Source of the DNA: Bacteroidota bacterium
GTDB lineage: Bacteria > Bacteroidota > Ignavibacteria > UBA10030 > UBA8401
NCBI GenBank assembly: GCA_030679145.1
Contig: JAUXTU010000121.1
Span: 1-64,000, forward strand
Length of the DNA stretch: 64,000 bases
Direction: 5' to 3'
In this document: positions 1-64,000 of the stretch, one piece after another
How positions within the stretch are numbered: position 1 is the first letter of the stretch
Layout of the letters: each line of letters begins with the position of its first letter
Notes under the pieces: model-generated
What the model was told of the DNA's origin: nothing
The model's database searches: none
What the model saw: only the letters and a program-made list of their open reading frames with translations
Program-made: the position numbers and the translations under genes

Positions 1-2
1 CA

Positions 3-1637
3 GACCCATCCGACGAAAAATGGTGGAAAAAGAAAATCACCGAACACCGGAAGGCGGGATTTCCTCTTGATCACGTTGTAAATGATAATCGCTGGAGAGC
101 AGGGGGTGGACAGCGCTGTGTTTCCTATTTTGATTGGGATCTTACACGCTATCCCGATCCAAAAGAATATGAACAATGGATTAGAAAAAATGGACTAATT
201 CTAACGTTAGATTTTAATCGCTGCATCGCATCGCACAGTGAAGGATGGAAGACATCATTCAATATTCCTGAACCGGATAGTATTGATTTTAACGACAGCG
301 CTCCGGATTTAACAAAACAGGAAGTGCGGGATTGGTTCTGGAGTACGTTCTGGAATAAAAGCCTAAATCCGGCATTGAAATACCCCGGCGACGCTTTATG
401 GATTGATGAGTTCGATGAAATGGGAAAAGCGCCATTGACGATGGTGATGGGGAATGGAAAAACGTGGCGAGAGATGAGAAATTATTGGTTCTTTTTAGTT
501 GCAAAAGCATTAGTGAAGGATGGCTGGGATAAAAGTTTTGAAGGAACAAGGCGACCATTCGTTTGGGTGCGCGGTATGACAGCCGGCGGACAACGGTATG
601 CAACATTATGGAGCGGAGACATCAAGCCATCATACGATGAAATGAAACTGCAAATTCGCGGTTTACAGTTTGCCGGACTTGCGGGTTTTCCGTTCTGGGG
701 ACACGATGCGGGAGGATTTAACAATTGGGAAGAGAATCACGGACCGAACGATAATATGTATCGTCAATGGTCAATGGCATTCGGAAGTTTCACGCCATAT
801 TGGAAACCGCACGGCATTGGCGAATCACGCTGGCCTCTTGATCGTCCGAAAATAGTTCAGAATGATGCGAAGATATATTCACAGTTGCGGTACAAACTTA
901 TTCCGTACATCTATACATATGCACGTCAGGCATTTGAAACAGGATTACCAATTGCACGAGCTATGGTGATCGATCACCAGAATGATTCACTCGCTTGGAT
1001 GAACGATCTGCAATATATGTGGGGAGAAGAGATGCTTGTTGCGCCGAATTGCTCTGATGGTGGTAACGTCAATGTTTGGCTTCCCGATGGGCAATGGTAC
1101 GATTTCTGGAATGACGATATCATAAAAGGGAACCAAGTTATTTCCTATCCCGGTCCGACAGGAAAGTTACCGCTTTTTGTAAAAGCAGGATCAATCATTC
1201 CGATGGGAAATTATGCGTTAAGCACGGCATTTATTAACAAAGACAGTCTGACAATTCATGTTTATACTGGCAAAGATGCTTCATTTAAATTATATGAAGA
1301 TGATGGGGTGACGGAACAATATCGAAATAATGAATCACGTTCAACGGATATAATATTTGAACAGTCAGACTTTTCTTTAAATATTGCCGCCGCAAACGGA
1401 ACCTATCGCAATGCGCCGACGTATCGTGCGTTGAGAATTGAATTTCATGGAATTGAAAAACCAAAGTGCTATGCAGCCAATGGTGTAAAATTAAAAATGT
1501 TCAAATCAGAACGCGAAGTAATTTCTGCACGTGAGGGAATTGTGTGGAATAAAAAGAAAAAGATTATTTCTCTGTTTTTGAAACGTTCTTCTATTACAGA
1601 ACCGATTGTGATTACATCAATCAAAAATTGTCAATAA
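3..1637 (+). CDS. Glycoside hydrolase family 31 enzyme (alpha-glucosidase/alpha-xylosidase type), 5'-truncated
   Basis: The reading frame is open from the window edge (first full codon at 3), so the N-terminus and any signal peptide lie outside; 544 residues are visible. Family 31 hallmarks are present in order: a WIDEFDE block that would carry the catalytic Asp nucleophile, then WSGDI (general acid/base Asp region), then GHDAGGF, and a C-terminal beta domain with PLFVKAGSIIPM and LYEDDG as in the DUF5110 tail. It should hydrolyse alpha-linked glucosides or xylosides; the substrate cannot be read from sequence. The next gene, 15 bases downstream, is a diverged paralogue with the same C-terminal landmarks, so the two probably form one operon for alpha-glycan use. 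Family assignment is secure. Confidence 0.93.
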   Translation, partial: DPSDEKWWKKKITEHRKAGFPLDHVVNDNRWRAGGGQRCVSYFDWDLTRYPDPKEYEQWIRKNGLILTLDFNRCIASHSEGWKTSFNIPEPDSIDFNDSAPDLTKQEVRDWFWSTFWNKSLNPALKYPGDALWIDEFDEMGKAPLTMVMGNGKTWREMRNYWFFLVAKALVKDGWDKSFEGTRRPFVWVRGMTAGGQRYATLWSGDIKPSYDEMKLQIRGLQFAGLAGFPFWGHDAGGFNNWEENHGPNDNMYRQWSMAFGSFTPYWKPHGIGESRWPLDRPKIVQNDAKIYSQLRYKLIPYIYTYARQAFETGLPIARAMVIDHQNDSLAWMNDLQYMWGEEMLVAPNCSDGGNVNVWLPDGQWYDFWNDDIIKGNQVISYPGPTGKLPLFVKAGSIIPMGNYALSTAFINKDSLTIHVYTGKDASFKLYEDDGVTEQYRNNESRSTDIIFEQSDFSLNIAAANGTYRNAPTYRALRIEFHGIEKPKCYAANGVKLKMFKSEREVISAREGIVWNKKKKIISLFLKRSSITEPIVITSIKNCQ

Positions 1638-1652
1638 GGGAATTGATTAATA

Positions 1653-4133
1653 ATGAAATATTGTATTTTCTCTTTACTTGTTTTCGGATTCATCACAGCC
1701 TCCGCTCAAACATACCTTGGAAATTATTCGAATTATTCTAACGATGCGGAATCGGTTACAGTGAATGCGGATACTTCAACTATCCGATTGATGTTCTACG
1801 CAGACGATATCGTTCGAGTTGACTTCATTCCGTCACCTCAAACTAAAATGGATTCGTCCCATGTTATCGTTCAAAAGCCAAGTCAAGATATTCAATTTAC
1901 CGTTCGTGAATTGGATTCATTATTGATAGTGCAAACAAGTGGATTTCAAATTCAAATCAAAAAATATCCTGTTCGGATTTCATTCTTTGATTCAGCAAGA
2001 AATGTATTGTTATCAGAACCACAATCTGGTGGAATTGCAGTTCATCACCAATCGCGAGTGATCAGATTCTCAATGGATAAGAATAGTCATTTTTACGGCA
2101 CCGGTGAACGGGGAACCGCAATGGATAAACGCACGCAAAAATTCATAAGCTATAATACACAGGTAGGGGGCTATTCTGAGCCTCTGGGAACAATGAATTT
2201 GAATGTTCCATTCGTGGCAACAACAAACGGATATGCCTTATACATTGATAATACATACAGGGGTGAATTTGATTTCGGTTTTTCAGACTCAACAGTTTTT
2301 ACTTATTCAGCGGCGGGGGGAGAAATATCATATTACGTTATTGCGGCAGCAACAATTCCTGATCAATTAGAACGATACACGTGGCTTACCGGAAGACAGC
2401 CCCTTCCTCCACGATGGATTTTTGGTTTCACTCAATCCAAAAATCGTTATGCAAATGAGCAAGAGACTCGTTCTATCGTTCAAACAATGCGGGAGAAAGA
2501 ATTTCCATGCGATGCAATTGTGCTTGATCTAGCGTGGTTCAAACATATGGGAGATATTTCTTGGGATGAAACCGCCTGGCCCAATCATGAAACTATGATT
2601 ACCGATTTTCTTTCAAACGGGATCAAAACAATAATGATCACAGAGCCATACATTATTGACCTGTCGCATAATTTTGCAGAGGCTGATAAGAATGGTTTCC
2701 TTGCAAAAGACAGCACAGGAAGAACACAACTTTTAGAAAAATGGTGGTCGTGTGGAGGATGCAATTCAGCATTACTCGATCTAACAAACCCAAAAGCGCA
2801 AGCATGGTGGTGGAATAAGCATCCTTCGTCATTCGGGAAAAATGTTGCAGGTATTTGGACCGATCTTGGCGAGCCTGAAAAACATCCGGAAACAATGATG
2901 CATTACCTTGGTAGTACGAAAAAGATTCACAATATCTTCAATCTGTTGTGGGCGAAAATTATCTTTGACGGATTCAATCAATTGAAACCGAACGAACGAG
3001 TTGTGAATTTGACCAGATCTGGATTTGCCGGAATTCAACGATACGGAGTTCTGCCTTGGTCAGGAGACGTTGCGCGCAGTTTCGGCGGACTTTCTGTCCA
3101 ATTACCAATGCTTCTTAATATGGGAATGTCGGGAATTGGATATCATAATTCCGATCTTGGAGGATACGCCAGAAATCCAACAACGCCCGAATTGTATATT
3201 CGTTGGATGCAGTTTGGAGTGTTTAGCCCCATAACGAGAGCACACGGAGCAGGCGAGAATGTAAAAGGTTCACCAACAGAACCGTGGCAATTTGGAGAAG
3301 AGGCGGAAAGAATCAACCGTTATTTTTTACAACTCCGGTACAAACTTCTACCCTACATTTATACGTTAGCATATCAAAATTACAAAACGGGAATACCTCT
3401 TGCACGTCCATTATTTTGGCTTGATGAATCCGATCTAAAATTATTGAACGAAAGTTCGTCCTATATGTGGGGCGATGCATTTCTTGTCTCGCCGGTAGTG
3501 ATTGCAGGGCAAAGAACAAAAGATGTCTATTTGCCAAAAGGGAACTGGTATAATTTCTGGACAGATGAAATTGTAGAAGGAGGAAAGAGCGTTAATGTTT
3601 CTGCACCGTTAGATAAAATGCCGCTTTTTGTAAAAGCTGGGAGCATCATTCCAATGGCTCCGGTGATGAAATATTCTGATGAACGAGAACTTGATACACT
3701 CACACTTCACATTTATCCGGATGATGCGAATACAAGCGAAACTTCTTATACATTATATGAAGATGATGGGAAAACGCTGGAGTATCAAAAAGAGAATTAC
3801 TCGTTAACGACATTCACAACGGTTCTACGCAAAGATAAAAAAGAGAATACTTATCGATTAACTTCTTCACCTTCAATTGGTACTTTTAAAGGAAAATTAA
3901 TTCACCGATGCTATATTTTTGAAATTCATTCAGTCATTAAAAAACCAACTGCAATGCAATACAACAACAAACCTTGCATTGAGCAGAAAACATTTATTAA
4001 ATTCCGAAATACAGCGAACTCTTTTTATTATGATTCACAAGCGCAAAAATTATTTGTTCAACTATCAATACATTCGGAAAGTGTTTCCGAAATACTTATT
4101 CCTTATATTACACTCAACAAAACGGTGAAATAA
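1653..4133 (+). CDS. Exported glycoside hydrolase family 31 enzyme
   Basis: 826 residues with an N-terminal signal peptide (MKYCIFSLLVFG, Ala-rich cleavage region before QTYLGNY), so it is exported. Residues ~50-200 form the N-terminal beta domain (with FYGTGERG). The GH31 barrel follows, with the nucleophile Asp near residue 403 in WTDLGEPE, the acid/base Asp near 472 in WSGDV, and the NSDLGGY block. The tail holds PLFVKAGSIIPM and LYEDDGK, the DUF5110-like domain. It resembles the truncated upstream enzyme but differs around the active site (WTDLGEPE against WIDEFDE), which suggests a different linkage or substrate. A polysaccharide-utilisation role is inference; no SusC/D genes are visible here. 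Confidence 0.93.
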   Translation: MKYCIFSLLVFGFITASAQTYLGNYSNYSNDAESVTVNADTSTIRLMFYADDIVRVDFIPSPQTKMDSSHVIVQKPSQDIQFTVRELDSLLIVQTSGFQIQIKKYPVRISFFDSARNVLLSEPQSGGIAVHHQSRVIRFSMDKNSHFYGTGERGTAMDKRTQKFISYNTQVGGYSEPLGTMNLNVPFVATTNGYALYIDNTYRGEFDFGFSDSTVFTYSAAGGEISYYVIAAATIPDQLERYTWLTGRQPLPPRWIFGFTQSKNRYANEQETRSIVQTMREKEFPCDAIVLDLAWFKHMGDISWDETAWPNHETMITDFLSNGIKTIMITEPYIIDLSHNFAEADKNGFLAKDSTGRTQLLEKWWSCGGCNSALLDLTNPKAQAWWWNKHPSSFGKNVAGIWTDLGEPEKHPETMMHYLGSTKKIHNIFNLLWAKIIFDGFNQLKPNERVVNLTRSGFAGIQRYGVLPWSGDVARSFGGLSVQLPMLLNMGMSGIGYHNSDLGGYARNPTTPELYIRWMQFGVFSPITRAHGAGENVKGSPTEPWQFGEEAERINRYFLQLRYKLLPYIYTLAYQNYKTGIPLARPLFWLDESDLKLLNESSSYMWGDAFLVSPVVIAGQRTKDVYLPKGNWYNFWTDEIVEGGKSVNVSAPLDKMPLFVKAGSIIPMAPVMKYSDERELDTLTLHIYPDDANTSETSYTLYEDDGKTLEYQKENYSLTTFTTVLRKDKKENTYRLTSSPSIGTFKGKLIHRCYIFEIHSVIKKPTAMQYNNKPCIEQKTFIKFRNTANSFYYDSQAQKLFVQLSIHSESVSEILIPYITLNKTVK

Positions 4134-4173
4134 TTTTTGCCGGTAATCATTCATAATTACTCTGAAGGTATTT

Positions 4174-4968
4174 ATGAAAAAATATTTCTTCATTCCAATT
4201 CTCCTTTTTTTTACATCTTGTCATGAAGGAGAGATTTCTACCCCATCTGACAGCAACGCAAATATATCATATCCCACAATACTTCGTCCGTTAGCGAAGC
4301 CATTTTTTGACTCAGTACAAAAAACTTTTCAGCAAAAACTTGGGACATCATATATTGCCAAACTTGACAGCTTTGGATTCGTCGGACACCTTGATGGGAT
4401 AACACGCGGAAAATCGAATGTCTCAGACAAAATGATAGGTATTGCTAAAGCGAAGGCTGCAATATTGTATCTCAAGGAATATACAAACGTTTATGATAGT
4501 TCCGTTGAAGTCAAATACGCAAAGAAGACGATCTCTCCAGGGATAACGGACTGGGAAGTTTTATTTAAAAATCAAGTTTATGCGGGACTAGAAGTATGGG
4601 ATTCAGCGATTCTAACAATTGTTGCAGATGATTTTGTTTTGATTGATGGCCATTATTATAATAATATTTTTATTCCTCATCAAAACATTATTAGCAGGGA
4701 ACAGGTCAAAGCAAATTTGCTTGGACAGAAATACGAATTTTACTGTTGGGGTCCTTTAGATACATTAATCATCACTGATTCTTTAATAAGAATTGAGACA
4801 ATGGAACAATGTATTTATCCTTTAATTAAAAAAAATACAGTTGAATTGCGAGTCGTTTGGAAGGTGCCGATATATACTTATTCAGGCAGTAGCAGTCCGA
4901 TGTGGTATTATTTTGTCGATATTTTAACTGGAGAAATAGTTGCTATAAGACAATTATTTATTTGTTAA
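4174..4968 (+). CDS. Putative lipoprotein of unknown function
   Basis: 264 residues. The first 16 residues (MKKYFFIPILLFFTSC) are a lipoprotein signal with Cys16 as the likely lipidation site, so the protein should be membrane-anchored outside the cytoplasm. I do not recognise the family. The C-terminus (WYYFVDILTGEIVAI) looks like the end of a PepSY-like repeat, where a 'VDxxTGEI' strand is common, but this is a resemblance only. It lies 40 bases after the GH31 gene and could be co-transcribed with it. The gene is more AT-rich than its neighbours, as is usual for small lipoproteins here. Confidence 0.7.
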   Translation: MKKYFFIPILLFFTSCHEGEISTPSDSNANISYPTILRPLAKPFFDSVQKTFQQKLGTSYIAKLDSFGFVGHLDGITRGKSNVSDKMIGIAKAKAAILYLKEYTNVYDSSVEVKYAKKTISPGITDWEVLFKNQVYAGLEVWDSAILTIVADDFVLIDGHYYNNIFIPHQNIISREQVKANLLGQKYEFYCWGPLDTLIITDSLIRIETMEQCIYPLIKKNTVELRVVWKVPIYTYSGSSSPMWYYFVDILTGEIVAIRQLFIC

Positions 4969-4993
4969 AAAAATTGACCATTGATGAGATTAA

Positions 4994-5386
4994 TTAAATA
5001 CTTAAAATATTCTTTCCCTTTTTCATCTCATTAAACATTACTGCTTCTTCAAGATATTCTTTCAACAATTTCTTTTTTATCTCCGACTTATTTCTAAGCT
5101 CAATATGTCGAATATATTTTAGACTTTTCCCGCTAAAAATCCCGCTTTCGTCTGACATCAAATATCCTTTTGCAAATCCGATATAAATTCCATCTTTTTT
5201 CTTAAGCGGGCTAAGGTAACAAAGCAATCCTTGTCGGGAATAGAAAGGAACTGTATACTTTATTGATTCTTCAACATCGGGAATAGCCTTCCAAATAATT
5301 GCACGAACATCAATCATCAGATCTCGGAGCTGTTTTGAAGTATGCTTTAGATAGAGATCAACATCTTTTGATTTTTTTGATTTCAC
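4994..5386 (-). CDS. DUF1801 domain protein (YdhG-like)
   Basis: 130 residues starting at a GTG. The pattern of the DUF1801 family is visible: an N-terminal helix followed by WKAIPDVEESIKYTVPFYS, then a glycine-containing strand GIYIGFAKG and a basic helical C-terminus (KKLLKEYLEEAV). The family is a small alpha/beta fold of unknown biochemical role. It is the last gene of the leftward ruv-rec cluster, 36 bases beyond the end of ruvA, and converges with the lipoprotein gene. No function should be assigned beyond the domain. Confidence 0.8.
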   Translation of the reverse strand: MKSKKSKDVDLYLKHTSKQLRDLMIDVRAIIWKAIPDVEESIKYTVPFYSRQGLLCYLSPLKKKDGIYIGFAKGYLMSDESGIFSGKSLKYIRHIELRNKSEIKKKLLKEYLEEAVMFNEMKKGKNILSI

Positions 5387-5422
5387 AACCGTATGGTGTT
5401 ATTTGATTTGAAGAAAGGAAGA

Positions 5423-6025
5423 TTATTTCTGAGTGTATTGAAGTGCTCGTTTGATTAATTCCTCAACAGAGATTGATTTGCCATTAATATCATTCAACAC
5501 ACCGCGGAGAGTTTGTTCCGCTTTATCACGACTGAATCCAAGCGAGATAAGTGCGGTCAGCGCTTCGGAACGGATCGATGCACCTGAATTTGGAAGATCA
5601 ATGATCTTATCTGAGCCTTCCAGCTTGGCAACTTTATCTCTTAATTCAAGAACCAATCGTTCAGCAGTCTTTTTGCCAACACCAGGAATTGAGGTTAATG
5701 TAGAAATGGCGCTAACGGAAATTGTTCGAGCAAGATCAGCAGGGCGAATTCCGGAAAGAATTGTTTGCGCCATTTTCGGGCCAATGCCTGAAACGCTAAT
5801 CAACATTTTGAACATCTCACGTTCATGATCGGTTGCAAAACCGTACAGCAGCTGTGCATCTTCACGAATGTGATGATGAGTGAGAATAAGGACTTCGGAG
5901 TCTTGGTCAGGCAATTGTTCATAGGTTGAAACGGAGATATTGACGGCGTATCCAATTCCACCAACGTCAACAATGATCTCGGTGGGAGATTTTTTAATCA
6001 ATATGCCTTTAAGGTAAGAGATCAT
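5423..6025 (-). CDS. ruvA: Holliday junction DNA helicase subunit RuvA
   Basis: 200 residues, the usual RuvA length. The N-terminal OB fold begins MISYLKGILIKKSP. Two helix-hairpin-helix motifs follow (SVSGIGPKMAQ and SIPGVGKKTAER), which bind the junction, and the C-terminal domain III (LGFSRDKAEQTLR) would contact RuvB. RuvA tetramers hold the four-way junction while RuvB drives branch migration. It sits 3 bases downstream of ruvC; ruvB is not in this window. Clear assignment. Confidence 0.97.
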   Translation of the reverse strand: MISYLKGILIKKSPTEIIVDVGGIGYAVNISVSTYEQLPDQDSEVLILTHHHIREDAQLLYGFATDHEREMFKMLISVSGIGPKMAQTILSGIRPADLARTISVSAISTLTSIPGVGKKTAERLVLELRDKVAKLEGSDKIIDLPNSGASIRSEALTALISLGFSRDKAEQTLRGVLNDINGKSISVEELIKRALQYTQK

Positions 6026-6028
6026 TTT

Positions 6029-6595
6029 CTATTTAATTCTTAGTACACGATTTGGATTTGCTTCAATGAATGATTTCCAATTTTTGTCTACCCGCCGTTT
6101 TTTTTGCGGGAATCCTGAACGTGGTGTCGAAATCTTAAATGCATGACAAACAGCAATTGCTAAAGCGTCAGTCGAATCGAAATGCTTCGGTGTTGTTTTC
6201 AATTTCAACATCGACATCATCATATACTGTACTTGTTCTTTCGATGCTGCGCCTTTTCCCGTAACTGCTTTCTTTACTTCACGCGGAGAATATTCCGTTA
6301 CGGGAATTTCATGATTTACACTCGCCAAAATTGAAACACCTCGTGCCTGACCAATCTTTAATGCCGATTGGGCATTCTTTGAATAGAACGCTGTTTCAAT
6401 TGCAAACTCATCCGGATGGAATCTATCAATTACCGAGCACAAAGTCGAGTAGATCTTTTTTAAACGAAGCGGCATGGAGACATCAGCAGTATTTTTGATC
6501 ACGCCAACATCGAGCAGGGAAATGGTTTTGCCATTTCGTTCGATGACACCGTATCCGGCGATCAGTGTGCCGGGATCGACTCCGAGAATGATCAT
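6029..6595 (-). CDS. ruvC: Crossover junction endodeoxyribonuclease RuvC
   Basis: 188 residues. RuvC cleaves Holliday junctions symmetrically. All four acidic catalytic residues of the RNase H-like fold are present at the expected spacing: Asp7 (GVDPGT), Glu67 (AIETAF), Asp140 and Asp143 (FDSTDALA). The ATG overlaps the recJ stop by four bases (ATGA), indicating translational coupling, and ruvA follows 3 bases later, so recJ-ruvC-ruvA form one recombination operon. Confidence 0.97.
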   Translation of the reverse strand: MIILGVDPGTLIAGYGVIERNGKTISLLDVGVIKNTADVSMPLRLKKIYSTLCSVIDRFHPDEFAIETAFYSKNAQSALKIGQARGVSILASVNHEIPVTEYSPREVKKAVTGKGAASKEQVQYMMMSMLKLKTTPKHFDSTDALAIAVCHAFKISTPRSGFPQKKRRVDKNWKSFIEANPNRVLRIK

Positions 6596-8298
6596 TTGAG
6601 ATCTTTTATTTTAAGTTGCGTTAAACTAACTCCGGTAAAATCATTTTCATCAATTGAAAATACAATATCAAGATTGTTAGATTTTTCTTTCAATTTCGAC
6701 TGCATTTGACCAAGACCAAAACCTATGCAGTCGAATGTTACCGTTCCCTTTTTTACTTTAAATCGTAAATGATCTTTTCCGACAATGCGGGAAGCGCCAA
6801 TCACTTGAACGCCTTTCACAAGAAACGTTGGACGCATATTTTGTGGACCAAATGGAGCAAATTGTTTCAAAATTCGTAAATATTTTGGTGTCAATTCAGC
6901 AAGTTCGATTTCGGTGTCAATGTGAATTACAGGAGTTAACAGATCCTCGGTCAACATTGTCTTAACCACAGCATTAAAAGCCTTTCTGAATTCATCAACT
7001 CGGTCAAGATCTACACTCAGACCTGCAGCATATTTATGTCCACCGAATTGCAGTAATTTGTCTTCCACCATCTTCAACGCTTGATGGATATTGACACCAG
7101 CAATACTTCGCGCCGAACCTTTTGCAACACCTTCGAGCGTTGTTAACATCACTGCAGGACGGTAATATTTTTCAACCATGCGTGATGCAACGATACCGAC
7201 AACCCCCGGGTGCCATTGTTCTTGGTGCATGACAATTGCACCGTCGCCGTTTTCTTTGAAATATTCATCTACCAACGCTTGCGCTTCAATGAACACTACT
7301 TCGTCAATTTTTCTACGCTTCAAATTCTCTTGTTCAAGCACCTGCGCAAAAGCAATCGAGTCATGATAATTATCACTGACCAGTAATTCAACAGCTCGTT
7401 TTGCATCTCCAAGTCGGCCAACAGCATTGATGCGAGGAGCCATTGCAAATACAACTTGTCCGGTTGTAATTGCACCGATCTTTAATCCAGCACTTTCTAA
7501 CAATGCACGAATACCAGGACGCGTGTTTGAATTGATTCTATCCAGTCCAAGCCGGACAAATAATCTATTTTCATCAATCAACGGAACGATGTCTGCAGTT
7601 GTAGCCAGTGCTACGAAATCAACATATTTTTCAATCAGCTCTTCGTGACCAAGTGTTCGAGCAATTGCTTGAATAAATTTATATCCAACGCCGGTTCCGC
7701 ATAAACTCTTAAATGGATAACGGCAGTTTGGTTTTAATGCATCAAGGATTGCAATAGCATTTGGAAGTTCATCGGTCGGTTCGTGATGGTCGCAGATCAG
7801 AACATTTATCCCGAGTTGGTTTGCATATTCAACTTGTCCTAATGCTGTGATCCCGCAGTCGATTGCGATAAGAAGTGTTACACCCTCTTTCTTTGCAAAT
7901 TCAACTCCGGGTTGTGAGATGCCGTATCCTTCAGTCAACCGATCTGGGATATAATACGTTACATCGCATCCAATCTCTTTAAAATAAAGATACAACATTC
8001 CCGCACCGTTCGTGCCGTCAACGTCATAATCTCCATAAACAAGAATTTTTTCTTTATTATCTCGTGCACGAAGCAGTCTGTCAACAGCAAGATGCATTCC
8101 GTCCATTAAGAACGGATCGTGAAGTTGGTCGAGTGAAGGGCGAAAATACTTTTTTGCCTTTTCAAAAGTATCAATTCCTCTATTGATGAGGACAGATACA
8201 AGTGAAGAGGAAATGGTTAACTCATCAGAAAGTTGTTTGACGAGTTCTGCGGGAGGAGCGGGAGCGACCGTCCACCGGTATTCTTTTTTTGTAGTCAA
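6592..8298 (-). CDS. recJ: Single-stranded-DNA-specific exonuclease RecJ
   Basis: 568 residues from a TTG start. RecJ is a 5'-3' ssDNA exonuclease in recombination and mismatch repair. DHH-family motifs are visible: DYDVDG, the DHHEP motif, and in the DHHA1 domain FGGHKYAAG, followed by a C-terminal OB fold. Length and order match RecJ. No ATG lies nearby upstream in frame, and the TTG gives the usual family N-terminus. The gene follows rnpB on the same strand and overlaps ruvC by four bases. Confidence 0.95.
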   Translation of the reverse strand: MTTKKEYRWTVAPAPPAELVKQLSDELTISSSLVSVLINRGIDTFEKAKKYFRPSLDQLHDPFLMDGMHLAVDRLLRARDNKEKILVYGDYDVDGTNGAGMLYLYFKEIGCDVTYYIPDRLTEGYGISQPGVEFAKKEGVTLLIAIDCGITALGQVEYANQLGINVLICDHHEPTDELPNAIAILDALKPNCRYPFKSLCGTGVGYKFIQAIARTLGHEELIEKYVDFVALATTADIVPLIDENRLFVRLGLDRINSNTRPGIRALLESAGLKIGAITTGQVVFAMAPRINAVGRLGDAKRAVELLVSDNYHDSIAFAQVLEQENLKRRKIDEVVFIEAQALVDEYFKENGDGAIVMHQEQWHPGVVGIVASRMVEKYYRPAVMLTTLEGVAKGSARSIAGVNIHQALKMVEDKLLQFGGHKYAAGLSVDLDRVDEFRKAFNAVVKTMLTEDLLTPVIHIDTEIELAELTPKYLRILKQFAPFGPQNMRPTFLVKGVQVIGASRIVGKDHLRFKVKKGTVTFDCIGFGLGQMQSKLKEKSNNLDIVFSIDENDFTGVSLTQLKIKDLK

Positions 8299-8400
8299 TG
8301 CACTTCTCCAATGCGATAATGAAGTTGGTCATTATCCTGTGAGAGAATGCATCTTCCAATCTCAAGCACTGAAACAAACACCGAATGCAGCAAAAGTGTT

Positions 8401-8891
8401 GTCACAAGTGTATGGCTGCCGATAAGCCGAATTTTGTCTTCCCTGCAAGCAGGGGAGGCAATCATTTATCTGCAGAATGCATTACTGCATTCTTGTTGCG
8501 ACCTACCCGTTTCGTCTCAATAAAGAATTGAGCGGGCTTCTCTCTTTCCGTAAACGGAAAACGAAACTTACGCGGTCTTGCTCTCAGTGGGGTTTGTCGT
8601 GTGACGTTAAAAACGCCATCCTTGTTAGGACCAATGATATTACTACCATTGCGGTGCGCTCTTACATTATGTATGCTTACTTGCATACCGCACCTTTTCA
8701 CCCTTATCCCGATTTGCATCGGGACGGTATATTTTCTGTGACACTTTCCGTACGATTGCTCGCCCCGGATGTTATCCGGCACTGTGCCCATCCCAAAACA
8801 TCACCGATGTCTTGGGAAAGAGTTCGGACTTTCCTCCATAATTCGTGAATGAATTACAGCGATTGCCTGGCTGACCATAACTGCTTGTGAC
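8401..8891 (-). ncRNA. rnpB: RNase P RNA, class A (rnpB)
   Basis: Read on the minus strand, the conserved 5' core GGAGGAAAGTCCGAACT lies at 8821-8837 and the conserved 3' core ATTCGGCTTATCGG at 8419-8432; these form the P4 pseudoknot region. Between them are AGGGTGAAAAGGTGCGG and TAAGAGCGCACCGC, the P10-P11/CR II-III core. The ends pair: GTCACAAG near the 5' end (8884-8891) is perfectly complementary to CTTGTGAC near the 3' end (8401-8408), extending P1, with an inner TATGG/CCATA helix. Total about 490 nt, somewhat long for class A. It is the catalytic RNA for tRNA 5' processing. It lies between rnhA and recJ on the same strand. Confidence 0.95.
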
Positions 8892-9040
8892 AAACCAATA
8901 AAACAATAGCGGTGTTGCACAACAGCTCGCTGATGAGATTGAATAGATGATGAATTAAAAATCGGTTCGACCAATTCGAACAAGCGAATGGTCAGCATCA
9001 TTAGTATAAAAGTAATGATGAAAAATTCTGTCATAGTGAT

Positions 9041-9454
9041 TTACTGTTTTGTATCGATTGCTTCATTTGCGAGTGCATCCGCTTCTTTATTTAGAGAGCG
9101 AGGAATATGACGAATACTGAATTTGAATCGAGCTTTGGTTAATACACTTTTCACTTTTTGGAAGAGAATTTTCAGTCCGGCATCTTTTACCTTGTATTCA
9201 CCGTTCATCTGCCGAGCCATCAATTCACTGTCAGTATGTACAACAAGTTCCGAGCAGTGTAAAGTTTCAGAGTTTGTAATTATTTCTATACAACGAAGTA
9301 ATGCTGTATATTCCGCCACATTATTCGTCGCTGTTCCAAGATACTGCTTGTACGTTTCAACTGTTGTATTGTGTTCATTCTTGATCACAATTCCAATCGC
9401 AGCTTCGCCGGGATTACCGCGCGAAGCGCCGTCTGTATACGCGATCAACTTCAT
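9041..9454 (-). CDS. rnhA: Ribonuclease HI family protein
   Basis: 137 residues, a single RNase H domain degrading the RNA of RNA-DNA hybrids. The DEDD residues are at Asp8 (YTDGASRGNPG), Glu48 (NVAEYTALL), Asp75 (HTDSEL) and Asp126 (KEADALAN). The compact length without a hybrid-binding N-domain matches the YpeP/RnhC-like bacterial subgroup. The ATG overlaps the stop of the zinc-ribbon gene by four bases. The order Nif3 - zinc ribbon - RNase H recurs in other bacteria, which supports functional linkage. Confidence 0.93.
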   Translation of the reverse strand: MKLIAYTDGASRGNPGEAAIGIVIKNEHNTTVETYKQYLGTATNNVAEYTALLRCIEIITNSETLHCSELVVHTDSELMARQMNGEYKVKDAGLKILFQKVKSVLTKARFKFSIRHIPRSLNKEADALANEAIDTKQ

Positions 9455-10173
9455 CGTGTTGCATGCGCAGGAAGCTCATCGGAAACAATGATCCGTCCGC
9501 AATGCTGGCAAAGATAGATCTTATCGTTTCGCCGTATCTCCATGATGTGCTGCGGTGGAATCCTGTTACCGCAACCGCTGCAAGAATTTTTTCGAATGAC
9601 AGAAACTGCTTTTCCTCTGCCGGAACGGATCTTTTCATATCGAGAAACAATATCTTTGCTTAAACGGGTAACGATCTTTTGCCGTTCATGATTATACTTC
9701 AATTCTTCTTCTTCAGTCTCTTTTGAAACCTCGGCAAGTTCTTCTTTTCGTTCCTTTAAAGCTTCAGAATATTCTGTTAAAGCGGTTGTGTATTCTTCCA
9801 GCTCGCTCTTTGCAATCGACATAAGGTTTTCGAAATTCTCAAACTGTTTTCCGAGTGTCTTTACAGATTCCTCGGCGAAGTCGATTTCTTTTGTGATGGC
9901 ATCGTACTCTTTGTTGTTACGGACTTGATATTGCTGCTCTTTATATTTTTTCAGTTTCTCTTCAAAATCTTTGATGTCATTATCCGCTTTGTTGCGGGAT
10001 GAGACAAATTCATCAATATATTTTTGTTTTGCAGCAGCTTTTTCGGAAAGTGTAGCAATTTTTTCTTCAAGGTTTTTTACAATTTCCGGCAGATCGCCTT
10101 TTGTATCCTCTACATCATCTAAATTGCTGTCAACTTTTTGTAGCTGGTGTAATAATCGAAGCGTTTCTTCCAA
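9451..10173 (-). CDS. Coiled-coil C4 zinc-ribbon protein (CT398-like)
   Basis: 240 residues. Residues ~1-185 are charged, heptad-rich and predicted coiled coil. The C-terminus holds a CxxC...CxxC zinc ribbon (CSGCGNRIP and CQHCGRII). This architecture is that of the CT398/Cdsz-type zinc-ribbon family, probably nucleic-acid or secretion associated; the biochemical role is not settled. It is 13 bases downstream of the Nif3-like gene and overlaps rnhA by four bases, so the three are one transcription unit. Confidence 0.87.
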   Translation of the reverse strand: MEETLRLLHQLQKVDSNLDDVEDTKGDLPEIVKNLEEKIATLSEKAAAKQKYIDEFVSSRNKADNDIKDFEEKLKKYKEQQYQVRNNKEYDAITKEIDFAEESVKTLGKQFENFENLMSIAKSELEEYTTALTEYSEALKERKEELAEVSKETEEEELKYNHERQKIVTRLSKDIVSRYEKIRSGRGKAVSVIRKNSCSGCGNRIPPQHIMEIRRNDKIYLCQHCGRIIVSDELPAHATR

Positions 10174-10186
10174 GTGATACTCCTTG

Positions 10187-11290
10187 CTAAAATATATGTA
10201 CGGGATTTGTGCTATGTTTTGTTATATAAATTTTTCCAAAATGATTGTGCTGCTTACATATTTGCGATATCTTTTTTGCGAGAATCGGCAGAACAACATG
10301 TTCTGTTTCAAAATGTCCAGCATCCACCAATAAGATCTTTTGTTCAAAATCCTGAAACGTATGGTATTTCAAATCTGCTGTAATCATTGCATCTGCTTGT
10401 TTAGCCACCGCCTCGTCGATTAATTCTGCTCCCGAACCTCCGCACACGGCAACACGTTGTATTGATTTACTTTTGCCTGAATACCGCACAGCCGATGCAC
10501 CAAGCTTCTTTTTTATCAATGAAAGAAATGGTCCTTGCTTCATTGGTACCCGCAGTGTACCAATTGCACCAAGACCATATTCACTGTTTCTGTTCTTTAA
10601 CGGAACAATGTTATAAGCGACTTCTTCGTAAGGATGAGCCTTCAACATTGCAGAAACAACTGCATTGAGTTTCCATTGCTCAACCAACATCTCCAATCGG
10701 ATCTCTTCAACAATTTCCTTTTTTCCAATTGCACCAATAAAAGGATTGGCATTATTCATTCCTCTAAAAGTGCCAATTCCTTCGCCACGAAAACTACATT
10801 GATCGTATTTGGTGAACGTTCCTCCTCCAACACTGTGCATTGCTTCTGCAACATTCTCCACATATTCGCGTGGAATAAACACGCTGATTGAAGTCAAACT
10901 ATCGTTAAGAGGAGAGAGAACTTTTACGTCTTTTAATCCCAATACATTTGCAAGTGTAAAATTTACTCCCCACTGCACGCTATCCAAATTTGTATGTGCC
11001 GCGTAAAGATTTATTTTATGCTCAATCAAATAAAGAACAATCTCGCCGATCCTTGAACTTTCCGTAATGGCTTTTAATGGATGAAACAATAACGGATGAT
11101 GTGTAATAATAACGTTTGCTTTTTTTTTGTCCGCCTCTTTTGCAACATCCATTGTCAGATCTAATGCAATGACTATATTTTGAATTATATCATTCTCTCG
11201 ACCAACAAGAAGTCCGACATTATCACCTTTCCAAGCGATTGCCGGAGGAGCTATTATTTCAAATTGTTTTCGGAAATCTTTTATTCTCAC
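10187..11290 (-). CDS. Nif3-like dinuclear metal centre protein
   Basis: 367 residues from a GTG start; the N-terminus (IAPPAIAWKGDNVGLLVG) matches the family start, so GTG is preferred. Metal ligands of the NIF3 fold are visible in ITHHPLLFHP, HTNLDS and, near the C-terminus, DAGHFETE. A central insert (residues ~130-230) corresponds to the PII/CutA-like domain of the long YqfO form. These proteins form hexameric toroids; a GTP cyclohydrolase or metal-related function has been proposed for relatives but is not established. A terminator-like hairpin sits 14 bases upstream of the start. Confidence 0.92.
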   Translation of the reverse strand: MRIKDFRKQFEIIAPPAIAWKGDNVGLLVGRENDIIQNIVIALDLTMDVAKEADKKKANVIITHHPLLFHPLKAITESSRIGEIVLYLIEHKINLYAAHTNLDSVQWGVNFTLANVLGLKDVKVLSPLNDSLTSISVFIPREYVENVAEAMHSVGGGTFTKYDQCSFRGEGIGTFRGMNNANPFIGAIGKKEIVEEIRLEMLVEQWKLNAVVSAMLKAHPYEEVAYNIVPLKNRNSEYGLGAIGTLRVPMKQGPFLSLIKKKLGASAVRYSGKSKSIQRVAVCGGSGAELIDEAVAKQADAMITADLKYHTFQDFEQKILLVDAGHFETEHVVLPILAKKISQICKQHNHFGKIYITKHSTNPVHIF

Positions 11291-11303
11291 TGGTGGTTAC
11301 GGC

Positions 11304-11333
11304 AAAAAAAAAGTCCCGTTGGATTTTCGGGAC
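11304..11333 (-). terminator. Terminator-like hairpin ahead of the Nif3-like gene
   Basis: On the minus strand GTCCCG (11328-11333) pairs with CGGGAC (11313-11318) around a nine-base loop, followed by nine T residues (11304-11312). This has the form of an intrinsic terminator, yet it precedes the start codon of the leftward Nif3-like gene (11290), and no gene to its right reads leftward. It may end a short leader or small RNA, i.e. act as an attenuator. Confidence 0.6.
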
Positions 11334-11429
11334 GTTTCTTAAAAGTAGAAAAATGTTGAGCGCTCTTTTTTCTTCGGTGTTATAAATTTTTTATGTGACA
11401 GTATCATTGTTTTCATTATTTTCTACATT

Positions 11430-11458
11430 AAAATAGCAAAAGAAACGAAAACAAGCAA
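11430..11458 (-). promoter_or_regulatory. Possible leftward promoter for the Nif3-like operon
   Basis: On the minus strand TTGCTT (11453-11458), a 17-base spacer and TATTTT (11430-11435) resemble a sigma70 promoter. It would start a transcript near 11423 and give a leader of about 130 bases containing the hairpin at 11304-11333. The match is partial, so this is tentative. Confidence 0.3.
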
Positions 11459-11460
11459 GA

Positions 11461-11489
11461 TTGACTTTGCTTCAATTTTTAGCTAATTT
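11461..11489 (+). promoter_or_regulatory. Possible rightward promoter for psd-pssA
   Basis: TTGACT (11461-11466), 17 bases, then TAATTT (11484-11489), 68 bases ahead of the psd start. The -35 box is identical to that of the groES promoter in this window; the -10 box is weak. It would be back-to-back with the possible leftward promoter at 11430-11458. Confidence 0.35.
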
Positions 11490-11556
11490 CACTACAAGAA
11501 TTTTATGTTTTACAGAATAATTCAACCAAATTTTTTGAAATTCGGAGTTCTTTATT

Positions 11557-12207
11557 TTGATTACAGATTACGGTTATGATGTATTCTTTATTGTCACTGG
11601 TATTTGTCTTGCGTTAGCACTTGGTTCTTACTTTTTTATCGATAATGTTATTGTTAAAACTACGATTGTTTCCTTAACAATCATATTTTTCATCTTCACT
11701 CTCAATTTTTTTCAAGACCCGGAGCGTGTAACACCCCAGGAAGATAATCTTATTATTTCTCCTGCGGATGGGACTGTCATTAAAATTGAAAATGTATTCG
11801 AAGATAAGTATATGAAGAGTGAAGCAACGATGATCTGCATTTTTATGTCCCCGGTTAATGTTCACGTTAATCGAAACCCAATCTCTGGCACTGTTGGATA
11901 TTTTGATTATGTGAAAGGGGAGTTTTTTGCTGCATTTGAAGATAAAGCTTCCTTGAAAAATGAACAAACTCATATTGGCATTGAGAACAGTAGGGGGAAA
12001 GTATTCTTCAAACAAATCGCCGGTTTTATAGCCCGGAGAATCGTTGCTGATCTAAAAGTTGGAGACAGCGCCGTTGCCGGAAAAAGATTTGGTATGATAA
12101 AATTCGGATCGCGTGTTGATATTTACGTTCCTAAAAATGCAGAGATCAAAGTGTCAATGAATCAAAAAACTGTAGCTGGTGAAACAGTGGTGGCGGTGAT
12201 GAAATGA
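11557..12207 (+). CDS. psd: Phosphatidylserine decarboxylase proenzyme
   Basis: 216 residues from a TTG start. It decarboxylates phosphatidylserine to phosphatidylethanolamine. Two N-terminal hydrophobic segments (residues ~10-30 and ~32-50) anchor it in the membrane. The self-cleavage site is the FGS triplet, with Ser185 expected to become the pyruvoyl group of the alpha chain. ISPADGTV and the MSPVNVHVNR block, with its catalytic His, are typical of the short PSD-A form. The stop overlaps the start of pssA, which makes its substrate. Confidence 0.95.
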   Translation: MITDYGYDVFFIVTGICLALALGSYFFIDNVIVKTTIVSLTIIFFIFTLNFFQDPERVTPQEDNLIISPADGTVIKIENVFEDKYMKSEATMICIFMSPVNVHVNRNPISGTVGYFDYVKGEFFAAFEDKASLKNEQTHIGIENSRGKVFFKQIAGFIARRIVADLKVGDSAVAGKRFGMIKFGSRVDIYVPKNAEIKVSMNQKTVAGETVVAVMK

Positions 12208-12956
12208 TGATCACTCGGGCGGTTGTGCCGACCCTGTTTACTGTTTTGAATATGTTCTGCGGGTTCCTTTCTATTATTCAAGTGAGTGATGGGAAATTCG
12301 TGGAAGCGGGATACTTTATTCTTCTTGCAGGTGTGTTTGATTCTCTTGACGGAGTAATGGCGCGCTTGACAAAATCAAGCAGTCAGTTCGGCGTTGAGAT
12401 TGATTCACTTTCTGATGTTGTTTCCTTTGGGGCTGCTCCCGCATTTCTCGTCTATAAATTACATTTGTTCCAACTCGGTACCGTCGGGATCATCATTAGT
12501 TCGCTATTGGTTATTCTAGGGGGAATCCGTCTCGCACGATTCAATGTTCAGTTAGTGGGGTTCGACAAAGATTATTTTCGCGGGCTTCCCATTCCTTCAA
12601 GTGCTATTGCAATAGTTTTTTATGTGTTAACGTTCAGCATTGATGGAAATAGATTTGAAGGGCTTGCCGGCACATTGTTGCCATTTGTTGTCGTTGCAAT
12701 ATCATTACTTATGGTAAGTACAATCAAGTATGATACACTCCCGAAACTCTCCAAAAAAGAAATTACAAAACACCCGATCCGTTTTATTTCATATTTTTTT
12801 GCGTTACTTGTTATTGTGTTTACAAAAGGAGAAGCAGTCTTTTATGTATTCTCCGTTTTTATTGTTTTTGGAATTTTACGCCATCTCGTGGGATTATTGA
12901 AACACGAAGAAAAAGTTGAATCTGAAATAGAGGAAGCACCGAGTTACGACATCTAA
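12204..12956 (+). CDS. pssA: CDP-diacylglycerol-serine O-phosphatidyltransferase
   Basis: 250 residues, polytopic membrane protein of the CDP-alcohol phosphatidyltransferase family. The signature DG-x2-AR-x8-G-x3-D-x3-D is present: DSLDGVMARLTKSSS followed by FGVEIDSLSD. About six to eight hydrophobic segments follow. It joins serine to CDP-diacylglycerol to make phosphatidylserine, the substrate of the product of the preceding gene. The four-base ATGA overlap indicates coupling. Confidence 0.95.
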   Translation: MMITRAVVPTLFTVLNMFCGFLSIIQVSDGKFVEAGYFILLAGVFDSLDGVMARLTKSSSQFGVEIDSLSDVVSFGAAPAFLVYKLHLFQLGTVGIIISSLLVILGGIRLARFNVQLVGFDKDYFRGLPIPSSAIAIVFYVLTFSIDGNRFEGLAGTLLPFVVVAISLLMVSTIKYDTLPKLSKKEITKHPIRFISYFFALLVIVFTKGEAVFYVFSVFIVFGILRHLVGLLKHEEKVESEIEEAPSYDI

Positions 12957-12981
12957 ATTTATTCATTTTAAAAAATAAACA

Positions 12982-13230
12982 ATGTATCTTTCAACAATAA
13001 CCATATCACTTCGTCCATCAATACTTGATGTGCAGGGAAAAGCAGTGGAACTCGGCATTCATACGTTAGGATTAAGTGCGGTGAGCAATGTTCGTATTGG
13101 GAAATCAATTCACATGAATGTAGAAGCTTCATCGGAAGATGAAGCCAAACGGATAACTGAAGAAGCGTGCAAAAAACTTCTTGCCAATACTGTGATGGAA
13201 GATTTTTCGTTTACGGTGAAAAAAGTATGA
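12982..13230 (+). CDS. purS: Phosphoribosylformylglycinamidine synthase subunit PurS
   Basis: 82 residues, normal for PurS, the small structural subunit that bridges PurQ and PurL in FGAM synthase of de novo purine synthesis. The ending ([11 protein letters not shown]) and the SVLDxQGKAVE-like start ([11 protein letters not shown]) are characteristic. Its stop overlaps the purQ start. purL is not in this window. Confidence 0.93.
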
Positions 13231-13943
13231 GCATTTCAAAAGTAAAATTTGGAGTGGTCGTATTTCCTGGGTCGAATTGCGATCACGATGCGTATCATGC
13301 AACAAAACATGTTCTGCATCAGGATGCGGAATTTTTGTGGCACAAGGATACTGATCTAAAAAATTCCGATGTGATCATTCTTCCTGGAGGATTTTCATAC
13401 GGAGATTATTTGCGAACGGGAGCTATTGCACGATTTTCGCCGATTATGAATGAAGTGATCAACTTCGCAAATAATGGCGGAGTTGTGATTGGAATTTGCA
13501 ACGGATTTCAAGTGTTGTGTGAATCCGGTCTTCTTCCGGGTGTGTTGATGCGGAATGAATCGTTGTTGTTTGCATGTAAACATGTTTCCGTTCGTGTGGA
13601 ACACAATGATTCTCGGTTTACGTCGAAGCACAAAGCGGGCGACATCATCAGTATCCCGATCGCTCATGGCGATGGAAATTATTTTGCTGAACCGGATATC
13701 ATTCTTTCATTGGAGGAGAATCAACAAATATTATTCCGTTATAGTGACTCAAACGGGAAAATTTCTTCAGAAGCAAATCCAAATGGTTCCGTCAATAATA
13801 TTGCCGGTATCATGAACAAAAATAGGAACGTAATGGGAATGATGCCGCATCCTGAACGTGCATGCGAATTGGAACTTGGTTCATCCGACGGCAAAAAGAT
13901 ATTTGAATCAATTATTAACAGTTTTGTTTTACAAACAGTGTAA
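13227..13943 (+). CDS. purQ: Phosphoribosylformylglycinamidine synthase subunit PurQ
   Basis: 238 residues from the ATG at 13227, which overlaps the purS stop by four bases; a longer in-frame opening upstream lies within purS and is not used. This is a class I glutamine amidotransferase supplying ammonia for FGAM synthesis. The nucleophile Cys91 is in GICNGFQ, and the His-Glu pair is in [18 protein letters not shown] near the N-terminus is the typical PurQ start. Confidence 0.96.
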
Positions 13944-13955
13944 AAGGGAGGTATT

Positions 13956-14147
13956 ATGTTTGGACTTGGCGCACCTGAAACAATTATGATCGTTGTAGCA
14001 ATTTTAGTGTTATTTGGAGCAAAAAAAATTCCTGAATTCATGCGAGGGCTTGGAAAAGGAGTAAATGAATTCAAAAAAGGAATGAATGAAGTTCAAAGTG
14101 AATTGACCAAAGAAGACACCGACAAAAAAACTGAAGAGAAGAAATAA
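13956..14147 (+). CDS. tatA: Sec-independent translocase subunit TatA
   Basis: 63 residues. A short periplasmic N-terminus, one transmembrane helix (residues ~8-22, [13 protein letters not shown]) and an amphipathic helix beginning [14 protein letters not shown] give the TatA layout; the charged tail ([10 protein letters not shown]) is usual. TatA oligomers form the passage for folded proteins in Tat export. It is preceded by a good ribosome-binding site (GGGAGG at 13945-13950). tatC is not here. Confidence 0.93.
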
Positions 14148-14211
14148 TATCTCACGGATTAATCATGGTGTTGATTTCAGTAATTCCTGAAATTGTCTTT
14201 TATAATTTATT

Positions 14212-15636
14212 TTGAATATTCAAGAATCATACGATACCTATCGCAACCGCCTGTTCCAACACGAAGAAACTGTTGAAGCACGAGTAGCTGTACACCTTTC
14301 CGTTATCAACAAACGAAAAAATCTTAACGCATTCCTTACTGTTTTTGAAAAAGATTCGTTACTTCGCGCAAAAGAAATTGATGTAAAGATCAAAAAAGGA
14401 ACTGCCGGCTCTCTGGCTGGTATGATCATTGCAATCAAAGATGTACTCAGCATGAGGGGAACTGTAACAAGCTGCGGATCGAAGATGCTTGAACATTTTG
14501 AATCGGTCTATGATGCCACAGTAATTAAAAAACTTCGAGAAGCAGATGTTGTAGTGATCGGTAAGACAAATATGGATGAATTTGCAATGGGATCATCCGG
14601 CGAAAATTCTGCATTCGGTCCAACCAAACATCCAATTGATGAAACTCGTGTACCCGGTGGTTCAAGCAGCGGTTCGTGCGTTGCGGTTGCCGCAGGAATG
14701 GCTACGACTTCGCTTGGGACAGATACCGGCGGTTCTATCCGTCAGCCGGCAGGATTGTGCGGGATTGTTGGATTGAAGCCAACATACGGCAGAGTTTCAC
14801 GATATGGACTTGTGGCTTTTGCTTCATCATTCGATCAAATTGGTCCGTTTGCAAATTCTGTTCGCGACGCAGCACGAGTGTTGCAAGTGATCGCAGGAAA
14901 AGACGAGAATGATTCTACATCTGCAGATGTTCCTGTTCCAGATTATTTGGCTGCATTGGACCGAAATGTAAAAGGGATGAAGATCGGTCTGCCGAAAGAA
15001 TATTTTTCCGATGCATTGAACAAAGAAATTCGTTCTGCAATTGAAAAAAAGATCGATCAGTTAAAAAATGGGGGAGCGGAAATTGTTGAGATTTCTCTTC
15101 CTAATTCTGAATACACAATTTCAACCTATTATATTCTTGCAACAGCCGAAGCTTCATCAAATCTTGCGCGATATGATGGTGCGAGATATGGATTCCGTTC
15201 TTCCAAAGTTTCCGATCTTAACAGCATGTATACCAAATCGCGCAGTGAAGGATTTGGCGATGAAGTGAAACGCAGAATAATGCTCGGCACATACGTATTA
15301 TCTTCCGGATATTATGATGCATATTATCGCAAAGCACAGCAAGTGCGACGGTTGATTCAAAATGATTTTAACAATGCATTTAAAATAGTTGATTGTATCC
15401 TAACGCCGATTTCTCCGACGACAGCATTTAAACTCGGAGAAAAAATGGATGACCCATTGCAAATGTATCTGAATGATATTTATACTGTGTCGGCAAATCT
15501 TGCAGGAATTCCGGGGATCAGCGTTCCTGCAGGAGTGGATTCACAAGGATTACCGATCGGCGTTCAGTTACTTGGTAAACAATTTGACGAAGTGACGATA
15601 TTAAAGGTCGGGGATTTTCTAGAAAATAATAATTAA
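14212..15636 (+). CDS. gatA: Aspartyl/glutamyl-tRNA amidotransferase subunit A
   Basis: 474 residues from a TTG start. An amidase-signature enzyme that releases ammonia from glutamine to amidate Glu-tRNA(Gln) or Asp-tRNA(Asn). The Lys-Ser-Ser triad is visible: Lys76 (IAIKDV), Ser151 (PGGSSSG) and Ser175 (DTGGSIRQPA), with spacing equal to known GatA proteins. gatB and gatC are elsewhere. The context with tatA and sucD is loose. Confidence 0.95.
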   Translation: MNIQESYDTYRNRLFQHEETVEARVAVHLSVINKRKNLNAFLTVFEKDSLLRAKEIDVKIKKGTAGSLAGMIIAIKDVLSMRGTVTSCGSKMLEHFESVYDATVIKKLREADVVVIGKTNMDEFAMGSSGENSAFGPTKHPIDETRVPGGSSSGSCVAVAAGMATTSLGTDTGGSIRQPAGLCGIVGLKPTYGRVSRYGLVAFASSFDQIGPFANSVRDAARVLQVIAGKDENDSTSADVPVPDYLAALDRNVKGMKIGLPKEYFSDALNKEIRSAIEKKIDQLKNGGAEIVEISLPNSEYTISTYYILATAEASSNLARYDGARYGFRSSKVSDLNSMYTKSRSEGFGDEVKRRIMLGTYVLSSGYYDAYYRKAQQVRRLIQNDFNNAFKIVDCILTPISPTTAFKLGEKMDDPLQMYLNDIYTVSANLAGIPGISVPAGVDSQGLPIGVQLLGKQFDEVTILKVGDFLENNN

Positions 15637-15666
15637 TTCCATTCAAATCTAAACCATGAAAATTTT

Positions 15667-16659
15667 ATGAGTATACTTGTCAATAAAAAAACTCGGCTGG
15701 TTGTGCAAGGCATTACCGGTGGTGAAGGAACGTTCCATACATCGCAAATGCTTGCGTATGGAACCAATGTCGTTGCCGGTGTAACTCCGGGAAAAGGTGG
15801 TTCACGATACAAAGGAAATGAAAAAGATCAATTCGATCGTGAGGTGAAAGTTTACAACACGGTTGCTGATGCTGTAAAAGAAGAAGGTGCAAACACTTCT
15901 ATCATTTATGTTCCCGCAGCTTTTGCCGCAGATGCAATTATGGAAGCCGCAGATGGTGGAGTGAAACTAATTGTTTGTATCACTGAAGGAATTCCTATCA
16001 AAGATATGGTGAATGCATATGAATACATCACCAAAAAGGAAGTTCGGCTAATTGGTCCGAATTGTCCTGGCATTATCACACCGGGTGAAGCGAAGGTTGG
16101 AATTATGCCGGCGTTCATTCATAAACCGGGACGTGTTGGTGTTATATCGCGTAGCGGAACATTGACCTATGAATCTGTTTGGCAATTGACTGAACGCGGA
16201 ATTGGTCAATCCACCTGTATCGGTATCGGCGGCGATCCGATCATCGGGACACGATTCATTGATGCAATAAAATTGTTCAATGAAGATGACAAGACGGACG
16301 GTATCATCATGATTGGTGAGATCGGCGGAAGTGCGGAAGAAGAAGCTGCTGAGTATATCAAAAAGAATGTTTCCAAACCTGTCGTTGGATTTATTGCCGG
16401 AAGAACAGCTCCACCAGGCAGAAGAATGGGACATGCCGGTGCAATCATTTCCGGCGGCAAAGGTACAGCGGATGAAAAAATGAAAGCGATGAAGAGTGCT
16501 GGAATTTTTGTTTGTGAATCACCTGCTACAATGGGCGAAACGATGAAAATGGCGCTTACAAAAAAATACAAAGCGAGCTATACGATCAAAGCAAAGAAAA
16601 AAACGGCAAAGAAAAAAGTGACTGTTAAAAAGAAAGCAAGTAAAAAGAAGAAAAAATAA
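15667..16659 (+). CDS. sucD: Succinyl-CoA ligase alpha subunit with Lys-rich tail
   Basis: 330 residues. The CoA-binding Rossmann domain begins GITGGEG, and the phosphorylated His is His256 in MGHAGAI, with the ligase domain around it. It forms succinyl-CoA synthetase of the TCA cycle with SucC, which is not adjacent. Unusually, the last 23 residues hold 15 lysines interrupted by Ala, Thr, Val and Ser ([10 protein letters not shown]...), an extension beyond the normal SucD end. A terminator follows. Confidence 0.94.
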
Positions 16660-16669
16660 TATCAACGAA

Positions 16670-16700
16670 AGTGACCGTCACCTTTAAGGTGGCGGTCACT
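16670..16700 (+). terminator. Hairpin between sucD and ndk
   Basis: AGTGACCGTCACC (16670-16682) pairs with GGTGGCGGTCACT (16688-16700) over 13 bp with one G-U pair and a five-base loop, then TTCTTTC. The short T-tract makes it a moderate intrinsic terminator for sucD. Confidence 0.65.
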
Positions 16701-16723
16701 TCTTTCAATCTAAGGAGAAACAA

Positions 16724-17143
16724 ATGGCTGTAGAAAGAACACTCTGTATCATGAAACCGGACTGCGTTCGTAAAGGATTACAAGGCGCAGTACTTTCCCA
16801 AATTCAAAAAGCTGGATTCAAAGTTCTCGGATTCAAACAAGTTCGATTGACAAAAGAACAAGCCGGTGCATTCTATGCTGTTCATAAAGAACGACCGTTC
16901 TATCCGTCGCTTGTTGAATTTATGATCTCCGGTCCCGTTGTTCCGGTTGCTTTGGAAAAAATAAACGCAATTGCAGATTACCGCACATTGATCGGCGCTA
17001 CTGATCCCAAAGACGCCGCCGAAGGAACTATCAGGAAATTATATGCTGACAGCAAGGGCGAGAACATTGTGCACGGTTCTGATTCAGTAGAAAATGGAAA
17101 AATCGAAGTTGGATTTTTCTTTGCTGAGAGCGAATTAGTATAA
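16724..17143 (+). CDS. ndk: Nucleoside diphosphate kinase
   Basis: 139 residues, the standard length. It transfers phosphate from ATP to nucleoside diphosphates via a phospho-His. The active-site His117 lies in NIVHGSDS, and the start [10 protein letters not shown] is canonical. It stands alone between two hairpins (16670-16700 and 17179-17198), with AAGGAG at 16711-16716 as ribosome-binding site, so it is probably a monocistronic gene. Confidence 0.97.
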
Positions 17144-17178
17144 CGAGGTTCTATAGAAATAAATCATTTAGATAATAG

Positions 17179-17206
17179 ACGGTCGGATATCCGACCGTTT
17201 TTGTTT
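17179..17206 (+). terminator. Intrinsic terminator after ndk
   Basis: ACGGTCGGATATCCGACCGT (17179-17198) is a perfect palindrome giving an eight-bp GC-rich stem with a four-base loop, followed directly by a T-rich tract (TTTTGTTT). Classical rho-independent terminator. Confidence 0.85.
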
Positions 17207-17219
17207 ATTACGAGGTCAA

Positions 17220-17750
17220 ATGTTAAAACATTGGAAACAACTCTCTTCAAAAATAGTTTTTAAGAATTCTTGGTGGACTTATAAACTCGATGAATTTCAA
17301 ATCCCAGATGGAGTAAATGGAGAATATCATTACGTTCACACGAACGGTGCGAGCATGATCATTCCAGTTACGAGTGAAGGGAAAATTATTCTTGTTAATC
17401 AATACCGCTATCTTTGTAATAGAGAAAGTATCGAACTTCCGTGCGGAGGTGTAAAAGAGGGAAAATCGTACGAAGAGATGGCGTATATTGAATTGGAGGA
17501 AGAAACAGGTTTTCGTTCAAACGATTTGCAATATGCCGCAGAGTTTAATCCGTATAACGGTGTGACTAATGAGATATGTAAAGTATTTATCGCAAAAGCA
17601 CTTGTTCAATCAAAAGCAATTCCTGATTCAACAGAAGAATTTGAAATTTTGTATAAAACTCCTAGTGAAGTCGATGAATTCATCCGTTCAAATACGATTT
17701 GGGACGGAATGACTATCGCTGCATGGGGATTAGTACGGTCGAAACTCTAA
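17220..17750 (+). CDS. Nudix hydrolase (ADP-ribose pyrophosphatase-like)
   Basis: 176 residues. The Nudix box is recognisable as GGVKEGKSYEE...IELEEETGF near residues 79-100, but the Arg of the usual REL position is Ile; the metal-binding EExxG glutamates are kept. Overall form resembles ADP-ribose/nucleotide-sugar pyrophosphatases (NQYRYLCNRESIELPCGG). The exact substrate is unknown. The following gene starts 14 bases later, so they may be co-transcribed. Confidence 0.88.
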   Translation: MLKHWKQLSSKIVFKNSWWTYKLDEFQIPDGVNGEYHYVHTNGASMIIPVTSEGKIILVNQYRYLCNRESIELPCGGVKEGKSYEEMAYIELEEETGFRSNDLQYAAEFNPYNGVTNEICKVFIAKALVQSKAIPDSTEEFEILYKTPSEVDEFIRSNTIWDGMTIAAWGLVRSKL

Positions 17751-17764
17751 AGAAAGGAATGACA

Positions 17765-19000
17765 ATGCAGAAAATATTTTTTCTTTTACTTTGTCTCTCA
17801 TTACTTGACGCTAAACCTATTAAGAAGTTAAAAGTTGGTGCGGATATGTTGTTTGAAAGCCGGACTGAACTGATCAAAGGAAAACGTATCGGATTGATTA
17901 CCAATCATACAGCTATTCTTTCTAATGGAAAACATCTTGCCGATGCACTGAACGAATTCGGCGACACAAAGCTTGTCGTTCTTTTTGGCCCAGAACATGG
18001 CGTAAGAGGTGACGCACCAGATGGAAGGACAATTCATGATACTACTGATGAAAAGACTGGCCTTCCGGTTATTTCGCTCTATGGAAAAATAAATAAACCG
18101 ACTCCTGAAATGTTAAAGGGTGTTGACGTGCTGATCTATGATATCCAAGATGTCGGCGCGCGGTTCTATACTTACATCAGCACGATGTTCATTTGTATGG
18201 AAGTCGCAGCAGAGAACAATATCCATTTTGTTGTTCTCGATAGACCAAATCCAGTCACTGGTACAAATGTCGAAGGACCAATCAGAGTTGATTCGTTGAA
18301 AACGTTTGTTGGATGGGTTCCGATACCAATAATGCATGGAATGACTGTTGGTGAATTAGCTGTTATGGCAAATACTTCCGGCTGGTTAAAAGATCGAAAA
18401 CTGGCAAAACTCTCCGTTGTTAAAATGGAAAATTGGAAACGGAAGCAATGGTATGACGAAACGAAACTGAAATGGATCAAACCATCACCAAATATGAGTT
18501 CACTTCAAACCGCAACAATATATCCTGGAATGTGTCTGGTTGAAGGGATCAATGTTTCCGAAGGGCGTGGCACAGAAAAACCATTTGAATATATCGGCGC
18601 ACCGTGGATCAATGGAAAAGCTCTTGCTAAAAAATTGAATAATGCACAGTTACATGGAGTAAAATTTGAAGCGATTGAATTCACACCGCGTGAAATTCCA
18701 AGCGTTACATCAAATCCAAAATACAAAGACCAGTTGTGCAGCGGTGTATATGTAAAAATTGTTAACAGAAAGATAATCAATTCCGTGAGGATCGGGCTTG
18801 CTGTTGTTTCAGAAATTCATACTTTATATAAAGACTCTCTTGTTTTTCGTGAACGTGGATTTGATCGGTTAGCAGGAACCCCTGTGATTCGAGAAATGAT
18901 TCTTCAGGAAAAAAGCATAAACGAGATTGAGGCGACGTGGAAAGATGAATTGAAGGAATTTATGAAGCAGAGGAAAAGAGTATTATTATATTTGGAATAA
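17765..19000 (+). CDS. DUF1343 exo-beta-N-acetylmuramidase (NamZ-like), exported
   Basis: 411 residues from the ATG at 17765, chosen because AAAGGA lies six bases ahead and the protein then begins with a signal peptide (MQKIFFLLLCLSLLDA). Upstream in-frame ATGs at 17699 and 17759 would overlap the Nudix gene or weaken the spacing. Family motifs include FGPEHGVRG, DIQDVGARFYTY, LDRPNP and EGRGTEKPFE. Characterised NamZ proteins remove terminal MurNAc from peptidoglycan fragments, so a cell-wall recycling role is likely by family. Confidence 0.88.
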   Translation: MQKIFFLLLCLSLLDAKPIKKLKVGADMLFESRTELIKGKRIGLITNHTAILSNGKHLADALNEFGDTKLVVLFGPEHGVRGDAPDGRTIHDTTDEKTGLPVISLYGKINKPTPEMLKGVDVLIYDIQDVGARFYTYISTMFICMEVAAENNIHFVVLDRPNPVTGTNVEGPIRVDSLKTFVGWVPIPIMHGMTVGELAVMANTSGWLKDRKLAKLSVVKMENWKRKQWYDETKLKWIKPSPNMSSLQTATIYPGMCLVEGINVSEGRGTEKPFEYIGAPWINGKALAKKLNNAQLHGVKFEAIEFTPREIPSVTSNPKYKDQLCSGVYVKIVNRKIINSVRIGLAVVSEIHTLYKDSLVFRERGFDRLAGTPVIREMILQEKSINEIEATWKDELKEFMKQRKRVLLYLE

Positions 19001-19057
19001 ATTTATATGACATATGAAAATATCACATCAATTTCAGAATATCAAAGATTCTTTAAT

Positions 19058-19180
19058 CATTGTCATTCTGAACGAAGTGAAGGATCTGGTCTGAGTGTTG
19101 GCATTTTTATTTTTAAACTTTTCCCAACACCACTAGCAGATTCTTCCACTTCGCTACGCTCAGTGTCAGAATGACATTGA
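19058..19180 (+). repeat. Imperfect inverted repeat of the GTCATTCTGA...TCAGAATGAC type
   Basis: Left arm CATTGTCATTCTGAACGAAG (19058-19077) continues to GGATCTG; the right arm runs from CAGATTCTTCCACTTCG (19137) to GTCAGAATGACATTG (19178). Inside, GTGTTGG pairs with CCAACAC, so the whole 120 bases can fold into one long hairpin. Copies of this palindrome are common between genes in many Bacteroidota, Ignavibacteria and other bacteria. It fills the gap between the NamZ-like gene and mgsA. Confidence 0.75.
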
Positions 19181-19235
19181 TGTGAGATTTTTCAGATACC
19201 TCTTTACATAAAAATTGACAAGGTTTAGGGAAAAA

Positions 19236-19628
19236 ATGAAAACGATAGCATTAATAGCACACGATGGTAAGAAAGCAGACATTCTTCAATTTGCGAATGA
19301 TAACCGGAAAGCATTGTCAAAATGTAGATTGATTGCAACCCGTACGACTGGCAAATTGATGAAAGAAAAACTTGGACTAAAAGTGAAATGTTATATGTCG
19401 GGACCGATGGGCGGGGATGCAGAAATTGCGGCGTTAGTTGCCAATAAAAAAGTCCATGCAGTTATTTTTATAACTGATCCTCTAGACGCTCATCCACACG
19501 ATCCGGATATTCATGGATTGATGCGCGTGTGTAACGTTCACAATATTCCGCTCGCAACAAATATTGCGACCGCACAATTTATTATTTCTAACGAAGGATT
19601 GTTTTCGGATGAGGATATGATGGAGTAG
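19236..19628 (+). CDS. mgsA: Methylglyoxal synthase
   Basis: 130 residues from ATG 19236, which has AGGTTTAGGG upstream; a TTG start at 19215 would add seven residues but is less likely. It converts dihydroxyacetone phosphate to methylglyoxal and phosphate. Catalytic residues fit the E. coli enzyme with a constant offset: His9, Asp61 (GGDAEI), His88 and Asp91 (HPHDPD). Ends with a palindrome shared with the convergent gene. Confidence 0.95.
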   Translation: MKTIALIAHDGKKADILQFANDNRKALSKCRLIATRTTGKLMKEKLGLKVKCYMSGPMGGDAEIAALVANKKVHAVIFITDPLDAHPHDPDIHGLMRVCNVHNIPLATNIATAQFIISNEGLFSDEDMME

Positions 19629-19641
19629 TTTTTTATTAAGA

Positions 19642-19674
19642 ACACCTTCCAGGTCTAAAAGACCTGGAAGGTGT
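19642..19674. repeat. Perfect palindrome between convergent genes
   Basis: ACACCTTCCAGGTC (19642-19655) and GACCTGGAAGGTGT (19661-19674) form a 14-bp perfect stem with a TAAAA loop. No T-tract follows on either strand. The core ACCTTCCAGGT/ACCTGGAAGGT is a palindrome I recognise from gene ends in Bacteroidota-group genomes. It lies between mgsA (+) and the transsulfuration gene (-), so it may act as a bidirectional transcription end or be a mobile palindrome. Confidence 0.75.
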
Positions 19675-19681
19675 ATAAAAA

Positions 19682-20821
19682 TTAAATTTTCACCAACGCT
19701 TGTTTTAAATCATCAATAAGATCTTCAACATCTTCAATTCCAACAGAAATTCTTACCAAACCGTCTGTGACGCCATTTTTGATTCGATCTGTTTTTGGTA
19801 CTGAAGCATGCGTCATTGTTGCGGGGTGGGAGATAAGAGTTTCTACTCCGCCAAGGCTTTCAGCAAGCGCACAGATCTTCACGGCTTTCAAGAATTTTTT
19901 TGCGTTTGCTAAGCTTCCTAAATCAAAAGATATCATCCCACCAAAGCCGCGCATTTGTTTTTTTGCAAGTTCGTGTTGCGGATGATGTGACAATCCGGGA
20001 TAATTCACTTTTTTCACTTTCTTTTGTGAATCAAGCCATTCTGCAATTTGTCCCGCACTTTCGCAATGTTGTCTCATCCGAACTGCGAGGGTCTTTGTTC
20101 CGCGCAAGCATAACCATGCATCGAACGGACTCATAATTCCGCCGGTTGCTTTTTGTAAAAAGCGAAGCCGTTCGATCACCTTTTTATTGTTTGTACCGAC
20201 AAATCCGCCGAGCATATCACTGTGTCCGTTCAAATATTTTGTAACACTATGAATTACAACATCAATTCCTAAATCAATTGGCTGCTGAAGATATGGTGTA
20301 GCAAAAGTATTGTCGACTACTGAAAGAATTTTATGTTCTTTTGCGAACTTCGCAATCGCTTTCAAATCCGTGATCTTCATTGTCGGATTGGTTGGTGTTT
20401 CAACAAAGATCATTTTTGTATTTGGTTTAAAGGCATTTGTGATATTATCAATCACGGTTGTATCAACAAAATCAAACTGAATTCCATAATTCTCCAATAC
20501 CATTTTGCCAATGCGGTATGTTCCGCCGTACACATCATTAGTGACAATAACATGGTCGCAGGGATTCAATAGGCGAAAGATCGCATCCTCTGCTGCCATA
20601 CCGGATGCAAAAGCCATTCCTTCATCGGCATTTTCTAATGCTGCAAGATTCTTTTCAAGTGCAGTTCGTGTCGGATTGGAAACGCGTGAATATTCGTATC
20701 CTTTATTCTTTCCAAGTTCTTCTTGAACATAGGTTGATGTTAAAAAAACAGGCGTCATTACAGCGCCTGTCGAAGGATCGGGAGATTGTCCCGCGTGAAC
20801 TGCTTTTGTGGAGAATTTCAT
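19682..20821 (-). CDS. Cystathionine gamma-lyase/gamma-synthase (Cys/Met metabolism PLP enzyme)
   Basis: 379 residues of the trans-sulfuration PLP family. The PLP Lys is Lys195 in HSVTKYLNGHSD; YEYSRVSNPTR and ETPTNPTMK are family landmarks. The family includes gamma-synthases (metB) and gamma-lyases; sequence alone does not separate them with certainty. Because cystathionine beta-synthase is encoded two genes upstream on the same strand, conversion of cystathionine to cysteine (gamma-lyase) is the more likely role. Confidence 0.92.
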   Translation of the reverse strand: MKFSTKAVHAGQSPDPSTGAVMTPVFLTSTYVQEELGKNKGYEYSRVSNPTRTALEKNLAALENADEGMAFASGMAAEDAIFRLLNPCDHVIVTNDVYGGTYRIGKMVLENYGIQFDFVDTTVIDNITNAFKPNTKMIFVETPTNPTMKITDLKAIAKFAKEHKILSVVDNTFATPYLQQPIDLGIDVVIHSVTKYLNGHSDMLGGFVGTNNKKVIERLRFLQKATGGIMSPFDAWLCLRGTKTLAVRMRQHCESAGQIAEWLDSQKKVKKVNYPGLSHHPQHELAKKQMRGFGGMISFDLGSLANAKKFLKAVKICALAESLGGVETLISHPATMTHASVPKTDRIKNGVTDGLVRISVGIEDVEDLIDDLKQALVKI

Positions 20822-20823
20822 TG

Positions 20824-21093
20824 TTAATTTCCAGTCTTAGGGTAGTTTTCAAAATCACGTTCGGTTAATTGATGTTCTTCAAGGATCAATGCTCCTTCTG
20901 AAGAAAGTTTGTGCGATCTCGCTCTCAAAAAACCAAGGACAGCTTCTTTCGAAGTGACGTGAGGGCTTTTTCGCATTTCAGCATACACCTCTGCATGAGT
21001 TTGAGCATTACTCTTAATAACTGATCTGAATGGTTCCCGTACGACGGAAACGAGTTTTTCTAGCTTATCGGATGCGCTTTTTTCCCACTGCAT
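20824..21093 (-). CDS. Small conserved-looking protein of unknown function
   Basis: 89 residues, two bases ahead of the transsulfuration gene and on the same strand, so probably co-translated. It begins MQWEKSASDKLEKLVSVVREPFR and contains a second helical segment with THAEVYAEMRK and HVTSKEAVLGFLRA. The start (W..A...L..V....R) faintly resembles the small PCP_red domain of protochlorophyllide reductase-like proteins, but I would not assign it. No transmembrane segment or Cys motif. Confidence 0.65.
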   Translation of the reverse strand: MQWEKSASDKLEKLVSVVREPFRSVIKSNAQTHAEVYAEMRKSPHVTSKEAVLGFLRARSHKLSSEGALILEEHQLTERDFENYPKTGN

Positions 21094-21113
21094 ATTGTGA
21101 TCTCATTTTTTAT

Positions 21114-21161
21114 AACCTTGCGAAGGTTTTACAAAGGCTCTTTCGTAACCTTCGCAAGGTT
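21114..21161. repeat. Inverted repeat of AACCTTGCGAAGGTT
   Basis: AACCTTGCGAAGGTT (21114-21128) and its exact reverse complement AACCTTCGCAAGGTT (21147-21161) are separated by 18 bases. Each arm is itself nearly self-complementary. It lies in the 85-base gap between the cystathionine beta-synthase gene and the 89-residue gene. Related palindromes occur at 58634-58656 and 61385-61419. Confidence 0.8.
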
Positions 21162-21178
21162 TCGAAGCAAGGTTAATG

Positions 21179-22567
21179 TTAGTGAGACATATATTCTAAA
21201 ACATCGAATCTGGTGATAATACCGATCGGTTTTTCATGGTCGGTGATAATGACAGCAGATAATTTTTGCATAAACAACTTTACTGCATTTTGAACCTCTT
21301 CATTCATATGAATTTCCGGAAGAGGACTTTCCATTGCAGTAGTAACACTCTTATCAAAAGTTGATGTGTCATTGACTACACTGGTTAGCAAATTTGATTC
21401 TGTAACGATGCCGATTGATTTTCCGTTATCAATAACCGGTAACTGAGAAATGTTGTGTTCTTTAATTAATTCAATTGCCTGACGAATGGTTGTTGATTTT
21501 TGAACGCTGACCAATGGTGGAATCTCTGAATGTTTACTTTCAAGAATATACCGCAGTGTGATCCGTTCAGGTTTCAGGAATCCATTCTCGCGCATCCATA
21601 CATCATTGTACATTTTGCTGACATATCTGCTTCCGCTATCCGGCAGTATAATTACAACAATATCATCCTCATTTAGCCTTTTGCAGAATTCGAGACCTGC
21701 GTGAAGTGCAGTTCCGCTGGATCCGCCGGTGAAAATCCCTTCTTCGCGGGTCAGTTTCCGTGCGGCAAGAAACGATTCGCGGTCGTCTGCGATCAACACT
21801 TCATCGACATAATTAAAATCTAATGTCTTTGGAATATAATCTTGACCAATACCTTCAACTTTATATGTTTTGAAAACGGGGTCGTATTTCTTTTTATAAA
21901 AATACTCTTGAAGGATCGATCCTTTAATATCTACTCCGATGACTTTGATATTTGGATTTTTTTCTTTCAGGAATTTTGCTGCGCCAGTGATCGTTCCTCC
22001 CGTGCCAATTCCACAAATAAAATAATCGATCTGTCCGCCGGTTTGCTCCCAAATCTCAGGTCCGGTTGTCTTGTAATGTGCTTCCGGATTTTTTGGATTT
22101 TCGTATTGATCAGCGAGAATTGAATTCGTTGTTTCCCGCACACGCTGTTTTGCAACTTCAGTGTAACTTTCCGGTGAATCGTGGGGAACAGCCGTTGGTG
22201 TTACGATCACTTCAGCACCGAATGCTCGCAGGTTGCTGATCTTTTCCGCACTCATTTTATCCGGCATTGTAAAAACTGTTTTGTATCCTTTTACCGCAGC
22301 TGCAATTGCCAGTCCCATTCCTGTGTTTCCGGAAGTTGATTCGACAATCGTTCCTCCCGGTTTAATGCGACCAGTTCGCTCGGCATCTTCAATGATCTCA
22401 ATTCCAATTCTATCTTTAATTGATCCGCCTGGATTGAATGTTTCCACTTTAACGAAGATATGCGGTTTCAATCCTTTATTGATCTTATTCAACTTGATCA
22501 ACGGAGTATTTCCAATTGTTTCAAGAATAGAATTGTAGTATTTAATTTTGGATAGATCTTTGGACAT
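21179..22567 (-). CDS. Cystathionine beta-synthase (PLP domain plus CBS pair)
   Basis: 462 residues from the ATG at 22567, chosen because GGAG lies seven bases upstream; an in-frame start 48 bases further up has no such site. The PLP-binding Lys51 is in GGSIKDR and the phosphate loop in TSGNTGMG. After ~residue 330 come two CBS domains ending in IGIITRFDVLEYM. It condenses serine (or O-acetylserine) with homocysteine to give cystathionine; a cysteine synthase activity cannot be excluded. Together with the downstream lyase it forms reverse transsulfuration. Confidence 0.93.
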   Translation of the reverse strand: MSKDLSKIKYYNSILETIGNTPLIKLNKINKGLKPHIFVKVETFNPGGSIKDRIGIEIIEDAERTGRIKPGGTIVESTSGNTGMGLAIAAAVKGYKTVFTMPDKMSAEKISNLRAFGAEVIVTPTAVPHDSPESYTEVAKQRVRETTNSILADQYENPKNPEAHYKTTGPEIWEQTGGQIDYFICGIGTGGTITGAAKFLKEKNPNIKVIGVDIKGSILQEYFYKKKYDPVFKTYKVEGIGQDYIPKTLDFNYVDEVLIADDRESFLAARKLTREEGIFTGGSSGTALHAGLEFCKRLNEDDIVVIILPDSGSRYVSKMYNDVWMRENGFLKPERITLRYILESKHSEIPPLVSVQKSTTIRQAIELIKEHNISQLPVIDNGKSIGIVTESNLLTSVVNDTSTFDKSVTTAMESPLPEIHMNEEVQNAVKLFMQKLSAVIITDHEKPIGIITRFDVLEYMSH

Positions 22568-22669
22568 AATGCTCCGAATTTTTAGTAATATAGATTTTTT
22601 GCTCTGTAGAATCAAGAAACGATTCCCGTAAATTGCACTAAATTCAATAAGTTACGGTATTTTTGTGCG

Positions 22670-22698
22670 TTGACTTACCACGTCGTTTTTAGTAAATT
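22670..22698 (+). promoter_or_regulatory. Probable sigma70 promoter for plsY-htrA-purB
   Basis: TTGACT (22670-22675), a 17-base spacer and TAAATT (22693-22698), ending 21 bases before the plsY TTG start. The gap is otherwise the divergent intergenic region between cystathionine beta-synthase and plsY. Confidence 0.5.
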
Positions 22699-22719
22699 AG
22701 AAAAGAAAGTGAGAAAAAT

Positions 22720-23337
22720 TTGAACCAATACATCCTGTCGTTTTTAATTAGTTACTTCATTGGTTCAATTCCAACGGCATTCTTAGTTGTAAAAAAAACT
22801 TCTTCACTTGATATCAGAACAGAAGGTAGCGGAAACGTTGGCGGTCGAAATGCTTTGGAAGTAACTGGCAAAAAATGGGTTGGCGCTACAGTTATTCTTA
22901 TTGACACTTTAAAAGGTGTTGTTTCAGTTCTTATCGCAAGTCTGTTTTTCGAAGATAAAGCAGCCGCAGTTTCAGTTGCAATGTTTGGAGCGGTCTTAGG
23001 GCACTGTTATCCCGTATGGCTGAAATTTCACGGAGGGCGAGGTTTGTCTACCGCGGCAGGGTCGTTTCTGGTAACGTGCTGGGTTTGGGTGCCTCTTTGG
23101 TTTCTGTTGTACTTTGTTTCAGAAAAACTTATAAAGAACGTTTATGTATCAAGCGTGATTGCTCTTGTATGATTGCCAACCATTATTTGGTTTGTTCCAT
23201 ATCAATGGCTAACAAAAGTTACTGTGGAATATTTTACAGTTCAAGGATTTTTCATCGCTGGTAGTTTGGTTTTATCTGTATGTCTTTCCCGTTATATTCA
23301 ACCTCTAAAAGAATACTTGAATGAAAAAAAATCTTAA
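22720..23337 (+). pseudogene. plsY: Glycerol-3-phosphate acyltransferase PlsY, interrupted by an in-frame TGA
   Basis: From TTG 22720 the frame encodes PlsY motifs: GSIPTAFLV, GSGNVGGRN (variant of GSGNPGATN) and GHCYPVWLKFHGGRG. It meets TGA at 23170-23172 after 150 residues, but the same frame continues without a shift for 54 more codons (LPTIIWFVPYQW, a further hydrophobic stretch, then the basic end RYIQPLKEYL) to TAA at 23335-23337. The full 205 codons equal the normal PlsY length, and the continuation matches the family C-terminus, so the TGA replaces one residue. PlsY acylates glycerol-3-phosphate from acyl-phosphate and is normally essential. Sequencing error, strain-level nonsense mutation or readthrough are all possible. 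The protease gene begins inside its last codons (17-base overlap). Confidence 0.85.
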
Positions 23338-24430
23338 TATTATTTCCCTTTGTTTAGTATTGTTCGTTTCAGGATTTGCACAGTCGGTTAATGATGACAT
23401 TACACGTTCGCGGCAAAACGCAATCACACGTACCGTTGAGACTGTCAGTTCTACGATAGTCGGTATCAATGTTATTGAAGTACGCGAATATCGCGATCCG
23501 CTTTCGAATCTTTTCGGCAACGATCCGTTCTTCAATCAATTCTTCGGAAATAGAAATTATAAACAGGAAGTAAAAGGTCTCGGCTCCGGGTTCATTATTT
23601 CTCCAGACGGATATGTTTTGACCAATGATCATGTTGCAGGAAATGCAAAACAAATTACGGTAACACTGACGAATGGGAAAAAATATCAAGCAGAAATTAT
23701 TGGAACCGATTTGGTCACCGATGTTTGTTTATTGAAGATCACTCCGGAGAAGGGAGAGAGCTTTCAATTTGTGAAACTTGGAAACTCGGATGATATTTTG
23801 ATCGGTGAATGGGTTATTGCGTTCGGAAATCCATTCGGACTTTTTGATAATATCGATAAACCGATCGTCACAGTTGGTGTTGTCAGTGCAAAAGGAATGA
23901 ATCTCAATATTGATAATAATCGATCTTACAAAGGATTGATACAGACAGATGCTGCGATCAATTCCGGAAATAGCGGTGGTCCGTTGGTTAACAGTCTGGG
24001 TGAAGTTATTGGAATCAATACGCTCATTTTTACCGGTGGTGTGAGTCAATCAAATATTGGATATGGTTTTGCGATTCCGATCAATCGAGTAAAGACTATT
24101 GTCAGTGAGCTTCAAACCAAGGGAAAAATCGAAAGAAATTTCTGGACAGGAATGGATGTTCGACCGGTTGACGCTCAAATTGCAAGATACTTTTCTCTTA
24201 AGCAAGCTCAGGGTGTTATTGTCAGTGATATTCAAAAGAATAGCCCCGCTGATCGTTCTGGAATTCTCATTGCGGATATCATCGTGGAAATAAATGGTGA
24301 ACGAATTCTTAACAACGATAGCCTGATGGGAATTATGCAGGAAAGCCGTGCAGGAGACGTTTGGAAGATCAAAGTATACCGTGATAAAAAAATTATCAAT
24401 ATTGACGTACTATTAGAAAAGCAAAAATAA
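23321..24430 (+). CDS. DegP/HtrA-like periplasmic serine protease
   Basis: 369 residues with signal peptide (MKKNLNIISLCLVLFVSGFAQ). The trypsin-like triad is His104 (TNDHV), Asp134 (LVTDVCLL) and Ser218 (NSGNSGGP). A single PDZ domain covers ~residues 270-365 (GVIVSDIQKNSPADRSGI). One PDZ makes it DegS/DegQ-short-like rather than two-PDZ DegP. It would degrade or sense misfolded envelope proteins. It overlaps the distal part of plsY and abuts purB with no gap. Confidence 0.94.
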   Translation: MKKNLNIISLCLVLFVSGFAQSVNDDITRSRQNAITRTVETVSSTIVGINVIEVREYRDPLSNLFGNDPFFNQFFGNRNYKQEVKGLGSGFIISPDGYVLTNDHVAGNAKQITVTLTNGKKYQAEIIGTDLVTDVCLLKITPEKGESFQFVKLGNSDDILIGEWVIAFGNPFGLFDNIDKPIVTVGVVSAKGMNLNIDNNRSYKGLIQTDAAINSGNSGGPLVNSLGEVIGINTLIFTGGVSQSNIGYGFAIPINRVKTIVSELQTKGKIERNFWTGMDVRPVDAQIARYFSLKQAQGVIVSDIQKNSPADRSGILIADIIVEINGERILNNDSLMGIMQESRAGDVWKIKVYRDKKIINIDVLLEKQK

Positions 24431-25726
24431 ATGATTGCTCGATATACACGACCGCAAATGGGTAATATCTTTACGGATAATAACCGATACTCTATTTGGT
24501 TGGAGATTGAACTGCTTGCCTGTGAAGCTCAAGCTGAACTTGGTGCGATTCCACCTGAAGCGGTTAAAATAATCCGACAAAAAGCACAGTTCAATGTCGA
24601 TCGCATTAACGAAATTGAACTAGAAGTCAAACACGATATTATTGCCTTTCTGACAAGTGTCGGAGAATTTGTGGGACCCGAGTCCCGATTCATCCATCTT
24701 GGAATGACTTCATCTGATGTTGTTGATACCGCACTTTCCGTTCAGATGAAACAAGCAGGAGAATTGTTGTTAAAAGATTTAACGGAATTGCGTGATGTGT
24801 TGGCACGACGTGCAAAGGAATTCAAAATGACAGTAATGATCGGGCGTTCTCACGGAATTCATGCGGAGCCGACTACATTTGGACTAAAACTTGCATTGTG
24901 GTTTGATGAAACACGAAGAAATATTGTTCGGTTAAAACATGCGATTGAAACAATTTCAGTAGGACAAATTTCAGGTGCAGTTGGAACGTTTGCTCATTTG
25001 AGCCCGGAAGTAGAAGAATATGTTTGTTCTAAACTTGGTCTAAAACCAGCACTCGTTTCAACACAGGTGATTCAGCGTGATCGTCATGCTGAGTTTTTAA
25101 CAACATTAGCTGTTATTGGAAGTTCGCTCGATAAATTCGCAACTGAAATCCGTCATTTGCAGCGGACGGAAGTTCTTGAAGCAGAAGAATATTTTTCTGT
25201 GGGACAAAAAGGATCATCCGCTATGCCGCACAAACGGAACCCGATAACGAGTGAACAAATTTCCGGACTTGCGCGATTACTTCGCGGAAATGCTCAAGCT
25301 GCGTTGGAGAATGTTGCATTGTGGCACGAACGAGATATTTCGCATTCTTCAGTTGAACGAGTGATCGTGCCGGATTCGTGTATTCTACTCGATCATATGC
25401 TTGCAAAGTTTACAAATATCATTGATAAGCTTCTTGTCTATCCAGAGAACATGAAAAAGAATTTGGATATCACTCATGGACTGCTCTATTCTCAGCCGGT
25501 GCTTCTGGCTCTAGCAAAAAAGGGGATGAAAAGAGAAGATGCCTATCGCATTGTTCAGCGTAATGCAATGGATGTGTGGAAATCGAAAAAGAATTTTAAA
25601 GAAATGTTGAAAGCAGACGCAGAAGTGTCTGCGGTATTGAACGATGCAGATTTAGATGAAGCATTTGATCCGAAAAAAAGTTTAAGCAACGTAGATCATA
25701 TATTTAAAAGAGTCGGACTGGAATAA
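24431..25726 (+). CDS. purB: Adenylosuccinate lyase
   Basis: 431 residues. Fumarase/aspartase superfamily enzyme acting twice in purine synthesis (SAICAR and adenylosuccinate cleavage). The signature loop SSAMPHKRNPI is present, with TSSDVVDTA and the GRSHGIHAEPTTFG block. The ATG directly follows the protease stop codon. Assignment to PurB over other superfamily members rests on the MPHKRNP form and length. Confidence 0.96.
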   Translation: MIARYTRPQMGNIFTDNNRYSIWLEIELLACEAQAELGAIPPEAVKIIRQKAQFNVDRINEIELEVKHDIIAFLTSVGEFVGPESRFIHLGMTSSDVVDTALSVQMKQAGELLLKDLTELRDVLARRAKEFKMTVMIGRSHGIHAEPTTFGLKLALWFDETRRNIVRLKHAIETISVGQISGAVGTFAHLSPEVEEYVCSKLGLKPALVSTQVIQRDRHAEFLTTLAVIGSSLDKFATEIRHLQRTEVLEAEEYFSVGQKGSSAMPHKRNPITSEQISGLARLLRGNAQAALENVALWHERDISHSSVERVIVPDSCILLDHMLAKFTNIIDKLLVYPENMKKNLDITHGLLYSQPVLLALAKKGMKREDAYRIVQRNAMDVWKSKKNFKEMLKADAEVSAVLNDADLDEAFDPKKSLSNVDHIFKRVGLE

Positions 25727-25740
25727 ATAAAGGAGGAATT

Positions 25741-25962
25741 ATGAAGTTGACGGCTGTGTATCAAAAAGTTGCGGAAGGGTATATTGGTTTTGTAGAAGAA
25801 CTTCCTGGTGCAAATACTCAAGGCGTTACTATCGAGGAAACTCGCAAAAATTTAAGAGAAGCAGCATTGATGGTGTTAGAAGCAAACAGGACATTATCAG
25901 AAGAACAGCTTCCGTTAGATAATGTTATAAAAGAAAATTTAGTGTTATATGAAGCGTCGTGA
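25741..25962 (+). CDS. HicB-type antitoxin
   Basis: 73 residues with the partial RNase H-like HicB fold: YIGFVEELPGANTQGVTIEETRKNLREA. It lacks the C-terminal DNA-binding domain of long HicB forms. A strong ribosome-binding site, AGGAGG (25731-25736), precedes it. It overlaps the following HicA-like gene by 14 bases. It should neutralise the toxin; the order antitoxin before toxin is common for this short type. Confidence 0.85.
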   Translation: MKLTAVYQKVAEGYIGFVEELPGANTQGVTIEETRKNLREAALMVLEANRTLSEEQLPLDNVIKENLVLYEAS

Positions 25963-26134
25963 TTTGCTTAAACATCTTGAATTGTTTGGGTGTGAGTTCT
26001 TGCGTGAAGGAGGGAATCATACAATTTACGTAAACAGAGAGAAGAAAAAATCTTCAAGTATTCCAAGACACAATGAGATTAATGAAATGCTTGCGAAGAA
26101 AATTTGCAAAGATTTAGATATAAAATTCCCTTAA
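25949..26134 (+). CDS. HicA-type mRNA interferase toxin
   Basis: 61 residues, double-stranded RNA-binding-like HicA/YcfA fold. The start KRRDLLKHLELFGCEFLREGG and the catalytic His in GNHTIY, followed by a basic strand and IPRHNEINEMLAKKI, are typical. It would cleave mRNA when freed from HicB. The genes are inserted between purB and the aldehyde dehydrogenase with no mobile-element remnants. Confidence 0.87.
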   Translation: MKRRDLLKHLELFGCEFLREGGNHTIYVNREKKKSSSIPRHNEINEMLAKKICKDLDIKFP

Positions 26135-26162
26135 AAATATTAAGCTCAATGGAGAAAATTTA

Positions 26163-27650
26163 ATGGCACAGAAATTTCAAAATCTTATCAATGGAAAATG
26201 GGTTGATGCAAAATCAGGCAGAACATTTGAGAACCGTAATCCTGCAAACTGGGAAGAAATCGTCGGAATATTTCCAAAATCCGGGAAAGAAGATGTTGAC
26301 GAAGCAGTAAAAGCAGCTCGCGCAGCATTTGAAAAATGGAGATTGGTTCCTGCTCCGAAACGCGGCGATATTATGCGTGCCATCGGCGACCTAATGGTAA
26401 AAAGAAAAGAAGAAATTTCCCGCGAAATGACACGTGAGATGGGAAAAGTTCTTGCTGAAACGCGCGGCGATGTTCAGGAAGGAATTGACACTGCATATTA
26501 CGCTTCGGTAGAAGGTAGACGCTTATTTGGGAAAACCGTTCCATCGGAACTCCCAAATAAATTTGCAATGGCAATTCGGGTTCCAATCGGTGTTGCAGGG
26601 ATTATTACACCGTGGAATTTTCCGATGGCAATTCCGACGTGGAAAATGTTCCCGGCAATTCTTTCCGGAAATACGTGCGTTTTCAAACCGGCAACCGATA
26701 CGCCGAAAACTGCTGCGTTGCTTGTTGAACTCATGATGGAAGCGGGTCTTCCTGAAGGTGTTGTAAATATTATTCATGGCGGTGGCGGCGAAGTTGGTAA
26801 CGCAATTGTTTCTCATCCGGATGTCGATCTGATTTCATTTACAGGATCGACAGGAGTTGGCAAGCAGATCACGAAAGATGCTGCGGATACTTTGAAACGG
26901 GTTTCGTTAGAACTCGGCGGAAAAAATGCTCAAATAGTTCTTGCTGATGCTGATCTTGATCTTGCATTGGAAGCCGTATTGTGGGGTGCGTTCGGAACAA
27001 CCGGTCAACGTTGCACAGCAACAAGCAGATTGATCCTTGAAGAAAAAATCTATGATAAATTCATGTCGATGCTAGTTGACCGAACAAACAAATTGAAACT
27101 TGGTGACGGTCTTCTTCCAGATTCACAAGTTGGACCTTGTGTTAATGAAAGCCAGCGTAAATCTGTTCAAGAATATGTTACAATTGGAAAGAATGAGGGA
27201 GCAAAACTTGTAGCGGGCGGATCGATTGCAACGGAAGGTGCTCTTGGAAAAGGATGGTTCCATCAGCCGACAATTTTTGGTGATGTAACACCGGAGATGA
27301 GAATAGCAAAAGAAGAGATTTTTGGGCCGGTGCTTTCCGTTATTCGCGCTAAGAATTTTGATGAAACAATCCGCATACTCAATAATACAGAATATGGACT
27401 ATCATCTTCGGTATTCACTACGGATGTGAACAAAGCATTCACTGCTATACGTGACATTCAATCTGGAATTACCTATATTAATTCAGCAACAATTGGAGCG
27501 GAAGCTCATCTTCCGTTTGGCGGAGTAAAGAAAACAGGGAATGGTCACCGCGAAGGTGGATGGACTGTATACGATTTCTACACTGAATGGAAGGCTGTTT
27601 ATATTGACTATTCCGGAAAATTACAGCGCGCTCAGATCGATAATTATTAA
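26163..27650 (+). CDS. Aldehyde dehydrogenase, probably alpha-aminoadipate semialdehyde dehydrogenase
   Basis: 495 residues, NAD(P)-dependent aldehyde dehydrogenase. Catalytic Cys284 is in GQRCTA and Glu250 in ELGGKN; the cofactor loop is FTGSTGVG. By itself the family would leave the substrate open, but the next gene is a lysine 6-aminotransferase, whose product is 2-aminoadipate 6-semialdehyde (in equilibrium with piperideine-6-carboxylate). Oxidation of that aldehyde to 2-aminoadipate is the likely role, by context. Confidence 0.9.
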   Translation: MAQKFQNLINGKWVDAKSGRTFENRNPANWEEIVGIFPKSGKEDVDEAVKAARAAFEKWRLVPAPKRGDIMRAIGDLMVKRKEEISREMTREMGKVLAETRGDVQEGIDTAYYASVEGRRLFGKTVPSELPNKFAMAIRVPIGVAGIITPWNFPMAIPTWKMFPAILSGNTCVFKPATDTPKTAALLVELMMEAGLPEGVVNIIHGGGGEVGNAIVSHPDVDLISFTGSTGVGKQITKDAADTLKRVSLELGGKNAQIVLADADLDLALEAVLWGAFGTTGQRCTATSRLILEEKIYDKFMSMLVDRTNKLKLGDGLLPDSQVGPCVNESQRKSVQEYVTIGKNEGAKLVAGGSIATEGALGKGWFHQPTIFGDVTPEMRIAKEEIFGPVLSVIRAKNFDETIRILNNTEYGLSSSVFTTDVNKAFTAIRDIQSGITYINSATIGAEAHLPFGGVKKTGNGHREGGWTVYDFYTEWKAVYIDYSGKLQRAQIDNY

Positions 27651-27665
27651 AATGATTACAAACTC

Positions 27666-27690
27666 GTGTCAAAATTGAACGTTTTGACAC
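27666..27690 (+). terminator. Hairpin after the aldehyde dehydrogenase gene
   Basis: GTGTCAAAA (27666-27674) pairs perfectly with TTTTGACAC (27682-27690), nine bp around a seven-base loop. No T-tract follows beyond ACAATTTTA, so it is a weak terminator or a processing/stability hairpin. Confidence 0.5.
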
Positions 27691-27871
27691 GACAATTTTA
27701 GAAGTAGACCTAATGCATATTCGCAGGCAAAAATATAAATACCTGAAAGGAATAGATGGACGTCCGTACATCGTGGCAATGTACGAGCATCAAGAATTTT
27801 ATTGAGTTTCCACATACTTTTTTGAATCACTATAATCAATTTTTGACCCAAAAGTATGAAAGGAGACAGCA

Positions 27872-29272
27872 ATGTCTGCAACAGTTATTCATTCAAAAGA
27901 AACCTCTGTTTCTTCCAACGGAAACACCACCACATTCACTCCTGTGAAGATTGCACCAACAGAAGTTCATCAAACATTATCCCGTCACATGCTTGCCGAT
28001 GGCTATGATATGGTCATCGATCTCAAAAAAAGCCAAGGTGCATACATCTACGATTCGCGGTACGGGAAAAAATTTCTCGATTTCTTTTCTTTTTTTGGTT
28101 CATCAGCACTTGGAATGAATCACCCAAAGCTGACGACCCCGAATTTTTTAGAGAAACTCGGATATGTTGCGGTGAATAAACCTTCGAATGCCGATGTGTA
28201 TTCAGTTGAGATGGCGGAATTCGCTGCTACATTTGGAGCGCTTGCTCAACCGGAATATTTACCACACGCATTTTTTATTGATGGCGGTGCACTTGCAAAT
28301 GAAAATGCAATGAAAACAGCATTCGACTGGAAAGTTCGGAAGAATTTTGCAAAAGGATATACCAGTGAGCGCGGACATCAGGTGATTCATTTCCGTCACT
28401 CTTTCCACGGTCGAAGCGGATATACAATGTCGCTAACGAATACGGATCCGACGAAGACAAATTATTTTCCGAAATTCAAATGGCCCCGCATTCATAATCC
28501 GGCAATCCATTTTCCATTGAATGAGAAAAGTTTATCGCAGGTGATTGAAGAAGAGAAAACAGCGATCACTCAGATTAAACAAGCGATCATTAATAATCCC
28601 GATGATATTGCTGCGATCATTATTGAACCGATTCAGGCTGAGGGAGGCGATAATCATTTCCGCAAAGAATTCTTGCAGCAACTTCGAACGATCTGCGATG
28701 AGAGTGAAATCCTTTTGATATTTGATGAAGTTCAAACTGGTGTCGGACTGACTGGGAAAATGTGGGCACATGAACATTTTGTAAAACCCGACTTGATGTC
28801 ATTTGGGAAAAAGACCCACATCTGCGGATTTATGGCAAGCAAACGAATTGATGATGTTCTTGACAATGTTTTTAACAAACCAAGCCGCATCAATTCAACA
28901 TTCGGCGGCAATCTTGTAGATATGGTTCGCTCAAAGCGAATATTCGAAATTATTCATGAGGACAAATTAGTGGAAAACGCAAAAATGCAAGGCGAATTCC
29001 TTCTGAAACAAATACAGGAAATGCAATTTGAATTCCCGAAGGTGGTTTCAAACGCACGCGGCAGAGGTTTGATGTGTGCAATTGATATTGACACCTCACA
29101 AAATCGAAATCAATTAATCACGAAAGCATATGAAGAAGGTCTCATTCTTATCGGCTGCGGCGATCGTTCTATTCGATTCAGAACTCCGCTCATCATCAGC
29201 CAAGATGAATTGAAAGAAGGATTAGAAATTATGCGAAAAGCGATAAAAGAACTAAGCATGGGAGAGTTATAG
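27872..29272 (+). CDS. lat: L-lysine 6-transaminase
   Basis: 466 residues of the class III aminotransferase family. The N-terminal third (SRHMLADGYDMVIDLKKSQGAYIYD) and the FDEVQTGVG and SFGKKTHICG blocks match lysine 6-aminotransferases; the PLP Lys is one of the two in the GKK near residues 313-314. It transfers the epsilon-amino group of lysine to 2-oxoglutarate. A strong Shine-Dalgarno (AAAGGAG, 27858-27864) precedes it. Together with the upstream dehydrogenase it would turn lysine into 2-aminoadipate. Confidence 0.92.
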   Translation: MSATVIHSKETSVSSNGNTTTFTPVKIAPTEVHQTLSRHMLADGYDMVIDLKKSQGAYIYDSRYGKKFLDFFSFFGSSALGMNHPKLTTPNFLEKLGYVAVNKPSNADVYSVEMAEFAATFGALAQPEYLPHAFFIDGGALANENAMKTAFDWKVRKNFAKGYTSERGHQVIHFRHSFHGRSGYTMSLTNTDPTKTNYFPKFKWPRIHNPAIHFPLNEKSLSQVIEEEKTAITQIKQAIINNPDDIAAIIIEPIQAEGGDNHFRKEFLQQLRTICDESEILLIFDEVQTGVGLTGKMWAHEHFVKPDLMSFGKKTHICGFMASKRIDDVLDNVFNKPSRINSTFGGNLVDMVRSKRIFEIIHEDKLVENAKMQGEFLLKQIQEMQFEFPKVVSNARGRGLMCAIDIDTSQNRNQLITKAYEEGLILIGCGDRSIRFRTPLIISQDELKEGLEIMRKAIKELSMGEL

Positions 29273-29320
29273 TATTTATATTCTTCCAAAATTATCTGCA
29301 CAATAACGATCGACTTTATT

Positions 29321-30166
29321 ATGGAAACAAACGAAAACAATATTGAAAATCCACTAGCATTGAATATGCACACTGTGCGTTCAATGCTTGTTCAATTCAT
29401 CAAAGATGAATTGACAAATGCTGGATTCAAGAAAGCTGTTATAGGCCTTTCCGGTGGGATCGATTCTGCGGTTTCAACGTATCTTGCGGTAGAAGCACTA
29501 GGTGCGAAGAATGTTCTGGCAGTGTTGATGCCATATAAAACAAGCAGTCCGGAAAGTAAAACTGATGCTGAAATTATTGTGAACGATTTGGGAATTCGAA
29601 GTACTGTTGTTGATATTACGCCGATGGTTGAGCCATTGTTTGAATCAGAAAAGATTTCAGATAATCTTCGCAAAGGAAATATCATGGCGCGAGAAAGAAT
29701 GATCGTGCTATATGATTTTTCTCAAAAAGAACAGGCGTTGGTTATCGGAACATCGAACAAAACTGAATCGATGCTTGGGTATGGAACATTGTTTGGAGAT
29801 ATGGCCTGTGCTATCAATCCATTGGGTGATCTCTATAAAACACATGTGTGGGATCTCGCAGAAGAACTCGGTATTTCAAAAAAAATCATTCAGAAAAAAC
29901 CAACTGCTGATCTTTGGCAGGGACAAACAGATGAAGGGGAATTAGGATTTAGTTATCGTGAAGCAGATCGTCTGTTATATTACATGGTTGATGAACGGCG
30001 AACTGATGAAGAACTTTTGGGATTAGGTTTTGACAAGTCTTTTATTGCGAATGTCCGGCGAAAAATTCAGATCAATCAATTCAAACGGCGTCCGCCAATG
30101 ATCGCAAAAATCTCGCATCGGACAGTGAATATCGATTTTCGATATGTCCGCGATTGGGGAATATAA
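29321..30166 (+). CDS. nadE: NAD synthetase, ammonia-dependent
   Basis: 281 residues. ATP pyrophosphatase with the P-loop SGGIDSA; it amidates nicotinic acid adenine dinucleotide to NAD. GTSNKTE and the Trp/Gln-rich KPTADLWQGQTDE loop are standard. No glutaminase domain is present, so ammonia must come free or from a partner. Its TAA is immediately followed by the rsmI ATG. Confidence 0.95.
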   Translation: METNENNIENPLALNMHTVRSMLVQFIKDELTNAGFKKAVIGLSGGIDSAVSTYLAVEALGAKNVLAVLMPYKTSSPESKTDAEIIVNDLGIRSTVVDITPMVEPLFESEKISDNLRKGNIMARERMIVLYDFSQKEQALVIGTSNKTESMLGYGTLFGDMACAINPLGDLYKTHVWDLAEELGISKKIIQKKPTADLWQGQTDEGELGFSYREADRLLYYMVDERRTDEELLGLGFDKSFIANVRRKIQINQFKRRPPMIAKISHRTVNIDFRYVRDWGI

Positions 30167-30856
30167 ATGTCTGAAGAAATTCAACGCGGCGCGTTATATG
30201 TTGTTCCGACTCCGATAGGGAATTTAGAAGATATAACACTTCGCGCATTGAATATATTGAAACATGTTGATGTGATCGCAGCGGAAGATACACGCACTAC
30301 GAAATTCCTGCTCGATCATTTTGGAATTGAAAAAACATTGCTCAGTTTTTTCTCGCACAACGAACAGATTCGAGTTCCACAGATCATTCAACGGCTTAAA
30401 AACGGTGATTCGGTTGCGATCGTCTCTGATGCCGGAACTCCGGGAATTTCAGATCCGGCATTTTCGATCATCACAGCTGCAATTGAGAATGAAATAAAAA
30501 TTGTTCCATTGCCGGGAGCAACTGCATTTGTTCCGGTGCTTGTTGCAAGCGGCATGTCAACTCATGAATTTGTCTTTGAAGGATTTCTTCCGCATAAGAA
30601 AGGAAGAAAGACAAAGCTTGAGCGATTAAAAGATGAACATCGGACCATTGTTCTGTATGAATCACCGCATCGAATACTTAAAACATTACAAGAACTGTTA
30701 GAATATTGCGGGGAACGGAAAGTTGTGGTTGGAAGAGAGATGACAAAGATATACGAAGAGATCATTCGCGGCAATCTTTCGGATGTTGTCAAGGATTTTT
30801 CTACAAGGGTTATTAAAGGTGAATTTGTTATTGTGCTCGAAGGAAAGAATGATTGA
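30167..30856 (+). CDS. rsmI: 16S rRNA (cytidine 1402-2'-O)-methyltransferase RsmI
   Basis: 229 residues, SAM-dependent tetrapyrrole-methylase-fold enzyme. The family start YVVPTPIGNLEDITLRA and AAEDTRTT are present, as are SDAGTPGISDP and LPGATA. It 2'-O-methylates C1402 in the decoding centre. It lacks the C-terminal extension of some homologues. It begins right after nadE. Confidence 0.95.
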   Translation: MSEEIQRGALYVVPTPIGNLEDITLRALNILKHVDVIAAEDTRTTKFLLDHFGIEKTLLSFFSHNEQIRVPQIIQRLKNGDSVAIVSDAGTPGISDPAFSIITAAIENEIKIVPLPGATAFVPVLVASGMSTHEFVFEGFLPHKKGRKTKLERLKDEHRTIVLYESPHRILKTLQELLEYCGERKVVVGREMTKIYEEIIRGNLSDVVKDFSTRVIKGEFVIVLEGKND

Positions 30857-30873
30857 TTGAGACATCTGAAAAA

Positions 30874-30949
30874 TGTATCCGCACGCTTTTAGTGTGCATG
30901 ATAAAACCTTATTTCAGGCATTTTCGCAACCGTAAAAATTGCGGATACA
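30874..30949 (+). other. Structured leader with competing pairings ahead of the GH10-like gene
   Basis: TGTATCCGCA (30874-30883) is exactly complementary to TGCGGATACA (30940-30949). The left arm can instead pair locally (GCAC with GTGC, 30881-30897) and the right arm locally (CGCAA 30925-30929 with TTGCG 30939-30943). The next gene starts 41 bases later. Either a folded RNA leader or a relic palindrome; no known riboswitch motif is recognised. Confidence 0.45.
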
Positions 30950-30990
30950 AAAAGCGTTTGAATTTTTCTACTGCATAAATTGTAGGATCA

Positions 30991-33351
30991 ATGATGATGA
31001 AAAATTTTACTGAATATTTGCTGAGAGTTTTAATCGCTCTTGTTGTAGCCGTTTCCATAAATTCTGCTCAAAAACGGGAAACGAGAGGAGCTTGGATTGC
31101 TACTGTGACAAATATTGACTGGCCCTCGCCCGCTACGACGGATGTTGAAGTTCAAAAAACGCAGTTGCGTACGATACTTGATAAATTATCTGCAAGCGGA
31201 GTGAACATTGCAATCTTTCAAATCCGTCCTGAATGTGATGCGCTGTATAATTCTCCATATGAGCCGTGGTCAAAATGGCTGACTGGAACACAGGGGAGTC
31301 CCCCAAATCCGTTTTACGATCCGCTTCAATTTGTTGTTGAAGAAGCGCATAAACGGGGAATGGAATTGCATGCATGGTTCAATCCATATAGAGCAGAACG
31401 ATCTGCAGGGAATTATTCTACGGCGGCAAATCATGTAACAAATACTCATCCTGATTGGGTTTTGCAGGTAGGGACGGTCCGTTTTCTCAATCCCGGTTTG
31501 CAGGAAGTTCGAGACTATGATACAAAAGTAATTTGCGATGTAGTGCGGCGCTATGATATCGATGCTGCGCACATGGATGATTATTTTTATGTTGAACCGA
31601 TGGGAAGCCAGGATGCAAATACCTTTGCAACCTATCCCCGCGGTTTTACTGTCCTTGGTGATTGGCGTCGTGATAATGTTAATCTTCTTATCAAACAAGT
31701 CTACGATAGTATTCAAATAATAAAGCCATGGGTAAAATGGGGAATCAGTCCCCGAGGAATTTGGAAGAATGGAGTTCCTACGGGAATAATTGGAAACGAT
31801 AATTACAGCACAATTTATTGTGATGCAACTGCATGGCTGAGCGGAAATTATATTGATTATCTTGCACCTCAATTATATTGGAAGATTGGTGGTAGTCAAG
31901 ATTTCACAAAACTTTTGCCGTGGTGGATTTCTGTTTCAAATGGAAGACAAATTATTCCAGGTTTAGCAGCATATAGAATTCTCACAGGGGTTAATCCTTT
32001 TACTTCAGCATCTGAAATTCTAAATCAAATTCGATTTGAACGCTCCACGCCCCCAATTGCCGGTAACTTTTTGTATACAACATTCAATATTACGGGTAAT
32101 CTTGATAAATTAACAGATTCTCTAGTTAACGATTTATACAAGTTCAAAGCATTAGTTCCAAGTTTGAAATGGAAAGATTCACTTGCACCGAATCCACCGT
32201 TGAATGTTCAATTTGGACGGTTCGGTTCGTCTCCAATTGCTACAATCAATTGGAGTTTACCGGTACAAGCATCCGATAATGATTCTGCATCTCTGTATGT
32301 TATTTACAAATCACCATCCGGAATAATTTCACAGAATGATATTGATGATCCGAAGAATATTTTTAGCGTAACCAGTAATCGTAATTTCAATCCGTATAGC
32401 ATAAACAACGGCGCAAAAAATTTTGCATTAACAAGTTTAGATCGAAATCATAATGAAAGTGCTCCAAGCAGTGTTGTTTCCATTGATAATCTTCCGAAAC
32501 AGCCCATGTTGGTTTTTCCAAGCGATCTTGCAATGAATCAAATACCCGGAGTTAAACTCCTTTGGAATTATGCCGATTCATCGTCAGCGTATCAAATACA
32601 AGTTTCTGCTGATTCTACCTTTTCATCAGTGGTAACAAACTCTGTTCTATATGATACTTCGTTCACAACAATAAATTTAAAAGGAGAACAACGATATTTT
32701 TGGCAGGTGAAAGGATTGAATATTGCCGGTGCAGGAAATTATTCCATCGCAAGAAATTTTTCTACGGGAAATCCTGCAGATCCACCACTTGTTGCGCCGG
32801 CTGATCTATTAACCAATACACCATTACTGATGAAGTTTTCATGGAACAAAACTCCAATGACTCAGTCATTTGCATTTCAACTTTCGCTCAGCTCTGATTT
32901 TCTTAATTCGGTGATAAAAGATACTATTGGTTTTTTAGATACTTCAATAACCGTTGAAAACTTATTGCCCTTCAAAATATATTTTTGGAGAGTGAAAGGA
33001 TTTAACCCAATTGGTACGAGCGACTGGGCTTTCAGAAAATTTAGAACACAAACATCTGCATTTGTAGCAATGAATGATGTGATCCCAACTGAATACGGTC
33101 TTGAACAAAATTTCCCCAATCCGTTTAATCCAAGCACGACAATTTTGATTTCAGTGAAAAACTATGGACCGACGTCAGTAAAGGTGTTTGATGTTCTTGG
33201 AAGGGAAGTTGAAGCGCTTGTGGATGGAGATTTAGCTCCCGGGCAATATTCGTTGCAATTTAATGCGTCTCGGTTATCCAGTGGTTTCTACTTTGTTGTT
33301 ATGAGATCGGGCGAGTTTGCTTCTGTGAAGAAAATGCTGTATCAAAAATAG
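30991..33351 (+). CDS. Exported GH10-like (DUF187/YddW-type) hydrolase with C-terminal sorting domain
   Basis: 786 residues with signal peptide. Residues ~30-330 match the GHL10/DUF187 barrel (RGAWIATVTNIDWPSP, AHMDDYFYV, APQLYW), a family including E. coli DigH that acts on peptidoglycan glycan strands lacking stem peptides. Residues ~400-690 hold FN3-like repeats (WQVKG, WRVKG). The last ~85 residues form the T9SS type A/FlgD-like sorting domain with NFPNPFNPSTT and VFDVLGREVE. Three in-frame ATGs at 30991-30999 make the exact start uncertain by two residues. It heads a trio with a beta-propeller protein and an amidase. Confidence 0.88.
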   Translation: MMMKNFTEYLLRVLIALVVAVSINSAQKRETRGAWIATVTNIDWPSPATTDVEVQKTQLRTILDKLSASGVNIAIFQIRPECDALYNSPYEPWSKWLTGTQGSPPNPFYDPLQFVVEEAHKRGMELHAWFNPYRAERSAGNYSTAANHVTNTHPDWVLQVGTVRFLNPGLQEVRDYDTKVICDVVRRYDIDAAHMDDYFYVEPMGSQDANTFATYPRGFTVLGDWRRDNVNLLIKQVYDSIQIIKPWVKWGISPRGIWKNGVPTGIIGNDNYSTIYCDATAWLSGNYIDYLAPQLYWKIGGSQDFTKLLPWWISVSNGRQIIPGLAAYRILTGVNPFTSASEILNQIRFERSTPPIAGNFLYTTFNITGNLDKLTDSLVNDLYKFKALVPSLKWKDSLAPNPPLNVQFGRFGSSPIATINWSLPVQASDNDSASLYVIYKSPSGIISQNDIDDPKNIFSVTSNRNFNPYSINNGAKNFALTSLDRNHNESAPSSVVSIDNLPKQPMLVFPSDLAMNQIPGVKLLWNYADSSSAYQIQVSADSTFSSVVTNSVLYDTSFTTINLKGEQRYFWQVKGLNIAGAGNYSIARNFSTGNPADPPLVAPADLLTNTPLLMKFSWNKTPMTQSFAFQLSLSSDFLNSVIKDTIGFLDTSITVENLLPFKIYFWRVKGFNPIGTSDWAFRKFRTQTSAFVAMNDVIPTEYGLEQNFPNPFNPSTTILISVKNYGPTSVKVFDVLGREVEALVDGDLAPGQYSLQFNASRLSSGFYFVVMRSGEFASVKKMLYQK

Positions 33352-33360
33352 GGTAATGCT

Positions 33361-34269
33361 ATGAAAAAATTTCTTGTGATTTCATTGATACTGATGTCAT
33401 CATTGTTTGGTCAGTTGAAAGTTACGTCAATCGAAAAAATACCAATTCCGACTGATGAACAATGGAGCAAGCCTATCTTTTCTCCGTCGGGGAAAGATAT
33501 ATTCGTTACCAATGATTCATACAATGGAATTTGGCAATATTCACTCACAACGAAGCTATTGAAAGCAATCACTCGAGATCAATACTCGGGTTACAATTTT
33601 TCAATTTCCGAAGATGGTTCAAAGATCGCGTATCGGAGAACAACTGATGAGGGGGACCAAATTACACGAGTTCAAGAAATTGTTGAACTTGAACTTCAAT
33701 CATTATCGAAGAAGATTGTCGACCGCGGCAATTCAATTTCGACACCGGTGTTTGATGAAAACACTGTAACCACATTCGAAAAAATATCAAGACAAAAAAC
33801 AACGCCTGCACTGCTGAATAGTCAGGTGAAGATTTTAGGAATTGAAGATACAAAAATTATTCTTTTACAAGATGGAATGAAAAGAACTTTTGATCCATTA
33901 AATCAGGGGCGATATATATGGCCGCAACTATCACCCGATGGAATGAATATTGTCGCTGTTGATATGGAAAGAGGAGCGTTTATCACCGATCTTGCCGGAT
34001 CAAATATTGTAAAATTTGGGAAATGCAATGCACCGCAATGGACGCGAAGCGGAAATTGGATTATTGGAATGAATGATATTGATGATGGTCACGCCATTAT
34101 CAGTTCTGAGATTATTGCTGTTTCTAAGGATGGGAAAACACGAATTGAATTGACAAATAGCAATTCTATAATAGAAATGTTTCCAGATGTATCGCCGGTA
34201 GAAAATAAAATTATCGTAAGCACTGTATCAGGGGAATTGTTGCTTCTTACGTATGAGGAGGCACAATAA
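33361..34269 (+). CDS. Exported beta-propeller (TolB/PD40-like) protein
   Basis: 302 residues with signal peptide MKKFLVISLILMSSLFGQ. Repeats typical of TolB/PD40 propellers are visible: PIFSPSGKDIFV, FSISEDGSKIAYR, PQLSPDGMNIVAVD and PDVSPVENKIIVS. About five blades would form a propeller, likely a binding scaffold in the envelope. It follows the GH10-like gene by nine bases, and its end contains the ribosome-binding site of the amidase gene. No enzymatic motif. Confidence 0.82.
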   Translation: MKKFLVISLILMSSLFGQLKVTSIEKIPIPTDEQWSKPIFSPSGKDIFVTNDSYNGIWQYSLTTKLLKAITRDQYSGYNFSISEDGSKIAYRRTTDEGDQITRVQEIVELELQSLSKKIVDRGNSISTPVFDENTVTTFEKISRQKTTPALLNSQVKILGIEDTKIILLQDGMKRTFDPLNQGRYIWPQLSPDGMNIVAVDMERGAFITDLAGSNIVKFGKCNAPQWTRSGNWIIGMNDIDDGHAIISSEIIAVSKDGKTRIELTNSNSIIEMFPDVSPVENKIIVSTVSGELLLLTYEEAQ

Positions 34270-34270
34270 A

Positions 34271-36166
34271 ATGAACCGATTATTATGCATCTTTTTAATT
34301 TTTGCTGTTGTCTCAATTTCTTTTGCTCAGCCCCCGAATAATTTAACAGGATTAAAAATCTGTATTGATCCCGGACATGGCGGTAATAATGCATCGAATG
34401 ATCGTCGAATTGAACCTGATCCGGGAAATGTATTTTGGGAATCAGAAGGAAATTTTAGAAAAGCATTGTGGCTCCGTACGTTGTTGCAGCAGCGAGGTGC
34501 AACAGTTTTTCTTACTCGTGAAACAAATACATATCCTGATGATATTGACCCAACATTAACTCAACGATGGGAATTTGCCAACACAAATAATGTGAATTGG
34601 TTTCATTCAATTCATAGTAATGCAGGGGGTGGTTTATATACGATGGTGTTGTTAAAAGAAAACATCAGTACGCGACTGCCTGCATTTTCGCAAGCAGTTG
34701 ATATGTCGAGTTTTATTTACACTAATATTCGTGCAAAGTTACGAACAAATGCTTCGGGCGGAAATATTACAGGTTACCCTGGAGTTTATAAGGATTATAC
34801 TTTCTATGGTGGGACCAGTGGAGGATTTAATCTTGGAGTTCTTAATGGACTTGTAATGCCGGGTGAACTTTCTGAAGGGTCATTTCATGATGGATTTCCG
34901 GAAACACGACGATTACTGAACAATGATTATCGTAAAACCGAAGCCTATGGAATATTGAATGGATTTGTTGAGTATTATAAAATACCTTATGACACTCTTG
35001 GTATGATCATCGGCTCACAGAAAGACGGGGCAACTCCGATCAATAATGTCGTAGTTCGATTACTTCCCAACAATAAAATTTACAATGGTGACATATTCAA
35101 CAATGGATTTTTTCTTTTTGATTCACTTCCTCCCGGAAATTACAAAGTTGTTTATGAAACTCCCGGATTTTCGGTTGATACGGTAAGTCTTTCGTTAATT
35201 GCTACTCCAAAATTAGTGAAAAGTTCTTTACCCGAGCAAGGTAAAACTGCGGTCTCTCGAACAGCTTCAATTGTAATTGAATTTCTTCAGGCGATGGATA
35301 CTGCATTGGTACGAACAAAATTTTCAACCGCACCAATTGTTGAAGGGATAATCTCATGGAGCAATCAAAACAAAACTTTAACATTTACTCCGAAGAATCC
35401 TTTGGGATTTTATCAAAATTATGATGTTACTTTGGTTGGCATGGGCAACACGAAGCAGCCAACCACATTTGTTGACAACAAAACAGTTACAACGACCACC
35501 GGATTGGCAAATTATGCATTATCATTTCAAACCGAACAATTGCCTCCATATATAATTCTTACACAGCCAAAATCAGATGATACTGCTTTTGTCGTTTCAA
35601 AACAGATTGGGATAAAATTTTCTGTAACAATGGATACCGCCAGCGTACGAGCTGCTCTTTCAATTGTACCGCTAGTTGGAGGTACATTTTCTTGGTCTCA
35701 ATTGAATACAACACTTCTCATTACACCAACCGGAGGTTTACCGTTTAATACTAATTATACAGTAACAATCGGTAGCGAGGCAAAATCCATTTATGGAAAA
35801 CCGATTGATGCTAATCGAGATAGTATTTCAGGTGATCCATTTATATTTAAATTTAGGACACAATCTAACCCTCTTTCGGTTAATCGGAATGAACAACAGC
35901 CGATGATATTTTCCCTCAATCAAAATTATCCCAATCCATTTAATCCTTCAACAACAATCGGATTTTCTATTGCTGAATTGAGTTCTGTTTCACTTGCTAT
36001 TTACGATGTTCTTGGAAGGGAAGTATCTGTTTTAGTGAATGAAAAACTGAGTCAGGGAGAATATTCGATCCAATGGGATGCTAAAAATTATTCGAGCGGA
36101 ATGTACCTCTATAAACTTGCCACGGAAAAGTATACTTCAATTAAGCGGATGATGTTGGTAAAATAG
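34271..36166 (+). CDS. Exported N-acetylmuramoyl-L-alanine amidase with sorting domain
   Basis: 631 residues from ATG 34271, preferred because AGGAGG (34256-34261) lies nine bases ahead and a signal peptide (MNRLLCIFLIFAVVSISFA) follows. Residues ~28-230 form an Amidase_3 domain: IDPGHGGN with zinc His, ESEGNF with zinc Glu, SIHSNAGG with zinc His and GELSEGSF with the catalytic Glu. Then a carboxypeptidase-regulatory-like domain (FLFDSLPPGNYKV), two Ig-like (Big_5) domains and a C-terminal sorting domain with NYPNPFNPSTT and IYDVLGREVS. It would cut the MurNAc-alanine bond of peptidoglycan, outside the cell. Confidence 0.9.
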   Translation: MNRLLCIFLIFAVVSISFAQPPNNLTGLKICIDPGHGGNNASNDRRIEPDPGNVFWESEGNFRKALWLRTLLQQRGATVFLTRETNTYPDDIDPTLTQRWEFANTNNVNWFHSIHSNAGGGLYTMVLLKENISTRLPAFSQAVDMSSFIYTNIRAKLRTNASGGNITGYPGVYKDYTFYGGTSGGFNLGVLNGLVMPGELSEGSFHDGFPETRRLLNNDYRKTEAYGILNGFVEYYKIPYDTLGMIIGSQKDGATPINNVVVRLLPNNKIYNGDIFNNGFFLFDSLPPGNYKVVYETPGFSVDTVSLSLIATPKLVKSSLPEQGKTAVSRTASIVIEFLQAMDTALVRTKFSTAPIVEGIISWSNQNKTLTFTPKNPLGFYQNYDVTLVGMGNTKQPTTFVDNKTVTTTTGLANYALSFQTEQLPPYIILTQPKSDDTAFVVSKQIGIKFSVTMDTASVRAALSIVPLVGGTFSWSQLNTTLLITPTGGLPFNTNYTVTIGSEAKSIYGKPIDANRDSISGDPFIFKFRTQSNPLSVNRNEQQPMIFSLNQNYPNPFNPSTTIGFSIAELSSVSLAIYDVLGREVSVLVNEKLSQGEYSIQWDAKNYSSGMYLYKLATEKYTSIKRMMLVK

Positions 36167-36194
36167 ATTGGTTATATAATATTTTTCTAAAAAC

Positions 36195-36223
36195 GGGGCA
36201 AGTGTTTTTTGCCCCATTTTTAT
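36195..36223 (+). terminator. Intrinsic terminator after the amidase gene
   Basis: GGGGCAA (36195-36201) pairs with TTGCCCC (36209-36215), followed by ATTTTTATT. It separates the exported-protein trio from the tRNA gene. Confidence 0.85.
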
Positions 36224-36273
36224 TCCTGATTCCGTACTTTTTATTCACCCTCGTTTTTTGTATTTTCTTTTAC

Positions 36274-36346
36274 GTTCTCGTAGTTCAAGTGGATAGAACC
36301 GGAGTTTCCTAAACTTCTAATCGCAGTTCGAGTCTGCGCGAGAACA
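36274..36346 (+). tRNA. tRNA-Arg (anticodon CCT)
   Basis: The 73-base cloverleaf folds completely: acceptor GTTCTCG/CGAGAAC, D-stem GTTC/GAAC with loop AAGTGGATA, anticodon stem GGAGT/ACTTC with loop TTCCTAA, a four-base variable loop, and T-stem CGCAG/CTGCG with loop TTCGAGT; discriminator A. The anticodon CCT reads AGG arginine codons. CCA is not encoded (CAA follows). It stands 43 bases ahead of proS. Confidence 0.96.
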
Positions 36347-36389
36347 CAAGTTCTCTCATACTTATTTCATCATTAATTATCAATTATCG

Positions 36390-38084
36390 ATGCGTTTATC
36401 TAAAGGTTTTTTCCCGACCGTAAAAGAAGTTCCCTCTGATGCTGTAATTCCAAGTCATCAATTAATGATTCGAGCCGGATTAATGCGCCAGTTGGCAGCC
36501 GGGATATTTTCATTCCTGCCGATCGGTTATTCGGTGATGAAAAAAGTAATGAACATCATCCGCGAAGAGATGGATGCGATCGGCGGACAGGAATTTCATC
36601 TTCCAGCATTGAATCCGATTGAATTATGGGAGGAAACAGACCGCGTAAAAGCGTTCGGCGATATCATGTTTCACATTAAGAATCGTGCAATGGTGCTGGC
36701 ACCAACGCATGAGGAAGTAATCACCAATATTGCAAAGAATCATGTGAAGTCGCACAACCAAATGCCGCAGATTTGGTACCAGATCCAGACAAAATTCAGA
36801 AATGAGCCGAGACCAAAATCCGGTGTATTGCGCGGCAGACAGTTTACAATGAAAGATTCGTACAGCATGGATTCATCGTGGGAAGGGTTGGATAAAAGTT
36901 ACGATCTTCATGCAGAAGCCTACAAAAAGATCTATACTCGATGCGGTCTGAACTTTTATATTGTAGGAGCCTCAAGCGGAGCAATGGGTGGAAGCGGATC
37001 TCAAGAATTTATGGTTGAATCCAATGCAGGCGAAGATAATCTTGCAGTTTGTGTGGAAAGCGGATATGCGGCAAATGTTGAGATTGCAACTTCCAATGTT
37101 CCGAAAGCAGAACGCAAATCAGAAAGCAAACCGCTTCAAGAAATCCATACTCCCAATTGTAAATCGATTGATGAAGTTGCTTCATTTTTAAAATTACCGA
37201 CAACTCAATGTGCAAAATCGCTGATATTTATCAATGCCAATCAACCGATTCTTGTTTTAATGCTTGGTAACGATCAATTGAATGAATCAAAATTGCAAGC
37301 TGTCTTCGGTCAGGATATTCGTCCCGCGCAACCCGAAGAATTATTGAAATTCACCGGTGCTGATGCAGGTTCAATTGGTCCGGTCGGCTTAAAGAACTTC
37401 ACGATTGTTGCCGATAAGCGTCTTGAAAACGCCAACGGTCTTGTGTGCGGTGCAAACAAAAATGATTATCATTTGCTCGACCTCGATCTTCAACGGGATG
37501 CGCAAATTAAATCATATCATGATTTCCGTTCAGTTGAAGAAGGTGAACTTTCGCCCGATGGAAAAGGAAAGCTTCGCATTATCAAAGGAATTGAAGTTGG
37601 GCATATTTTCAAATTGGGAACGAAATATTCCGTTGCAATGAAAGCTAATTTCCTTGATAAAGATGGAAAAGAAAATCCGATCATTATGGGAAGTTACGGG
37701 ATTGGTGTTGAACGAATCGTTGCTTGCCATATTGAACAGCATCACGATGAATTTGGGATCAAATGGCAAAAATCAATTGCCCCGTACGATGTACATTTGA
37801 TCTGTGTGAATATGAATTCGGAATCTGTGGTTAGTAAAGCCGAAGAGATCTATTCAAAACTTGAAAAGAATGGAATTTCTGTTCTGTTTGATGATAGAAC
37901 AGATGCAAGTCCCGGATTCAAATTCAAAGATGCTGATCTTTTAGGAATGCCGCTGCAAGTTATCGTCGGTGAGAAGAATCTGAAGAATGGTCAGATAGAA
38001 ATTAAAGAGAGAAACAGCGGAGAGCGAAGAACTGCTTCAGTTGATGCCATTATTGAAGAAGTTGTGAAGTTTGTAAATGCTTAA
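36390..38084 (+). CDS. proS: Prolyl-tRNA synthetase, bacterial type
   Basis: 564 residues, class II synthetase of the long bacterial form. The catalytic core (FLPIGYSVMKK, LAPTHEEV, RPKSGVLRGRQFTMKDSYS) is interrupted by the INS editing domain (~residues 225-385), which hydrolyses Ala-tRNA(Pro). The anticodon-binding domain closes the protein (FDDRTDASPGFKFKDADLLG). Good match along the whole length. Confidence 0.97.
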   Translation: MRLSKGFFPTVKEVPSDAVIPSHQLMIRAGLMRQLAAGIFSFLPIGYSVMKKVMNIIREEMDAIGGQEFHLPALNPIELWEETDRVKAFGDIMFHIKNRAMVLAPTHEEVITNIAKNHVKSHNQMPQIWYQIQTKFRNEPRPKSGVLRGRQFTMKDSYSMDSSWEGLDKSYDLHAEAYKKIYTRCGLNFYIVGASSGAMGGSGSQEFMVESNAGEDNLAVCVESGYAANVEIATSNVPKAERKSESKPLQEIHTPNCKSIDEVASFLKLPTTQCAKSLIFINANQPILVLMLGNDQLNESKLQAVFGQDIRPAQPEELLKFTGADAGSIGPVGLKNFTIVADKRLENANGLVCGANKNDYHLLDLDLQRDAQIKSYHDFRSVEEGELSPDGKGKLRIIKGIEVGHIFKLGTKYSVAMKANFLDKDGKENPIIMGSYGIGVERIVACHIEQHHDEFGIKWQKSIAPYDVHLICVNMNSESVVSKAEEIYSKLEKNGISVLFDDRTDASPGFKFKDADLLGMPLQVIVGEKNLKNGQIEIKERNSGERRTASVDAIIEEVVKFVNA

Positions 38085-38137
38085 ATGTTGTTTTCAATAT
38101 TGTAATCCTGCAATCTTGTAATTTTGAAATTCTAAGA

Positions 38138-41100
38138 ATGTCCCAATTTATACACCTACACAATCATACGCACTATTCTTTGTTGGACGGTGCATCAACA
38201 GTTGAAACCCTAATAAAAGCGGCGGAAGATAATAATATGCCTGCTGTTGCACTGACCGATCATGGAGTATTGTTCGGGGCAATCGAATTCTACAAAAAAG
38301 CAAAAAAGAAAAATATTAAACCGATCATCGGCTGTGAAGTGTATATTCTTACAAAAGGGAGTCGCTTCAATAAATCAAAAGAAAGAGATGACGGGAATGA
38401 CCTGCTTGTTTCCGATGGTAAATCAAAAAAGAAACGAGATTATCATCATCTTATTCTTTTGTGTAAAGACAATGTTGGTTACAAAAATCTTATCAAACTT
38501 GTAACGCTCGGTCATACCGAAGGATACTATTACAAACCTCGCATCGATTTCGATCTTCTTTCAAAACATCACGAAGGGCTTGTCTGTCTTTCCGCATGTG
38601 CTGGCGGAGTTGTTGCAAATCCATTGATTAGCGGAGATTACGAAGAGGCGAAAGAGATCGCAAAGATGTATAAAGATCTCTTTGGTGACGATTTCTATTT
38701 AGAAATTCAAGATCACGGAATTCCAGCCGAAAAGATTGTTCTTCGAGACATGCCAAAAATTGCGAAAGAACTGGATATTAAACTTGTAGCGACAAATGAC
38801 AGTCATTATGTAAAACGCGAACATGCTATTGCTCATAATATCATGCTTCTCATTCCAGAAGCAAGCGCTAATGATGTTCCTGATATCACAAATCTTCGCT
38901 ACGGCACTGACCAGATCTATTTCAAATCCGAAAAAGAGATGGTTGAATTGTTCAAGGATTTTCCCGACGCAATTGCAAATACTCTCGAGATCACTGAGAA
39001 ATGCAATTTGAAATTGAATTTAGGCGAAAATCAAATGCCTAAATTTCCAATTCCTCTTGATGCTGGTGTAACAACGCTTGAAGAATATCTTGAAAAAATT
39101 GCATGGGAAGGACTACGAAAACGATACAAAGAAATTACACCAGTCATCGATGCGCGAATGCGTCACGAGATCAGTGTTATTAATCGAATGGGATATGCCG
39201 GTTACTTTTTGATCGTTGCTGATTTCATCAAAGCAGCACGAGATCGCGGAGTGATGGTTGGACCCGGTCGTGGAAGTGCCGCAGGAAGTATTGTTGCTTT
39301 TGCAACACAGATAACGAATGTCGATCCGTTGAAATACGATCTTCTGTTTGAACGATTCTTGAATCCCGATCGTATTTCAATGCCCGATATCGACGTCGAT
39401 TTTTCCGATTGGAAACGCGATATCGTTATCAAATATGTTCGTGAAAAATACGGTGAAGAAAATGTTGCACAGATCATCACGTTCGGAACACTTTCTTCAA
39501 AGGCTGTTTTAAAAGATGTTGCCCGTGTTCTTGGTATTCCGCTTTCTATTGTGGAAAGTATTACGAAACAAATTCCAACGTTTCAAGGTAAGGTTATGCC
39601 CATTCAGGAAGCATTGGATACGCTTCCGGATCTTAAACCATTTAAGGAAAATGCTGATCCGAAAATACAGCAGATGTTTGAAGTTGCAAAAGTGCTTGAA
39701 GGAATGAATCGCAATGCCGGGATGCACGCTGCGGGAGTTGTGATCTCACCTGAACCATTGAGTAATTTGGTTCCGATGTATAAGACGCCATCTACTGAAT
39801 TGATGACTCAATTCACAATGAAGGGACTTGAAGATGCCGGACTTCTGAAGATGGACTTTCTCGGTTTACGAACATTAACCGTTATTGAGAATGCACTTGA
39901 GCAAATCAAAAAGAATCATGGCGTTGAAATCAACATTGATGAACTACCTGAAGACGATCAAAAGACATTTGATTTATTTGCGAAAGGACAAACGGTTGCT
40001 GTTTTTCAGTTTGAAAGTTCTGGAATGCAGGACTGGCTTCGCAAGTTGAAACCGAATTCCATCAGCGATCTTACGGCGATGAATGCATTGTATCGCCCCG
40101 GTCCAATGGAAAATATCGGCGATTTCATTAAGCGCAAACATGGTTTTGCAAAAATTGAATATCTCCATCCTAAGCTTGAAGTCACTCTAAAAGAAACATA
40201 CGGTGTTATTGTTTATCAAGAACAAGTAATGCGTATCGCTTCGGATATTGGCGGCTTTACGCTTGCAAAAGCTGATGTGATGCGCCGTGCAATGGGTAAA
40301 AAAGATAAAAAGATCATGGAGGGTCTTAAAGCTGAGTTCATTGATGGTGCTCAGAGCGCAAATAAATTGAGTGCTAAACTTGCCGGTGAGATATTCGATT
40401 TAATTGAAAAATTTGCCAGCTATGGATTCAATAAATCTCACTCGGTTGCTTATTCTATTATTGCATTTCAGACAGCGTATTTAAAAGCCCATTACCCTGC
40501 TGAATATATGGCAGCAACACTCACGTCAGAAATAAATAACACCGATAAGATTGTTCTCTTTATCGATGATTGCCGAAAATCTGGAATAGAAGTTTTACCT
40601 CCAGACGTAAACGAGAGTGAACGGGATTTCACTGTAACAAAAGGCGGAATCCGGTTTGGACTTGCAGCAATTAAAAATGTTGGTTCCAATGCAGTTGATG
40701 CAATCGTTCGTGCACGTACCGAGAAAGGAAAATTTGTCTCGCTCTATGATTTCTGCCTGAAAGTTGATCTTCGTATTTGCACAAAGAAAACAATTGAAGG
40801 TTTGGTTCTTGCTGGAGCATTTGACGGGATTACCAAAAACCGAGCGCAGCTGTATAAATCAGTTGAACAGATGGTGCAGTCTGCTGCAGGTGCGCAGGAA
40901 CAACAGCAGCGAGGGCAGGATAGTTTGTTCGGTGGTGATCCGCACGCAACGGTAAAAGTAAATCATGAGCCGCAGCTTCCTATTATACCGATGTGGAAGG
41001 ATGCTGAAAAATTAGCAAAAGAAAAAGAAGTTCTTGGATTTTATGTCTCAGGTCATCCGTTGTTAAAATATGAGAAAGAGATTAATGCATTTGCTACGGT

Positions 41101-41629
41101 TCATCTAGGTGATGTGGAAGGGATGAAGAGTGGAACGGTGAAAGCCGGCGGTATCATTTCCAGTATCAAAAAGAAGATCGACAAAAAAGGGAACACGATG
41201 GCATTCATCACCATCGAAGATTTTACAGGAAAAGCTGAATGTGTTATATTCTCCAGTGTCTATAAAAAGAATGTTGAATTGCTTGAAGAAGAGAAAATGG
41301 TTTTAGTACAAGGGAAAGGTGAAGTAAGCGGTGATATTATTAAGATTATTGTTGATGAAATTTTGCCGATGGATGCTGTTCGAGAAAAATACGCAAAGAA
41401 AATTTTCTTCTTGCTCAATGCGGATGAAGTTACCGATATTACGCTCACAAAACTTCGTGAATTGATGGAAAAGAACAAAGGGAACTGCAATTGCTATTTT
41501 AATGTTGTAGGGAGGGAATTTGAAAAACAGCAGGTATTCTTATCGCGGAAATATAATATTAACCCGACCACTGAATTTGTAGAAAGCGTGCAAGAACTGC
41601 TTGGTAACCACGCCATTAAACTTTCATAA
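38138..41629 (+). CDS. dnaE: DNA polymerase III alpha subunit
   Basis: 1163 residues, the replicative polymerase. The N-terminal PHP domain begins with HLHNHTHYSLLDGA (histidine motif). The palm acidic motif PDIDVDF lies near residues 412-418, with GPGRGSAAGS ahead of it, NKSHSVAYS later and the C-terminal OB fold (~990-1070) after a Gln-rich linker (EQQQRGQD). No proofreading exonuclease is included; this is the DnaE1 type. Its start has no obvious Shine-Dalgarno. Confidence 0.97.
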   Translation: MSQFIHLHNHTHYSLLDGASTVETLIKAAEDNNMPAVALTDHGVLFGAIEFYKKAKKKNIKPIIGCEVYILTKGSRFNKSKERDDGNDLLVSDGKSKKKRDYHHLILLCKDNVGYKNLIKLVTLGHTEGYYYKPRIDFDLLSKHHEGLVCLSACAGGVVANPLISGDYEEAKEIAKMYKDLFGDDFYLEIQDHGIPAEKIVLRDMPKIAKELDIKLVATNDSHYVKREHAIAHNIMLLIPEASANDVPDITNLRYGTDQIYFKSEKEMVELFKDFPDAIANTLEITEKCNLKLNLGENQMPKFPIPLDAGVTTLEEYLEKIAWEGLRKRYKEITPVIDARMRHEISVINRMGYAGYFLIVADFIKAARDRGVMVGPGRGSAAGSIVAFATQITNVDPLKYDLLFERFLNPDRISMPDIDVDFSDWKRDIVIKYVREKYGEENVAQIITFGTLSSKAVLKDVARVLGIPLSIVESITKQIPTFQGKVMPIQEALDTLPDLKPFKENADPKIQQMFEVAKVLEGMNRNAGMHAAGVVISPEPLSNLVPMYKTPSTELMTQFTMKGLEDAGLLKMDFLGLRTLTVIENALEQIKKNHGVEINIDELPEDDQKTFDLFAKGQTVAVFQFESSGMQDWLRKLKPNSISDLTAMNALYRPGPMENIGDFIKRKHGFAKIEYLHPKLEVTLKETYGVIVYQEQVMRIASDIGGFTLAKADVMRRAMGKKDKKIMEGLKAEFIDGAQSANKLSAKLAGEIFDLIEKFASYGFNKSHSVAYSIIAFQTAYLKAHYPAEYMAATLTSEINNTDKIVLFIDDCRKSGIEVLPPDVNESERDFTVTKGGIRFGLAAIKNVGSNAVDAIVRARTEKGKFVSLYDFCLKVDLRICTKKTIEGLVLAGAFDGITKNRAQLYKSVEQMVQSAAGAQEQQQRGQDSLFGGDPHATVKVNHEPQLPIIPMWKDAEKLAKEKEVLGFYVSGHPLLKYEKEINAFATVHLGDVEGMKSGTVKAGGIISSIKKKIDKKGNTMAFITIEDFTGKAECVIFSSVYKKNVELLEEEKMVLVQGKGEVSGDIIKIIVDEILPMDAVREKYAKKIFFLLNADEVTDITLTKLRELMEKNKGNCNCYFNVVGREFEKQQVFLSRKYNINPTTEFVESVQELLGNHAIKLS

Positions 41630-41680
41630 ATAACATCGAATCGGTGTCTAACACCGGATTCATAATTTAAAGGAGCAATA

Positions 41681-42004
41681 ATGAAACCAGTAGAAGTAAC
41701 AGATGGAAATTTTAAGATCGAAGTGTTGGACTCTCAAACTCCTGTCCTCGTTGATTTTTGGGCAACGTGGTGTGGTCCGTGCAAGATGATCGCGCCGATT
41801 ATTGAAGAACTTGCCGGTGAATATCAAGGTAAAATGAAGTTTGGTAAACTTGATGTGGACTCCAATCCTCAGATTTCAATGCAGTTTGGAATTCGAAGTA
41901 TTCCAACAATGCTTGTTTTCAAAGGCGGAAAAGTTGTTGATCAAATAGTCGGTGCAATGCCTAAGAAGAGTTTGATCGAAAAGATCAGCCATCATATGAA
42001 TTAA
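41681..42004 (+). CDS. trxA: Thioredoxin
   Basis: 107 residues with the redox site WCGPCK (Cys31 and Cys34) and the cis-Pro loop in IRSIPTML. It is a standard-length cytoplasmic thioredoxin reducing protein disulfides. AAGGAG (41670-41675) lies five bases upstream of the ATG. A strong terminator follows. Confidence 0.97.
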   Translation: MKPVEVTDGNFKIEVLDSQTPVLVDFWATWCGPCKMIAPIIEELAGEYQGKMKFGKLDVDSNPQISMQFGIRSIPTMLVFKGGKVVDQIVGAMPKKSLIEKISHHMN

Positions 42005-42041
42005 AATGAAATCAGATAAAATGTTCTAAATTGAAGTAAAC

Positions 42042-42066
42042 ATCCCGCAAAAGCGGGATTTTTTTT
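42042..42066 (+). terminator. Intrinsic terminator after trxA
   Basis: ATCCCGC (42042-42048), loop AAAA, GCGGGAT (42053-42059), then a run of eight T residues to 42066. Canonical rho-independent terminator, separating trxA from the pilus-like module. Confidence 0.92.
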
Positions 42067-42136
42067 ACATAATGAATTAGTTATTTCTCATTTCAATAAA
42101 TTATGGAATGTCTATAAAAATTCGTACTTTCCAACT

Positions 42137-43453
42137 ATGGCAGAAAAACCATTCATATCGAACCAAAGAAGACCAATACAGCGGAAACCAGATAATTCAA
42201 CTTCCTCTATTTTCGGAAATAAGAGCAATAAGAAACCCGGTTCTTCCCAAACTGCTTTTCGTAAGAAAAAAGTTTTTCGATATAGTGTCCGCAGAGGTGC
42301 AAAAACTATCGAGGGTTTCCAAAATGCGTACAGTGCTGATGAAGTAAAACGGAACCTTGTTAGGCTTGGATTCAATGTAAAGTACGTCCGTCGCCATTAT
42401 GAATTTCAGCTTCATGCATCAAGCACAGAAATTGTTAGTTTTGTAACGACCAGTGCGCGATTGCTGGAACAAAAAATTCCATATAGCGAAGTGCTTCAAA
42501 TCATGGCGAACAATGCCAAGGATCGTTACCTGAAAGGTGCGCTGAGGAATATTATCTTAGATCTTAAAAATGGTGTTGATTCAAAAGATGCCTTTATCAA
42601 ACAAGAAAAAGTATTCGGCGAACATGTGGCTTTAATGCTTGGAATCGCATCAAAAAGCGGAGAGATGACAGCGATTTTTAAGAGTGTAGCAATATTGGTT
42701 GAACGGCAAACGGAGTTTAAAAAAGGTTTAATAAGCTCTCTTATTATGCCCGCCATAACCTCCCTTACAGTATTAGGTGCTATTATTTTTTACGCAGTAT
42801 ATCTCGTTCCCAAAATGATGGCGATGTTGGGACCAATGATGGAAACAACTCCGCCGCTTACTGCGGCAACGATGATCTTCAGTGAATTTTTAAAAGAGAA
42901 TTATGTTTGGATGTCAATTCTTATGGTTCTTGGTCTTGGCAGTTTTTATGCATATTTAATGACTGAAAATGGAAAACTTGCACGCGATAAGTATATTATT
43001 AAAATACCATATATTGGAAATATTTTGCGAAGCACAAGTACGGAAATATTTTGTCGTGTGTTAAGTATCTTATATACATCATCAAGCGAAAATGTGGATG
43101 CAATTCAAATTGCTGCCGATGCAAGCGGAAGTTCATATCTTTCTTACCGGATAAGGATGGTAACAATCCCCAGTATGCTCAGATATGGAACCGATCTTGG
43201 CAAGGCATTGAATGCGGCAGAATTTTTCCCGGATGTTTTTGTCTCTCGATTTAGCACAGCTACCGAAACAGGTGCTGTAAAAGATACCGCATTGCAGGTT
43301 GCAGATTTTTATCAGTTGGAAAATCAATTTTCGATGAAGAACTTGATGAGTGTTATTGAGATTTCTATAACAATCGTCATTATGGCGGCATTAGTATTCT
43401 TAACACTTCTTTCGACAGAGACTGCTTCGTTGAATATACAACCAAGCATGTAA
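42137..43453 (+). CDS. Type II secretion/type IV pilus inner-membrane platform protein (GspF/PilC-like)
   Basis: 438 residues. After a 45-residue basic, Ser/Asn-rich cytoplasmic extension comes a GspF start (FRYSVRRGAKTIEGFQNAYSADEV), then two T2SF repeats (ARLLEQKIPYSEVLQIMA ~residues 97-114 and CRVLSILYTSSSENVDAI ~305-322). Three transmembrane helices lie near residues 205-225, 255-275 and 410-430. It should be the membrane platform on which the ATPase of the next gene acts. The extended N-terminus is unusual. Confidence 0.9.
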   Translation: MAEKPFISNQRRPIQRKPDNSTSSIFGNKSNKKPGSSQTAFRKKKVFRYSVRRGAKTIEGFQNAYSADEVKRNLVRLGFNVKYVRRHYEFQLHASSTEIVSFVTTSARLLEQKIPYSEVLQIMANNAKDRYLKGALRNIILDLKNGVDSKDAFIKQEKVFGEHVALMLGIASKSGEMTAIFKSVAILVERQTEFKKGLISSLIMPAITSLTVLGAIIFYAVYLVPKMMAMLGPMMETTPPLTAATMIFSEFLKENYVWMSILMVLGLGSFYAYLMTENGKLARDKYIIKIPYIGNILRSTSTEIFCRVLSILYTSSSENVDAIQIAADASGSSYLSYRIRMVTIPSMLRYGTDLGKALNAAEFFPDVFVSRFSTATETGAVKDTALQVADFYQLENQFSMKNLMSVIEISITIVIMAALVFLTLLSTETASLNIQPSM

Positions 43454-43479
43454 TTGTCTTTTGAACTAAGGAAAAAAAT

Positions 43480-45276
43480 ATGTCAGAACAACAGGTTTCC
43501 TCATTCAAAAAATCACTCACGTCGGTATTCCTTGAAAAAGGGATCGTTGATGAAATTACGTTACGCAGAGCGGAAGAGGTTCTGAGCAAGGAAGGATCTC
43601 GCTCAAGAAATCAATTGCTTCATATATTAATCGATCAATTCAAGATCAGCAGAGATCTTTTATTCGAAGAGGCTGCACGATTCTATTCATTTCGTGTTCT
43701 GGATATTACAAGAGAATCCATGGATGATGGAGTGATTGGATTTATCCGCAAAGAATTGCAAACCCTTCCGTTGTATGTCAGGGAGCTCGCTATTGAAAAC
43801 AAAGCGCTTCCATATAAAATAGACACACTCAAGGAAGGGCGATTATTGATCATCACTCCCGATCCGACAAATCCGGGAATCTATAATATTGCTCGTTCGT
43901 TCAATAACAAAAAATTTGAAATATGTTATGTCCCTCAATCCCAATGGGATGAAATATGGAATCGGGTAAGTATTGACAAAGCAATTTATAAGGATAGAGA
44001 ATCTGAATTACGTGATGAAGGTTTTGTACAGGATGAGGAAGAGGACAGTGAAAAATTTGAACAAGCGATCGATGAAGAAATCAGCAGAAGCGGTCTTGTC
44101 ACGTTAATAGAAAGTATTTTTGTTGATGCTGTGCGGGTTGGTGCCAGTGATATCCACGTTCTTCCCAGAGGAGAAAAGATAACGGAATTCTATTTCCGAG
44201 TTGATGGAAAACTTTCGCGTTGGTATACTCATACGGAAACACGTGCTGAAGCAGTGGCTGCTGTGGTTAAAGACCGTGCTAAAAATTTAGACCGATTTGA
44301 ACGTAACTTAGCCCAGGATGGTTTTGCGCAATTAATTATTGATAAAAAAACCATTCGTTTTCGACTATCTGTTATTCCTGTTATTGGGCAGGAGCTAAAA
44401 AGTAAATTCGAATCAATTGTTATCCGCGTACTTCGCGAAATGAATGTTGGCAAGAGAATTGAAGATTTAGGTTTTGATCCATACAGTGAAGATCGAATAA
44501 AACGCGCGATCAAAAAACCACATGGAATTGTTATTGTAACCGGACCGACAGGAAGCGGAAAAAGCACAACACTTGTTGCAGCATTGCGAACTATCATGGA
44601 TCCTTCATTGAATATTATCACAGTAGAAGATCCGGTTGAATATTTTATTGATGGAGCTCGACAAGTAAAACTAAACCCCAAATTGGATTTTGACGATGCA
44701 CTTCGTGCTATTTTACGTCATGACCCTGATATTGTAATGGTCGGTGAGATGCGCGATAAGACCACCGCAGAAATTGCCATTAAACTCGCTAACACGGGTC
44801 ATCTCACTCTTTCCACGCTTCACACCAACGATGCGCCAAGTGCACTTTCGAGATTGTTTAAAATGGGTGTGGAACCATTTTTGATCGCCTATAGTATCAA
44901 TATTGTTGTGGCTCAACGATTGATTAGAAAATTGTGCCCGCGCTGTAAAGCTGTGGTGAAAGAAGTGGATTATCCCATCTTGAGAAAATTTGGTATGTCC
45001 GAAGAAGAGATCAGTAAACATACAGTGTATCGTGCAATGGGATGCATTGATTGTCTGAAAGGATACAAAGGAAGAACCGCAATTCACGAAGCACTTTATT
45101 TTACAAAAGAGATTCGGCAATTAGTTTTGGATGCGGGATCGTCGATTAATGAAGAAGAACTAAGACAAGCCGGAATAAAGAATGGAATGATCACTCTTCG
45201 TGAACGTGCATTAGAATTGTTGAAAGCAGGAATAACATCTATTGATGAAGTAACTACAGTTACAAGTGATGATTAA
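43480..45276 (+). CDS. Type II secretion/type IV pilus assembly ATPase (GspE/PilB-like)
   Basis: 598 residues. The N-terminal MshEN-like region (VDEITLRRAEEVL) is followed by the ATPase core: Walker A GPTGSGKSTT near residues 355-364, Walker B-like region DPDIVMVGEMRD, His box TLSTLHTND, and a tetracysteine zinc knuckle (CPRCK and CIDC). This points to an assembly ATPase (GspE/PilB) rather than PilT, as a zinc knuckle and long N-domain are present. It would power pseudopilus or pilus polymerisation with the preceding GspF-like protein. Confidence 0.93.
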   Translation: MSEQQVSSFKKSLTSVFLEKGIVDEITLRRAEEVLSKEGSRSRNQLLHILIDQFKISRDLLFEEAARFYSFRVLDITRESMDDGVIGFIRKELQTLPLYVRELAIENKALPYKIDTLKEGRLLIITPDPTNPGIYNIARSFNNKKFEICYVPQSQWDEIWNRVSIDKAIYKDRESELRDEGFVQDEEEDSEKFEQAIDEEISRSGLVTLIESIFVDAVRVGASDIHVLPRGEKITEFYFRVDGKLSRWYTHTETRAEAVAAVVKDRAKNLDRFERNLAQDGFAQLIIDKKTIRFRLSVIPVIGQELKSKFESIVIRVLREMNVGKRIEDLGFDPYSEDRIKRAIKKPHGIVIVTGPTGSGKSTTLVAALRTIMDPSLNIITVEDPVEYFIDGARQVKLNPKLDFDDALRAILRHDPDIVMVGEMRDKTTAEIAIKLANTGHLTLSTLHTNDAPSALSRLFKMGVEPFLIAYSINIVVAQRLIRKLCPRCKAVVKEVDYPILRKFGMSEEEISKHTVYRAMGCIDCLKGYKGRTAIHEALYFTKEIRQLVLDAGSSINEEELRQAGIKNGMITLRERALELLKAGITSIDEVTTVTSDD

Positions 45277-45296
45277 ACAAAGATTGGTTCTGTACT

Positions 45297-45887
45297 ATGG
45301 GTCTTGGTCAAACAATGTTATCTATTATGTTTCTTGTATTACTCACAATTGCTGTGGTTAATGGGAATAGACTGATTATTGATAAAGAAGAAAGTTATTA
45401 CAAAAACCAGGCATACCAAGAAGCAAGTATTTTAGCAAATAATCTTCTCTCTGAAATAGTTTCAAAAAAATTTGATCACAATGTTGATACCAACGCTATC
45501 GGTTTACCAGATTCAAGCGTCTTTAGTTCTACTATGAAGACTGAGACTTTCTGGGAGTGGCAAAATGTGACCGAAGGGATGTCGAGTAATTTGCTTGATT
45601 ATAAAACATCAAGACCGTTTAATTCACAGAATGTTTCAGCCTTTAATGATGTTGATGACTATAATACTTATGTTCGAAATATTGATATAAAGCTCAATGG
45701 AAGAATTACACAAACTTTAACTAAATATACATTACAAGTAAGAGTATATTATGTACAGCGGGGAAATGAAGATGTTTATCAAACGAACAAGTCATATCTT
45801 AAAAGAATTGATGTTACGGTTACAGATTCAAAAGGGTATTTAACAAAACCGCTTAATTTTAGTACTATAAAAACATTTGGGTACTAA
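45297..45887 (+). CDS. Pilin-like protein 1 (unclassified)
   Basis: 196 residues starting MGLGQTMLSIMFLVLLTIAVV: only two or three residues precede a hydrophobic helix that continues into a polar helix (YYKNQAYQEASILANNLLSE), the overall shape of a pilin-type stalk. But there is no basic leader with GF cleavage site and no Glu5. It lies 20 bases after the ATPase gene. I assign it to the module by shape and position, not by family match. Confidence 0.6.
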   Translation: MGLGQTMLSIMFLVLLTIAVVNGNRLIIDKEESYYKNQAYQEASILANNLLSEIVSKKFDHNVDTNAIGLPDSSVFSSTMKTETFWEWQNVTEGMSSNLLDYKTSRPFNSQNVSAFNDVDDYNTYVRNIDIKLNGRITQTLTKYTLQVRVYYVQRGNEDVYQTNKSYLKRIDVTVTDSKGYLTKPLNFSTIKTFGY

Positions 45888-45893
45888 ACTATT

Positions 45894-46487
45894 ATGGGAA
45901 TAATTTTTGATATTTTAGGCTCATTTATTGTCCGCGCTGCTATTGTTGGAATATTACTCCAATTAATGATAACAATGAGCGATGCTCTCTACCGTTATAC
46001 TGAAAGAGTAGCATTAAATGATGACATCATTAGCGTTGCTCATGTTATTTCTTCTGATCTAAAAAATGTGGGATACAAAACTTATAAAGGATTTTACACA
46101 GTAACCAGTAGCAGTAGTAATACTGATGTAAGGTTTGCAGTTGATTCAAATTCTACGACCGGAATAATTGTCTACATTAGATATTATTTGAGCAGTGCAT
46201 ATTCAGCACCGTATTCCCATTTAAAATCAATAAACAGAGATTCTATTTATGGGTCAACAACTGTAAATACTCTGGAAGTGGCAAGAAATGTAAGCAGATT
46301 TAGGTTTAATTTTTATGATGCAAGCGGTGTCTCAACTACGATCACCACTGCGGGCGTAATTCGTTCCGTTAATGTTAATATTGAAATGGATTCAAAAGAT
46401 AAATTGGTAGGAGTAATTGATAAAGCTTCAAACGTGACAGCTCAAAAAGTTTCTTGGGAACAACAATTTTTCCCCGAAAATTTGTAA
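45894..46487 (+). CDS. Pilin-like protein 2 (unclassified)
   Basis: 197 residues: a hydrophobic N-terminal helix (MGIIFDILGSFIVRAAIVGILLQLM) followed by a PilW/GspJ-like pattern (ALNDDIISVAHVISSDLKNVGYK), then beta-rich sequence with Ser/Thr stretches. Six bases from the previous gene. No classical prepilin cleavage site. Most like a minor pseudopilin in layout. Confidence 0.6.
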   Translation: MGIIFDILGSFIVRAAIVGILLQLMITMSDALYRYTERVALNDDIISVAHVISSDLKNVGYKTYKGFYTVTSSSSNTDVRFAVDSNSTTGIIVYIRYYLSSAYSAPYSHLKSINRDSIYGSTTVNTLEVARNVSRFRFNFYDASGVSTTITTAGVIRSVNVNIEMDSKDKLVGVIDKASNVTAQKVSWEQQFFPENL

Positions 46488-46630
46488 ATGCCCTAAAAAT
46501 AAGATAAAAAAGTCTTTTTTAGCACGATATTTGTGTAAATATTAAATATTATAGAACTCTAATTTTTTCCTTGCCATGAACTTAGATTTTTGTTATTATA
46601 TACTCAGTAATTAATCAAATAAAGTAAATC

Positions 46631-47023
46631 ATGGGCAATTCAAAAATAATAATGTTATCTGGTATTTACCTTGTCTTAGGTATATACTCTATTAGTTACG
46701 AAGTTGCCGATGAAACAAGTTTTCAACTTTCAGCAAATACTGCTAATGAAATACAAGCAGGGCAGATTGCAAGATCCGGAATTTCGTTAGCGATGGAGAA
46801 TATGGGCACAGATTCTTTAGTGCACACATATAGTGATATTTCTGCTGAAGTGATGTGTGGTTCCGTTGTATATTCTGCATCGCAAATTGGTTTACCTTTA
46901 TCTCAATCAGAAATTACTTCTACAGGTACTTTTAATGATAAAACAGTTGTCGTAAAAGCTGTGTTTGTATATTATAATAATCGATGGAGAATAGATCGAT
47001 TATATATTCCCCCGACAGCGTAA
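46631..47023 (+). CDS. Pilin-like protein 3 (PilX/GspK-like layout)
   Basis: 130 residues: MGNSKIIMLSGIYLVLGIYSISY, then a polar helix with EIQAGQIARSGISLAMENM, similar in pattern to the ARSGIE helix of PilX/GspK proteins, and a short beta region. It is 143 bases after the previous gene, across an AT-rich gap with a weak A6/T6 hairpin (46505-46521). No classical prepilin site. Confidence 0.55.
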   Translation: MGNSKIIMLSGIYLVLGIYSISYEVADETSFQLSANTANEIQAGQIARSGISLAMENMGTDSLVHTYSDISAEVMCGSVVYSASQIGLPLSQSEITSTGTFNDKTVVVKAVFVYYNNRWRIDRLYIPPTA

Positions 47024-47190
47024 CAGTATTCCAGTCTAATTCCTTCTATACAATTCAATCGTTTTCTTGTCTTGCAATTCGTCCACATTTTTTCTAATTT
47101 CTCCACATCGTATTCTATAGTGCAATCCTTTTTTTTTGGGGTAAAGAAGTTTCGCAATATATTTTTATTCAACCTTCCAAATAACTGATA

Positions 47191-48687
47191 ATGATTGTCG
47201 TTAGCAATATAACATCATTTGTAAATTTATTTATGCATTTCGTTCTCTCAAAAAGTTCGATGCTTGTAGTTCTTTGTTGTGCTGTAATAATCGCAAATTC
47301 TCAGCCAACAGAATTTGTTCCAAAGAGCAGAAAAGAAATTCAAAAAGATAATATTACTGAACAAAAAGAACGAAAACGATTATCATCATCCGGTATACTC
47401 TCAATAACAAAAACAAAGTTCATCTATCGCTTTGGAAAAGTTGATAAAAATGGAGTGACAGAATTGTTGACTCGATATGATGGAAAAGGAAATAAGACAA
47501 AAGAAACATCCTTTAGTTCTTCTGATGGAAAAGTTGAATCAACAATTTTATATTCTTATGATAAAAATGGAAATCTCATTGAAGAACTAACGAAGAAAAA
47601 CGATGTTTCTACAAAAATTATTCACCGCTATAACGTGTCAAATTATAAAATTGAATCAGTATTCTATAAATCTGATGGTGCAGTTGAGAGAAAAATATCG
47701 TTTGTCTACGACGATTCAGGGTTACTGCTCGAAACGGTCGGTCGCTTAGATGATGGAAGAATATTTATGAAAGATTCATATCTATATGATGGGGAAGGTA
47801 ATGTTGTTGAGTTCAAAAATAATTCGAAGAAGTTTGTAATGCTGTATGACCAGTTTGGGAATAGTACTTCAATTTTGAAGTATAACAGATATTTTAAAGC
47901 ACAAGATAGTATTCAATTCAATCTTAATGAAATCTTTGCAATGAAATATGATCGCTCGGGAAATCTTGTTGAAGTGCGTTCTCTAAGACCGGATAGTACT
48001 TTGAAATTGAGAACAAAATATATTTTTAATGAATTTGATAAGGTAATTGAAGAAAAAGAATATACTGCTGAAAACAAATTGATCTATCTGCGAATGCTTA
48101 AGTATAACAAGAATCAAAATCTTACTGAAGAATCAGGTATTGATCGTGCTTTAAAGTTTAAGAGTATCTATAAATATGATTCACGAGGAAACAAAACCGA
48201 GTGGATATCCTATGATCAGATTAATGAACCTATTACCCTGACAAAATATTCTTTTGGACGGTATGCTGATGTTAATGCGCAAGGAAATCAAGTTAATTCA
48301 AAAGAATTTGATTCCCTTCTTGTAGGTGCCGGGGGTGATCCACTTGAAAAGAATGAGTTTTTTCAAATTTTAGGGTGCCGAATTATTGCACCTGATGGGA
48401 CATATCTCGGAATGGTTTTGGCTGATACGGCTAATCCTCAATCCATTGCTAATACTTGGGGGCAATATGGATTCAATCAATCGCAGACAAGTATTTTTAA
48501 TTCTACCATCCCATATGGCGGGGAAAATGGTTTGTTTAGTCCTTTTAACCCTGAAAGTCCCAGTCCGCCATCCATTTATAAAGATGGAAAATTTTATTCA
48601 TATTTTACAGAGAATGAAAACTTCCGTCCTCGTTTATCTCCGCGACTACTTGTTCAATTCTTAAAGACATTGTCACGTCAAAATTAA
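47191..48687 (+). CDS. Exported YD-repeat-like protein
   Basis: Up to 498 residues. The probable signal peptide ends near ANSQPTEFV; starts at 47191, 47233 or 47260 are all possible since none has a clear ribosome-binding site. Residues ~70-370 hold degenerate repeats of the form YDxxGNxxE (RYDGKGNKTKE, YSYDKNGNLIEE, YDRSGNLVEV, YDSRGNKTEW), as in RHS/YD or MORN-like beta repeats. The C-terminus has DGTYLGMV and a segment rich in NxxG/NPxSP turns (FSPFNPESPSPP). Function unknown; possibly surface-associated. Confidence 0.7.
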   Translation: MIVVSNITSFVNLFMHFVLSKSSMLVVLCCAVIIANSQPTEFVPKSRKEIQKDNITEQKERKRLSSSGILSITKTKFIYRFGKVDKNGVTELLTRYDGKGNKTKETSFSSSDGKVESTILYSYDKNGNLIEELTKKNDVSTKIIHRYNVSNYKIESVFYKSDGAVERKISFVYDDSGLLLETVGRLDDGRIFMKDSYLYDGEGNVVEFKNNSKKFVMLYDQFGNSTSILKYNRYFKAQDSIQFNLNEIFAMKYDRSGNLVEVRSLRPDSTLKLRTKYIFNEFDKVIEEKEYTAENKLIYLRMLKYNKNQNLTEESGIDRALKFKSIYKYDSRGNKTEWISYDQINEPITLTKYSFGRYADVNAQGNQVNSKEFDSLLVGAGGDPLEKNEFFQILGCRIIAPDGTYLGMVLADTANPQSIANTWGQYGFNQSQTSIFNSTIPYGGENGLFSPFNPESPSPPSIYKDGKFYSYFTENENFRPRLSPRLLVQFLKTLSRQN

Positions 48688-48764
48688 ATCGTTTATTATT
48701 TATTCTCAACAATAGATCTGATTTTATCAGGTTTTTTGTTTTCATATAATAATTGAAAAAACAA

Positions 48765-48832
48765 GCTCTTTTGCGTATCTTCCAATACGCAAAGAGCAAC
48801 AATTTATAGAATCCCTCTTTAGGGATTTTTTA
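48765..48832 (+). terminator. Tandem hairpins ahead of aspS
   Basis: First, GCTCTTTTGCGTAT (48765-48778) pairs with ATACGCAAAGAGC (48785-48797). Second, AATCCC pairs with GGGATT (about 48810-48826), followed by T6. The second is a proper intrinsic terminator for the upstream gene, but it lies only some 20 bases ahead of the aspS start, so leader attenuation of aspS is also possible. No T-box motifs seen. Confidence 0.7.
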
Positions 48833-48854
48833 TTATCAGGAGATTTATTTCGTA

Positions 48855-50618
48855 ATGCAGTACAAAAAACGAACACATACCGGTGGAGAACTTCGATCTT
48901 CACATATTGGACAAGTAGTGACGCTAACAGGCTGGGTGGATACTCGCAGAGATCTGGGTGGAGTGATTTTTATTGATTTACGTGATCGTTACGGAAAAAC
49001 CCAGATTGTCTTTAATCCTAAATTCAGCGAAACAATTTATTCGCTCGCAAAAGAACTTCGTACAGAGTTTGTCATTTCTGTGACAGGTAAAGTTGAAAAA
49101 CGTCCTGCCGGAACTGAGAATCCAAAATTAGGAACGGGAGATATCGACGTTTTGGTTGAAGAATTGACCATCATTAACAAAGCAGAAACAACACCGTTTC
49201 CAATTGATGATAAATTGGATACCAATGAAGACCTCCGCCTAAAATATCGCTATCTCGATCTTCGCAGAGCACCAATGCAGGCTAATCTACTGCTTCGTCA
49301 CCAGATGTATCAGATCACACGCAGATATTTTGATGAATTTAATTTTATTGAGGTGGAAACACCTGTGTTAATGAAAAGCACACCCGAAGGTGCACGTGAC
49401 TTTCTTGTTCCAAGTAGGATTAATCCGGGAAAATTTTATGCGTTGCCGCAATCTCCACAGACGTATAAACAAATTTTAATGGTGGCAGGGTATGATCGGT
49501 ATTTCCAGATCGTAAAATGTTTCCGTGATGAAGATCTTCGTGCCGATCGTCAGCTTGAGTTCACTCAAATTGATATTGAGATGTCGTTTGTTGATGAGAT
49601 TGATATTCAAACCATTGTTGAGGGTTTGATGAAGCGTTTCATGAAAGAGATTAAAGGAATTGATGTAACAACTCCTTTCCCGCGTCTTACATATAAAGAG
49701 GCGATGGAAGGATACGGAAGTGATAAACCGGATCTCCGTTTTGATCTGAAGTTTGCTGATTTTAGTGACATTGTAAAAGATTCCGGATTCAAAGTATTTG
49801 CAGAGAACGCAAAGAAGGGCGGAGTTGTTGCAGGATTTGCCGTTCCGGGCGGTGCAAGTTACACACGTAATCAAATGGATAATCTTGTTGATTTCACAAA
49901 ATCACTCGGCGTTGGCGGTCTTGCATACATTAAATTAACCGAAAAAGGAATTGATTCCGCCATTGAAAAATTCCTTGGGAATGAAATCTGCAAGCAGATC
50001 TGTGAGGCAGCTGGAGCAAAACCCGGTGATAATGTTTTGGTCGTTTCGGATGCATGGCAAAAAACGTACTCAACACTTGGTACGCTTCGGCTTGAAATTG
50101 CGAAACGTATGAACCTGATCGATGAGAACAAATGGAATTTGCATTGGGTTGTTGACTTTCCGATGTTCGATTATTCAGAAGAAGAAAAACGCCACGTTGC
50201 AATGCATCATCCCTTTACTGCGCCAAAACCTGAAGATCTTGCGCTGTTGGACACAGATCCGACAAAAGCACGCGCTCGTGCATACGATCTGGTGATGAAT
50301 GGAAATGAAGTTGCCGGCGGCAGTATCCGTATCTATGATTCTGCGATGCAAAGCAAAGTGTTTGGATTGCTTGGAATTGGTACGGAAGAAGCAAAAATGA
50401 AATTTGGATTTATGCTTGATGCATTCAAATACGGAGCGCCGCCGCATGGCGGAATTGCGTTTGGGTTTGATCGTCTTGCAATGCTATTTGCCGGCGTTAA
50501 ATCCATTCGTGATGTGATTGCATTTCCAAAAACGTCCAGCGGTATTTCATTGATGGACGATAATCCATCCGAAGTGGATAAAAAACAGTTGGATGAACTT
50601 CACATCAAATTGAAATAG
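48855..50618 (+). CDS. aspS: Aspartyl-tRNA synthetase
   Basis: 587 residues, bacterial type class IIb. An N-terminal OB anticodon-binding domain (VTLTGWVDTRRDLGGVIFIDLRD), the catalytic core (FRDEDLRADRQLEFTQIDIE motif 2) and GIAFGFDRLAML (motif 3) are present, with a GAD insertion domain between (~residues 290-410). It charges tRNA-Asp; because gatA is encoded nearby, a nondiscriminating form that also makes Asp-tRNA(Asn) is possible but cannot be told from sequence by eye. Confidence 0.97.
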   Translation: MQYKKRTHTGGELRSSHIGQVVTLTGWVDTRRDLGGVIFIDLRDRYGKTQIVFNPKFSETIYSLAKELRTEFVISVTGKVEKRPAGTENPKLGTGDIDVLVEELTIINKAETTPFPIDDKLDTNEDLRLKYRYLDLRRAPMQANLLLRHQMYQITRRYFDEFNFIEVETPVLMKSTPEGARDFLVPSRINPGKFYALPQSPQTYKQILMVAGYDRYFQIVKCFRDEDLRADRQLEFTQIDIEMSFVDEIDIQTIVEGLMKRFMKEIKGIDVTTPFPRLTYKEAMEGYGSDKPDLRFDLKFADFSDIVKDSGFKVFAENAKKGGVVAGFAVPGGASYTRNQMDNLVDFTKSLGVGGLAYIKLTEKGIDSAIEKFLGNEICKQICEAAGAKPGDNVLVVSDAWQKTYSTLGTLRLEIAKRMNLIDENKWNLHWVVDFPMFDYSEEEKRHVAMHHPFTAPKPEDLALLDTDPTKARARAYDLVMNGNEVAGGSIRIYDSAMQSKVFGLLGIGTEEAKMKFGFMLDAFKYGAPPHGGIAFGFDRLAMLFAGVKSIRDVIAFPKTSSGISLMDDNPSEVDKKQLDELHIKLK

Positions 50619-50623
50619 GTTTC

Positions 50624-51985
50624 ATGAAATCAAAAATTCGCATTGCGTCAGGACAAGGATTTTGGGGTGATCTCCAACGGGCACCGATCGATCAGGTTCG
50701 TAACGGACAGATCGATTATATGATGCTTGATTATCTTGCCGAAGTGACGATGTCGATCATGCAAAAGCAGAAATTAAAAGACCCGAAACTTGGCTATGCG
50801 AAAGATTTGGTTCAATTGTTTGATGAAATTCTTCCGGATGTTGTTCAAAAGGGAATTAAGGTTATCACCAACGGCGGAGGAGTTAATCCGCTGGCGTGTA
50901 GAGATGCGATTTTTGCTGTTGCGAAGAGACATAATATCAAGAATCTAAAGATTGGTGTTGTGCACGGAGATGATATTCTACCGGAAATTGATACCCTTGG
51001 TTTGAAAGAAATATATTTGAATAATATGGAAACGGGAGAGAAACTTTCTTCTGTACGAAATCATGTTATTAGTGCAAATGTTTATTTCGGAGCGCAGCCG
51101 ATCGTTGAAGCGTTGCGACAAGGTGCGCAAATTATCATCACCGGTCGGACAACTGATACTGGTTTGACTCTTGCGCCGATGATGTATGAGTTTGATTGGA
51201 AATGGGATGACTGGAATAAGATCGCTGCAGGAACCGTTGCAGGTCATATTCTTGAATGCGGCGGTCAGGCAAGCGGCGGTAATTTTACCGGAGATTGGAG
51301 AAATGTTCCCGATCTTGCAAATATTGGATTTCCTATTGCTGAAGCATTTCCCGATGGAAAATTTGTCATCACAAAGCATGAAAAAACCGGCGGACTCGTG
51401 TCAAGTGCAACGGTTAAAGAACAATTGTTGTATGAGATCGGTAATCCCAAAAATTACATTACACCTGATTGTGTAGCAGATTTTACATCGATTCATTTGA
51501 ATGATGCCGGATCAAATAGGGTTGAAGTATATGGAATTGAAGGAAAGCCTGCAACCGATTCGTATAAAGTATCGATGGCATATTTCGATGGATATACCGC
51601 ATTTTCTACATTAACCTATGCCTGGCCTGATGCTTTAGATAAAGCAAAGAAAGCTGATGAAATCCTTCGTGCTCGGTTGGAAAATCTTGGTGTAGAGTTT
51701 GAAGAAATACGGACGGAATTTTTGGGGTACAATTCTTCATTCGGTCCGATTTCTGAACATTCTGAGCACTTGAATGAAGTTGTCATGCGAGTTGGCGTTC
51801 GCGGAAAAGATAAGAATGCAATCGAACGGTTCAGCCGTGAAATTGCTCCGCTGATTTTGACCGGTCCGCCTTCGGTAACAGGTTTTGCCACAGGAAGACC
51901 AAAACCAAGCGAAGTAATTGCATATTGGCCAGCTTTGATACCGAAATCTGCGGTAACACCGAAAGTTGAGGTGGTAACAATTTGA
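50624..51985 (+). CDS. AtuA-family (DUF1446) protein, main domain
   Basis: 453 residues. The start IRIASGQGFWGDLQRAP and TNGGGVNPLACRDAI, IITGRTTDTGLTLAPM and ECGGQASGGNFTGDW are characteristic of the acyclic terpene utilisation A (AtuA)/DUF1446 family. The biochemical reaction of the family is poorly defined. The gene overlaps the next by four bases; the pair equals the two domains found fused in longer AtuA proteins. It starts five bases after aspS. Confidence 0.88.
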   Translation: MKSKIRIASGQGFWGDLQRAPIDQVRNGQIDYMMLDYLAEVTMSIMQKQKLKDPKLGYAKDLVQLFDEILPDVVQKGIKVITNGGGVNPLACRDAIFAVAKRHNIKNLKIGVVHGDDILPEIDTLGLKEIYLNNMETGEKLSSVRNHVISANVYFGAQPIVEALRQGAQIIITGRTTDTGLTLAPMMYEFDWKWDDWNKIAAGTVAGHILECGGQASGGNFTGDWRNVPDLANIGFPIAEAFPDGKFVITKHEKTGGLVSSATVKEQLLYEIGNPKNYITPDCVADFTSIHLNDAGSNRVEVYGIEGKPATDSYKVSMAYFDGYTAFSTLTYAWPDALDKAKKADEILRARLENLGVEFEEIRTEFLGYNSSFGPISEHSEHLNEVVMRVGVRGKDKNAIERFSREIAPLILTGPPSVTGFATGRPKPSEVIAYWPALIPKSAVTPKVEVVTI

Positions 51986-52305
51986 AGATACAGCTTATCC
52001 AAATTGCGCATGCCCGCTCCGGCGACAAAGGTGATACGGGAAATGTCGGCGTTATTGCCCGCAAATCGGAATATTATCCATTACTGGTAAAATATCTTAC
52101 TGTTGAAAAAGTGAAGAAACATTTTACAGGAATCTGTTTAGGTCCGGTTGAACGGTTTGAACTCGCGAATATTGGTGCGTTGAATTTTTTACTTCATCAA
52201 TCGCTAGGTGGAGGTGGTACAAAATCATTGAAGAACGATGCTCAAGGAAAAGTATTGAGCAGTGTGATGTTAAGAATGGAATTAGAAATTGAGGAATCAC
52301 TATAA
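51982..52305 (+). CDS. AtuA-related C-terminal domain protein
   Basis: 107 residues from a TTG start overlapping the preceding stop by four bases. IAHARSGDKGDTGNVGVIAR is the hallmark of the AtuA C-terminal (AtuA-like ferredoxin-fold) domain; the rest (ANIGALNFLLHQSLGGGGTKSL) agrees. It probably acts as a second subunit of the AtuA-like protein. Its stop overlaps the prfB start by one base. Confidence 0.88.
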   Translation: MKIQLIQIAHARSGDKGDTGNVGVIARKSEYYPLLVKYLTVEKVKKHFTGICLGPVERFELANIGALNFLLHQSLGGGGTKSLKNDAQGKVLSSVMLRMELEIEESL

Positions 52306-53415
52306 TGTTTGAATCATCGAAAATAGAATTGCAAAAACTACAAGAACGTCTCACCCAACTCCGGGGGTATCTTTGACATCGAACTCAAACAAAGCGAGAT
52401 AGATGCCCTCCAGCAAAAAACTACGGAACCAAATTTCTGGAATGATAATGTTGCTGCACAGAAAGTGATGCAGGAGATCAATTCACGTAAATCATGGGTT
52501 GATTCCTGGATGACGTCCAAGCAAATGCTTGATGATGCTCATACACTCATCGAGCTTGCCGAAGAATCACAGGATGAGACGTTACAGAATGACATCGACC
52601 ATGAATTAGTAAAGGTCAAGAATGTTTTTGCGGATATTGAATTCCGAAACATGCTTAGCGGAGATGACGATAAACGGACTGCGATCTTAACAGTGCATTC
52701 TGGTGCAGGCGGAACAGAGTCTCAGGATTGGGCTGAAATGTTATTACGGATGTATTCACGATGGTGCGAAAAAAAAGGATATAAAATCTCTCTTGCAGAG
52801 CGGCAGGAGGGTGATGGAGCAGGTATAAAAAGTGCCACGATTGAGGTCGTTGGAGATTATGCATTCGGATATTTGAAAGCAGAAATTGGTGTTCATCGTT
52901 TAGTGAGAATTTCACCGTTTGATGCAAATAAACGCAGACATACCTCTTTCGCATCCGTTTTTGTTTACCCTGAGATAGAAGATGATGTTGCGATAGAAGT
53001 TAATCCTGCCGATGTTGAAATGGATACCTATCGTGCTGGTGGTAAGGGAGGACAGAATGTGAACAAAGTTGAGACCGCTGTTCGGTTACGTCATATACCC
53101 AGCGGAGTTGTCGTTGCGTGTCAGGAAGAGCGTTCACAATTTCAAAATCGTGAACGTGCAATGAAAATGTTGAAATCCCGATTATATCAAATTCGGAAAG
53201 AAGAAGAAGAGGCACGGCTTGCAGCTATCGAAGGGACAAAAAAGAAAATAGAATGGGGAAGCCAGATCCGTTCGTATGTATTTCATCCGTACAATATGGT
53301 CAAAGATCATCGTACCGAAGAAGAAACCAGTGATACGCAGGGTGTCATGGATGGCGAGTTAGATAAATTCATCAAAGCATATTTAATGCAGTCCAGCAAT
53401 CACAACGTTGCTTAA
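52305..53415 (+). CDS. prfB: Peptide chain release factor 2, with programmed +1 frameshift
   Basis: Read as ATG 52305 for 23 codons to CTT TGA, then +1 from 52375 to the TAA at 53413-53415, giving 369 residues, the usual RF2 length. RF2 recognises UGA and UAA stop codons. The SPF anticodon-like tripeptide falls at ~residue 203 and the catalytic GGQ at 248-250, within two residues of E. coli RF2. The gene lies between the AtuA unit and the Lol-type permeases with almost no spacing. A conventional caller will miss the first 23 codons. Confidence 0.96.
52360..52377 (+). promoter_or_regulatory. RF2 autoregulatory frameshift site
   Basis: CCGGGGGTATCTTTGAC contains a Shine-Dalgarno-like GGGGG, the slippery CTT codon (52371-52373) and the in-frame TGA (52374-52376) followed by C. 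Low RF2 delays termination and the ribosome shifts +1 from CTT to TTT, restoring the RF2 frame. Only the first base of the canonical AGGGGGT differs. Confidence 0.96.
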
Positions 53416-53416
53416 C

Positions 53417-54646
53417 ATGAAATTTACTTCATTTACCGCAATACGTTTTCTACAGTTCCAAAAATCTTCTCGATCACAGAGTTTTATTTCTTTTGTTACT
53501 CTTATTGCCATCACCGGTGTTATGCTTGGTGTTGCATCGCTTATCATTGCGTTGACAATACTGGGCGGTTTTGAAAAAGAACTAAAAGAAAAAGTGATCG
53601 GTTTTGCTACACACATTCAAGTCACAACATATACAAACCAACCGATCAAGTATTATCAAAACATTGAAGAAAAATTAAAAAAAGAGATACCACAAATTCG
53701 CTCCGTATCTGCATATGTAGCCAAAGAGGGGATGATCAATTATGGTGATGTGACTGAAGGTATCATCATTAAAGGCATGGAACAGGTTTCCGTTGAGTCT
53801 GGTGTTAAAAAATACCTTGTTCAAGGAAATATCAATTTTGAGAAGATCGATGATAGGTTATACGGTTGTGTCATAGGCAAGAAATTATTGAATACCCTTG
53901 GTGCACAACTTAACGACACAGTATTTGTCTTTGGTTTACAAGGTCATATTCAAACATCAATTGCTCCAAATGTGATTGCATTTGTTATCCGGGGTGTGTA
54001 TGAATCCGGTATGGCAGAATATGACGATATCTATCTTTTTGCTGGAATTCCATCAGTTCAACAGTTGATCAATTTTGAAGAGGCAGTTACAGGTTTTGAA
54101 GTGATGGTAGAAAATGTCGATCATTCACCGGAAATTTCAAAATCTATCATGGATGTTTTGGGATATCCCTTCAATGCAAGAACTCTCTTCCAATTATATC
54201 GAAATTTATTTACCTGGATTGAATTACAGAAGCAGCCCATCCCATTGATTTTGGGACTTATCATTGCGGTTGCTGCAGTGAACATCATCGGTACGTTGTT
54301 AATGCTTGTCCTTGAGAAACGTAAGCAAGTCGGAATATTGCGCTCACTAGGTGCATCAGCAGGTGATATCAAAAGAATTTTCTTGATGAACGGAACGATC
54401 ATTGCAATTGTCGGGATCATTTTAGGTAATGTTTTTGCATTCTCTGTCTGTTGGTTGCAGTTGGAATATCAGTTCTTCTCTCTGCCGTCCACAATTTATT
54501 TTATGAAAACAGTTCCGATATATTTTGAAATTGAGAATTTTGCGATTGTTTCACTGATAAGTTTTGTTCTGTGTATTATTGCCGCCTATATTCCTGCGCG
54601 GCTTGCCTCTAAACTTGATCCAATTAAAGCAATACGACTGGGATAA
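53417..54646 (+). CDS. Lipoprotein-releasing ABC transporter permease (LolC/LolE family) 1
   Basis: 409 residues from ATG 53417, one base after prfB. MacB/FtsX-fold permease: a transmembrane helix near residues 25-50, a periplasmic domain of ~220 residues, then three C-terminal helices, with KRKQVGILRSLGASAGDIKRIF as the coupling region. With the next two genes it forms a LolCDE-like exporter releasing lipoproteins from the inner membrane. Confidence 0.9.
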   Translation: MKFTSFTAIRFLQFQKSSRSQSFISFVTLIAITGVMLGVASLIIALTILGGFEKELKEKVIGFATHIQVTTYTNQPIKYYQNIEEKLKKEIPQIRSVSAYVAKEGMINYGDVTEGIIIKGMEQVSVESGVKKYLVQGNINFEKIDDRLYGCVIGKKLLNTLGAQLNDTVFVFGLQGHIQTSIAPNVIAFVIRGVYESGMAEYDDIYLFAGIPSVQQLINFEEAVTGFEVMVENVDHSPEISKSIMDVLGYPFNARTLFQLYRNLFTWIELQKQPIPLILGLIIAVAAVNIIGTLLMLVLEKRKQVGILRSLGASAGDIKRIFLMNGTIIAIVGIILGNVFAFSVCWLQLEYQFFSLPSTIYFMKTVPIYFEIENFAIVSLISFVLCIIAAYIPARLASKLDPIKAIRLG

Positions 54647-55866
54647 TGAAATATACTTTCTTCATAGCGAAACGATATCTGCTTGCAAAAAAAGATGCAA
54701 GTTTTATTACTGTTATCTCACTGATCTCAATTTTTGGCGTGACCATCGGTGTTGCTGCCCTTATCGTTGTCCTTTCGGTATTTAATGGTTTTAATGGGCT
54801 TGTATCCGATATATTGATTGGATTTGATCCACATGTAAGAGTTCTGACAACGAAAAATGCAACATCTTCAGATCTAAAAAACCTTAAAACTGAATTATCT
54901 TCCACAAATGATATCTCTGCGAAGTCGGAATTTGTTTCAGGAAAAGGAATGTTGGTATCGAAGAAAACAACAAAGGTAATTTTTATTAGAGGGTTGGAAA
55001 CAGAATCAATTTCTAAAGTGTCCGGTGTAACTTCAAGCTTGATTATCGGAACAACAAAGTTTACAGAAGAAAATGATGAAATTGTGATTGGATATAGCCT
55101 TGCAGATAAATTAGGAATTGGTGTTGACGATACGGTTTATGTTGTAACTACCGCAAGTGTTCAAAATGCATTGTCCGGAATTGCGTTGCCTCAATTGTTT
55201 GTACTGAAAGTCGTAGGAATTTACGAAGCAAGAAATAAAGATTATGACGGGCTTTATGCATTTACATCGTTGGCTACGGCAAAACAATTGTTTGCATCAA
55301 AAAATGTTCAAGGATTTGATATTCGATTGAACTCTATTAATGATACTGAATCTTTCGTGGAAACGATACGCACACGGTATGGCGAAAGATTTATTATACA
55401 GTCCTGGTATGATCTTCACAAAGATCTCTATTCGGTCATGCAAGTGGAACGATGGACTGCTTTCATCATCCTTACGTTGATCATTGCTGTGGCTTCATTT
55501 AATCTATTAGGTTCTTTAACAATGACGGTAATAGAAAAAACCCGTGATATTGGAATCCTGAAAGCTATGGGAGCGACGCAAAAAGATATTCTTTCAATCT
55601 TCCGTCTTGAAGGAATTCTTGTGGGGATATTCGGATCCCTTTTTGGTCTTGGATTGGGAACATTGATCTGCTGGATGCAAATCAAATTCCAATTCTTTGC
55701 ACTCGATTCAAATGTGTATATCATACCGGCAATACCAATAGAGATGAGAACATCGGACCTGATCCTTGTTCCGCTTTCCGCATTAATTCTTTGTTCACTT
55801 GCAGCATATTATCCGTCGAAGCGGGCAGCACAGTTGCAGCCGTCAGACGCAGTTCGTTGGGAGTAA
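54646..55866 (+). CDS. Lipoprotein-releasing ABC transporter permease (LolC/LolE family) 2
   Basis: 406 residues, ATG overlapping the previous TAA by one base. Same topology as its neighbour: FFIAKRYLLAKKDASFITVISLISI start, periplasmic domain, and EKTRDIGILKAMGATQKDILSIF coupling segment. Two diverged permeases point to a heterodimer (LolC plus LolE) rather than a single LolF. Which one is C and which E cannot be decided. Confidence 0.9.
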   Translation: MKYTFFIAKRYLLAKKDASFITVISLISIFGVTIGVAALIVVLSVFNGFNGLVSDILIGFDPHVRVLTTKNATSSDLKNLKTELSSTNDISAKSEFVSGKGMLVSKKTTKVIFIRGLETESISKVSGVTSSLIIGTTKFTEENDEIVIGYSLADKLGIGVDDTVYVVTTASVQNALSGIALPQLFVLKVVGIYEARNKDYDGLYAFTSLATAKQLFASKNVQGFDIRLNSINDTESFVETIRTRYGERFIIQSWYDLHKDLYSVMQVERWTAFIILTLIIAVASFNLLGSLTMTVIEKTRDIGILKAMGATQKDILSIFRLEGILVGIFGSLFGLGLGTLICWMQIKFQFFALDSNVYIIPAIPIEMRTSDLILVPLSALILCSLAAYYPSKRAAQLQPSDAVRWE

Positions 55867-56537
55867 TGATGATCCTTGAAATTAAAAATATCCATAAGCA
55901 ATACTATACAGGAATATCAAATCAACTTAATGTGTTGAAAGGGATTTCGCTTTCGATCAACTCTGGAGAGATTATTTCTGTTGTTGGACAATCAGGTGCA
56001 GGAAAAAGTACGTTAGTCCATATTTTGGGATTACTAGACCGTCCATCAAAAGGTGAAATCATTTTTGATGATAAGGATGTAACAAATCTTTCTGATGAGC
56101 AAATTTCAAAAATTAGAAACCTCAATATCGGCTTCGTTTTTCAGTTCCATCATTTATTACCGGAATTTACCGCTTTGGAGAATGTGATGATGCCTGCTTT
56201 GATTGCTGGGAAGAATGGAAAAGAGGAAATGAGCAAAGCAAAATCTCTACTCAACGAAGTGGGATTGTCTCATAGAGAAAACCACAGACCAAATGAGCTT
56301 TCAGGTGGGGAACAACAACGAGTTGCCGTAGCACGGTCATTGATGAATTCACCTAAGATCATCTTTGCGGATGAACCATCCGGTAATTTGGATGCAGAGA
56401 ATGCCGAAAAATTGCACGATCTTCTCTTTAATCTACGAACAAAGTATAACCAAACCTTCGTTATTGTTACTCATAATAAGGACCTTGCGAACAGATCAGA
56501 CCGTATTATTACCCTTTCTAATGGAATAATTGTATAA
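55866..56537 (+). CDS. lolD: Lipoprotein-releasing ABC transporter ATPase (LolD-like)
   Basis: 223 residues from ATG 55866 (ATGATG; 55869 is equally possible), overlapping the permease stop by one base. Walker A GQSGAGKST, Q-loop region FVFQFHHLLPEFTALENVMMP, signature LSGGEQQRVAVARS and Walker B IIFADEP are all present. The MacB/LolD form of the family is clear from the Q-loop and the short length. Confidence 0.93.
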   Translation: MMILEIKNIHKQYYTGISNQLNVLKGISLSINSGEIISVVGQSGAGKSTLVHILGLLDRPSKGEIIFDDKDVTNLSDEQISKIRNLNIGFVFQFHHLLPEFTALENVMMPALIAGKNGKEEMSKAKSLLNEVGLSHRENHRPNELSGGEQQRVAVARSLMNSPKIIFADEPSGNLDAENAEKLHDLLFNLRTKYNQTFVIVTHNKDLANRSDRIITLSNGIIV

Positions 56538-56556
56538 ATTTGAGTTGTCAAAAATA

Positions 56557-56585
56557 TTGACTTATGACTATTTTGTCGTTATATT
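56557..56585 (+). promoter_or_regulatory. Promoter of groES-groEL
   Basis: TTGACT (56557-56562), 17 bases, TATATT (56580-56585): a near-consensus sigma70 promoter whose -10 element runs into the CIRCE operator. Confidence 0.75.
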
Positions 56586-56610
56586 AGCACTCAGAATTAA
56601 AGAGTGCTAA
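56584..56610 (+). promoter_or_regulatory. CIRCE operator (HrcA binding site)
   Basis: TTAGCACTC (56584-56592), nine-base spacer, GAGTGCTAA (56602-56610): a perfect match to the CIRCE consensus. HrcA bound here would block the overlapping promoter; heat titrates HrcA away. hrcA itself is not in the window. Confidence 0.97.
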
Positions 56611-56663
56611 TATATAAAATCTACTATAAGTTACAATAAATCAACATGTTATAAGGAGGTATT

Positions 56664-56954
56664 ATGAAAATTCACCCATTATCAGATCGAATTGTTGTAA
56701 AACCAGCTGAAGCTGAAGAAAAGACCAAGGGTGGTCTTTATCTTCCTGACACAGCAAAGGAAAAACCGGTTTGGGGAGAAGTTATTGCTGTTGGTCCGGG
56801 CAAAACTTCAGATGACGGAAAAAAAATTGCAATGGAAGTAAAAGTTGGCGATAAAGTGTTATACGGAAAATATTCCGGCACAGAAGTTTCCGTTGATGGA
56901 CAAGAAGTTCTCATCATGCGTGAAAGCGACATCTTTGCAATTATGCCGAAATAA
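56664..56954 (+). CDS. groES: Co-chaperonin GroES
   Basis: 96 residues, the standard GroES heptamer subunit that caps GroEL. The start [12 protein letters not shown], the mobile loop [16 protein letters not shown]-like segment ([18 protein letters not shown]) and [14 protein letters not shown] are conserved. AAGGAGG (56653-56659) precedes the ATG. groEL follows 36 bases later under the same CIRCE-controlled promoter. Confidence 0.98.
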
Positions 56955-58625
<1,671 letters not shown>

Positions 58626-58633
58626 TATTTCCC

Positions 58634-58656
58634 GCAAACCTTGACAAGGTTTTTGC
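58634..58656. repeat. Short palindrome related to AACCTT...AAGGTT
   Basis: GCAAACCTTG (58634-58643), then A, then CAAGGTTTTTGC: an eight- to ten-bp hairpin with the AACCTTG/CAAGGTT core of the palindromes at 21114 and 61385. It lies between groEL and its terminator. Confidence 0.6.
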
Positions 58657-58662
58657 TAATTT

Positions 58663-58697
58663 AACCCTCAGTCAAAGTTCTTGGCTGAGGGTTTTTT
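58663..58697 (+). terminator. Intrinsic terminator after groEL
   Basis: AACCCTCAGTCAA (58663-58675) pairs with TTGGCTGAGGGTT (58681-58693), 13 bp with one G-U pair and an AGTTC loop, followed by TTTT. Strong. Confidence 0.9.
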
Positions 58698-58733
58698 ATT
58701 TTCTATATTTCAGAAATGAAAGGATTATAAAAT

Positions 58734-59930
58734 ATGTCCCTACAACACAAAGTCGATGAAATTCAACAAAAACTTCTGGAATATAAATTTGATGGATGGT
58801 TGATCTATAATTTCCGAGGAACCAATCAATTTGCCTCTAAAATACTGGAAATGTCTTCCGGAAAACTTTCCTCACGTCGTTATTTTTATTTTATACCTGC
58901 CAAAGGGGTACCGCAAAAATTGGTTCATAGCATTGAGCAGTATGATCTTGACCATTTACCCGGGGAAAAGACGATCTACAATCAATGGAAGACACTGCAT
59001 GAAGGATTGAGAAAACTTCTTTCCGGTTCCAAGAATATCTGCATGGAATACTCTCCAAATAATGATATTCCTTATTTGTCCAAAGTTGATGCTGGCACGA
59101 TTGAATTTATCCGAACGTTTGGAGTAAATATCATCTCTTCTGGAGATATTGTCCAATATTTTGAAGCACGGTGGAATGATGAGCAATACAACAATGCTCA
59201 GGATACGGCAAAAATTTTATTGAAGACGATTGATAAGGCATTCAGCTTTATCGGTGATAATTTACGGAGTGACAAGAAAGTAACAGAGTACGATGTTCAA
59301 CAATTGATCATGAGTGAATTTGCAACACATAATCTTGTGACCTATGCTCCGGCAAATTGTTCAGTTAATGGCAATGGTGCGAATCCACATTATGATCCCA
59401 GTTCAGAACAATCCTCCGAGATTAAAAAAGGAGATTATGTACTTATCGATTGGTGGGCAAAGAAGAAAAAGCTGGGATCTGTTTATGCTGATTTTACATG
59501 GGTTGGTTATGCTGGAACTGAGATTCCTAAAAAATATCAAGAAGTATTCGATATTGTCAAAGGTTCACGCGATGCTGCTGTTGATTATTTGAAAAAAGAA
59601 TTTGCTGCAGGACGAAAAGTGCGGGGATGTGATGTTGACGATGTAACCCGAAAATTCATTGAAGACCGCGGGTATGGTAAATACTTTGTCCATCGAACTG
59701 GTCATAATATCGGCGAAGAAGTTCATGGGAATGGAACACACATCGATAATTTTGAAACAATGGATGTGAGGGAGATTATTCCGGAAACCTGTTTTTCAAT
59801 TGAACCTGGAATTTATTTACCGGGAGAATTTGGAATTCGTCTGGAGATTGATGTATATATCTCTAAAAACAAGGATGTGATATTACTTGGAGATAAATAT
59901 CAAAAAGAAATAGTTAAGATTGAATGTTAA
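58734..59930 (+). CDS. M24-family metallopeptidase (Xaa-Pro aminopeptidase-like)
   Basis: 398 residues. Pita-bread fold of the M24B type: an N-terminal creatinase-like domain (~residues 1-140), then metal ligands in VLIDWWA, VYADFTWVG, HRTGHNIGEEVHG, SIEPGIYLPGEFG and RLEIDVYI. It most resembles Xaa-Pro peptidases; activity on a specific dipeptide is unknown. It has no signal peptide. It converges with argH. Confidence 0.88.
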   Translation: MSLQHKVDEIQQKLLEYKFDGWLIYNFRGTNQFASKILEMSSGKLSSRRYFYFIPAKGVPQKLVHSIEQYDLDHLPGEKTIYNQWKTLHEGLRKLLSGSKNICMEYSPNNDIPYLSKVDAGTIEFIRTFGVNIISSGDIVQYFEARWNDEQYNNAQDTAKILLKTIDKAFSFIGDNLRSDKKVTEYDVQQLIMSEFATHNLVTYAPANCSVNGNGANPHYDPSSEQSSEIKKGDYVLIDWWAKKKKLGSVYADFTWVGYAGTEIPKKYQEVFDIVKGSRDAAVDYLKKEFAAGRKVRGCDVDDVTRKFIEDRGYGKYFVHRTGHNIGEEVHGNGTHIDNFETMDVREIIPETCFSIEPGIYLPGEFGIRLEIDVYISKNKDVILLGDKYQKEIVKIEC

Positions 59931-59971
59931 TGGGATCAATAAAAATGCTGGTTTTTCATTAGATAAAAATT

Positions 59972-61363
59972 TTATTTTTTTGTCTTTAACATCCTTGTCC
60001 AATGAACTATCTGCTTCTTCACTTCGTTTGGTGCTGTGCTTCCCGAAGATTTTTTATGCGCTATAGAATTGTGCGGATCAAGTAATTCAAATAGATCTTC
60101 CGAGATCTTATGAGAGAATTTATGAAGTTCTTTCAACGTCAGTTTCGAAAGAGATGTTTGATGTTCAATGCAATATCCAACAATCCTTCCGGTGATCGAA
60201 TGTGCTTCACGGAACGGAACTCCCTGTTGAACAAGATAATCTGCAATTTCTGTCGCAGTTAAAAAATCATTCTTCAATTCTTCTTCAAATCGCTGTTTAT
60301 CAAATTTTGTATGAATGTAAACGTGCGTCATAATGTAAACACACTCACGCGTTGTATTCACTGCGTCGAATAATGGCAGTTTATCTTCTTGCATATCGCG
60401 ATTATAGGCGAGGGGTAGACCTTTCATCAGCGTGAGGATATTCATCAGATCGCCGTACACACGTCCGACTTTACCACGGGTCAATTCAGCCATATCAGGA
60501 TTCTTTTTTTGCGGCATAATGCTGCTGCCCGTCGTATATGCATCGTCGATCTTTGCAAAATTGAATTCTTGCGATGTCCACAGAACAAGTTCTTCGGACA
60601 TTCTGCTTAGGTGCATCATAATCCCGCTGCAGACAGAAACAAACTCAATGATATAATCCCGATCTGATACTGCATCGATGCTATTTTCAAGTACACTGTC
60701 AAATCCCAGTTTTTTTGCTACAAATGTTCTGTCAATCGGGAATGATGTTCCAGCCATTGCTGCAGCACCAAGTGGAAGACGATTTACACGTTTATAACAA
60801 TCTGTAAGTCGTTCGTAGTCACGTTCCAACATTGAAACATATGCCAGAAGATGATGGGAAAGGAGGATTGGCTGTGCGCGCTGTAAATGCGTATAGCCGG
60901 GCATAATTGTTCCGAAATGTTTTTCCGATTTATAAAGAAGAACACGCTGGAATTGAGCTACAAGTTTTTTTATTTCAATGATGGCAGAGCGGAGATATAA
61001 CCGTTCATCAAGAGCGACTTGATCATTCCGGCTTCGTCCTGTATGCAGTTTCCCGCCCATCGGTCCGACTTTTTGGATCAGCCGCTGTTCGATTGCCATG
61101 TGAATATCTTCTTTGTCCCACGAGAGGTCGAGTTTACCTGATTCAATTTCGGTAAGAATGTCTTTCAACCCTTTTCGGATTCGCCGCATTTCTTCAGGAG
61201 TCACAATCTTACAAGCGGCAAGCATCTCAACGTGGGCAATACTGCCTTGAATATCTTCTTGATATAATGTTTTATCGATGTCTATGGAGGAGGAGAATCG
61301 TAATGCTGCTTCGGATAATGCAGTTTTGAATCTGCCGCCCCATAATGATTTTGACTGTGACAT
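59972..61363 (-). CDS. argH: Argininosuccinate lyase
   Basis: 463 residues from ATG 61363, chosen because GGAG (minus strand, 61370-61373) lies six bases ahead; a longer opening upstream falls in a repeat. It cleaves argininosuccinate to arginine and fumarate. The superfamily signature GSSIMPQKKNPD is present, as are WGGRF at the start and HTGRSRNDQVALDERL. No other arg genes are nearby. Confidence 0.96.
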   Translation of the reverse strand: MSQSKSLWGGRFKTALSEAALRFSSSIDIDKTLYQEDIQGSIAHVEMLAACKIVTPEEMRRIRKGLKDILTEIESGKLDLSWDKEDIHMAIEQRLIQKVGPMGGKLHTGRSRNDQVALDERLYLRSAIIEIKKLVAQFQRVLLYKSEKHFGTIMPGYTHLQRAQPILLSHHLLAYVSMLERDYERLTDCYKRVNRLPLGAAAMAGTSFPIDRTFVAKKLGFDSVLENSIDAVSDRDYIIEFVSVCSGIMMHLSRMSEELVLWTSQEFNFAKIDDAYTTGSSIMPQKKNPDMAELTRGKVGRVYGDLMNILTLMKGLPLAYNRDMQEDKLPLFDAVNTTRECVYIMTHVYIHTKFDKQRFEEELKNDFLTATEIADYLVQQGVPFREAHSITGRIVGYCIEHQTSLSKLTLKELHKFSHKISEDLFELLDPHNSIAHKKSSGSTAPNEVKKQIVHWTRMLKTKK

Positions 61364-61384
61364 AATTGGCTCCATTTGTAATAG

Positions 61385-61419
61385 CAATCTTGCGAAGGTT
61401 TTGAACCTTTGCAAGATTG
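61385..61419. repeat. Palindrome CAATCTTGCGAAGGTT...
   Basis: CAATCTTGCGAAGGTT (61385-61400), TTG, then AACCTTTGCAAGATTG (61404-61419): a 16-bp stem with a single G-U/T-G mismatch-type pair. It shares the CTTGCGAAGGTT core with the repeat at 21114-21161. It lies between argH and the ribosomal protein genes. Confidence 0.75.
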
Positions 61420-61435
61420 TAGTGTATAAATATAC

Positions 61436-61465
61436 AAAAAAAAACCTGACTGTATTAGTCAGGTT
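61436..61465 (-). terminator. Intrinsic terminator of the rpsF-rpsR-rplI operon
   Basis: On the minus strand AACCTGACT (61457-61465) pairs with AGTCAGGTT (61443-61451) around a five-base loop, followed by a run of about eight T residues. A further hairpin, AGTTGACTGTCAT paired with ATGATAGTCAACT (61478-61510), lies between it and the rplI stop. Confidence 0.9.
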
Positions 61466-61516
61466 ATATCAAGCTAGAGTTGACTGTCATCTTTAGAATG
61501 ATAGTCAACTAAAAAA

Positions 61517-61960
61517 CTACTCTCTCACAACCCACACTTTCACTTTAGCAGAAACTTTTGTGTGCAGTTTTACCGGCACTTCAAAGATTCCAAGTGTTTT
61601 GATCGGTTCTTCAAGTTCGATAATACGTTTATCGATTGAATAGCCTTTTTCAGTGAGTGATTCAGAGATCATTTGCGAGGTAACAGCGCCGAAGAGTTTA
61701 TCATCTTCGCCGACCTTCATCGTAATGGTCAATGAAATACTGCCGAGTTGTGCTGCTAGTTTTTCGAAATCTTGAACAACTTTTCCTTCTTTTCGAGCAT
61801 GTTGAATCTTTTCTTGCTCAAGGGCTTTCAAGTTTCCTTCGGTTGCGCGAAATGCAATACTTCTCGGGATCAGAAAATTGCGTGCGAAACCATTCTTCAC
61901 TTCAACAACATCTCCGATGTTGCCTAATTGACTGTAATTTTGACGTAAAATAACTTTCAT
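61517..61960 (-). CDS. rplI: 50S ribosomal protein L9
   Basis: 147 residues, normal length. The N-terminal RNA-binding domain (MKVILRQNYSQLGNIGDVVEVKNGFARNFLIP) and the long connecting helix (LEQEKIQHARKEGKV) are diagnostic; the C-terminal domain ends in VKVWVVRE. It is the last gene of the rpsF-rpsR-rplI group, 19 bases after rpsR. Confidence 0.98.
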   Translation of the reverse strand: MKVILRQNYSQLGNIGDVVEVKNGFARNFLIPRSIAFRATEGNLKALEQEKIQHARKEGKVVQDFEKLAAQLGSISLTITMKVGEDDKLFGAVTSQMISESLTEKGYSIDKRIIELEEPIKTLGIFEVPVKLHTKVSAKVKVWVVRE

Positions 61961-61979
61961 ATTCTCAGACCTCTTTCAA

Positions 61980-62324
61980 TTACTTAATGGCTTCAGATGT
62001 GAACGGAAGCAACGCGATATGTCGTGCACGTTTAATAGCCTGCACGAGTTGACGTTGATATTTTGCACTTGTACCTGTGATGCGTTTCGGAATGATCTTA
62101 CCTTGCTCATTGATGAATTTGCGAAGCAATTTTTCATCTTTGTAGTCAATATAGATCGTTCCGGCAGCTGTGAAACGGCAAGCGCGTTTTTTCTTCTGCT
62201 GATTGTCTTTCTTGGCATCTCTGCGATTTCCATCGCGTCCGCCTTTACCATCTCTGCTGTTATATCCGCCGCCATCGCGTCGGTTACCACCACTGTTGCC
62301 GAATGATGATTCTCGTTGTTTCAT
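61980..62324 (-). CDS. rpsR: 30S ribosomal protein S18 with extended N-terminus
   Basis: 114 residues. The S18 core starts near residue 45 ([26 protein letters not shown]) and ends [10 protein letters not shown]. The first ~45 residues are a Gly/Arg/Asp/Asn-rich low-complexity extension ([20 protein letters not shown]), longer than the usual short S18 tail. S18 binds S6, encoded immediately upstream; the start overlaps the rpsF stop by one base. Confidence 0.96.
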
Positions 62325-62710
62325 TAGACTACCGCTCCTTTGCTTGGTTCTTCAGCAACTACAACATCACTGATAGGGGTTTTCTGTCCGACTTCTTTTG
62401 CTTTCAGTGCTTTTTTGTTCAATTCGATTGTCATAAAACGAATGACATTCTCGTTCAGCAGATATTGTCGCTCTAATTTCGCAACGATATCGCCGGGTGC
62501 TTTGAACTCATATAGAACGTAGAACCCATTGTTCTTCTTTTTGATCGCATATGCGAGACGTCGGCGTCCCCATTTTTCCAGGGCACGAAGTTCACCGCCA
62601 TTTTTAAGGATGAAATCTTTGATCTTTTCGATCTCAGTTTCAACCTGTGCATCTTCAAGAGTGGCATTAATGATAATGACCGACTCATAGATTCTTGTTT
62701 GATATTGCAT
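62324..62710 (-). CDS. rpsF: 30S ribosomal protein S6
   Basis: 128 residues. The ferredoxin-like S6 fold shows [23 protein letters not shown] and [23 protein letters not shown]. The C-terminal tail is acidic/Ala-rich. It precedes rpsR directly; the ssb gene often found between them is absent. AGGAGG (minus strand, 62717-62722) precedes the start. Confidence 0.97.
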
Positions 62711-62792
62711 TAAAAAATCCTCCTATGGACTTTTGACCCCATCTCATTGTATTTGGATGGAGTAGGTTATGTTTTCAGTTTTTATAAAAAAC

Positions 62793-63395
62793 TCATTCCG
62801 CATTTGTGGAAGTGAAAAAATTTCTGTTGTAATGATTCATTGTCTTTTGAATTCCCGTTTCAATCCAACTGACACACGCATCGTGTGTATGGTTGAGAAG
62901 TTGAGGAAGAAGTTTCTCTTCGTCTGTATCGAATCGGGAAAGAACGTAATCAGCCATTGATTCGTGAGTATGTTCAGTCGATCCCGTCTTGCCTCCGACA
63001 CCAATTCTTAATCGAGGAACAAGATCATTTTCCAACTGGTAAATGATTGACGACAGTCCGTTATGTCCGCCGTCGCTTCCTTTTGGTCGTAAACGCAATG
63101 TCCCAAATGGTATCTGAAAATCATCATAGACAATAAGAAAATCAGCAGCTGCTAATTCGTATTTTTGAAAGATTTCACGAACTGCAATGCCGCTATTATT
63201 CATATATGTCTGTGGCATAACAAACAACAGAGATTCTTCTGCGAACGAAGTTTGATAACATTCATACAGCGAATTCCCTTCAAAGTGTTTTGCTTTGAGT
63301 TTATCAATCAAAAATTCTATCGCAAGAAAACCAATGTTATGCCGGGTGAATCTGTAACGATTTCCAGGATTTCCTAAACCGACGATACATTTCAC
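62793..63395 (-). CDS. pth: Peptidyl-tRNA hydrolase
   Basis: 200 residues. It recycles peptidyl-tRNAs dropped from ribosomes. The start CIVGLGNPGNRYRFTRHNIGF carries the catalytic His19; MPQTYMNNSG, VYDDFQIPFG and GGHNGL are conserved. It lies 35 bases downstream of the L25 gene, an order common in bacteria. Confidence 0.97.
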   Translation of the reverse strand: MKCIVGLGNPGNRYRFTRHNIGFLAIEFLIDKLKAKHFEGNSLYECYQTSFAEESLLFVMPQTYMNNSGIAVREIFQKYELAAADFLIVYDDFQIPFGTLRLRPKGSDGGHNGLSSIIYQLENDLVPRLRIGVGGKTGSTEHTHESMADYVLSRFDTDEEKLLPQLLNHTHDACVSWIETGIQKTMNHYNRNFFTSTNAE

Positions 63396-63430
63396 GGAGA
63401 TACTCCGTTGTCAAAGAACATTTTGAGACA

Positions 63431-64000
63431 TTATTTTTTTGCTGGTGCTGCTTCGCCTTCAACAGGTTTTTTGCCTTTAGCTATCACTTCAGGTTCAGCT
63501 GCGACTACTGGTGCTGCTGCGGCATCAACTGCTGTTCCAGGAACAGCAGGAACTTCCTCTTTAATTACTGTCGGCGGTACAACTGCAACTACCGCACTCG
63601 CAGCGTTATCAAGGATACGTACGTTATCGATCTTGATATCTCGAACGTGAATGGAGTCATTCATTCCGAGTTCTGCAACCTGTAATACAATTTGTTCAGG
63701 AATAAATTTTGGCAAACATGAAACACGCACCTTGTGCATGATATGCTGCAACGTACCGCCATCTTTTACGCCTTTTGGACTGCCGATCAAGACAACAGGG
63801 ATCTGAACGGTCAATTCTTCGTTTTCCTTTACACCTTGAAGATCGAAGTGAACCGGGCGATCGGTGATAGGGTCGAACTGTACATCACGAAGAATGCAAG
63901 TCTTATTTTCGCCATTATCCAATTTCAAATTGATAAGATGCGTATTGGAAGTATAGATCAATGGTTTCATTGCAAGCGGTGTTGCAGTGATATTGATATT
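63431..64000 (-). CDS. rplY: 50S ribosomal protein L25 (general stress protein Ctc form), start outside the window
   Basis: The frame is open through the right edge of the window, so the start is missing; at least 189 residues are visible. The end of the 5S rRNA-binding L25 domain (RDVQFDPITDRPVHFDLQGV) is followed by the TL5/CTC C-terminal beta domain (VQIPVVLIGSPKGVKDGGTLQH, LPKFIPEQIVLQVAELGMNDSIHVRDI) and an Ala/Pro/Val-rich tail ending GEAAPAKK. An ATG at 63968-63970 is inside the L25 domain and is not the true start. Confidence 0.93.
   Translation of the reverse strand, partial: NINITATPLAMKPLIYTSNTHLINLKLDNGENKTCILRDVQFDPITDRPVHFDLQGVKENEELTVQIPVVLIGSPKGVKDGGTLQHIMHKVRVSCLPKFIPEQIVLQVAELGMNDSIHVRDIKIDNVRILDNAASAVVAVVPPTVIKEEVPAVPGTAVDAAAAPVVAAEPEVIAKGKKPVEGEAAPAKK

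Follow-up and report, generated by a model that had tools for sequence, protein, structure and literature searches.

The described systems closest to the locus analyzed here are the GspI-GspJ-GspK minor pseudopilins of the T2SS (EpsIJ, XcpVW), the type IVa pilus (PilB, PilC, PilT, PilQ, PilA, and PilD), MSH pili, and the T2SS of Cytophaga hutchinsonii. MSH pilins keep their leader, and C. hutchinsonii is presumably a member of the same phylum in the GTDB sense. In an excerpt of PMC10191384, leader cleavage is treated as a required step before type IV filament assembly. MSH loci, as described in part of PMC6668835, resemble ours in having no prepilin peptidase gene, but the genomes that carry them encode the peptidase of another system, whereas most of the genomes considered here have no match. 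The minor pseudopilins of C. hutchinsonii are divergent, as they are here, but a Peptidase_A24 protein, CHU_3197, is encoded within that cluster (PMC5553014, in the portion cited). Among open-licence papers, no description of leaderless pilins was found.

Our locus occupies positions 42137-47023 of the window (the whole 64,000-nucleotide stretch of DNA that was analyzed), where the ORF list confirms five ORFs. In agreement with the original prediction, and as the ORFs and the PF00482 and PF00437 matches indicate, a GspF-like platform is followed by a GspE/PilB-like ATPase and then by three small proteins starting with MG. The features of the locus, including the next gene downstream, are as follows.

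42137..43453, + strand: GspF/PilC-family inner-membrane platform, 438 aa; PF00482 (T2SSF), E 2.3e-22
43480..45276, + strand: PilB/GspE-family extension ATPase, 598 aa; PF00437 (T2SSE), E 4.7e-106
45297..45887, + strand: p1, leaderless minor pilin (MGLGQTML...), putatively GspI/PilV-like from gene order and motif
45894..46487, + strand: p2, leaderless minor pilin (MGIIFDIL...), with a GspJ/PilW-like predicted fold
45909..45911, + strand: Asp6 codon of p2, the counterpart of pilin Glu5 (mature Asp5 if Met is removed)
46631..47023, + strand: p3, leaderless minor pilin (MGNSKIIML...), putatively GspK/PilX-like from its position and the lack of an acidic residue
47191..48687, + strand: YD/RHS-repeat protein; PF05593, E 6.5e-9; N-terminus signal-peptide-like by eye

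The platform protein matched the NCBIfam GspF model TIGR02120 (E 2.3e-42) and the ATPase matched the PilB model TIGR02538 (E 9.6e-130), both below the model cut-off. A Walker A motif (GPTGSGKST) and a CxxC...CxxC pair can be read in the ATPase. The module therefore has the PilB/GspE-type ATPase and the PilC/GspF-type platform by which type IV filaments are recognized, and, as in the T2SS, its F- and E-type genes are followed by three that encode minor pilins. It differs from GspI-GspJ-GspK in having no class III leader, no GspO/PilD match, and no Pfam or NCBIfam match over the cut-off for p1, p2, or p3, the profile search that had been suggested at the outset. Rows below the cut-off were DUF5108 (E 3e-4) and PHO4 (0.02) for p3 and NF047488 (0.03) for p2. 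Only chance rows were returned when 38 homologues of p1 were compared with Pfam and NCBIfam, or when p1, p2, and p3 profiles were compared with the sequences of solved structures. Family alignments other than that of p3 were also scanned with Pfam, with no usable match. As had been noted earlier, the ORFs flanking the operon include neither a prepilin peptidase nor a GspD-like gene. Genes for a major pilin, a secretin, or a retraction ATPase (PilT) were not seen adjoining the window module, and no GspC, GspL, or GspM partner was noticed in the ORF list of the locus. An ORF similar to the YD/RHS-repeat protein lies in the same position in relatives (L039/L067 and L043). Judged from sequence, the module probably belongs to a distinct branch of type IV filaments whose pilins are made without a class III leader and assembled without a prepilin peptidase.

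The starts of the three pilins bear most directly on this reading. Between the in-frame stop and the ATG there are 8 codons for p1, 2 for p2, and 1 for p3, none of them ATG, GTG, or TTG, which leaves p2 and p3 no space for a leader beyond those 2 and 1 residues, and no class III signal peptide with a cleavable leader was found in the window module. The absence of leaders noticed at first is thus borne out, and a normal prepilin motif after start-site correction was looked for and did not appear. For the homologues, 257 profile hits (82, 84, 50, and 41) were reduced to 193 distinct pilin ORFs by leaving out duplicates, hits starting after model position 5, 5'-open ORFs, and ORFs with X; 179 of these have no in-frame ATG, GTG, or TTG upstream before the stop. 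It is hardly credible that a leader is instead made through an upstream non-ATG start, a frameshift, or a mis-called start. An in-frame ATG, GTG, or TTG does lie upstream in 14 of the 193 ORFs, and adding CTG, ATT, ATC, and ATA gives some upstream start in 93, including the 14. However, the stop is five codons or fewer upstream of the start in 99 of the 193, as it is for p2 and p3, while leaders on several canonical pilins in PilD-bearing class genomes are 9-15 residues long, and across classes the residues upstream look unconserved whereas the chain start is kept. Leaders are detectable by the same gene calling where they are present, since a canonical pilin with a leader adjoins PilD in 13 of 15 class PilD loci, covering all 12 genomes, and canonical N-methyl pilins were found in 20 of 22 Cloacimonadota genomes.

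The rest of the source genome, which scored 100% complete, gave no prepilin peptidase match (0 to PF01478 and 0 to PF06750); in a control, these profiles matched in 12 and 8 of 14 genomes, respectively. The only secretin match genome-wide is on contig C58 and not in the window locus, which is without the GspD expected of a T2SS. A second, fuller locus on C58 encodes leaderless major pilins, PilB, PilC, a PilT-like ATPase, and the secretin, along with p1-, p2-, and p3-like proteins. These parts, and the long N-terminal helix of the major pilins, recall the type IVa pilus. Unlike in that system, leaderless major pilins start with MGxQQ and have no Glu5, the ATPases fall in separate clades, and most class genomes with such pilins have no PilD match. 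Could the window proteins be pilin-derived but no longer filament-forming, with the ATPase driving them as a scaffold or sensor anchored in the membrane? No major pilin, secretin, or PilT gene was seen adjoining the window module, and p3 was not found next to p2 in relative L043, both of which would suit such a role. We nevertheless consider it quite improbable, because the platform and ATPase are intact and conserved, the C58 locus brings the major pilins, PilT-like ATPase, and secretin together with the minor pilins, and the order major-F-E-p1-p2-p3 was seen in all six Cloacimonadota loci read.

Structure prediction, which had also been proposed, was run on p2. For the AlphaFold2 model (pLDDT 79.9), each of the first 17 Foldseek rows was a chain from a GspJ-containing T2SS pseudopilin entry (best E 7.5e-4), and comparison with 3cfi_E, from an EpsI:EpsJ entry, gave a VIA Z of 13.5, with unrelated folds below 5. 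A GspJ-like fold is therefore predicted for p2, which would give the module a pilin-fold subunit. Alignment by hhalign to the five K-12 pseudopilins was weak, with GspJ best for p2 (P 0.018), GspG best for the major pilin (P 0.012), and GspH (0.02) ahead of GspI (0.05) for p1; p3 had no match. For the major pilin, no Foldseek hit had an E below 0.001, and the top rows were proteins other than pilins. In VIA, the seven best matches were pilins, with Z from 8.1 to 7.1, a range that may reflect only a common arrangement. The major pilin profile matched Geobacter geopilin domain 1 among solved-structure sequences (E 0.0021 and 0.017), followed mostly by ribosomal protein L6; ComP_DUS was matched weakly by 4 of 30 major pilins (best E 1.8e-4), and single major pilins weakly matched the GspH (0.0087) and GspG (0.13) models. 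A pilin fold is moderately supported for the major pilin. In most fold and profile alignments, its register exceeds the canonical one by two residues; 1dzo gives an offset of one. An exact match to canonical pilins after Met removal, with Gly22 on Pro22, was considered and dropped, as most alignments are offset by three from Met.

The original prediction also held that none of the three proteins has Glu5. This is correct in raw numbering but not for p2 once Met is removed. Asp6 of p2 is invariant in 37 of 37 aligned homologues from two phyla, and lies at Met+5, which becomes residue 5 upon loss of the initiator Met, a step predicted because residue 2 is Gly. It aligns with Glu5 of mature GspJ, the hhalign alignment to the Glu of K-12 GspJ being weak (P 0.018), and this acid in register is, with the predicted fold, a likeness of p2 to its T2SS counterpart. 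When the aminopeptidase rule is applied, 68 of the 84 p1 and p2 proteins that have a near-start acidic residue carry it at position 5 (50 of 62 for p2 and 18 of 22 for Cloacimonadota p1) and 16 do not, counts that are not independent since the 84 proteins come from two families. No near-start acidic residue is present in the remaining 36 p1 or in any of the 37 p3 and 36 major pilins; in p3, Ser4-Lys5 is kept in 13 of 13 aligned homologues. Four fold alignments of p2 give an offset of one (VIA). Among the others, those of 5vtm and 6utu start at +5 and those of 5g23/5g24 at +4, which would presumably fit precursor numbering. The start is at 0 for 9a1f_S and, for 5bw0_G, at +12, a value compatible with neither numbering.

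These registers also bear on whether normal processing is kept through a two-residue leader (Met-Gly) that is cut after Gly by a diverged or unrelated peptidase, which we think unlikely. Gly2 is present in 36 of 36 major pilins and resembles Gly(-1) of canonical prepilins, and, since 18 of 22 Cloacimonadota genomes have a prepilin peptidase, PilD might act on leaderless pilins there. However, neither PF01478 nor PF06750 is matched in the module's own genome, and PF01478 is unmatched in 117 of the 129 class genomes with leaderless major pilins. Residue 2 is not constant in p1 and p2, where it may be Gly, Ser, Asn, Thr, His, Ala, Val, or Ile, and a cut after it would put the p2 Asp at position 4 rather than 5, at odds with the four alignments that are offset by one and not two. 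Of the two options first raised, insertion without cleavage in an unusual assembly system is thus favored over short noncanonical leaders, though not proven, because there is no leader room and no peptidase match, p2 homologues occur in 32 of 60 relatives, and the arrangement recurs elsewhere.

In a tree of ATPases, from which 21 of 122 sequences were left out as truncated, the PilB-type and PilT-type ATPases of leaderless loci form clades apart from the canonical ones, and L002, a copy of the window ATPase, falls in the leaderless clade. L167 was flagged as both leaderless and canonical and was assigned to the former by hand, since a PII-like protein had triggered its canonical flag. Unlabelled tips make up 8 of 55 in the leaderless PilB clade, 3 of 11 in the canonical PilB clade, and 8 of 27 in the leaderless PilT clade.

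Leaderless sets or major pilins are again found in further genera, in further classes, and in a second phylum. Within the class, leaderless major pilins were found in 129 of 245 genomes. PF01478 was matched in 12, all within the 129, so leaderless pilins can coexist with PilD. Across the phylum sample of 395 genomes, 129 (about a third) have a leaderless pilin and 51 a peptidase match, with an overlap of 15 against 16.7 expected by chance. Seven single-contig class genomes (G088, G158, G163, G190, G199, G210, and G212) are leaderless-positive and peptidase-negative; in three class genomes of a single contig each, reading by eye showed no p1-p3-like minor pilins next to the major ones. In Cloacimonadota, the operon is present alongside separate canonical pilins. 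Outside Ignavibacteria and Cloacimonadota, only 2 of 10 stretches contained p1-p3-like minor pilins, and the starts of these are partly different. N_methyl matches in 18 of 245 class genomes agree with a Geobacter-like pilin in one Ignavibacteriales genome (PMC7399161, in an excerpt). For Melioribacter roseus, the part of PMC3534657 cited here reports pilB, pilC, pilQ, and pilT as present and pilA and pilD as not found. G190, taken as M. roseus, encodes two MGQQQ pilins with GspF and two ATPases.

In the distinct branch that we favor, the pilins would insert in the inner membrane N-in through their N-terminal helix, and ordinary methionine aminopeptidase would remove Met when residue 2 is small (Gly, Ser, Thr, Ala, or Val). 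That would leave the chain already in its mature form, in which p2 has its acidic residue as residue 5. p1, p2, and p3 may form an I-J-K type tip complex that starts the filament; the PilB ATPase, working on the GspF platform, would push the filament outward, and the major pilin and the single secretin would be supplied in trans from other loci. Speculatively, the YD/RHS-repeat protein could be a substrate or partner of the module. More broadly, we lean toward the view that the whole branch, found both in Cloacimonadota and in several classes of a single other phylum, has given up the leader peptide, the prepilin peptidase, and N-methylation; its pilins would be born mature, with methionine aminopeptidase setting the N-terminus, and its major pilins would replace the Glu5 salt bridge by a polar Gly-x-Gln-Gln run at the filament core.

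If this is true, a widespread branch skips leader cleavage, and the step would not be essential. This would explain the report of pil genes without pilA or pilD in M. roseus, and would reveal pilins that leader-based and Pfam searches have missed. It would also open the question of what the leader is for, be it membrane targeting, holding subunits in reserve, or N-methylation.

The module lies on contig C104 of a 3.83-Mb genome assembled into 123 contigs (completeness score 100%, contamination 0.86%), between two flanking genes:

41681-42004, trxA, upstream flank of the module
48855-50618, aspS (named by eye), downstream flank of the module

This interval holds a GspF/PilC platform, a PilB/GspE ATPase, three small pilin-like proteins (p1, p2 and p3) and a YD-repeat protein. 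The gene order is identical, likewise from trxA to aspS, at the related loci L067/L039, and it is kept toward aspS at L043, where the contig stops at GspF and p3 was not found on the aspS side that was read. Homologues of p2 were present in 32 of 60 relatives. Order is variable within the class Ignavibacteria: in two members (L078, L080), p2 and p3 precede the platform and ATPase genes, and p1 follows them. The YD/RHS-repeat protein (47191-48687) has a signal-peptide-like start and lies directly 3' of the pilin genes, also in relatives; it may be a substrate, or a partner at the tip.

The three window genes are leaderless. An in-frame stop lies 8 codons upstream of p1, 2 of p2 and 1 of p3, with no ATG, GTG or TTG between that stop and the start of any of them. 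For a wider census, profiles of p1, p2, p3 and the leaderless major pilin of a second, fuller locus in this genome were compared with stop-to-stop ORFs from the window and the loci (119 sequences), giving 257 matches. Dropping duplicates and cut ORFs left 193 (58 p1, 62 p2, 37 p3 and 36 major pilins), of which 179 had no in-frame ATG, GTG or TTG before the upstream stop and 99 had five codons or fewer up to it. Lys or Arg was absent from residues 2-8 in p1 (0/58), p2 (0/62) and the major pilin (0/36), and occurred there in 32/37 p3 sequences. Unlike the others, p3 (46631-47023 in the window) is basic near its start, with Ser4-Lys5 invariant in 13/13 aligned sequences; this basic residue might pair with a neighbor's acidic residue at the tip.

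The window's genome gave no match to the prepilin peptidase (PilD) profiles PF01478 and PF06750, which matched 12/14 and 8/14 control genomes, respectively, or to the N_methyl profile of canonical pilins (PF07963). Among 245 genomes of the class, PF01478 matched 12 and N_methyl 18, and 129 matched the profile of the leaderless major pilin; we assume that these counts come from one set, as the handles and number match. Because the 129 leaderless-positive genomes, like the 18 N_methyl genomes, include all 12 with PF01478, a peptidase match is missing in 117/129. Seven of the 117 are single-contig assemblies (G088, G158, G163, G190, G199, G210 and G212); the contig of G190 (C1) encodes a pair of MGQQQ pilins together with GspF and two ATPases. 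Across the phylum sample of 395 genomes, 129 had the leaderless major pilin, 51 had PF01478 and 15 had both.

As a natural control, we read 15 PilD neighborhoods from the 12 PilD genomes of the class. A canonical pilin with a leader, such as GFSLTELMVVLVIIG, adjoins PilD in 13 of them, at least one per genome; none was seen beside PilD at L062 and L063. For two of the 12 genomes, the reading also took in a leaderless locus (G016: L153 and L167; G110: L156 and L168). In a second phylum, Cloacimonadota, the order major pilin-GspF-PilB-p1-p2-p3 held in all six leaderless loci read. Among 22 Cloacimonadota genomes picked by their ATPase, 20 had canonical N-methyl pilins and 18 had PilD, and no canonical pilin stood beside PilD in the five neighborhoods read (L139-L143). 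PilD may thus possibly act on the leaderless pilins of that phylum, whereas the window's genome gave no PilD match.

A fuller leaderless locus lies on contig C58 of the window's genome, with two leaderless major pilins (MGQQQLLLIILGVIIVGIAVAVG), GspF, PilB, a PilT-like ATPase and the genome's sole secretin match. Its p1-, p2- and p3-like proteins start MGLGQTLL, MGSQVVLDLIS and MGRTAIFM, respectively. Two further proteins, with no Pfam match above cut-off, appear to occupy the PilM and PilO places. Additional major pilins are found on contigs C18 (MGQQQLLLLILGAI) and C61. Outside the class, four families (f39, f42, f43 and f57) were sampled through ten stretches of nine genomes, which contained 17 major pilins, 16 beginning MGQQQ and one MANKE; the latter is a major pilin paralogue (L174:7045-7410, MANKELLL) with Glu at Met+4. 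Minor pilins were matched in only two of the ten stretches (L173, L181), some with different starts. The C61 cluster (L038:5007-12080) combines two PilB-like ATPases with a diverged MGQQQQ pilin and, by eye, response-regulator-like and zinc-ribbon-like proteins; its ATPase L001 falls outside the leaderless clade of the ATPase tree.

That tree (FastTree, 101 ATPases, 392 columns) was labeled leaderless or canonical from gene neighbors. Fifty-five PilB-type ATPases, 47 labeled leaderless and 8 unlabeled, form one clade (support 0.92), and 11 others stand apart (0.923), 8 of them labeled canonical, including K-12 GspE and the canonical GspE of the class. Similarly, 27 PilT-type ATPases (19 leaderless, 8 unlabeled) form a clade (0.999), with 8 canonical ones set apart (0.954). 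The window ATPase (L002) belongs to a 22-member sub-clade without Cloacimonadota or outside-class stretches. In each of the two types, the ATPases of leaderless systems form one lineage apart from the canonical ones.

The predicted structure of p2 (37 sequences, pLDDT 79.9) has a helix at residues 2-57 and a beta head. In Foldseek, rows 1-17 were all chains from T2SS pseudopilin entries that hold GspJ, the best being 5bw0_A at E 7.5e-4, with no other row under 0.001; by names and lengths the matched chains would be the GspJ chains of their entries, and 3nje contains XcpW alone. VIA-align gave Z 13.7 for a Thermus pilin-like protein, 13.5 for 3cfi_E (EpsI:EpsJ; 140 residues, 2.9 Å) and 11.4 for 3ci0_J, with the next unrelated chain at 4.6. 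The first aligned residues (model/chain) were 32/31 for 3cfi, 33/32 for 2ret, 36/35 for 3nje and 40/39 for 3ci0; alignments to other structures begin at different offsets. Provided that numbering in these four entries follows the mature chain, model residue n corresponds to mature n-1, and Asp6 falls on Glu5. A weak hhalign pairing (P 0.018) of p2 residues 4-58 with K-12 GspJ precursor residues 10-64 also matches Asp6 to Glu5, and only Met1 and Asp6 are invariant over the 37 p2 sequences. Fold support was weaker for the major pilin (L091, pLDDT 78.8): Foldseek gave nothing below E 0.001 for this model, and VIA rows 1-7 were type IV pilins (Z 8.1-7.1), mostly with a three-residue offset from Met.

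By an established rule, methionine aminopeptidase cuts off Met if the next residue is small. We applied this rule to the 84 p1 and p2 sequences that have an acid somewhere in residues 2-9; 62 are p2, and the 22 p1 all come from Cloacimonadota. Where residue 2 is small, the acid lies at Met+5 in 49, Met+4 in 4 and Met+7 in 6; where Met is predicted to be kept, it lies at Met+4 in 19 and Met+5 in 6. The rule thus puts the acid at position 5 in 68/84. In Cloacimonadota, position 5 is reached differently by p1, which mostly starts MNxxEM and keeps its Met, and by p2, which mostly starts M[GS]xxxD and loses it. This agreement is suggestive, because the 84 represent two families of related sequences and not independent cases.

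According to a review (PMC10191384), prepilins are defined by a class III signal peptide, and a peptidase step is required before assembly. The window pilins were examined for this feature and lack it, so the system is not classed among canonical type IV pili or T2SSs. Most likely, it works like one. The pilins would insert N-in through their N-terminal helix, and Met excision would produce the mature N-terminus. The p1, p2 and p3 proteins may form a tip complex; PilB would power filament assembly, and a major pilin and the secretin encoded elsewhere would serve the module in trans.
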